Origin: Candidatus Hydrogenedentota bacterium
GTDB taxonomy: Bacteria > Hydrogenedentota > Hydrogenedentia > Hydrogenedentales > SLHB01
Reading direction: 5' to 3'
Length of the DNA: 36,768 bases
NCBI GenBank assembly: GCA_020847495.1
Contig: JADLCA010000579.1
Coordinates: 1-36,768, forward strand
A program made the position numbers and the translations under genes. Of the stretch, positions 1 through 36,768 are shown in pieces. The notes beneath the pieces were generated by a model, which was given only the letters and a program-made list of their open reading frames with translations, was not told the origin of the DNA and did not search any database. Each line of letters opens with the position of its first letter. Positions within the stretch are counted from its first letter, which is position 1.

Positions 1-1
1 A

Positions 2-991
2 TGTGATGAGGTATGCGCGCTGTTCGACAGGGCCACCACGATGAGCCAAGCCCGGTACTCGATTGATTTTGGCAACTCCATTACTGATTATCCAATGCAT
101 CTGAGTCAGCTGACGGTGTGCGCAAGGCTTGAAGCGATTCGTGCCGCGGACGCGGTATTGGAAGGACGCCAGGATAGATTCGTGACATATCAGGAAAGCA
201 TCGTCCACATGGCGAATACCCTCTACCACGAGCCGATGTTAGCCTCGCAGACGGTACGGAGTGTGATTCTCGCCATGCAGTTAAGAAGTCTTGCGACGGG
301 ACTGAATCTTGGCTATCTCTATCCGGAGACCCTGGCAGAAGTGGAGAAGTTCTACCAGGAGCCGGACGATTCGGAGGTGATGGTTCGTGCGCTTGCGGGT
401 GATCGCTGCAATTCCTTGGCGGGCCAGCGTGAAGCCGGGATTCCAGACAAACGTTCGCCCGTCGACCGTGTGCTCGAGTACTTCGATCCGCTTGGGCAGT
501 CAGCCCTACGGCGCGCGAAGATCAATACCCAGCGGGGCCAACTCCTGGAGAGTTTCGCCGAGTTGATGCACTTGACCGATAGGACGTACCAGGAGCAAAT
601 TGCCTATATCGCAGACCTGCGAGAGAATGGCACGGGATATGTGAAGTGGGTGGAGCATCCGCGGCACCCGCTCAACTTGCCGATCAAAGGTCTTGAGCAC
701 ATGCCGCTCAATGCTGTTGTCGCGAGAATCGGCCTGCTCATCGTCGCCATCGAGCGGTACCGCTCGGACTGCGAGGAATTGCCCCGGAACTTGCAGCGTC
801 TTGTGCCCGACTACATACCTGAGGTTCCCCTCGACCCCTATGACGGCCAGCCCATGCGTTACGTCGCGCAGGACCAGGACTACATGCTCTACTCGGTCTA
901 CTTCGACAGGGTGGACGACGGTGGCGCCCCGCTGGAGAAGACCGGCGAATCGGAGTTGAAGGGCGACTGGCGAATCTCCATCGTGCAGTAG
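2..991 (+). CDS. hypothetical protein, 5'-truncated by the window edge
   Basis: Provided ORF starts at 41, but the frame is open to base 2 with no stop (CDEVCALFDRATTMSQ...). The C-terminus (LPRNLQRLVPDYIPEVPLDPYDGQPMRYV...YMLYSVYFDRVDDGG) resembles the C-terminal motif common in large planctomycete-type hypothetical proteins. Confidence 0.75.
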   Translation, partial: CDEVCALFDRATTMSQARYSIDFGNSITDYPMHLSQLTVCARLEAIRAADAVLEGRQDRFVTYQESIVHMANTLYHEPMLASQTVRSVILAMQLRSLATGLNLGYLYPETLAEVEKFYQEPDDSEVMVRALAGDRCNSLAGQREAGIPDKRSPVDRVLEYFDPLGQSALRRAKINTQRGQLLESFAELMHLTDRTYQEQIAYIADLRENGTGYVKWVEHPRHPLNLPIKGLEHMPLNAVVARIGLLIVAIERYRSDCEELPRNLQRLVPDYIPEVPLDPYDGQPMRYVAQDQDYMLYSVYFDRVDDGGAPLEKTGESELKGDWRISIVQ

Positions 992-1014
992 CCCCACGAC
1001 CTGGGGCTGATATC

Positions 1015-1050
1015 TCGGACGGATCGGACGGATCGGACCAATCCGACCGA
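1015..1050. repeat. 9-bp periodic repeat, ~4 copies
   Basis: TCGGACGGA-TCGGACGGA-TCGGACCAA-TCCGACCGA between the first gene and the sialidase-like gene. Confidence 0.8.
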
Positions 1051-1132
1051 TTTCTCTCGCAAATCGATTCCGTGCCCCGATTTCGGCTATGGTTTTCCTG
1101 CAGGCAATCATCAAACCTAAAGGGAGACTATC

Positions 1133-2320
1133 GTGAAAAAGCACATTTTTCTGATGCCGCTGGCGTTGCTGGCCTTTGCGGTGGGGCCGGCCTGGGGCGA
1201 GGCCTTCTTCCAGGGCGAGGACATCTTTCCCCAGCAGAACAAGCATTGCCATAGCAGCAGCGTGGTGGAATGTCCGAATGGCGACTTGCTCGCGTGCTGG
1301 TTCTACGGGTCCGGCGAACGCAACGCGAACGATGTCGTCGTGCAGGGGGCGCGCCTGAAGAAGGGCGCGAAGGAGTGGAGTCCGGTCTTTCTCATGGCGG
1401 ATACGCCGGGCGTGCCGGACTGCAACCCGATCCTTTTCATCGATGCGAAGGATCGGCTCTGGCTCTTTTGGATTGCCGTGCGCGCCAACGCGTGGGAGCA
1501 TGCCGTCCTGAAATACCGGCGCGCGGAGAAGTACACGGGCAAGGGCGCGCCGCAGTGGTCCTGGCAGGACGTCATCCTCTTGAAGCCGGGTGACGAGTTC
1601 GTGGAAGCGACCGAGAAGGCCTTCAAGGAACTGAACCCGCCCGAGCATCTCTGGGCGGAGTACGCGCCACAGTATTCGAAAATGATCATCGAGGCCTCGA
1701 AGGACAAGGCGAAACGCGAAGAAGGCTGGATGACCCGCCAGAATCCCGTGGTGCTGCCTTCGGGCCGCATCCTGTTGCCGTTGTACTCCGATGGCTTCAA
1801 CGCATCGATGATGGCGATCTCCGATGACCTCGGCGAGACGTGGCGTCCCAGCCTGCCTATCGTGGGCATGGGTCCCATCCAGCCCGCCGTGGTGCGCAAG
1901 GCGGACGGCACCCTGTGGTCTTACATGCGGGACAGCGGGGGAGAGCCTAAGCGCGCGCTGTGGAGCGAATCCAAGGATGACGGCGTCACGTGGTCGCCCG
2001 CGATCGACACAGAAATTCCGAATCCAGGTTCCAGCCTCGCGGTGCGGGCGCTGGCCGACGGCCGCTGGGTCATGGCTTTCAATGACGCGGACCAGGGCCG
2101 GCACGTGTTGGCGCTGGCCCTGTCAGACGACGAGGGCGCCACGTGGAAGTGGAAGCGCGACCTGGAACGCGTGGAAGCGGGCAAGGGTGGGTTCGCGTAT
2201 CCTTCGCTCGTTCAGGGGCGCAACGGCCGCCTGCACATCAGCTATTCGTATCACGTGGGCGACACGGGCAAGACCATCAAGCACGTCGCGCTTGATCCGG
2301 AGTGGATCAAGGAGCAGTAG
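1133..2320 (+). CDS. sialidase-like (BNR/Asp-box) secreted exo-glycosidase family protein
   Basis: GTG start after AGGGAG; signal peptide MKKHIFLMPLALLAFAVGPAWG; three Asp-box-type motifs (SDDLGETW, SKDDGVTW, SDDEGATW); RQNPVVLPSGRILLPLYSD typical of BNR_2 sialidase-like proteins. Confidence 0.85.
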   Translation: MKKHIFLMPLALLAFAVGPAWGEAFFQGEDIFPQQNKHCHSSSVVECPNGDLLACWFYGSGERNANDVVVQGARLKKGAKEWSPVFLMADTPGVPDCNPILFIDAKDRLWLFWIAVRANAWEHAVLKYRRAEKYTGKGAPQWSWQDVILLKPGDEFVEATEKAFKELNPPEHLWAEYAPQYSKMIIEASKDKAKREEGWMTRQNPVVLPSGRILLPLYSDGFNASMMAISDDLGETWRPSLPIVGMGPIQPAVVRKADGTLWSYMRDSGGEPKRALWSESKDDGVTWSPAIDTEIPNPGSSLAVRALADGRWVMAFNDADQGRHVLALALSDDEGATWKWKRDLERVEAGKGGFAYPSLVQGRNGRLHISYSYHVGDTGKTIKHVALDPEWIKEQ

Positions 2321-2507
2321 AGAAGTCGAGAGGACGAGGGACAGACGCCGTGTTTCGCTGCCGAGATGGGAATCTCGGCGGAGATGGGAATCTCGGCGCG
2401 CAAAGCCTGCGCGAAAGACGGTGTCTGTTCTGAATGAAGGCCGTACGGCGTAATGGGTGTTCGTAGCTTAAACGTGACGTCGAATCATACGGAGCCTTGC
2501 CATCTGT

Positions 2508-2592
2508 GTCCCGGAGGGACGGACGATAGTAGCCCAGGAATTCATTCCTGGGTCAGAGTGCGACAAGAACAGGAGTCCCGTAGGGACGGCAG
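2508..2592 (+). repeat. REP-like composite palindromic element, copy 1
   Basis: GTCCCGGAGGGAC...GTAGCCCAGGAATTCATTCCTGGG...GTCCCGTAGGGACGGCAGA; contains the perfect palindrome CCCAGGAAT-TC-ATTCCTGGG and two GTCCCnnnGGGAC hairpins. Confidence 0.88.
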
Positions 2593-2680
2593 AGAATAAG
2601 TGTCCTGCCGGGCATTATCTCAGTACCAATCCACGGCCGTGAGCCATATGAAGCGCGGTGCGCATACGCAGACTGGAAGC

Positions 2681-2770
2681 TCTGCCGTCCCTCCGGGACT
2701 GTTCGAAGGAGAGCGACACCAGTCTCCCAGGAATGAATTCCTGGGCTACTATCTTTCGTCCCTCCGGGAC
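2681..2770 (-). repeat. REP-like composite palindromic element, copy 2 (inverted)
   Basis: Reverse complement GTCCCGGAGGGACGAAAGATAGTAGCCCAGGAATTCATTCCTGGG...GTCCCGGAGGGACGGCAGA matches copy 1 in order and spacing. Confidence 0.88.
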
Positions 2771-2866
2771 TCTCAGGAGGCGGCTCTGCAGTCAGGTTCT
2801 ATCGGGTAAGCCCGTATGTTGTACGCGATATAGGAAGAAGGGAGGCGCAACCGCGTGTGCGTGCGA

Positions 2867-2924
2867 GGGACACCGGAACCCCAGCCCTCACCGCGCGCGG
2901 GGAGGGCTGGGGTGGGTGTGTCCC
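2867..2924. repeat. long intergenic hairpin
   Basis: GGGACAC-cggaa-CCCCAGCCCTC ... GAGGGCTGGGG-tgggt-GTGTCCC: 7 + 11 bp stems with a symmetrical internal loop. Confidence 0.75.
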
Positions 2925-2944
2925 ATAGTTCCTATACTTCCAAT

Positions 2945-2989
2945 GATTCCCATGACTCCCCCCGCGTGCGGGGGGAGTCATGGGGAATC
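2945..2989. repeat. perfect 15-bp-stem palindrome immediately 3' of the minus-strand propeller gene
   Basis: CATGACTCCCCCCGC-GT-GCGGGGGGAGTCATG (2951-2982), with near-matching extension GATTCC/GGGAATC. Confidence 0.8.
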
Positions 2990-2992
2990 GCT

Positions 2993-5344
2993 CTATTTGA
3001 TATACCCGTGGTACAAACCCATGTAGTACGGCAGCAGGAAGACCGCGCCATCTGCGAGGCCCTGGCCGTTGCCGCCGTAGTTCAATTCCCACGGGTTCGT
3101 GTTCCAGTGGTTGAAGTGGCGCTCATCGACCGGCAGCACCTTGCCATTCACGCGATGCCCGCGCTTTTCGCGCTCCAGCGCCGAAGCGGGTTCCTGCGGC
3201 TCCAGAACCTGCCGCTTCAGCGGCACAATGTCCAGCCGGTGGCTGTTGCGGTGCCCCCAGTTGAAGCGGTCCAGCGGGAAGCGCCGGAGCGTCTCCGCGG
3301 AATCTTCCAGCCAGCCGTCCCACGGAGTTAGATCATAGGTGCCGTACGCGTTGGTGAACTGCGCCCCCAGCCCGCATGCGGCGTAGGCGAAGTTGAAGAA
3401 AGGATTCAGCTCGGGGAACTCCAGGACCCAAAGCGAATAGAACGAGTAGTTCATCATCTCGCGCAGCTTTTCATCCTGCGTGTACCGAATGAGGTTATAG
3501 AAACTCATGATCGCCATTTCGTCGTCGGACTGGTTGCCCGAGCCGGGCCCGCGCTGGATCTTCGCGACCATGGCGTTGATGTCGTAACCGTGTTTCTCGC
3601 GCAGCTGTTCGATCAGCTTGCCGTACTTGGCGTCCCCCGTCATGTGCTGCGCCACGGTGAGGTACGAAAGCATGCTCAGCGAATTCAGGCCGCGCTCGAT
3701 CATCCACCACGGATTGCGATTCAATTGACTGGGACTGAACACGCTCCAGCGCGTGGGCGTGCCGTCGTGGTCCACGAGCTGGAAGTCGTTCCTCGCAAGG
3801 TGATCGGTGAGGTTGCGCACGATCTCGCGCACGCGCTCCTTTTCTTCGGGCGTTTCCGCCACGAGGTCGTAATACAGCGCGTAGAAGTAGTAGTGGCCGT
3901 CCAACTCGTCCGAACTCGTGTCGGTCTTGTACCAGTACTTGCCGTCCTTCGTCTTGGGCCAGCGCGGGTAGTAGACCTTCCACAGCTTGTCGCCTTCGCG
4001 GTCTTTCTCCATCTTTTCGATGGTGTAATGGTCGTTGGGATTGGCCTCGGTGGTCGGCACGACCGTGCGCGCGACGAACCCCGGCTGCTGCTTTACTTCG
4101 CCGTCAATCGGCGCAATGCTAAGAAAGCGCAGCGCCTCAAACGCCTTCACGGCGCGCTCCTTGGCCTTGGGATCCTTGGTGGCCGCGTAGGCGTAGCATT
4201 CGCCCGCGCCGTACATGCTGGTCCACAGACCGTCATTATCGCTGTCGCCAACGGTCGCCTTGCTCTTGTCGCCGGGCTTTTCGAGGTTGGCCTCCAACAC
4301 ATAGCCATACTCCGTGCGCCGGTTGTATTTGTCGATCTCGTCTTCGTAGAACTTCGCTTTCTCGGCCAGCGTCATGGGCTTGCGCTCAATAACGCCCACG
4401 CCGCCTTCGGTCGCGAACCAGGCATCGCCCTTCGGCGTCACGCACATGGCGCGCACGAAATCATCCGGGAGCCAGCGCCGCCCTTGCCGGTACATCCACT
4501 CCTGCCCGTTGTAGCGGATCGCGCCAATCCGGGTCGCAAACCACATGACGCCCTTCTCGCCCGCGGCCGCCGCGGTGAAATCGTTGTACGGCAGTCCCTC
4601 GGCCCCCGTGTAGAGACGCCAGCCGCCGGGCACCCGCTGGCACACGCCCGTTGGGAAGGCGGCCCACAGGTTACCGTCCGCATCAAAGGCCACACCGCGC
4701 ACGTTGAATGGCGCCCAGCTCCGCGAGCCTTCGGCGGGGGTCAGCGCTTCCCACTTCTTTCCATCCGCGCTGAAGAACAGTCCCGCATCCGCCGCGACCG
4801 CGATCGATCCGTCAGGGCCGACAGCCGCCGTGTTCACGGCGGACCGTTCGCCCAGAAGAGCGTTCAGCTTGCGCACCGGCGTGCATCGCTTGCCCTTCAG
4901 CAGGTACAAACCCGTGCTGGTGCTCAGATACACGCCATCCGCGGCTGGGGTCACCGCGTTGATATACGCATCCGGCAGCTCGGCAATCTTATCGACGCTA
5001 TCCGGCTGCACCCGGTACAGCGCCTCTTCGCAGGCCGCGAGCACGTCCGTCCCATCAGCGGCCAGTGCCCAGATGCGCTCCGCGGGCACGCCGTCCACGG
5101 TCTGCCACGCGCCATCGCGCAGCACGCAAAGACCCGCTTCGGTTCCCGCATAGACGATGCCGGCATTGGTCACGGCCACGCCGGTAGCCTTGTCCGAGGG
5201 CAACCCGTTTGCGGACGTGTATACGGTGCAAATCTCCTGCTCAAAGGTACTCACAGTGATACTGGGTACGTCCGCGGCGAACGCGGACAGCGCTGCGCAG
5301 GCAAGCATTGCCGCGAGCGCGGGCATGGTACGTCGGTTCTGCAC
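2993..5344 (-). CDS. secreted protein with N-terminal two-component-regulator-type propeller repeats and C-terminal alpha-helical (six-hairpin-like) region
   Basis: The ORF extends to 5533, but the likely start is GTG at 5344 with GGAGGAG upstream and signal peptide VQNRRTMPALAAMLACAALSAFAAD. Repeats such as GLPSDKATGVAVTNAGIVYAGTEAGLCVLRDG and GLPYNDF...GVMWFATRIGAIRYNGQEW are Reg_prop-like. Confidence 0.75.
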   Translation of the reverse strand: MQNRRTMPALAAMLACAALSAFAADVPSITVSTFEQEICTVYTSANGLPSDKATGVAVTNAGIVYAGTEAGLCVLRDGAWQTVDGVPAERIWALAADGTDVLAACEEALYRVQPDSVDKIAELPDAYINAVTPAADGVYLSTSTGLYLLKGKRCTPVRKLNALLGERSAVNTAAVGPDGSIAVAADAGLFFSADGKKWEALTPAEGSRSWAPFNVRGVAFDADGNLWAAFPTGVCQRVPGGWRLYTGAEGLPYNDFTAAAAGEKGVMWFATRIGAIRYNGQEWMYRQGRRWLPDDFVRAMCVTPKGDAWFATEGGVGVIERKPMTLAEKAKFYEDEIDKYNRRTEYGYVLEANLEKPGDKSKATVGDSDNDGLWTSMYGAGECYAYAATKDPKAKERAVKAFEALRFLSIAPIDGEVKQQPGFVARTVVPTTEANPNDHYTIEKMEKDREGDKLWKVYYPRWPKTKDGKYWYKTDTSSDELDGHYYFYALYYDLVAETPEEKERVREIVRNLTDHLARNDFQLVDHDGTPTRWSVFSPSQLNRNPWWMIERGLNSLSMLSYLTVAQHMTGDAKYGKLIEQLREKHGYDINAMVAKIQRGPGSGNQSDDEMAIMSFYNLIRYTQDEKLREMMNYSFYSLWVLEFPELNPFFNFAYAACGLGAQFTNAYGTYDLTPWDGWLEDSAETLRRFPLDRFNWGHRNSHRLDIVPLKRQVLEPQEPASALEREKRGHRVNGKVLPVDERHFNHWNTNPWELNYGGNGQGLADGAVFLLPYYMGLYHGYIK

Positions 5345-5434
5345 GAAGTTCTCCTCCAAATTGTCGTGGAATGGTGCCCCCGTCCGGGCAGGCGCCTCCC
5401 CGCTGGCCGATGTTGCCCATTTCGATGATGGTAG

Positions 5435-5455
5435 AAAAAGGCGTAGCCAGCCTTT
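5435..5455 (-). terminator. weak intrinsic-terminator-like hairpin downstream of the transglutaminase gene
   Basis: Minus strand reads AAAGGC-TGGCTAC-GCCTTT-TT: 6-bp stem followed by a short T-run, in the 185-bp gap before the next minus-strand gene. Confidence 0.4.
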
Positions 5456-5529
5456 ATACCATCTTTCGGGAAGCGGGAGCCACCAATACACCCACAGAAT
5501 ACTGGTTTTGCGGGCCGAGGACCGCGGAT

Positions 5530-6408
5530 TCACGTCTGGCGGGTGATATCGACCGACACACTGAGCGAGTGCTGCCCCCCGCCGAGGACGACTCCGCGGA
5601 TAGGACTCACGTCCTCGTAGTCACGCCCCCACGCCAGCGTGATATGGTCCAGCCCTGCCAACGTATTGTTTGTGGGATCGGTGTCCACCCAACCATGCCC
5701 CGGCACATACACGGAAACCCAGGCATGCGACGCCCAGGCGCCCGTCAAAGGCGCGCCTTCCACGCGCTCTCCCCCGAAGATGTAGCCGCTGACGTAACGC
5801 GCCGCCAATCCCATCGCGCGCAGGCAGCCAATCTCCAGATGCGCGAAGTCCTGGCACACCCCGCGCCGTTGTTGCATGACCTCCTCCAGCGGCGTGGCGA
5901 TGGTCGTCGCTGTGGGGTCGTATTTGAAGTCGCGATGGATGCGCTCCGTCAGGTCCAACACGGCGTCCAGAGCCGGTCTGCCCTTCGGAAAGGAGACCTT
6001 CGCGTAATCGGCCAGTTCCGAGGTGGCCTTGACAAAACGCGAGTCGAACACGAACTGGTACGCGCTCAGGGTATCTTCATCGTACCCCGAACGAAGTACC
6101 TCGGGTACTTCCTCCCACGCGGCTGTTTCCGCGCTGCCAGGGTGCGAAGGCGGTGAGAGCACAACTTCGCTGTCTACCGTAATCGTCAGCCACCGGTGAG
6201 GATCCTGGATTGTGAAGTAGGTGAGTTCGTTGCCGAAGTAGTCACGGCGCATGCGTCCGTGGACCGGTTTCACTGGTTCGACATCGATGCGCGTGGAGAG
6301 CACTCCTTGATATGCGCACGCGCGGGGTGTCAAACGGGCCACGTTGTAGCAAATCGGCACCGGTTCGCTGTAATCATAGCGCGTGGTATGCACGACACGA
6401 TACTTCAC
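5530..6408 (-). CDS. transglutaminase-like family protein (bacterial transglutaminase-like N-terminal domain)
   Basis: MKYRVVHTTRYDYSEPVPICYNVARLTPR N-terminus; catalytic triad motifs RGVCQDFAHL, SHAWVSVYVPGHGWVDTDPTNN. ATGA overlap with the upstream gene. Confidence 0.92.
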   Translation of the reverse strand: MKYRVVHTTRYDYSEPVPICYNVARLTPRACAYQGVLSTRIDVEPVKPVHGRMRRDYFGNELTYFTIQDPHRWLTITVDSEVVLSPPSHPGSAETAAWEEVPEVLRSGYDEDTLSAYQFVFDSRFVKATSELADYAKVSFPKGRPALDAVLDLTERIHRDFKYDPTATTIATPLEEVMQQRRGVCQDFAHLEIGCLRAMGLAARYVSGYIFGGERVEGAPLTGAWASHAWVSVYVPGHGWVDTDPTNNTLAGLDHITLAWGRDYEDVSPIRGVVLGGGQHSLSVSVDITRQT

Positions 6409-8963
6409 GGGCCGGGATTCCGGGATTTCGTGGCGATTTGCTGCGGAGTCCCCGTGTGGCTGAAGTAATGCCGCGCCAGTGCGTCGGAGATTTCCCGAAA
6501 ACGCTCTTCCCAGTTCACGAGCCGCGCTTCGAGTTGGGATCGCCCGTCATTATCGCCGGTCTCCGCAATCAGGTGGATATCCACTGTGATGAGTTCGCTT
6601 TCCACGCGCACGATGCCTTGCTGCTCGGCGCTCATGAAGGGATACGCCTTCTCGCGCGGCATGTGGGAAACATGCTCCTTCAACGCCCCGATCTGAAACA
6701 TGACCGACCGCGGGTTGGAATCGTCCGTGAGCAGGAGGTCCAGAACCGCGGGTGTCTGCAGGTTGGCCCCGTACCGCGCGCGATAGGTGAGCGTGCTATC
6801 GCAAATCTCCAGCAAGGCCTGCAGCATGGCGGCCTCCGTTTCTCCCGCCCTTGCAAGCCCGCCCCGCAGCAGCGCCAGCGTGTGGATTGAACGTTCGATG
6901 CGGCGTCCCATGTCGAGAAAACGGTAGCCCTGGCCGCGCGTCATGTTCTCGAGCGTGAGCCCGCTGAACGCGGCGAGCCCCGCCATGAACTGATTCAGCA
7001 GAAGAAGGACTTCCCCGAAGGGCGGAAGCTGTCCATCGCCCACACTGTCCGCCAGGTCCTCCACGAGACGGTTCAGCGTGCGCCATGCGTCGGCCGAGAG
7101 CCGGTCGCGCACAGCCCACGCCACGCGGTGCAGCGCGTTGAAGGTGGCCCGCACGCTTCCGGCGGTTTCCGCATCAAGAATCTTCGCCCGCACATCCGCT
7201 TCCATAGACGCGCGGTCACGAGAAGCTCCATCTTCCGCGCCGGGCGACGTGGCGTCATTCAAGAGGCGCACTACCCCGGACAGTTCAATTCTTCCCGCCA
7301 CGTCGCCTTCACCAGTGAGCCGGCCCAGCACGCAGCGGATCCTGCGCACGGTGCCTTCCGCGCGCTCCAGGTAGCGTCCCAGCCAATACAGATTGTCGGC
7401 AGCACGGCTCGGCAGGTTTGTGACGGTTCGGCGGATCTCGATAGGCTCGCCAGGAGCAGGAAGCAGACTCATCGTATCGGGAGGGCCTTCGGAAAGGACC
7501 CACGTGTCCTTGCTGCCGCCTCCGCGCTGCATGGACAGCGCCAGTACGCCTTGGGATTCAGAGTAACGCGTCAGCCCTCCGGGCATGACGTGGAATTCTC
7601 CGTTTCCGGAAGATGCCGTGTGCGCACGAAAGACCGTGTAGCGGGGTTCCCAGCCTGTACCGGTCCAGACCGGCACAGTCGATGCCGCGACCGGCTCGCG
7701 CGCGACGTAGGCGTAAGGCTTGGCTTCAATTCCCGCCAGCAGCGCATCGCGATCCGCGCGGGCGAGCATGCTGACCTGGGCGGCTTCCCAGCGGGGACTT
7801 GGAAACGCCGGTTCCACGACCAGCTCATCAGCATGGGCGCGCACATGCTCCAAATGCTTGGGCGCCGCGCACCACCACGTGCGCACCGACGGCAGCAGGA
7901 GGTCTTCGTCAAGGAAATGGCGGCAGAGGTCCGGCAGCAGCGCCCGCAATGCGGGCGCCTCGAGCAGGCCGCTGCCCAACGCGTTTGCCACGGCCACATT
8001 GCCGCTGTGCACCGCCTGCAGGAGCCCCACAAGACCTATGGTCGACTCGCTGTGAAGTTCAAGAGGATCGCAGTAGTGATCGTCCAGCCTGCGCAGAATC
8101 ACGTCCACCTGTTCCAGGCCTTCCAACGTCTTCAGATACACGCAATTGTCGCGCACCGTGAGGTCCTCGCCTTCGACCAGCGTGAATCCGAGATACCGCG
8201 CAAGATACGAATGCTCGAAGTAGGTCTCATTGAAGGGTCCCGGCGTAAGCAGCGCGATGGTGGGGTTGTCCCGGTGCCGTGGCGCCAATGCGCGCAGGCT
8301 GTTGCGCAGGCGGTCGAAGTATGAAGCTAGTCGCCTCACGCGGCAGTCGTGGATAATGCTCGGGAACACGCGCGACATCACGATCCGGTTTTCCAGGGCA
8401 TAGCCCGCGCCGGATGGCGCCTGCGTGCGGTCGGCGATGACCGTCCACGCGCCCTTGGGGCCGCGGGTCATGTCGGCGCTGTACAGGTGCAGCAGCCCGT
8501 TCCCCGGATCGAGCACTCCATGACACGGCCTCAGAAACGCGGGATTGGCGTAAATCAATTCCGGTGGAACGCGCTTCTCGCGCAAGAGTGTCTGCTCGCC
8601 GTACAGGTCACTCAGGATCAGGCTCATCAGCGTTGCACGTTGTTGCATACCCTTCTCGAGGGCCTGCCAATCCGCGGACGCGAGGATCTGAGGCGCCAGA
8701 TCCATCGACCACGGCCGTGTCACGCCCTGCGGATCGCCGTAGACGTTGTAGGTGACGCCATTCTCCTCGATGATGGTCGCCGCCTGCGCGCGGCGCCGGG
8801 CGAATTCAGCGGGGGAAAGGCCGTCCAACACGCTCAGGAAGCCATCCCACTGGGCGCGGATGCGGCCTCTCGCATCCACCAGTTCGTCGAAAGTGTGAGG
8901 GAGCTTGGCGTAGGCTGCGAGCGCGGTCCCGCGATAGGTGGTTTTGCGGCTGACCCTTTTCAT
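6405..8963 (-). CDS. circularly permuted ATP-grasp (type 2) protein fused to alpha-E domain
   Basis: Start trimmed to ATG at 8963 (MKRVSRKTTYRG...). Family signatures include ENGVTYNVYGDPQGVTRPWSMDLAPQIL, LIYANPAFLRPCHGV and the alpha-E region LPSRAADNLYWLGRYLERAEGTVRRIR. Confidence 0.9.
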   Translation of the reverse strand: MKRVSRKTTYRGTALAAYAKLPHTFDELVDARGRIRAQWDGFLSVLDGLSPAEFARRRAQAATIIEENGVTYNVYGDPQGVTRPWSMDLAPQILASADWQALEKGMQQRATLMSLILSDLYGEQTLLREKRVPPELIYANPAFLRPCHGVLDPGNGLLHLYSADMTRGPKGAWTVIADRTQAPSGAGYALENRIVMSRVFPSIIHDCRVRRLASYFDRLRNSLRALAPRHRDNPTIALLTPGPFNETYFEHSYLARYLGFTLVEGEDLTVRDNCVYLKTLEGLEQVDVILRRLDDHYCDPLELHSESTIGLVGLLQAVHSGNVAVANALGSGLLEAPALRALLPDLCRHFLDEDLLLPSVRTWWCAAPKHLEHVRAHADELVVEPAFPSPRWEAAQVSMLARADRDALLAGIEAKPYAYVAREPVAASTVPVWTGTGWEPRYTVFRAHTASSGNGEFHVMPGGLTRYSESQGVLALSMQRGGGSKDTWVLSEGPPDTMSLLPAPGEPIEIRRTVTNLPSRAADNLYWLGRYLERAEGTVRRIRCVLGRLTGEGDVAGRIELSGVVRLLNDATSPGAEDGASRDRASMEADVRAKILDAETAGSVRATFNALHRVAWAVRDRLSADAWRTLNRLVEDLADSVGDGQLPPFGEVLLLLNQFMAGLAAFSGLTLENMTRGQGYRFLDMGRRIERSIHTLALLRGGLARAGETEAAMLQALLEICDSTLTYRARYGANLQTPAVLDLLLTDDSNPRSVMFQIGALKEHVSHMPREKAYPFMSAEQQGIVRVESELITVDIHLIAETGDNDGRSQLEARLVNWEERFREISDALARHYFSHTGTPQQIATKSRNPGP

Positions 8964-8988
8964 GAGGGTCCCCCGATTTGACAGCAAC

Positions 8989-10935
8989 TCACCATCCGCC
9001 GCCGCCTCCTCCGCCCCCGCCGCCTCCCGACGACCCGCCGCCGGAGGAACCGCTGCTTCCGGATGAAGAGCCCGGAGCCGTGGACGAAGACGCGATCGCC
9101 GTGGCCATGGAAGTTCCCAAGGCGGATGCGAAACCGCGGCATCCGTGCTCGTTCCAATCTGAACCGCGATACCACAACGGACCGCGGTCCCTGAAGGAAG
9201 ACGGCGCACTGCGCGTGTCGAGGTCCTGCGTCAATCGTTCAGCCCACGGAGTTTCGGCGTCGAGCGCAAGCGCGTAAGGCAGATGCTCCTCGAACATCTC
9301 CGGAGTGACTTCATCCGCATGGCCAGATCCGTACCGCCCTTCCTGACTGCCTGTCAAATAGCGCTTGTATCCGTCCAGGTGATCCATGGTCTGGCGGCCC
9401 AGCCGCGTGGGCGCCTTCATCCACTGGTAGAAGCTCAGGTTGATGAAAGCCAACACGATCAATTGGATCACCAAGCCAAGCGACGCGTTGTAGATGAGAA
9501 TCCCCGCGACGGCTATCTCCGCGGCGAAAAATGGCGTTGCAAACAACGTCATGAAGAGGGCCTGCCCGATTCCTCCTTTTCCTGAAAGCACACCTTTCCA
9601 GAGTGTAAAGACGGTCATGCCCAGCGCCAGCACGCCAATCGACCAGAACCCCAGCCAGATGGAAAGGAAGATCACAGGGGTGTCCCCATGCTGCGGTTCC
9701 GTCAGCATCGCGCCGCCTACGACGATCACGGAGAGCAGCAGACCCGGGAGCCAATACTGCCAGTTCGTCAAGAAGTAGGTCTTCTCATAGTCCAGCTTCA
9801 GGGCCTTGTGGCAGGCGTTAATCGCGGCGGAGATCTTCTTGTGGTTGGTCTTCCGCAAAGCAGTGGAACTGCCCGACGTGATCAGCGCTGCCAACAGCGC
9901 GCGTTCCTCGGCTGGCAATGTATCATCTGGAGGCCGAAGTTGCGTGACACGGTATTCCGAATCCGTCTCGTCGATTTCGACGTACCCCTTCACGGCCAGG
10001 CTGACAAGCGCGCAGGTCACCACCGTGTTATCGAAACCCATCTTGGATACGAACCGCGCGGCCGCGGGACTGATGCCGGGTGGTGGACCCGGCTGAACGG
10101 TGATGGCGCCGTGCATTGGGTCGCGCCCCACCAGCACCCAAACCACAATGAAATATGCCAGCACCAGCAGGCACCCGGTGAAGCGCGTGGCGTCCGTCTT
10201 GAGGCGCGCAACCAGGAGTTTGACCGCGCTTTCAGAAGGAGGCGGGGTCACGATACCCTTGGGAAACGTTGCCACGATGGTGAAACCTTCCCCAGCCTCC
10301 AAAGAGCGTCGCGCCTGGAATGTCAGGTCTCCGTTTCGCTCGATGCGCGCTTCCACCGCCTCTTCTTTGGAACCCTGCGGCCCCGTGTATCCTTCAAGTG
10401 TCAGCTTGTACGAGGGGACCGGCACGGGAAGATGGACCGTTGCCGAGGCATCATCGATGGGAAACTCCCAGCCATTGCCTGTCGCATTCCAGTACAGTTC
10501 GTCGTGGTCGTCGAAGAACCCCAACTGGTGGTCGGTTTTGTACGTGAAGACGTAGGTGTGTTCACCGGGAGTTAGATAGACTGATTGGCTTCCGAAATAG
10601 GTCCGCACGCCGTTATCGAGACCTTCCGTGTGAAACGGCTCCGGGACACCGTCCCGCTCCACACTGACAATCTCGAATCCCACCGTGACCGGCCGCCACC
10701 AGGGTTTGCGATACCGGGTGGGAAAGTCCCGGTAGATGCCGTGCTGGATCTGATTGCCCTCGCTGCGAACGGTGATGGTCTCTCGGACGGTGAGACTCGC
10801 GTCTTCATATATCGTGACATCGCTGTGAAAACGAAGGATCCGCTCGCCACTCTCTTGTCCAAGGCAGGGAATCACGCCCGCAACAAAGAGGCATGCCCCC
10901 AGGGCCATTCGCCGGGCGAACGCGCCGGCCCTCAT
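8989..10935 (-). CDS. DUF2207 domain-containing membrane protein with glycine-rich C-terminal tail
   Basis: Signal peptide; N-terminal [24 protein letters not shown]...[10 protein letters not shown] typical of DUF2207; transmembrane helices; C-terminus [14 protein letters not shown]. Confidence 0.88.
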
Positions 10936-13307
10936 TCTCCGTTCTCCATCCGGCGCGTCGCTTCGTGGTCGCTTGCCGTTCGGGATTCGCCGTTGAGGAT
11001 GCGGACGTCCAAGGGGGTGACAGTGTCCAGGTGCATGTCCCGTTGCGGATACGCGATTTCGATGCCCGCCTCGCGGAACAGCGCATCGATGCGATGTCGG
11101 ATGTCGCTGCGGACCACGCGCGCATCCGTGGCGGGTCCCATGGTAAGCCAGAAATACGCTTCAAACGTGAGCGCGTTGTCGCCGAACTCGGAAAACACCA
11201 CCACCGGTTCCGGTTCATCCAACACGCGGCTGTGTTCGGTCACCGCCTTCATGATGAGTTGCTCAACCTGCCGGGTTGGCGATCCATACGAGACCCCTAC
11301 CGTCACCGTGAAGCGCACCTTGGCGTCCGACAAGGTCCAGTTGATGACGGTCTTCTCCAGGAAGGCGCTGTTGGGCACCATGAGGTCCACCCCGGAAAAG
11401 AGCCGCAGCCTGCAACAGCGCGCGCCGATTTCTTCGATGTAGCCGCCGCGCCCGTCCACCTCCACGAGATCCCCGATGCGAATGGGCCGTTCCATCATGA
11501 GGATCAGGCCCGAGATGAAGTTGTTGATGAGGTTCTGGGCCCCGAAGCCCACCCCGATGGCGAGCGCGCCCCCGAAGAGGGTGAACGCGGTGAGCGGGAT
11601 GTTCACCGTGTTCATGGCGAACAGGACCACCAGGATGAGCAGCGCGTAGTGCACGAGCCGGTCGACATTGGCCGCGGAGTTCGCGTCCATCCGCGTGCGC
11701 GTGAACACGTGCTTGCGCAAGTAGCGCCGGATGATGCGGGTGATCGCGAATCCGCATATCAGAATGATGCCCGCCAAGCTGATCTGCCGCACCGTGAGCG
11801 GCTCGCCGCCCACGTCGATCGGCAGCCGGAAGTTCCAGATCTCCGATGCCTGCTTGCTGTACTGCTCCCAACGCTGCTTCAAGGTCAGCGTGCTTTGCGC
11901 CGCCTTGAGATCCTCGATAAGGCGCCGGTTGAGCTGCTCGATGCTCGAGATCGACGTCAAGCTCTCACGCACGGTGTCCATGTTGTAATTGAGCGTCTTC
12001 AGCATCTTGCGGGCTTGCGCGGCTTCCGGCGATTCCCCGAGACCTATGCTAAGTTTCCGATCCCACTCCCGCACGGACGCCCGGATGGATTCCAGCCGCG
12101 AGAGCCGCGTCTGGCGAATCGACGCGAGCGATTCCGCATACGCCTCCGCGTCCTGCAGTTCAGCCAGCACCGCAAAGGTTTTGGGTTGCGCATGCAATTC
12201 ATAGCGTGTGCCCCAAATCTCTTCCTCGCGAAACATGAAATCCAGCCGCTCGCGAAGCATCGTCACATTGTCGCTGGCCACCGCCGCTTCCGCTTTCAGC
12301 ACGTCCACCACCGCCTGCTTCGCCGCGGCCTCTCCGTTTGTACCCTGAATCCCATCGCGGGCCTCGTTCAGCTTGCGCTGCGACTCATCCTTGAGGGTGA
12401 TGGCCTGCTTCAGCTTGACCTGCAGATCGGCACGCCTCTTGGCCAAAGTCTGCCTGCGCGCCTCAAGATCCTCTGCCCGGTAGCGTTCGCGTGACTTGGC
12501 CTCCGCCAACTTCTGATTCAAGAATTCCCGCTGCTTGTCGCGCAACGCGGCGCGTTCCTCGGCAGCCTTGATCTGAGCTTCGCACAGGGCCTGCGTTGCC
12601 TTCAGCACTTCCGCCGCCGCGCGCACCGCCTGCATGCGGCCTTCAAGAGGCCGCAACACCGCAGGATCGCTGCTGGCGGCCGCTTCCTTCTTGACCTGCG
12701 CCAGCTCGGCTTCTGTTCTGCCGAATTCCTTTTTTGTACGCTCAAGCCGGCTCTTGGCTTGGTCCAGGGCGCGCTGGTCCTGTTCACGCTGCTCGTCTTT
12801 GGTCTGGAGCGCGTCCCGGAAGGTATCCACAAACCACGGCGTATACGGAGGAGGGTCGGGAATGCCCTGGTATTCCTCCCGCTCACGCGCAAGCTCCTCC
12901 TGTAACCTGGCCGTTTCCTTGCGCTCCTCGAGAAGTGACAAATGGTCTTCATGCACACTGCGCAACTGGCGCAAGCTCAGGGCCTGGTCTTGCAGGCTCG
13001 CCAACGGAACGCCGGTCTCGGCCGCATACTCCTGCGTGGCCCGTTCTTCCGCCGTGGTGATTCGCGCGTCCAGCGACTCGATCTTCTCTTCGATTTCCTT
13101 CTGCTGTGTCTCAAGGGTGGGCTCGGGGACTTCCGCCACTGGCGCCGCCTGATTGGGCGCGGGAGCGGATGTCTGCGCATATGCGCCGGTACCCGCGAGA
13201 TGGGTCAGCGCGGCCAGGACCGCAATGGCAAGCAGACCTTTCACCTTGGCGTGGAATCTCCCTTGCCCGGTGAAGTCAGCGGATGGAGTTTGAAGAAAAA
13301 GGGACAT
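10932..13307 (-). CDS. MscS-family mechanosensitive channel protein with long coiled-coil periplasmic N-terminus
   Basis: Extended heptad/coiled-coil N-half followed by MscS core [84 protein letters not shown] overlap with the DUF2207 gene. Confidence 0.93.
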
Positions 13308-13439
13308 GAATGAATACCTGAACTGTTGCTTCGATTGTGTGTATCATCCTACGGTTGCCGTCAGGAGGTGTCAACGTGCGGCGCTGATGCCGCGGAGAAC
13401 GTCCGCGGATTCTGGAATGGGTAATGAGAGGGACCTTTC

Positions 13440-14768
13440 ATGGAGAAGGTGCCGGGTTCCGGCTTTGGGGTGCCTCGACTCAGCGTGTCCAGAGTACGGC
13501 CTTCCGCGCTGTTGATGCACTGGATGGCCGTGGCCTCTCTGCTCCTCGTGCCCGCCGTTTCGTCGCCATGGATACGGTGGCTCGCCGTGGGTGCGCTCCT
13601 GGTTCAAGGGCTGGGAAATCTCGGCATTCGTATGCTGTTCCGGCGCAACATGGCTACGCTACCCCGTCTCGATAATCCACCGGACGGTGGCAGACGGGGG
13701 CCACTGCCGGGCGTCACCTTCATCATCCCCGCGCGCAATGAGGAAAGGAGCATCGAGCCGGCCGTGCGCTCGATGCTTGAGCAAGAATACGAGCGCGTCG
13801 AGTTCATCGCGATCAACGACGGGTCAACCGACAAGACACCAGCCATCCTGGACGCGCTCGCCCGAGAGTTCCCGATACTGCGTGTCATTCATGACCCGCC
13901 GTTGGCCCCGGGCTGGCGCGGTAAGGCTAACGCCATCTGGACGGGCGTTCAACTCGCGGACCCCGCCCATGAATGGCTGTTTCTCACCGATGCCGACACG
14001 CTCTTCGATCCGGATGTCCTGTGCGCGGCCGTCGCCATCGCTTCGATGAACAACCTCGACTTGCTGACCGGTATCGTGTATCTGCAAAACGGCAGCATCT
14101 GGGAAGAGCTGGTCATGCCTGCAAAGTGGTCAGGCATTGTCGTGGGCGCGAGTCCCGACCGCCTGAACCACCCTTCTTCCTCGCCAGTTGGGGTCGGTCC
14201 TTTCATGCTGGTACGCCGTGCGGCCTACCTCGGCAGTGGCGGCCATGCGGCATTTCCAGGTCAGGAGCCCGAAGACACGCTGCTCGCGGCGGTAGTCAAG
14301 GCATGGGGCGGCAAGGTGGGCGCCGCCGTGGTGGACCGCAAAGTGCGCGTCCGCATCTACAACGGGTACCGCGCCATGCGCGACGCCTTCGTGCGCAAAG
14401 CGCGGATTGTGGCGGGCGACAACTCCCTCGTCATCCAGATGCGCATTGCCTACACGCTCCTGCAAGAGGTCTTGCCCATGCCTGTCGCGATCTTCGCCGC
14501 GGCAACCCTCTTGTCCTCTGGGTGGAACGCTTCCTGGGCGGCAATCCTCCTCGCTGGCGCCTGGGCGTATGGAACATACGGCATCGCGGCGAAGGAGTTT
14601 CGCCGCGTCGCCCACATGCGCCGCGGCCTTGAATGGTGCCATCCCGTGTCGGGCTGCATTCGCGCCAGTTTCATGATCGAGGCGTGGTGGCAATGCGTGC
14701 GCGGCAGTCCAATGCACTGGCGCGGCCGCCCCGTTTCGGTCGACCCCAAAACAAAAGTCGAGCCTTGA
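13440..14768 (+). CDS. family 2 glycosyltransferase, membrane-associated
   Basis: GVTFIIPARNEERSIEPAVRSMLEQEYERVEFIAINDGSTDKTPAIL...WLFLTDADTLFDPDVL (GT2 DxD) plus flanking hydrophobic segments. Confidence 0.92.
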   Translation: MEKVPGSGFGVPRLSVSRVRPSALLMHWMAVASLLLVPAVSSPWIRWLAVGALLVQGLGNLGIRMLFRRNMATLPRLDNPPDGGRRGPLPGVTFIIPARNEERSIEPAVRSMLEQEYERVEFIAINDGSTDKTPAILDALAREFPILRVIHDPPLAPGWRGKANAIWTGVQLADPAHEWLFLTDADTLFDPDVLCAAVAIASMNNLDLLTGIVYLQNGSIWEELVMPAKWSGIVVGASPDRLNHPSSSPVGVGPFMLVRRAAYLGSGGHAAFPGQEPEDTLLAAVVKAWGGKVGAAVVDRKVRVRIYNGYRAMRDAFVRKARIVAGDNSLVIQMRIAYTLLQEVLPMPVAIFAAATLLSSGWNASWAAILLAGAWAYGTYGIAAKEFRRVAHMRRGLEWCHPVSGCIRASFMIEAWWQCVRGSPMHWRGRPVSVDPKTKVEP

Positions 14769-14860
14769 AGCCCACCTCCGCCATCCCTGCAAATGCGGGG
14801 ACCGCGTCAACCGAGAACGCCAACCAAGAACGCCAACCTATAAGGAGCGCAACCAGGAGC

Positions 14861-14901
14861 GCCGGCATCCCTGCCGGCTCTTCATCCTCGCGATCGCGAG
14901 G
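14861..14901. repeat. double palindrome between convergent genes
   Basis: GCCGGC-ATCCCT-GCCGGC (14861-14878) and CCTCGCGATCGCGAGG (14886-14901). Confidence 0.75.
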
Positions 14902-14930
14902 ACTGCTTCTCAACCCAAAACTACATCCGC

Positions 14931-14966
14931 GAATGAACGCGAATGAACGCAAATGAACGCCAATGA
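14931..14966. repeat. 10-bp tandem repeat, ~3.5 copies
   Basis: GAATGAACGC-GAATGAACGC-AAATGAACGC-CAATGA. Confidence 0.85.
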
Positions 14967-15135
14967 CAGAGGGCGTGACGGCCATTCATGTCAGCCCCAT
15001 TCAACGGCCGCTTCCAATTTGGCAGCCTTGACGGCGATCTTGCGGGTTTGTCGCAGGGGTGACTGGTGGTGCTGTAAAGGCTGGACCAGGTTGCTTCGCA
15101 GATTTCGGCGCGGAGCGCGTGCGGAAGGAGGCCTC

Positions 15136-16890
15136 CTAACCTGCCCGTCGCTGAGGCATTTCGTCGTAGGTTCGCCCGTTCAATTCCCGCCCGGCCCGCT
15201 TCTTATTCACACCGCCCCATTGCTTGAAGAAGAAGGCGACTTTCGCCTGTTCGCATTGACGCTGAATTTCAACGACCCACCGGGCATCCATGGGCCGTGC
15301 GCCTGGGCCGGACTCTCCACCGACGATTACCCAGTGAATACCGGTGAGGTTGAGCCCTTGGAGCGGCCCCAGTAGAGGTTCCAAGGAGAGGAATTTCGTT
15401 TGCGCGCCGGTATTGCGCAGATCGTCGATTCTCGACACGTACTTGGCGTTCTCAACGCTCACGCCCATCCAGACATTGGAAGGCCAGTCCAGCTCGGGCG
15501 CCAGTTCACGTAACCGCTCCGAGCGTTTGGTAAGCACCTGAAACTGATGCCACTCTGCCCGGCGCATTACGTCGAAGACTTGCACGATGTAGTCTCGGGG
15601 CACTTTTTCGTGGAACAGATCGCTCATGGAATTGACGAAGATGCGTTGAGGTTTCCGCCAGCGGAGTGGGAGGTCCAGCATGTGGGGATGAAGCGTTACC
15701 TCGAAGCCATCGCGATAGTTCGGCTGGCCCATCGCCTTCAATCGCTTCGCCATGCGCTCCGCATAGCAGTTGTGGGTTGCGATTCCTGCCGCAATAAAAG
15801 TGCCGCTGGTAGTTTGGATGTCCACTAGTTGGCGATTGCCTACACGTTGAACTCCGTCTATCCTGGAGCCATGTTTGCCTGGAAATCTTCTACCGTAGAA
15901 GTCGGTCATTTTTCGGGTCATCGCCGGTTGAATTGCGGAGAGAAAACGCAACTTCTCTTCGATTGCTCCGATTACTCGTTCACTTCGCCCCGTGGAGCGG
16001 CGAAAATCCTCTCGTTGTGATTGGAACCCAAGGTCGCCGATGAAACGCTTTGTTACATCCAAGAGACCATTCTCTTTCGTTTGGTGGAAACGCAGATTCT
16101 TTCCTGTGTATGAACCGTCTGTGTCAAAGAATCCGGCAAGAAAACCTGCTTTCCAATTGACATCGTCGCGCTCTGGCATGCAATAGTCTCTGACTTTTAC
16201 GAGATTGGCCATGCGCCGCGTTTCAATCTTCAGCATCGGCGCCCGATTCTCCCGTGGATAAAGTTCGGAAGAACCACCATCAAACGGTTGTATTTCAATA
16301 CCATCACAGCCGACAACTGCAAGCGCTTCATTTAATCGATTGAGAATAGGTTGATCGGATGACAGAACCGCCACGCGCAAATACGATTGCTTGGTTCCGC
16401 GTCTACCCGATCCGTCGATACGAAATGTTCCGTCTCCTCCAACTACACCCGCTAAGTAACCAGAGAGATACGGCTCTGTCTTGGATTTACACAGCGACGA
16501 CGGCATCCCAATATCGACGAGGCTCGTCTGAAGCGAAAGGCGTTCTGCTTCTCGCCAATACGGACGTACTCTAGCGAGAAAACGGTGATCAACACTGGCG
16601 ACGATTTTTCTTCCTCCAACAGCGATCTCGACAGATTCGGCAATAGTGGACCATGCGTCAACTACCGTGGCTCGCTCATAGACACGGTTTTGACCGAGTC
16701 TCGGCGATTCGGTGAATCCGACAACTTCATCGCCCGGTGTTATCTCGCCTATAGGTTTCCATCTCATATCGACCATTAGCACGGGCGTAGTAGGGTCGAG
16801 GCAATTTTTGCATCCCGGACTGATCTTCGTGCAGCCGGTGACCGGATTCCAGGTGGATTCCGTCCACTCGATGGAAGAATTCGATCCCAT
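15136..16890 (-). CDS. phage Gp37/Gp68-like (DUF5131) three-Cys-motif protein interrupted by an intein
   Basis: N-extein [29 protein letters not shown] and C-extein [54 protein letters not shown]... form a continuous 239-aa DUF5131 protein when the 345-aa insert is removed. SD GAGGAGCGAG upstream. Confidence 0.92.
15769..16803 (-). mobile_element. LAGLIDADG-type intein (345 aa, codons 30-374 of the host ORF)
   Basis: Cys1 block [31 protein letters not shown]; block B-like [13 protein letters not shown] (SxxH); two LAGLIDADG motifs [15 protein letters not shown] and [15 protein letters not shown]; block [22 protein letters not shown] followed by +1 Cys. Confidence 0.94.
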
Positions 16891-17101
16891 CTATCTCGCT
16901 CCTCGCTCACGATACTTGTTGTAGATATTCTGAACTATATGCCTCCCGAACTAATTCGCCGAAGTGAAAAGGAGGTACTATGCAATCGACCCAGTTCAAT
17001 TGCGCGTGGTACCGGCGGAGGAACATTGGCACGCTCGGCAACTATCAAAAGAGGCTCAAGGTCGTTTCTGCAACGAGGCTGCGACTGCATTTACGAGACA
17101 A

Positions 17102-18193
17102 TCACGATCCAGGCTTCTTCGCGCGTCGCGAATGTTGCTTCGTCTTTCTAGCGTGGGGAGGCTGTTTTTCAAGGCGTTTCATTGCCTCCACGGCCTTGTC
17201 GAAATCGCTTGACGGGTGCTCGGACTCGAGCCTGCGGCGTTCCGCGTCGTACCGGTCGAATTCACGATGGGCATGCTCCTGCGCAAGTTCGTGAGAGATA
17301 GTTCCCGCGTGCCTCAGGATGTTGCGCTCGTTGAATTCCAGAAAGGCGTCCAACTTACTTGCCCAGTCGATCATATGCATGGGCCGGTGGCGGCGGGCTT
17401 GGTCTTCGGCATAGTCAAGGTACATCGTGACGACGCGATTGAGTTCGCGCAATTCTTCTTCCGCCAGATAGTTCTTGGCAATGGTCACATCTGATTTGCG
17501 GATTGGCCCGTGTGGGGCGTTCTTCCACGTCGTGAGACCCATGTTCTGTTTTGATGCGTCTGCCCGTTGAACGATAAGCTCGGATGCGGTGTGTCCGTGA
17601 ATGGCCCAATGCAGCTTGTTCTGCACGGCGGCATAGAACGACTGGGTGACCCCGGCAGACGGATTGTAGTCAATGCTTGTCGCGTAGATATCGGTTATCT
17701 TCTGATAGAAGAGGCGCTCGGAGGCGCGGATGTCGCGAATACGTTCGAGCAGTTCATCGAAGTAGATGTCGCCGAAAGTCTGGCCGGCCTTGATGCGCTC
17801 GTCGTCGAGGGTGAAGCCCTTGACGAGCAACTCAGAAAGCCGGGAGGTGGCCCACTGGCGAAACTGGGTGCCTCTCTCCGAACGGACGCGGTAGCCGACA
17901 GCGAGAATAGCGTCGAGATTGTAGTGGTCCACGAGGCGCGAAACCTGCCGTTCGCCCTCCATTTGAACTATTCGGAATTTCCTAATAGTTGACAGGGCAT
18001 CCAGTTCTTGATCGGCGTAAATATTTGATAAATGTTCGTTTATCGTGGGTACGGTTATCCGATACAGCTCCGCCAGCGCGCGCTGCGTCAGCCACACGGT
18101 CTGTCCGTCGAGGCGGACTTGAACGCTCAGGGCGCCGTCCTGGTAGATGAGGAGTTGCCCTTCGGGCGGGGTCTCTTTTAGTTGACCAGACAC
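17102..18193 (-). CDS. virulence RhuM family protein
   Basis: LLIYQDGALSVQVRLDGQTVWLTQRALAELYRITVPTINEHLSNIYADQELD...VDHYNLDAILAVGYRVRSERGTQFRQWAT is the characteristic RhuM-family N-terminal region. Confidence 0.93.
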   Translation of the reverse strand: MSGQLKETPPEGQLLIYQDGALSVQVRLDGQTVWLTQRALAELYRITVPTINEHLSNIYADQELDALSTIRKFRIVQMEGERQVSRLVDHYNLDAILAVGYRVRSERGTQFRQWATSRLSELLVKGFTLDDERIKAGQTFGDIYFDELLERIRDIRASERLFYQKITDIYATSIDYNPSAGVTQSFYAAVQNKLHWAIHGHTASELIVQRADASKQNMGLTTWKNAPHGPIRKSDVTIAKNYLAEEELRELNRVVTMYLDYAEDQARRHRPMHMIDWASKLDAFLEFNERNILRHAGTISHELAQEHAHREFDRYDAERRRLESEHPSSDFDKAVEAMKRLEKQPPHARKTKQHSRRAKKPGS

Positions 18194-18267
18194 TGCCGGT
18201 GTCCTTCAGGACGTCGTGATGGGCGTTCCCGATTCTCCTTTTCGCCTGAGAAGAGCTGCGCCACAGT

Positions 18268-18297
18268 CCCGGGGGGTGGTGGAAGCCACCCCCCGGG
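18268..18297. repeat. perfect 12-bp-stem hairpin (terminator-like, no clear U-tract)
   Basis: CCCGGGGGGTGG-TGGAAG-CCACCCCCCGGG, just 3' of the HEAT/DUF1080 gene stop (18323) and before the RhuM gene start. Confidence 0.75.
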
Positions 18298-18322
18298 CGG
18301 CGGCGACACTACATGTGCCTCG

Positions 18323-21013
18323 TCATTTTTCTGCGGGTTTGAGCTTGATGATCAGGTCATCCGCTTTGAGGTTTTCCATCTGAACTTTGGGGTTGTGGAC
18401 CAGCTTGAGGATGCGATAGCGGACGGTCTGCGGCGCGCCGCTGTGGATCTGGAGGGCCAGGTTCCCGCTGCGCTCGGCCGCCGGGTTCAGGTCCAGACAG
18501 GCCGTTCCCAAGACGCCATTGATTGAGATCCACATGGCGGGTCCCACGGCGAGGATTTCGTAGCGGTTCCACTCGCCGGGTTTTACGGCGGGCTCGGCGG
18601 TGTCCGTGGAATCCAACATGCCGCGGCCATGCTCGTGATAGAGACGGCCCCAGTAGCCTTGTCCCATGTCCGCTTGATAACCGCCGGCTTGACCGCTCTC
18701 GTCCACTTTCTTCGAGCGGAACTGGATGCCCGCGTTTGCGTTATTGGGCACCATTTGGACGTCGAGAACAAGGTAGAAGTCGCGGACTTCGACGCCGGAC
18801 CAGATGAACTCGTTCTTGGGAATGTCCGCCTCGCTGCCGCCGACGATGGCACCGTCTTCGACGCGCCAGTACGGAGCATTCCCTTGCCAACCGGCAAGGT
18901 CCGTACCGTTGAAAATGCTCGCGTCTTCTGCTGCCGCGCCGCCGAGGGACCGGGCGATGCCGATAGCGGCTTGGACCGCCTCGCCCTTCACGGCTTCATC
19001 CGCGAACTGGGCGAAGACGACATCCAGCGCCTGAGCGTCGGGCACTTGGGAGAGCCCGCCCAGGACCGCCTTCTTCTCATCCGCTGAGGAGGCTTGGCCC
19101 AGGAGTTGCCCGTATCCCGCTAGAAGATCCGCCGGGGTTGCCCCGCTCTGGGCCATGAGACGCACGGTACCGCGCAGCGCGGCCAGTTTGAGGCCGGGCT
19201 CCGTGGCCGTCTTGGCCATCTCGGAAAGCACGGGCAGCGCGACGGGCGTGGGCCATTCGCACAGCGTGCGCAGGGCCTGGTCTTTGACGTTCGGGTCGCT
19301 TGACGAGACAGATGCATTCACCGCATCAAATGCCTTCGGGCTGCCCGTTGTGCCAAGCAGGCGAATCATGCCGAGCTTCGCGTCGCCCTGGGCTCTGTCA
19401 AACGCCGCGCAGAACGAATCGACTATCTGAGCCGGCGCGGAGACGACGGCGAGTTTCAAGGTCTCGTTTTCCAATACCGTCTTGCTGGCAGCCGCGCCGT
19501 TTTCGGAGTAATCGACGCGCAGCTTCTTCACGGCGCCCGGAGCTGGATCTCCGAAGTTGGCGTTGGTCGCTTCGACGGAAAGCGCGCCTGAGTCGACGAT
19601 GCTCTTGACCTTCTCGAGAACGTCGGCGGATGGCCCATCAGGCAGGTCGCCATAGACGGCCTTCTCGACGACGATGCTGCCGGGCGCTTTCTTCTGGCGC
19701 TCACTGATGGCGGCGAGCACCGCTTCGGTGGCCTGAGACTGCTCTTGAGACGCGGTGCCCAGGTAGCTCTCGATGAGCGCGGGCATTTCATTCGTTGTGG
19801 CAACGCCCTGCAGTGCCGTCAAGGCGGCGACACGCACGCTTTCGTCGCTGTCTTTCAGCGCGGAATCCATGAGTAGGCCAATTGGATCGTCTAGGCCACC
19901 CTGGCCAATCAGCTCGACGGCTACCAGGCGGGCCTGTGCGTTATCGCTGCCCAGCATCTTCTTGAGCGCGGCATCGCCCTTCTTGCCGGGGAAGTAACTG
20001 AGCGAGTCGCGGGCCACATTGGCGAGGTCCGTGTCTTCGGAGAGGGCCAATTGCCCGATCAGATCGAGGGCTGGCTCATACCCAATGCGTGTGACGGCCT
20101 TCAGGGCTGCTTCGCGCACCTCGCCCGAACCCGACCCGGCTAGTTCGAGCGCCGCCGCGCCCGCGGCGTCATCGCCTTGGCCGAACACGGAGAGAAGCCG
20201 GACTTTGCGACCGTCGGGGAGAGAGGCCAACTCACTCGCCAGCGCGGCGGTCATCTTTTTCTTGCCGTCCAGTTCCCGGGCAATGCGCAAGGCGGCCTCG
20301 AACTGGTGTCTATCTTCGCCGCGCACGGCGTCCAACAAGAGCGGCAGTCCATCGCCCGTGGAACGCTGGAGCACCGCGCCTCGAAGCGCGGCGGCCCTAA
20401 CCTGGTGCGCAGCATTTGGGGTCTGGCGAAGGAGATCATAGATGGCAAGCGCCTCATCGGACTTGCCGTCTGCTGCGCACTTCTTTGCGCAACTGAGCAG
20501 AGCATCGTGCACGACCAACAGCGTGACTTCATGTACACCTGCCTGGCCAGCGGCACTTTGCAGCGCGGCGGCGGCATCCGGCGAGGCGATGTCGCCGAGG
20601 GCTTTGGCCGCGGCCTGGGCCATCTGGGCGTCAGCGTCGGGAAGGAGTTTGGCGATTTCCGGCACGGCCTGCTCGTCCTTTCGGGCGGCCAGCGAGCTGA
20701 TCACGCCAACCTTGAGCAGCCCCGAGGTCTTGCCGAGGGCGTCCCGGAGCACAGCACCCGCTTCGGGATAGGGCATGGGCTCCAGGACGTAACGTGCCAT
20801 GTGCGCCAGCTTCTCATCGAGCAGCAACGGCGCCAATACCGGGATGGCGTCCTCTTTGCCGTTCACCGAGAGAGCGCGGCACGCTTCCATCTTTTCTGGG
20901 ATGGACGCGCCGGATCTCAATACACTGATGGGATCGGTGCTCTGCGCCGGGCATGGCGCGGCGGCGAAGAAGATTGCGCCGGCGAGAAGTAGAATCGCGA
21001 TATAGTTCCGCAT
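18323..21013 (-). CDS. HEAT-repeat protein fused to DUF1080 (3-keto-disaccharide hydrolase-like) domain, secreted
   Basis: ORF trimmed to ATG at 21013 (AAAGGAATTGAG upstream, signal peptide MRNYIAILLLAGAIFFAAAPCPAQ). Tandem HEAT-like repeats, then IFNGTDLAGWQGNAPYWRVEDGAIVGGSE...NANAGIQFRSKKV typical of DUF1080. Confidence 0.9.
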   Translation of the reverse strand: MRNYIAILLLAGAIFFAAAPCPAQSTDPISVLRSGASIPEKMEACRALSVNGKEDAIPVLAPLLLDEKLAHMARYVLEPMPYPEAGAVLRDALGKTSGLLKVGVISSLAARKDEQAVPEIAKLLPDADAQMAQAAAKALGDIASPDAAAALQSAAGQAGVHEVTLLVVHDALLSCAKKCAADGKSDEALAIYDLLRQTPNAAHQVRAAALRGAVLQRSTGDGLPLLLDAVRGEDRHQFEAALRIARELDGKKKMTAALASELASLPDGRKVRLLSVFGQGDDAAGAAALELAGSGSGEVREAALKAVTRIGYEPALDLIGQLALSEDTDLANVARDSLSYFPGKKGDAALKKMLGSDNAQARLVAVELIGQGGLDDPIGLLMDSALKDSDESVRVAALTALQGVATTNEMPALIESYLGTASQEQSQATEAVLAAISERQKKAPGSIVVEKAVYGDLPDGPSADVLEKVKSIVDSGALSVEATNANFGDPAPGAVKKLRVDYSENGAAASKTVLENETLKLAVVSAPAQIVDSFCAAFDRAQGDAKLGMIRLLGTTGSPKAFDAVNASVSSSDPNVKDQALRTLCEWPTPVALPVLSEMAKTATEPGLKLAALRGTVRLMAQSGATPADLLAGYGQLLGQASSADEKKAVLGGLSQVPDAQALDVVFAQFADEAVKGEAVQAAIGIARSLGGAAAEDASIFNGTDLAGWQGNAPYWRVEDGAIVGGSEADIPKNEFIWSGVEVRDFYLVLDVQMVPNNANAGIQFRSKKVDESGQAGGYQADMGQGYWGRLYHEHGRGMLDSTDTAEPAVKPGEWNRYEILAVGPAMWISINGVLGTACLDLNPAAERSGNLALQIHSGAPQTVRYRILKLVHNPKVQMENLKADDLIIKLKPAEK

Positions 21014-21042
21014 GATTATCTCAATTCCTTTCGTGTCGAACC

Positions 21043-22341
21043 CTAGATGACCCACGGTTCCCGCTGGGCTCGCGCGCGCAGGCGGTTGGCTTCGTCGTCG
21101 TTGATAAACTCTTCCTTCACGGGGTCGTAGTGCATGTCGCGTTTGAGCCACATGCAGATGTTGGCAGCGTGCACGGTGGTCATGGAGCGGTGCATGACCT
21201 CCGCGTTGGCGACCGGTTCTTCGCGCGACTTGACGCAGTCGAGGAAGTTGCGCATGTGGTCGAGGGAGCGGCCCGTGCGGGCGACATACTCGCCGACGAC
21301 CTTCTTGTACTCCGCCAGGATGTCCGGGGACGAGGCTTCGGGCATTGCATACCCGTCGGCGGAACCCACCCAGCCGCGCGGCCCGTCAAACCGCTCGCCG
21401 CAGGAGCCGTGCCAGTATTTGTCGAAGCGGGAGAGGATCATCTTCTGTCCGCTGGCAAACGTGCACTCCATGCCATCACCGGAGTCGTTATCGACGTACT
21501 GGTAGTGGATGGGTGAGGTGTTCAGCGCGTCAAGGCCGGCCTGGGCCTGCGCGAAGGTGTGCGCACCCCATTCGCCGATGCAGCTCGTGTGGAAATCATA
21601 GTCATCGCGCCAGCCGCCGCTGACATACGATTTGTTGAAGGGACGCCACGGGCACGAGCCCAGCCAGATGTCCCAATCGATTTCTTCCTTGGGCGGCAGC
21701 GGTTCTTCGGGCTTCCAGGTGTGTTGCATCGTGGCGGAGTCCCAGGGGGCGATATGGGCGTAGGCCGTGTGCACGTCGCCGAGGCCTCCCGTGCGGGCCA
21801 TTTCGATCGCGAACACATGCGTGGCCTCGCTCAGGCGCTGCGTGCCGGTTTGGTAGACCCGCCCGTACCGCCGGGCGGCTTCTACCACGGCCTGGCCTTC
21901 CGCGATGGTCATGCAGGAGGGCTTTTCCGTGTAGACGTCTTTGCCGGCGCGCATGGCGCGGACCGACGCCTGGGCGTGCCAGTGATCGCCGGTCGCGATG
22001 AGGACCGCGTCGATGTCCGTGCGCTCGGCCAGGAATTCGCGCAAGTCGATATACATCTTGCAGTCCTTGTTGCCGTAATGATCGTCCACAAAGGACTTCA
22101 CGGCTTCCCGCTGCTGCTTCCACAGATCGCAGATGGCGACGATTTGCACATCTTCGTTGCCGATCATCCAGCGCAGGTCGTGGAAGCCGCGGCCGTGGAT
22201 GCCGATGCACCCGACCACGATCCGCTCGGAAGGCGCCGTCGCGCCGTCCTTGCCCAACGCCGATCCAGGGATGATGTACGGGGCGGCCACGGCTGCCGCG
22301 GCCCCGGACAAGAATCTCCGCCGAGAAATCCTACCGCTCAT
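21043..22341 (-). CDS. Gfo/Idh/MocA-family oxidoreductase with twin-arginine signal
   Basis: ORF trimmed to ATG at 22341 (GGAGG upstream). MSGRISRRRFLSGAAAAVAAPYI Tat-type signal; VVGCIGIHGRGFHDLRWM Rossmann motif; DVYTEKPSCMTIAEGQAVVEAARRYGRVYQTGTQ. Confidence 0.93.
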   Translation of the reverse strand: MSGRISRRRFLSGAAAAVAAPYIIPGSALGKDGATAPSERIVVGCIGIHGRGFHDLRWMIGNEDVQIVAICDLWKQQREAVKSFVDDHYGNKDCKMYIDLREFLAERTDIDAVLIATGDHWHAQASVRAMRAGKDVYTEKPSCMTIAEGQAVVEAARRYGRVYQTGTQRLSEATHVFAIEMARTGGLGDVHTAYAHIAPWDSATMQHTWKPEEPLPPKEEIDWDIWLGSCPWRPFNKSYVSGGWRDDYDFHTSCIGEWGAHTFAQAQAGLDALNTSPIHYQYVDNDSGDGMECTFASGQKMILSRFDKYWHGSCGERFDGPRGWVGSADGYAMPEASSPDILAEYKKVVGEYVARTGRSLDHMRNFLDCVKSREEPVANAEVMHRSMTTVHAANICMWLKRDMHYDPVKEEFINDDEANRLRARAQREPWVI

Positions 22342-22703
22342 GTGCTGTTCCTCCAGATGCTTTCGTACGATATGCCGGAAATGCCCGCGCCTGCCCCTAA
22401 CGATGCGCCAGCGGCCCGCAGCGGCGCCGGTCCTGCTACTTTCTCCACAAGGCCTGGGTACAACTTGCCCGCTTTTTCGGGCAGGCAGACACCATACACG
22501 ATAGGGTTCGCCCGCGACAGGATCAAGTTGGCGAATTGAATCGCGTGAAGGTCTGGGCCTACTATCCTCGCGGCTTATGCCAGCGGCCTTGCTCATGCCT
22601 CAATTGGGCCTGCCTTGCCAGATTGATGGGGAGCCGCAGGGGAACACTGGCGTCACGGATGCCCCTGACGCGGCCCACACGACGCATTGGAGAATCAGAC
22701 CAT

Positions 22704-25424
22704 ATGCCCGCCAAGTTCAACGTGTTTGTCGTACCTCACACCCATTGGGACCGCGCTTGGTACGTGCCGTTCGAGGAATTTCGCATCCGACTGGTCCGGC
22801 TGATCGATCGGGTATGCGACACGCTCGAAAAGGACCCACGGTTCACATCCTTCTGTCTGGACGGGCAGACCGTGGTGCTGGAGGACTATCTTCAGATCAG
22901 GCCGGAGCGTAAGGAACGCCTCAAGGCTCTCATTGAGAAGCGGCGGCTCTGGGTGGGTCCCTGGTACATCCTGCCCGACGAGTTTCTTGTGAGCGCGGAG
23001 TCCATTGTCAGAAACCTCATGCTGGGTCACACGATATCCGCCGAGTTCGGTCACACGATGGACGTTGGGTATGTGCCCGATCCCTTTGGCCACATTGCGC
23101 AGTTGCCGCAAATCCTGCATGGGTTCGGATTGGACACGTTCGTGTTTTCACGAGGTCTCGATTCGGCCTTGAAACTGCCACTGGAATTCTATTGGTCGGC
23201 GCCGGACGGCTCGTCCCTTCTCGCTATGCACCAGGCACGGTTCTACAACAACGCGGCGTTTCTTGGATACCGGATCCCGTGGGGCGATCCCGAGCAAATG
23301 GTGCTCGACCGACAACTGGCCATGCAGCAGATCGAAACCGCGTGCAGCGACCTGGCAAGCGCGACGCGGACGCACACGCTCTTGCTGAACAACGGGGTCG
23401 ATCACTCGGAGCATCAGCCCGAACTTCCAAAATTGCTTGAGGCCGCGGCCGCGAAGTTCCCGCAATACAGGTTCCGCATTGCTTCGTTTGAAGACTATGC
23501 CAAGGCCGTCAAGCGCGACCTTGCTGGTGTCCGGCTCCCAAAGCATGAAGGCGAACTCATCTACCGTTACGGGGACATGCTCCACGGCGTCTACTCGACG
23601 CGGATGTACCTCAAGATGGCGAACCAGCAATCCCAGGACTTGCTCGAAAAGGCGGCCGAACCGCTCTCGGCCCTGGCCTGGTTTACCAAGAGCGGCGAGT
23701 ATCCGCGCGAGTTACTTTGGTACGCGTGGCGCGAGCTTCTCAAGTGTCACCCGCACGCTGACATCTGCGGATGCAGCGGCGACCAGGTGCATGATGATAT
23801 GGAGCATCGCTTCGGCGTGGTGAAGCAGGTGGGCTCCTGGATTACCCGCAATGCCCTGCGCGCCATTGGCCGTAATCTCGACCACTCAAAGCAAGACGGG
23901 ATTCCCGTGATGGTATTCAACCCGCTTGGCTTCGCGCGTAACGAGACGGTGGCAGTGGAGATTGACCTGTCCCGCGCGCGCGAGCCGTGGAAGTACTTTG
24001 CCCTGTTCGATGAACGCGGCCGGGAAGTTGCGTATGAACTTCTGCGCAGTGAAGACCGCGCCTGGCTCGAGACCCTCAAAGGTTTCGATGTGAGGAGGCA
24101 CACGGTCCGGCTTCAACTCGAGCTGCCGCCCTTGGGATATCGCACGTTGTACGTCCGCGAGGGACGGCCCGGGAAGATGCCTCAGATCCCCAAAGGGGTG
24201 GTCATCGGGGACCGGACTTTTGAGAATGCATTCTACAAACTCTCAATTGCCGCCGGCGGTTCAATCGGCTTGTACGACAAGCGCTCCAAGATGCGCTACA
24301 AGGACCTCATGGTGTTCGAAGACATGGAGGACTGCGGCGACGTCTACAACTGGTCCTACCTTCCCAAGGGTTCCCAGACGCTGACTACCGCCGGCAAGCG
24401 TGCCACTGTCAAGCGCGTCCACCGTGACGCGTTCTCGGCAACGTGGCGCATTGCTCATACCCTTCGGGTGCCGCGCAGCCTGAATGCCAATCGAAGTGCC
24501 CGCGCCAGGGAAACGGTCACACTCGCTATCGTCTCGGAGGTGACTTGCTACGCCGATTCCCCGCGCATCGATGTCGTCACGAGGGTGGAAAACACCGCCG
24601 AAGACCACCGCCTGCGCGTGCTTTTCCCCACGGGGATTGCAACTGATGCCGTGAGCGTTGACGGTCATTACGCCGTGATTGAACGCCCGGTGGCCTTGCC
24701 TCCGCGGCGTGGCAACATGCCTCCGTATCCGACCCAGCACCAGGGCAGGTTCGTTGATTTGAGCGACGGGAAGAAGGGGTTTGCCGTCATCAACAAGGGT
24801 ATGCCTGAGTTTGAAGTGATCAGCAAGGGCGCCCGGCGCACGCTTGCGTTGACCTTGTTTCGCAGCGTGGGGTGGCTCAGCCGCGAGGATTTCCCGACGC
24901 GGCCCGGACACACCGGACCTCCCATCGACACCCCCGGCGCGCAGTGTCTGCGTCACATGGAGTTCCGGTACGCCTTCATGGCCCATCCGGGTGATTGGAC
25001 CCGTGTGATGAGCGAAGCGCTTGCCCATAACTTCGGCATCCTGGCCACGCGCTGCGACATCCACGGGGGAACTGTTCCGCAAGAAGTGGGCTTCATGAAG
25101 AACGATGCGTTCATGTGCGGTCAACCGGTTCGTCCCTTACCGCGAGAAGGCGTCCTTCCGGACCGGGGCAGCTTTATCGACATTGGCAGTACGAAAGCAG
25201 TGTTGAGCGCAGTCAAGAAATGCGAGAGCCGCAACAGCTTGATCATCCGCTTCTATAATCCCGGCGGGGAGACGGTGAAAGGCAGCATCAAAGCACTGCG
25301 GCCGATTCGGCAAGCCTTTCTGACCAACTTGAACGAGCAGAGGCTGAAGCGCGCGCGCGTGGTAAAGGGTGAGGTTCCTTACACCTGCGGCCCCAGAAAG
25401 GTGATCACGATTGAGATCGTGTGA
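22704..25424 (+). CDS. glycoside hydrolase family 38 alpha-mannosidase-like protein
   Basis: ORF trimmed to ATG at 22704 (TTGGAGA upstream). FVVPHTHWDRAWYVPFEEFR, VGPWYILPDEFLVSAESIVRNLMLG, GYVPDPFGHIAQLPQILHGFG are GH38 signatures. Confidence 0.93.
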   Translation: MPAKFNVFVVPHTHWDRAWYVPFEEFRIRLVRLIDRVCDTLEKDPRFTSFCLDGQTVVLEDYLQIRPERKERLKALIEKRRLWVGPWYILPDEFLVSAESIVRNLMLGHTISAEFGHTMDVGYVPDPFGHIAQLPQILHGFGLDTFVFSRGLDSALKLPLEFYWSAPDGSSLLAMHQARFYNNAAFLGYRIPWGDPEQMVLDRQLAMQQIETACSDLASATRTHTLLLNNGVDHSEHQPELPKLLEAAAAKFPQYRFRIASFEDYAKAVKRDLAGVRLPKHEGELIYRYGDMLHGVYSTRMYLKMANQQSQDLLEKAAEPLSALAWFTKSGEYPRELLWYAWRELLKCHPHADICGCSGDQVHDDMEHRFGVVKQVGSWITRNALRAIGRNLDHSKQDGIPVMVFNPLGFARNETVAVEIDLSRAREPWKYFALFDERGREVAYELLRSEDRAWLETLKGFDVRRHTVRLQLELPPLGYRTLYVREGRPGKMPQIPKGVVIGDRTFENAFYKLSIAAGGSIGLYDKRSKMRYKDLMVFEDMEDCGDVYNWSYLPKGSQTLTTAGKRATVKRVHRDAFSATWRIAHTLRVPRSLNANRSARARETVTLAIVSEVTCYADSPRIDVVTRVENTAEDHRLRVLFPTGIATDAVSVDGHYAVIERPVALPPRRGNMPPYPTQHQGRFVDLSDGKKGFAVINKGMPEFEVISKGARRTLALTLFRSVGWLSREDFPTRPGHTGPPIDTPGAQCLRHMEFRYAFMAHPGDWTRVMSEALAHNFGILATRCDIHGGTVPQEVGFMKNDAFMCGQPVRPLPREGVLPDRGSFIDIGSTKAVLSAVKKCESRNSLIIRFYNPGGETVKGSIKALRPIRQAFLTNLNEQRLKRARVVKGEVPYTCGPRKVITIEIV

Positions 25425-25440
25425 AGAAAGATACGAGAGT

Positions 25441-25467
25441 TATGGGGAGTATGGGGATTATGGGATG
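25441..25467. repeat. 9-bp periodic repeat, 3 copies
   Basis: TATGGGGAG-TATGGGGAT-TATGGGATG between convergent genes. Confidence 0.8.
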
Positions 25468-25505
25468 GTCACGGGCACACGACGTGTCGCTCACTTCAGG
25501 GCGGG

Positions 25506-26882
25506 CTACTGCCGGATGACCGTCTCGAAAACGTAATCGAGGACTTCCAGAATACGGTTCTCGTGCTCCGGTGTCAGGCGGCTCGGGACGTTGATCCCCA
25601 CGCACGAGACCAGCGCCTCGTCCAGGACGGGCAGGGTGCCTCTCTCATAGCAGTATGCCTTGTGGAAGGCGTTGTTTGCGCAGTTCCAAGGGCAACCGTT
25701 GTTCATGGGCAATTTCTCGATCAGCGGCAGTATGTTGTAGTAGACGTGCACCTCGAAATCGTGCAGGAACCAGGGGTGCAGTCCCCATTCATTGAGCGCC
25801 GCCGCGACGGCGCGACCCTTCGCGATCTTTCGCTCGTCGTCCAGCGGCCTGTCCGGCAATCGCCAAATGCAGTAATACCCGGTGTCACCGGGACTCTCAG
25901 CATCCGCACGGGCTCTGGGTGTCAGCCCCAGATCCATGATGTGTTGCTCGAATCGGGAGTGACTCCGGCGCATCTGGGCGAGAATCGCGTCGAGCTTTCG
26001 CAACTGCACCCGCGCAATGGCCCCTTGCAGTTCCGTCATGCGGCGTCCATGCCCCCACCCCAGCGGCACGTCGCCATACCAGTTCTGCGCGGGTTCACGG
26101 TCTTTGGCGTACCCGACATTGTGCAGGGCTTCGATACGCCGGTGCAGATCGGGATCCCGCGTGACGATCATCCCGCCCTCACCCGCCGTGATGTCCTTGT
26201 TGATTTGAAGGCTGAAGATGCCGATATTACCAAAGGTGCCGACGCGGTGAATTGCGTCGGGGCCGGAGGCGGTTATAGACCCCGGAACACCGCGGGCATG
26301 AGCGCCCAAGGACTGCGCGCAGTCTTCCAGCACGCGCACGGGTTCAAGGCCGGCCGCAATCCGCTCCGCATTGATCTCACGCACCGTGGACATGATGGCG
26401 CCGATCCGGGCACACCCACCGAGCATGGGCACTGGCATGATGACCTTGGTTCGCGGCGTGATTGCCTTGCGAAGTGCCGCTGGATCCATGTTCAGGGTGT
26501 CGTCCGAGTCTACGAGGACGGGAATGGCGCGATTTCGGATGATGGCCGAAATGCTGGCGATCCACATGAACCCCTGCACAACCACCTCATCACCGCAGCC
26601 GACGCCCAGGGCGTCGAGTGCGACTTCCAGCGCGCCCGTCCCGGAGTTGACGGCAGTGACGCGGATGCCGCTGGTGTCCGGCCACGGGGCTCCAGGGGTG
26701 CTGGCGAGAAAGCGGGCGAATTCCTCTTCAAACTGCCGGACTTCGTAATTACACTCAGGTCCATAGTAGCGAAAAGGCGATTGCCTCCTGATGACCTGCG
26801 TGATGGCCTCGATTTCCGAGTCGTCATACCAGATCGCCCCCGGAAATTCGCCGGGCAAAGAGAATCGTTGAGGCTTGTTCAT
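25506..26882 (-). CDS. DegT/DnrJ/EryC1/StrS-family aminotransferase
   Basis: ORF trimmed to ATG at 26882 (26888 also possible). VNSGTGALEVALDALGVGCGDEVVVQGFMWIASISAI; VLEDCAQSLGA; FSLQINKDITAGEGGMIVTRD retains the PLP lysine context. Confidence 0.92.
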   Translation of the reverse strand: MNKPQRFSLPGEFPGAIWYDDSEIEAITQVIRRQSPFRYYGPECNYEVRQFEEEFARFLASTPGAPWPDTSGIRVTAVNSGTGALEVALDALGVGCGDEVVVQGFMWIASISAIIRNRAIPVLVDSDDTLNMDPAALRKAITPRTKVIMPVPMLGGCARIGAIMSTVREINAERIAAGLEPVRVLEDCAQSLGAHARGVPGSITASGPDAIHRVGTFGNIGIFSLQINKDITAGEGGMIVTRDPDLHRRIEALHNVGYAKDREPAQNWYGDVPLGWGHGRRMTELQGAIARVQLRKLDAILAQMRRSHSRFEQHIMDLGLTPRARADAESPGDTGYYCIWRLPDRPLDDERKIAKGRAVAAALNEWGLHPWFLHDFEVHVYYNILPLIEKLPMNNGCPWNCANNAFHKAYCYERGTLPVLDEALVSCVGINVPSRLTPEHENRILEVLDYVFETVIRQ

Positions 26883-27023
26883 GGACATACTTCCTGTGGC
26901 GCAGGCAGACCCAGAAGCTTTAGACTGATACACACGCGATACGTGAGTGGAAGTGTACGGCAGGTGCTTCACAACGTGCAAGGGGGGGGCCGGGCAGTCC
27001 CGGTCAACCGCATAGGAGTCGGG

Positions 27024-29003
27024 ATGAAAATCAAAGTCTTGCTAGCCTTCGTCGTATGTTGCGTTCTAAGCTCGGGATCTGCGTTTGCCGCCGATACGAA
27101 AACAACGACAATGCAGTCCATTCCCCTAACACATACTTCATCTTCGCTGCAATTGAATGTCGAGGCGGACCGCGAGTCCGCGCGGCTGACACAAATGGGA
27201 TGGGACACGGAAGGCACCAAACGCGCGGGGATCAACCTGCTCAAAGCACCCGTTGAACCACGCTTGCTTAAAGGCGATTCCGTAGTAGCCGCGCAGACTC
27301 GCGTGGAGACGCCAAACGCGGAAACGGTGCGCTACACGCACGCTCTGCCGAGTGAGACTTGGATTGCATGGGAAATCTTCGTCGGGGCAGACGGGTTGCG
27401 CATGCAGGTCTCGTCGAGCGGGGATGTCTCGAAAGACGCGGACAAGGTGCAACTGGGATTTCCTTTTGAGCCAACAACGGCAGTCACCTGTGTCATCAGC
27501 AACAACTGGACAGAAGATGGCAAGTTCCTGCTCCCCGCCATCCTGAACGCGCCCGACCTCGGCCAGATGCTGCTCACGCACACGGGCGAGGGCCATCCCG
27601 AAGGCCGGATCGAAGGAAACCGGAAGGAACGCTGGGTCACGGTCACCCTGGAGCTTTCGATTCCTCCTGAGGGTATTGCATCCACATTGGCATTCACTCC
27701 CGTGGTGTTGCCCAAACCCGCGGGGTTTGCCGACGACCGGCAATGGCAGGCTGCGCGCAGGGGATGGTTCAACTTGATTCAATTGAGCTGCGGGGCATCC
27801 GGAGGAAGCAATGAGGTGATCGGCGTGTGGGCCAACAACGTGCTTAGCGATCCCGTCAGCAGCGTCCTGTACATGCTCGTGGATGCGACGCTGCTTGTGC
27901 CCGAGCTGGCGCCGGGCGTCTCAATGCCTCCCATTCTGCGGCGCTCGGTGGAGTACTGGCTCGATCACAAGACCAATGAAGACGGGCTCATTGCTTACAC
28001 GGCCCGCGGTACCGCCGGACGGGAAGCCGAGAGCGAACAGGAAGGTAATCCGGCCGACAGCCAGAATGTGATGGATGCGAATCCGTCGGTCTTGATCGGC
28101 GCGTGGGGCTATGTGAAAGCCACGGATGATATCGAGTGGCTCAAGGGACGCATCAAGGATCTGGAGTCTATCTCATCCTATTTGGAACGGCGCGATATCG
28201 ATGGCGATGGCCTGGTGGAATCCAAGCAGAGTGGAAACAGCGGGTCGCGGCCTCCGCGCAATCCAGATTGCGCCTGGGACTGCTACACCAGCGGGCATAA
28301 GAATGCCTATGTGAACACGCTGGTGTACCGGGCGTGGCGAGGCATGGCTGATCTGGAAAAGAGATTGGGCCGCACGGAACAGGAGCGCCACTATCAGCAG
28401 CAGGCCGATCAACTGAAAGCAGCGTTTCTGCCCGCGTTCTACAACCCTGAAACGGGGTGGCTGGGGTTCTGGAGGAGCCGGGACGGCGTGCTTCACGACA
28501 TCTACTCCGATGCGCCGACCAGCTTCGCTATCAACTACGGGCTTATCGAAAAGGAGAAGGGCAGGGAGATGCTGGGGCGCTTCTGGAGCGCGCTGAAGGA
28601 GACAGGGTTCACACGCTTCGATCTGGGCACGCCCGTTTCCCTTCGCCCCATCCCACGCGAAGAGATGGAAGCATACTTCGAGTTTCAGCAATTCCTGAAC
28701 GGCGGCTGCTGCGTGAGCAACACTTCGTACCTGCTCAATGCGCTGTACATAACCGGCATGACGGCTGAGGCCGGCACCATCATGGAGGCCATGCTCAAGC
28801 GGCAGCAGGATGGCGTCTTTCCAAACGGCGGGGGATTCCAGAACGGTTTTGTCGATCGCATGGGCGCGGGGGCGGAAGTGTTCGACTGGAGCGGGAACCC
28901 CGCCGGATACGAAGGCCATCTCGTCTACTGTTGGGCCTTCCTGCAGTCCATGATACTGCGCGAGCCGGCCCTGCGCGAGGTCGTCTACGAGGGCTGCTTT
29001 TAG
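27024..29003 (+). CDS. secreted six-hairpin glycosidase-like protein
   Basis: ORF trimmed to ATG at 27024 (AGGAG upstream; signal peptide MKIKVLLAFVVCCVLSSGSAFAAD). C-terminal alpha/alpha-barrel-like region YNPETGWLGFWRSRDGVLHDIYSDAPTSFAINYGLI. Confidence 0.78.
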   Translation: MKIKVLLAFVVCCVLSSGSAFAADTKTTTMQSIPLTHTSSSLQLNVEADRESARLTQMGWDTEGTKRAGINLLKAPVEPRLLKGDSVVAAQTRVETPNAETVRYTHALPSETWIAWEIFVGADGLRMQVSSSGDVSKDADKVQLGFPFEPTTAVTCVISNNWTEDGKFLLPAILNAPDLGQMLLTHTGEGHPEGRIEGNRKERWVTVTLELSIPPEGIASTLAFTPVVLPKPAGFADDRQWQAARRGWFNLIQLSCGASGGSNEVIGVWANNVLSDPVSSVLYMLVDATLLVPELAPGVSMPPILRRSVEYWLDHKTNEDGLIAYTARGTAGREAESEQEGNPADSQNVMDANPSVLIGAWGYVKATDDIEWLKGRIKDLESISSYLERRDIDGDGLVESKQSGNSGSRPPRNPDCAWDCYTSGHKNAYVNTLVYRAWRGMADLEKRLGRTEQERHYQQQADQLKAAFLPAFYNPETGWLGFWRSRDGVLHDIYSDAPTSFAINYGLIEKEKGREMLGRFWSALKETGFTRFDLGTPVSLRPIPREEMEAYFEFQQFLNGGCCVSNTSYLLNALYITGMTAEAGTIMEAMLKRQQDGVFPNGGGFQNGFVDRMGAGAEVFDWSGNPAGYEGHLVYCWAFLQSMILREPALREVVYEGCF

Positions 29004-29114
29004 CGGCATGTCCTCCCGCAGGAATCAACCGGAATCGATTCCGTGAATGCTTCGCCTTGTCCTCTTGTGATACGCTTTGTTTCCATTTGCGGTCACGAAA
29101 GAGGGAGAGGTCCC

Positions 29115-30377
29115 ATGGGAGTTTCCAGCACGGCGCCTCGCGTCACGCTTATCGGCAGCGGCATGATCACCCAGGTGCAGATCCTGCCATCGATATACCA
29201 GCTTCAGCGGCTTGGCGTGGTTGGTGATATCCACATCTGCGACGCGCGCGCCCGTTTTCTCAAGAATCTCGCGGAGAATGAGCCGCTTCGGAAGGCCTTT
29301 CCGGGTCAAGGATTCACGGCTCATCCCGATCCCGCGTCCACGGCGCTCGATGATACGAATACGGAGGCTTTCAAACAGGTGCTGGCGGCGGCGCCCAAGG
29401 GCAGCGTGGCCGTCATTGCCGTACCCGATCAATTCCATTACCCCATCCTGAAAGAGGCGCTGCTCAACGATCTCCACGTGTGCATCGTAAAGCCGCTGGT
29501 TTTGAAGTTCGCGCAGGCGGAGGAGATTGCCGAATTGGCTTACAGGCGCGGCTTGGTCGTCGGCGTCGAATATCACAAACGCTTCGATCACCGTGCGCTG
29601 ATGGCGCGGCGCGCCTATAGAAACGGCAGATTCGGGGAGTTCCGCTTGGCGCAGGCCCAAATGATCGAGCCGCGCTATTACTACCACTCGAACTTCCAGA
29701 ACTGGTGCACGGTAGAGAACAGCGACATGTTCACCTACGTGGGCTGCCATTACGTCGATCAGGTGGCCTTCATCACGGGACTGCGCCCGGTGCGCGTCAG
29801 CGTGTACGGCATTGTCGAGGAGTACCCCAACGGTAACAATGGCTTCCTCTGGACGGATGGGCGTATCATCTGGGAGAACGGGGCCTGCCTCAGCGTCGTG
29901 GATGCAATGGGGTATCCCGACCGGGCTGCGGGCGGCAATTACCAGGGCCTCGCCATGTGGGGCAAAGGGCCCGATGACGCGACGCTCATCTTCCACTCGG
30001 ATCAGTATCGCGGGCTTAAGTATGGCTACACCGAGGCGGGCACGGACCCCGGGGATACCGTGTATGCCGAGCCCAATCCCGATTACTTTCAGCTCCTCGA
30101 CATCGGCGGAGGCGGCCTGACGCCGGTGGGCTACGGCTATCGCAGCATCGAGTACATCGTGCAGGCGTGCCGCAAGGCCGGCGCGATGGAGAGCATCGAT
30201 GACCGGCGCGCCTTTATCAGACAGCTTGACGAGGAAGGCATCATGGCCACGCCTGCCAACAGCAGCTACAACGAGTTGGTCATCGAAGCGGGACGAAAGA
30301 GCATTCTGTCTGGGGGCCGCGAGGTCGAGATTCACTACGGCCCCGATGCGCACGTCGAGTTCCGGCACTACGACTAA
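29115..30377 (+). CDS. Gfo/Idh/MocA-family oxidoreductase
   Basis: ORF trimmed to ATG at 29115 (GAGGGAGAGG upstream). VTLIGSGMITQVQILPSIYQL Rossmann start; HVCIVKPLVLKFAQAEEIAELAYRRGLVVGVEYHKRFDH. Confidence 0.88.
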   Translation: MGVSSTAPRVTLIGSGMITQVQILPSIYQLQRLGVVGDIHICDARARFLKNLAENEPLRKAFPGQGFTAHPDPASTALDDTNTEAFKQVLAAAPKGSVAVIAVPDQFHYPILKEALLNDLHVCIVKPLVLKFAQAEEIAELAYRRGLVVGVEYHKRFDHRALMARRAYRNGRFGEFRLAQAQMIEPRYYYHSNFQNWCTVENSDMFTYVGCHYVDQVAFITGLRPVRVSVYGIVEEYPNGNNGFLWTDGRIIWENGACLSVVDAMGYPDRAAGGNYQGLAMWGKGPDDATLIFHSDQYRGLKYGYTEAGTDPGDTVYAEPNPDYFQLLDIGGGGLTPVGYGYRSIEYIVQACRKAGAMESIDDRRAFIRQLDEEGIMATPANSSYNELVIEAGRKSILSGGREVEIHYGPDAHVEFRHYD

Positions 30378-30433
30378 AGTCCCGGTGCCGAGAACGGAGC
30401 GAGCAAATCCGAGCTCTTCTGGAGAGAAATCCT

Positions 30434-33400
30434 ATGAGTGCGTTCGTTTCCGCGCTTGTGGTCTCGACCTTTCTGTGCGCAAATCCCGCGCTTGAGGCAG
30501 CGCCCGGCGCGCTCGGCGGCGTCACGCTGTATAATCCGACGCCGTGGCAGGGGCCCGCGTTGGCGGAAGTGCCCACGGGCCGTATCGCCGCGCCAGGCCT
30601 CATCGATTGGGAGAACGTGCGCCTCCTTGTGGATGGCAGGGAGGCCCCGTTTCTTATCCGCGAAGGCCGCGCGCATTGGCAGGCGCAATTGCGGTCTCCA
30701 GCGTTGCCGCCACGCGCGGAAGACCTGCTGGTCTTCTGGTGCGCCGTTCCTCCGGGGTCCTGGGCCCGTGTGGATGTTGTGTCAGGTGCGCCCTCTTCGT
30801 CGGCTGCGATCGAACGGACGGACTCGGCTCTGAAGGTCAATTATGAGCATGTCCAAGCTGTCCTCGATGCGTCGACGGGCATGCTCACCAGCCTGCACAT
30901 CTACGGCACGCCACTCCTCAGCGAGCCCATGTCCGCAACCTTCAACCACGTTGACACGAATAGCTTCGCAACTACTGGCGCGATTGGGCCAGGCTATCTT
31001 CCCTTTTCTGTTGAGTTTCAACGTGGCGCCGCCCTGCCGTCCCTCGCCGCGCTTGCCTCGGTCGCATCTACCCCGGCCATGACCGAGGTGAACTTTGTTC
31101 TGACACCGGAAGGCGGCCCGGCCATGGGCCTGACCTATCGCATTCACGCCGCGGGGCTAGTCGAGATTGTCGCGGACGAGCGGCCCTGGCAGGGTGCCAG
31201 CCCTTGGCTAAACGCGGCGGCGCAGTTTTCCTTGCGAATGGCCGGAGTTGTCGAGCCGCTTCCGTATCACGAAGAGCGCATGCCGTTCTACGGATTCAAG
31301 GACTACAACGGGGCGTTCGATCAGACCGCGCAGCACATCACGTTGGGCGAGACGCACATAATCGCACTGGGCGAAGAGACCGTGAACGGGCGCCGCTGGC
31401 AGCGCAGACTCTTTGCGTGGGCCGGCACGCAGGAAGCTTCGGTGACGAATGCGGTCGAGATATTGGACGAAGGGCTGATTGTGCTCCCGGTTCCCCTGTG
31501 CTCCAAGCCTGTCGGGGATGCAGTCAAGCTGGAGTTTCCGCCAGAGGCCAAGACCATAGCCGGTCTGCTGTCGGATGTGCTGGCAGCCCACGGCGTGACG
31601 GTCAGCGAAAACGCCGCGGCAAGTATCCGGCTTGAGATTGGCGAGGATCCCGGAATGGCCATCGACGTGGACGGATTCGAGATCCGCGCATCGGAACAGG
31701 ACGTCATCATCCATTCGACGAACCTGCTCGGCCTTCATCGCGCGGTGAGAGCCATTGCAGCGCATGCAAAGCGACACGAGCTGAAATCTGGCTTGCCGCT
31801 GATTGCTGAGAATCCGGTTGTTCCCCTGCGAGGCGGCGGTTTCGGCGGCGGCAACTTCGAGGTTGATTTCCCTTACGGCTCGGATGAGAACTGGCAGCGG
31901 GTTTTCGATGGTCTGCTGGATTCGGGAATGAACGTCTTCTGGTGTCTCGGCATGTGGAGCAATTGGAAGTTCCCGATTACCTACAAGTACATACCGGAAC
32001 TCCAATCCGATTCGCCGGAAGCCTACGATGAATCCTCCGGCGTGCTCTTTCCGGAAGCCGCGCAGCACCGCGAGCATGCGCTTCGATTGCTGGAGTACCT
32101 GCACGCGCGTGGAGCGCCGGTCTACCTGTGGCTTCCAATTGGGTGCGTGCCCACGACCTTTCTCGACCGCTATCCGGAAGCCTTGAAGCCCGGCTCCGTG
32201 GAGGAATTCTGGGGCCGCCCAAAAGGAACGCCCTGTTTCACCCATCCCATGTATCATGCGTACCTCAATGCCTTTCTCCGCGAACTCGTCGAGACCTACG
32301 CCTTGGATGGCGTCGTGTTGGTGCGCGATGACAACGGCGGCGTTTGCGACTGCGAACGATGCAAGGCCTTCGTGGCGGATTCCCGCACGAAGAGCGCGGT
32401 GTGGGAGCAATACCTGCAGATATACGACACGTTGCGGCGGCTGGGGTTCAAGGGCGCGATCGGCGTGTATCCCTATTTCGATGGATACACCCCCGCGCTC
32501 GATCCGTTGCTGCCCGAAGATATGATCGTGGCGGGTCATGGCGCTTCGCTTGCCGCGCTCGCGCGGCGCCACGGCCGCGTCGGCCACATGCCGGACACGT
32601 GGCTGGACAATCTCTACACAAACTTCCGGCTTCCCTCGACTCCGAGGGTACGCCGCCTGCTCGCGGACCGGGGCACGTTTTGGATCGGGGGCGCGTATTG
32701 CGGCACCGAGCTGCCATGGGAAGGGCTCGGCTACTTCGGCTGGGAGCCAACCGCGACGGCGAATTCGTTACGCTATCATTGGGGCGAACGCACGTTCGGA
32801 CCGGAGGCCGCGCTCTCGTTTGTTGCATTGAATGATGCCTACGAGGCGATGTGGGATATCAACGCGAGGTACCTGATTCCCAATGTATGGGGGCAATTGC
32901 CGCCGGAAGAACGCGAGCGCATCACGCGTGACGCCATGCACGGCCTTGCTCTGTTCGCGGAACGCTTCGCTATGTTACGCAAAAACGTGGAAGAAGAAAA
33001 GCACGCGACTTGGCTGTCCCACCTGGAACTCTGGCCCGTCTTCTTCGAATACCACTTGCGCCGCATGGGACGCTTCGCGGAAATCTCCGATCTCGTGAAG
33101 TCACACCGGGACGCCATCGACGCGGGTGGAAGGCTGCCTGAGGATGTCCGCTCGAACGTGCTCTCCAAGTATGCTGAAACCTATGAGTGGGCGGAGCGCT
33201 ACCGCGGCGCGCTTGCCGCTGCGCCCGGCGACATGCTTGCCAGTACTCGCAACATGACCATGCCCTATAAGGAGTGGATGTCGGGATGCGATGGCTGGCT
33301 CGATCCACTGCTCGAGCGCCCGCAGTTTCGCGGGACCATGGAAATCCCGGAGGTGACTGCAGATGCTGGGCAGCCGTTCACGGTGCATGTCTCGCTTCAC

Positions 33401-33661
33401 AACACGGGTATCTGTCCCTGGGTCGAGAAGGCGGAGCAGGTTGTCGAATTCTCGAAGGAGGGACAAGAACTAGGCCTGCCTGCGCGTTGGGTGCTGACCG
33501 GTGAACCCATTGCGCCCGGCGATCAACGCGAGCTGACATTTGAAGGCAAGGCCCCGGCAGGACCCGGAAGCGCTCAAGTGGCTATCGCGTTCTACAATCC
33601 GTTCCGCGCCCCAACGAAGATTGTCGAGAAGACCTTCAAGATCACCTGGGAAAGCAAGTGA
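30434..33661 (+). CDS. large secreted DUF4838/GH20-like (alpha-glucuronidase-like) putative glycoside hydrolase with C-terminal beta-sandwich
   Basis: SD GGAGAG; signal-like N-terminus; internal GH20b-like segment (IRASEQDVIIHSTNLLGLHRAVRAIAAH) followed by a TIM-barrel-like region with LVRDDNGGVCDCERCKAF, reminiscent of DUF4838 proteins; C-terminal Ig-like HNTGICPWVEKAEQVVEF. Confidence 0.68.
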   Translation: MSAFVSALVVSTFLCANPALEAAPGALGGVTLYNPTPWQGPALAEVPTGRIAAPGLIDWENVRLLVDGREAPFLIREGRAHWQAQLRSPALPPRAEDLLVFWCAVPPGSWARVDVVSGAPSSSAAIERTDSALKVNYEHVQAVLDASTGMLTSLHIYGTPLLSEPMSATFNHVDTNSFATTGAIGPGYLPFSVEFQRGAALPSLAALASVASTPAMTEVNFVLTPEGGPAMGLTYRIHAAGLVEIVADERPWQGASPWLNAAAQFSLRMAGVVEPLPYHEERMPFYGFKDYNGAFDQTAQHITLGETHIIALGEETVNGRRWQRRLFAWAGTQEASVTNAVEILDEGLIVLPVPLCSKPVGDAVKLEFPPEAKTIAGLLSDVLAAHGVTVSENAAASIRLEIGEDPGMAIDVDGFEIRASEQDVIIHSTNLLGLHRAVRAIAAHAKRHELKSGLPLIAENPVVPLRGGGFGGGNFEVDFPYGSDENWQRVFDGLLDSGMNVFWCLGMWSNWKFPITYKYIPELQSDSPEAYDESSGVLFPEAAQHREHALRLLEYLHARGAPVYLWLPIGCVPTTFLDRYPEALKPGSVEEFWGRPKGTPCFTHPMYHAYLNAFLRELVETYALDGVVLVRDDNGGVCDCERCKAFVADSRTKSAVWEQYLQIYDTLRRLGFKGAIGVYPYFDGYTPALDPLLPEDMIVAGHGASLAALARRHGRVGHMPDTWLDNLYTNFRLPSTPRVRRLLADRGTFWIGGAYCGTELPWEGLGYFGWEPTATANSLRYHWGERTFGPEAALSFVALNDAYEAMWDINARYLIPNVWGQLPPEERERITRDAMHGLALFAERFAMLRKNVEEEKHATWLSHLELWPVFFEYHLRRMGRFAEISDLVKSHRDAIDAGGRLPEDVRSNVLSKYAETYEWAERYRGALAAAPGDMLASTRNMTMPYKEWMSGCDGWLDPLLERPQFRGTMEIPEVTADAGQPFTVHVSLHNTGICPWVEKAEQVVEFSKEGQELGLPARWVLTGEPIAPGDQRELTFEGKAPAGPGSAQVAIAFYNPFRAPTKIVEKTFKITWESK

Positions 33662-33707
33662 GCGCCCCATATCCGGAAACCACATCGCACGGCGGAGCCG
33701 CATTCTG

Positions 33708-33738
33708 GTACTGCCTCGCTCGCCGAGCGCGGCAGCAC
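33708..33738 (+). repeat. 31-bp palindromic REP-like element, copy 1
   Basis: GTACTGCCTCGCTCGCCGAGCGCGGCAGCAC; 13 of 15 positions self-pair. Confidence 0.9.
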
Positions 33739-33842
33739 AGCGCCTCGTTCAAGTGTCTGAAGCAACGGATCAAGCAGCACTTGCACTCGGCGGCGTGTGT
33801 GGTCAAATGAACATTGATTGCCCGATTGCTGAGGGCAGTCTT

Positions 33843-33873
33843 GTGCTGCCGCGCTCGGCGAGCGAGGCAGTAC
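33843..33873 (-). repeat. 31-bp palindromic REP-like element, copy 2 (inverted)
   Basis: GTGCTGCCGCGCTCGGCGAGCGAGGCAGTAC, exact reverse complement of 33708-33738. Confidence 0.9.
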
Positions 33874-33953
33874 TTTGGAGGCTACATCAACGCTGGTTTC
33901 CTCATTGATGCTACCTGCTTGGCTTTGCGGCATTGCCCTGCCACGCCGTGCAC

Positions 33954-36768
33954 CTACGGCATCGGTAAGATAAACTCCTGCGGTCCGTCGAGCGTCATTT
34001 CTCGCGGCGCGGCGTTGGGCATACTGATGCGGATCGCGCTGCGACCATTAAGATAAAGATGCAGGTTTCCCGCATCGCGCTCAACGATGACATGAACGGG
34101 CGATGCGGATTCTATCTGAATGGGGATGCGTTCAATGACTGCGCATTCACTCTCATCAAGCGAAACCTGCGTGCGCACGGATTCAGCATCCACGGCAGTG
34201 ACGAATCCAGCGCGGATCGGATGGCCGCGCCCGTCGTAGCGGTAGGCCACGTGAAGATCCCGATTACCGTCCCAACCGTAGATGCCGCTGTGCATCGTGA
34301 CGAGGCGCTCCTTCCCCTTGACGTATCCGGCGTGAACTTCCTGCACGGTGATCGGATACATGCGTTTCGGGGCCGATTCATACGCCAGTCTCGCCGGTTC
34401 GTTGTAATAAAAGTACAAATTGCCCCAGCGCAGCTTGTTCAAGACATCTTTGTAGACGCCTTCTTCCGAGGAGCACACCGCGGGGTCACCCAGCGTGACG
34501 GGAGTGGGGAGGAGGGCGACATCAGGCCCTTCCGTAACTTCCTTGTCAGTGATTACCGGTAGCGCGCAGAGCGAACGCGTGGGAACGACGCCGTTGGCAA
34601 TGACCACGCCTCCTTTGCTCCAGATCTTTCGGCACCAAGCAGCCATGGCATCCTGGGTGATCAGGATGACCGAGGCCTTCCTGCGTGTGATGAGATGTGT
34701 CGAGGGATCGATATCGGCGCTGTGGCCGTCCCATCGATCGTAGGTGTATTCAGCGCCGTAGCCGAAGAGGAATCCGTCCGAGAACACACCCTCGGCCCCC
34801 ATCTCATCCATCATGACGTCAACGCTATCGAGAAGGGCCTTGCCAAAGCTGTTTTCCAACGTTGGGTAGAAGATCCACCAGCGCCAGTTGTCCGCAACCC
34901 TTTCAGCCGAAAAGTACGAGCCGTTCGTGTACTCGTAGGGATAGACCACTTGACTGCCGTCAGGGCCGACGACCTTCGAGTCCGGGAAGCGCTCTTCCGG
35001 CCGGTTCGTCGCATAGAGTTGGTGGGCTACATGAAACATACCCTTGGCCTCGGGCCGCACGGCAGCGAGGGCATCCATCATTGCGCGGACCTGCTTGCGC
35101 TCCCGGGGGAATTCCGTGAACTCGATGCCCTCGACCGAAACCGAGGGGTCGTCCGTGCACCACGATAGGCAGGCAAGCGTGACGTATCTCGGTTCGCGCA
35201 GGGCGAAGTAGTCAGGGCCGGGCACGAGAGACGCGTCGCGTTTGCTCTGCGATCCCTGCAAGAACGCAAGGCCGCCCTCGATGGTGACTTCATTGCGGTG
35301 CTCGTCGCGGCGAATGGCGTTGACGAAGTCGTAGTAGTCGCCGGTTGCGTTGGCATAGACGGCCCACTCCAGGGTGTACGAAGCGCCCGCGTCAAGCGCG
35401 AACTCCCGCGAATAGAGGTCCACCCAGGTTTGGCCATCCGTCGCGCCGCGGCTCTGGACAATGTAGACATCGTCCAGGGCCACGAGACCCGCGCCGAATC
35501 CCGGTTTCACAAGAAACACGTTGGGGCAGAATTTCAGAGGGCGATCATCCACAGGGCGAACGGTTTCCTTCGCCGCCACGAGCGCCTTCTCGAAAGTCCC
35601 GTCTGTGGCGGTGAGCCTGTTGTGAAAGACGAGTCCCAGCGGTTCCGAGGTGAGATTGGTGATCGTGTCTGTGACCACGACCCGGCCCGGCCCCGGATGC
35701 AACGCGCGCGCCACCGCGTAGTACTGGCCATGCGCCTCAACGTTGTGCCCATCGGGTGAAACGGTCTTCCATTGCGGTTCGCCGCCCGTATCGGCGGAAC
35801 CAACACATTTCAGCCAGTTCTCGCCGCCATTCGGTATCGAGAAGGAAGTCTCGAGCGCGAACCGCGTTTCACCCGCGATAACATAGGTTCCGCCGCCGGG
35901 CGAAGCCTCAATGCGGCATTCGAGTGGCGGCGGCCCCGCTGAAAGCGGCGCCAGCGTTGACTCCGCAGGGGAAGGTACCACCGGATCGGGCTCGGGAAAG
36001 CGAAAAGGAACGGAGGCCTGCGCGGTCCGTGCCGAACCGGTCAACTCGGCGCGCAACTCGTATTCACCATGCGTCAGCCCATCCAGCGAGAACGCGTATA
36101 AGCCGCAGCCTGCGCGAGGGATCTCGGAAACCGTTTGCGACGCCAGGACCTCGCCGTCCCGGCGCGCCATAGCCACGTGCACCGCCTCACCGGCGGTCAA
36201 CGGCATTACGCCGAGAAACGCCACCTCGGCGCGCGCCTCCTTGTCGTCGTAGTAGATATACGGCTTGAGCGACAACTGCCCCGCGTGAGCACCGGTTTTC
36301 CCGTAACGTTCCGCGCCGCGCCAGTAGCGTTCCGCAATCTCGTTTGCCGCGATGGCGCGGTTCAACAGCGTTACCTCGAAAATAGTTCCGCGGAAGGACT
36401 GGCCCGGGCTGCTGATACGAAACGGCGCTGTGCCGAATTCCTGGGGCCGCACCGTCAGCGTTGCGTCAGGAAGTCCATTGACGTAGATGGTTGCCGAGTC
36501 GCCTTGGCGGACCACTGCAACAAAGTGTGCCTCGCGGTTGGGAAGAACCGTCGCGCCAAAAGCGTATTGGTCCACCCCGGCCTGACTCTCGCGGTACGTG
36601 ATTCGCGATGTCCCTCCATCGATGCGCAGCACGAACCCTTCCGCCCGGTAGCTTTCACAATCGACAATGGTCCAGTTGGTGGCCTCGTCGGGGTACGGCG
36701 ACGCATCCAGGCGTACCCAGGCGAGGATTGTGGAGTCCCCCGAAATCTTCAGTGCGCGATTGTCGCCG
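33954..36768 (-). CDS. LamG/concanavalin-like domain protein with glycoside-hydrolase-like body, 5'-truncated by window edge
   Basis: Frame is open from the provided start (36632) to the window end and reads DNRALKISGDSTILAWVRLDASPYPDEATNWTIVDCESYRAEGFVLRIDGG..., a LamG strand pattern. Body contains MMDEMGAEGVFSDGFLFGYGAEYTYDRWDGH. Confidence 0.78.
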   Translation of the reverse strand, partial: GDNRALKISGDSTILAWVRLDASPYPDEATNWTIVDCESYRAEGFVLRIDGGTSRITYRESQAGVDQYAFGATVLPNREAHFVAVVRQGDSATIYVNGLPDATLTVRPQEFGTAPFRISSPGQSFRGTIFEVTLLNRAIAANEIAERYWRGAERYGKTGAHAGQLSLKPYIYYDDKEARAEVAFLGVMPLTAGEAVHVAMARRDGEVLASQTVSEIPRAGCGLYAFSLDGLTHGEYELRAELTGSARTAQASVPFRFPEPDPVVPSPAESTLAPLSAGPPPLECRIEASPGGGTYVIAGETRFALETSFSIPNGGENWLKCVGSADTGGEPQWKTVSPDGHNVEAHGQYYAVARALHPGPGRVVVTDTITNLTSEPLGLVFHNRLTATDGTFEKALVAAKETVRPVDDRPLKFCPNVFLVKPGFGAGLVALDDVYIVQSRGATDGQTWVDLYSREFALDAGASYTLEWAVYANATGDYYDFVNAIRRDEHRNEVTIEGGLAFLQGSQSKRDASLVPGPDYFALREPRYVTLACLSWCTDDPSVSVEGIEFTEFPRERKQVRAMMDALAAVRPEAKGMFHVAHQLYATNRPEERFPDSKVVGPDGSQVVYPYEYTNGSYFSAERVADNWRWWIFYPTLENSFGKALLDSVDVMMDEMGAEGVFSDGFLFGYGAEYTYDRWDGHSADIDPSTHLITRRKASVILITQDAMAAWCRKIWSKGGVVIANGVVPTRSLCALPVITDKEVTEGPDVALLPTPVTLGDPAVCSSEEGVYKDVLNKLRWGNLYFYYNEPARLAYESAPKRMYPITVQEVHAGYVKGKERLVTMHSGIYGWDGNRDLHVAYRYDGRGHPIRAGFVTAVDAESVRTQVSLDESECAVIERIPIQIESASPVHVIVERDAGNLHLYLNGRSAIRISMPNAAPREMTLDGPQEFILPMP

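Follow-up and report, generated by a model that had tools for sequence, protein, structure and literature searches.

A very probable mobile intein ahead of the third cysteine of a DUF5131 protein in a Candidatus Hydrogenedentota bacterium

The window, i.e. the whole 36,768-nucleotide stretch analysed (contig JADLCA010000579.1 of assembly GCA_020847495.1), carries on its minus strand an open reading frame of 584 codons (15136..16890) for a precursor of the DUF5131 (phage Gp37/Gp68-like) family, which is interrupted by an in-frame insert of 345 residues (residues 30-374; 15769..16803, minus strand; CLDPTT...GIATHN). The Pfam family PF07505 is matched with E 2.8e-101 (338.6 bits against a gathering cut-off of 28.9), in two stretches that flank the insert, within which lies a LAGLIDADG_3 domain (PF14528, E 6e-08). 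Alignment with intein-free relatives delimits an N-extein of residues 1-29 (16804..16890, minus strand), containing Cys20 and Cys27, the latter being the second cysteine of a CX6CX2C motif and occupying position -3; the C-extein (15139..15768, minus strand) opens with the third cysteine of this motif as its +1 residue. Upstream of the host gene is the 3' end of tcmP, a remnant of about 17 codons (16891..16942, minus strand), followed directly by a RhuM-family gene (17102-18193, minus strand; PF13310, E 2e-117), which is the PADLOC candidate PDC-S05. Two defence-candidate genes thus stand side by side.

The insert has the block structure of an intein throughout, all on the minus strand. Block A (13 residues, 16765..16803) supplies the nucleophile Cys1; block B reads SVDH (16585..16596), i.e. 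S-x-x-H in place of T-x-x-H; the two 16-residue LAGLIDADG motifs (16420..16467 and 16105..16152, the second associated with the PF14528 match) keep their acidic residues, as GGDG and DTDG; block F (RQLVDIQT, 15811..15834) has its Asp; and block G (GIATHN, 15769..15786) ends in the penultimate His and terminal Asn, with Cys following. The anatomy described in the earlier note, comprising the reading frame, the limits of the insert, Cys1, SxxH, the two LAGLIDADG motifs, the terminal His-Asn and the +1 Cys, was found in full, as was VDI in block F, and the note's size estimates of about 27 and 39 kDa are close to the masses predicted for the spliced host (27.6 kDa) and the intein (38.4 kDa).

Very probably, the insert represents a class-1 intein that is intact and mobile, carries a LAGLIDADG homing endonuclease and occupies a site common to a small family of DUF5131 inteins. 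On this identity, first proposed in the earlier note, the sequence profiles, the structural match, the precise empty sites and the existence of a same-site family agree. When residues 30-374 were compared with intein profiles, as that note had advised, NF038136, the NCBIfam model for intein-containing Rv2578c radical SAM proteins, matched the insert from end to end (E 2e-25); it also matches all six same-site inteins. The whole-protein score of the window reading frame, 101.9 bits, falls under the curated cut-off of 700 bits, which is indicative of a homologous intein in a different host. The intein_Nterm model TIGR01445 matches four of the six same-site inteins, weakly; in the profile search the window intein received neither a TIGR01445 nor a Pfam Hint call, other members of the family being called weakly. 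Cys1, the catalytic Asp of the first LAGLIDADG motif and the junction THN|C are invariant in 6/6, as is the block B His, which is preceded in all six by Ser where Thr is usual, a variant that we counted as a TxxH block. The residues critical for splicing thus appear intact, as had been supposed.

An AlphaFold model of the intein (built on a five-row alignment; pLDDT 69.6, moderate confidence) has its best PDB matches in precursors of the PI-SceI intein (miniprecursor 1ef0, E 5.8e-10), followed by I-DmoI (TM, target, 0.74). The model points to a Hint (horseshoe) fold, and a LAGLIDADG homing endonuclease is predicted from the two motifs with their acidic residues. Hint folds are also known in non-splicing families, and the insert might in principle be a bacterial intein-like, autocleaving domain; given that the terminal His-Asn, the +1 Cys, contiguous exteins and the homing endonuclease are kept in all six cases, and that the empty sites are exact, this alternative is scarcely credible.

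The empty sites are documented at both DNA and protein level. G002, which belongs to the same genus, carries an uninterrupted DUF5131 gene, with which the window sequence minus the intein can be aligned across 768 bases (83% DNA identity), gap-free at and near the junction; the C-extein is 90% identical to the corresponding uninterrupted protein. Alignment with 22 intein-free homologues likewise reveals a host that is contiguous across the junction once the insert is removed, including the 25-residue stretch that restores a DUF5131 N-terminus, as had been anticipated, and the insertion is therefore clean. The genome from which the window derives is fragmented (800 contigs, 81% complete), a condition under which assembly or binning might join the DNA of two organisms; however, the insert keeps the reading frame and lies at precisely the codon boundary that is occupied in five other genomes, and both exteins match the same-genus gene, so that an artefact of this type is extremely improbable. 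A protein match to the host was obtained in 27 of the 60 relatives searched, with the intein in the window's genome only, and none of the 67 other genomes of the phylum that were examined contains the intein. One intein-free DUF5131 copy in a relative (L028; G010:C40:11644-12261) has two in-frame TGA stops and is likely a pseudogene.

Five further inteins, 68-43% identical to that of the window, occupy the identical codon boundary in DUF5131 proteins of Actinomycetota, i.e. in an Actinomycetota MAG (L040, 68% identical), a Streptomyces plasmid (L032, 48% identical), Micromonospora costi (L041, present also as the IMG/VR viral contig L037), Nonomuraea basaltis (L042) and Frankia sp. R82 (L043). 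All the same-site inteins break the cysteine motif directly ahead of its third Cys. Scans of viral contigs returned a single same-site intein, which is the M. costi locus, and none of the best 80 viral DUF5131 genes has an intein-sized insert. PLSDB lists no coding gene for the intein-bearing reading frame on the Streptomyces plasmid (L032:2839-4674), perhaps because the interruption caused it to be missed or called a pseudogene. Shorter or partial relatives were also encountered. On one viral contig (L038:323-2548) a terminase-like protein is broken by a related intein of 258 residues, and haloarchaeal plasmids encode Hint-like LAGLIDADG proteins related to the window intein (L033:2962-3957, L034:2983-3966 and L035:2863-4011). 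The latter were rejected as inteins because they are free-standing reading frames with neither Cys1 nor a terminal His-Asn; they are possibly intein-derived stand-alone endonucleases.

Comparison of exteins with inteins indicates that the intein has moved and the host gene has not, apparently by transfer across phyla, because the window extein nests among intein-free relatives while the intein is sister to that of the actinobacterial MAG. The extein tree pairs the window with G002 (100/99) and places it among intein-free sequences from its own phylum; the intein tree joins the window to L040 as its sister (100/99). The extein tree has two long branches and is uncertain in detail beyond the window-G002 and L032-L068 pairs; on it, the presence of the intein requires at least three changes. 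Pairwise identities for extein and intein, respectively, are 59% and 68% (window and L040), 55% and 70% (L042 and L043), 40% and 60% (L032 and L041), and 67% and 52% (L040 and L032). Base composition marks the window intein as foreign: its GC content is 50.6% and its GC3 47.0%, versus 58.4% and 70.0% for the C-extein, and intein and extein GC3 are much closer in the other five hosts than in the window. The hand counts on which the earlier note had based its suspicion of recent acquisition were near right, the intein lines at 16021, 16081 and 16441 having 46.7, 46.7 and 48.3% GC, and the extein lines at 15241 and 15481 having 58.3 and 63.3%. That suspicion stands for the host lineage, in view of the foreign GC3 and of the 67 phylum mates that lack the intein, but does not extend to a recent separation from the sequences found, among which the donor is not present. 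Between the window and L040 inteins pS is 0.82, i.e. saturated, such that dN/dS is not computable, and pN is 0.20, with the Hint and endonuclease parts behaving alike; saturated pS with low pN implies that selection has kept both parts, and that L040 is not the direct donor.

These results bear on whether the endonuclease still cuts. The intein could splice without cutting, in which case splicing would by itself be enough for a functional host gene, and the pattern of presence and absence would reflect vertical inheritance or carriage followed by losses; sequence cannot separate an active enzyme from a recently inactivated one. We nonetheless regard this as quite unlikely, since the acidic residues of both LAGLIDADG motifs have been retained, purifying selection acts on the endonuclease part, the intein and extein trees conflict, the intein GC3 is foreign, and vertical inheritance would take many losses within the phylum. 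An intein that remains mobile is the preferred reading.

The chemical nature of the interrupted site is of interest with respect to the function of the host. In 30 viral DUF5131 homologues the three cysteines of CX6CX2C and the subsequent Tyr-Ala are invariant, C-Y-A past the junction being invariant in DUF5131. We also considered, and dropped, the proposal that no stretch of DUF5131 is more conserved than the insertion site, because the ten residues around it hold rank 70 of 225. The spacing CX6CX2C departs from the classical radical SAM motif CX3CX2C. A model of an intein-free viral DUF5131 protein (pLDDT 91.3) has the radical SAM enzyme spore photoproduct lyase as its top four PDB matches, albeit weakly (E 0.003-0.007, TM 0.44-0.49), and TIGR04471 (radical SAM pair protein A) matches an intein-free homologue with E 1e-23, under its cut-off. 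A family-profile search covering 395 genomes of actinobacteria and 24 others identified 12 inteins of more distant relationship (E 1e-31 to 1e-55), each of which lies in an Rv2578c-family radical SAM protein, with the pattern ACxY|CFAR, ahead of the third Cys of CX3CX2C. Profile alignment of the DUF5131 and Rv2578c exteins spans the motif only (NPxxGC..C..C[YF]A), placing TWNPxxGC..GC..CYA of DUF5131 on TINPYRGC..AC.YCFA of Rv2578c. Because the relatives of the intein precede the third Cys in Rv2578c proteins, and because of the matches to spore photoproduct lyase, DUF5131 is probably radical-SAM-like, with the intein +1 Cys as a likely cluster ligand; we infer that the three DUF5131 cysteines bind a [4Fe-4S] cluster.

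Both splicing and DNA cutting by the window intein are deduced from its sequence. The precursor would be translated as one 66-kDa chain, in which Cys1 of the intein would start an N-S acyl shift and the +1 Cys, i.e. the third cysteine of CX6CX2C, would perform the transesterification; cyclisation of the terminal Asn would then release the intein and join the exteins to give the 27.6-kDa DUF5131 protein with its motif uninterrupted. Once excised, the intein (38 kDa) is predicted to cleave DUF5131 alleles that lack it, at the CX2|CYA codons, and, after such cutting, would copy itself by double-strand-break repair.

The position of the insertion gives this putative mechanism a further aspect, since Cys(-3) and Cys1 form a junction-spanning CXXC in all six DUF5131 and all 12 Rv2578c inteins. 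MoaA is a radical SAM enzyme. In the intein of Pyrococcus abyssi MoaA, activity is controlled by a disulfide that links Cys(-3) with Cys1, according to two reviews (PMC3922620, PMC10663303), and by analogy it might be speculated that a Cys27-Cys1 disulfide could stall splicing of the window intein under oxidation. Taken further, the intein would be a redox-gated switch, kept to protect the cluster motif and splicing only once this disulfide is reduced; this reading is compatible with that of a mobile intein, to which it adds a host benefit. The conserved CXXC and the MoaA precedent favour it, but the CXXC follows automatically from motif plus insertion point, and is not independent evidence of selection, and most DUF5131 genes do without an intein, so that we hold it to be possible, though unlikely. 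More doubtful still is the wider conjecture that one homing intein lineage moved between distant radical-SAM-type families, its endonuclease recognising C-x-x|C-[YF]-A codons, with each junction acting as a redox trap that keeps an oxygen-sensitive Fe-S protein (here belonging to a candidate anti-phage system) from maturing until the cell is reducing.

The host gene's partner, tcmP (three-Cys-motif partner), adjoins DUF5131 in G002, L040, L032 and a Streptomyces canus plasmid, and among the relatives searched it occurs in 14 genomes, each time on a contig also bearing a DUF5131 match. PADLOC lists the pair as PDC-M41A and PDC-M41B, a candidate anti-phage label only. The window differs in that no complete tcmP lies beside DUF5131, as the PDC-M41 pair has it: DNA homology to G002 begins at 16942, the remnant resembles the C-terminal peptide of the complete TcmP of G002 (L069:363-1187), and tcmP was not found elsewhere in the window's 81% complete genome. 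Truncation of the partner may mean that the host gene is itself decaying, and the intein could persist in a gene that no longer serves a purpose. The C-extein looks constrained (dN/dS 0.05 against G002), though most of this divergence may predate the loss of tcmP.

The overall results widen the range of hosts invaded by inteins to include DUF5131, a candidate anti-phage component that occurs very commonly on phage contigs. They also reveal that members of two intein clades sit at corresponding points of three-cysteine motifs, a location that could by its nature render splicing redox-dependent; we consider the finding of moderate importance, chiefly because of this repeated use of the third-cysteine position. 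The intein is of a known kind of mobile element, whereas its DUF5131 host and site are new, being undescribed in the literature searched; the earlier doubt as to whether this family was a known intein host was justified, in that none of the papers searched mentions DUF5131 with inteins.

The closest named family to the window insert is that of the Rv2578c inteins (NF038136), which have LAGLIDADG motifs and a similar length, and are likewise inserted before the third Cys of a three-cysteine motif (C-x-x|C-[FY]-A), but which differ in the host family and in the host motif, CX3CX2C rather than CX6CX2C. The DUF5131 inteins form a clade of their own (99/98). We dropped the proposal that they and the Rv2578c inteins are sister clades, since the AU test does not discriminate between this arrangement (p 0.49) and one that joins DUF5131 with phage inteins (p 0.48); the two clades may be sisters or may have arrived at equivalent sites independently. 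The actinophage inteins (Gordonia phage portal, Mycobacterium phage terminase) belong to the same broad lineage, with about 29% identity over the intein ends (tblastn), but have other hosts and sites and are shorter (269-275 residues). PI-SceI, the yeast VMA intein, shares the Hint plus double LAGLIDADG architecture and is the best structural match, although it is only 13-15% identical, is larger and has another host. The P. abyssi MoaA intein, as described in PMC3922620 and PMC10663303, shares the combination of an N-extein Cys at -3 with the intein Cys1; it is archaeal, and the likeness concerns the described geometry of its junction.
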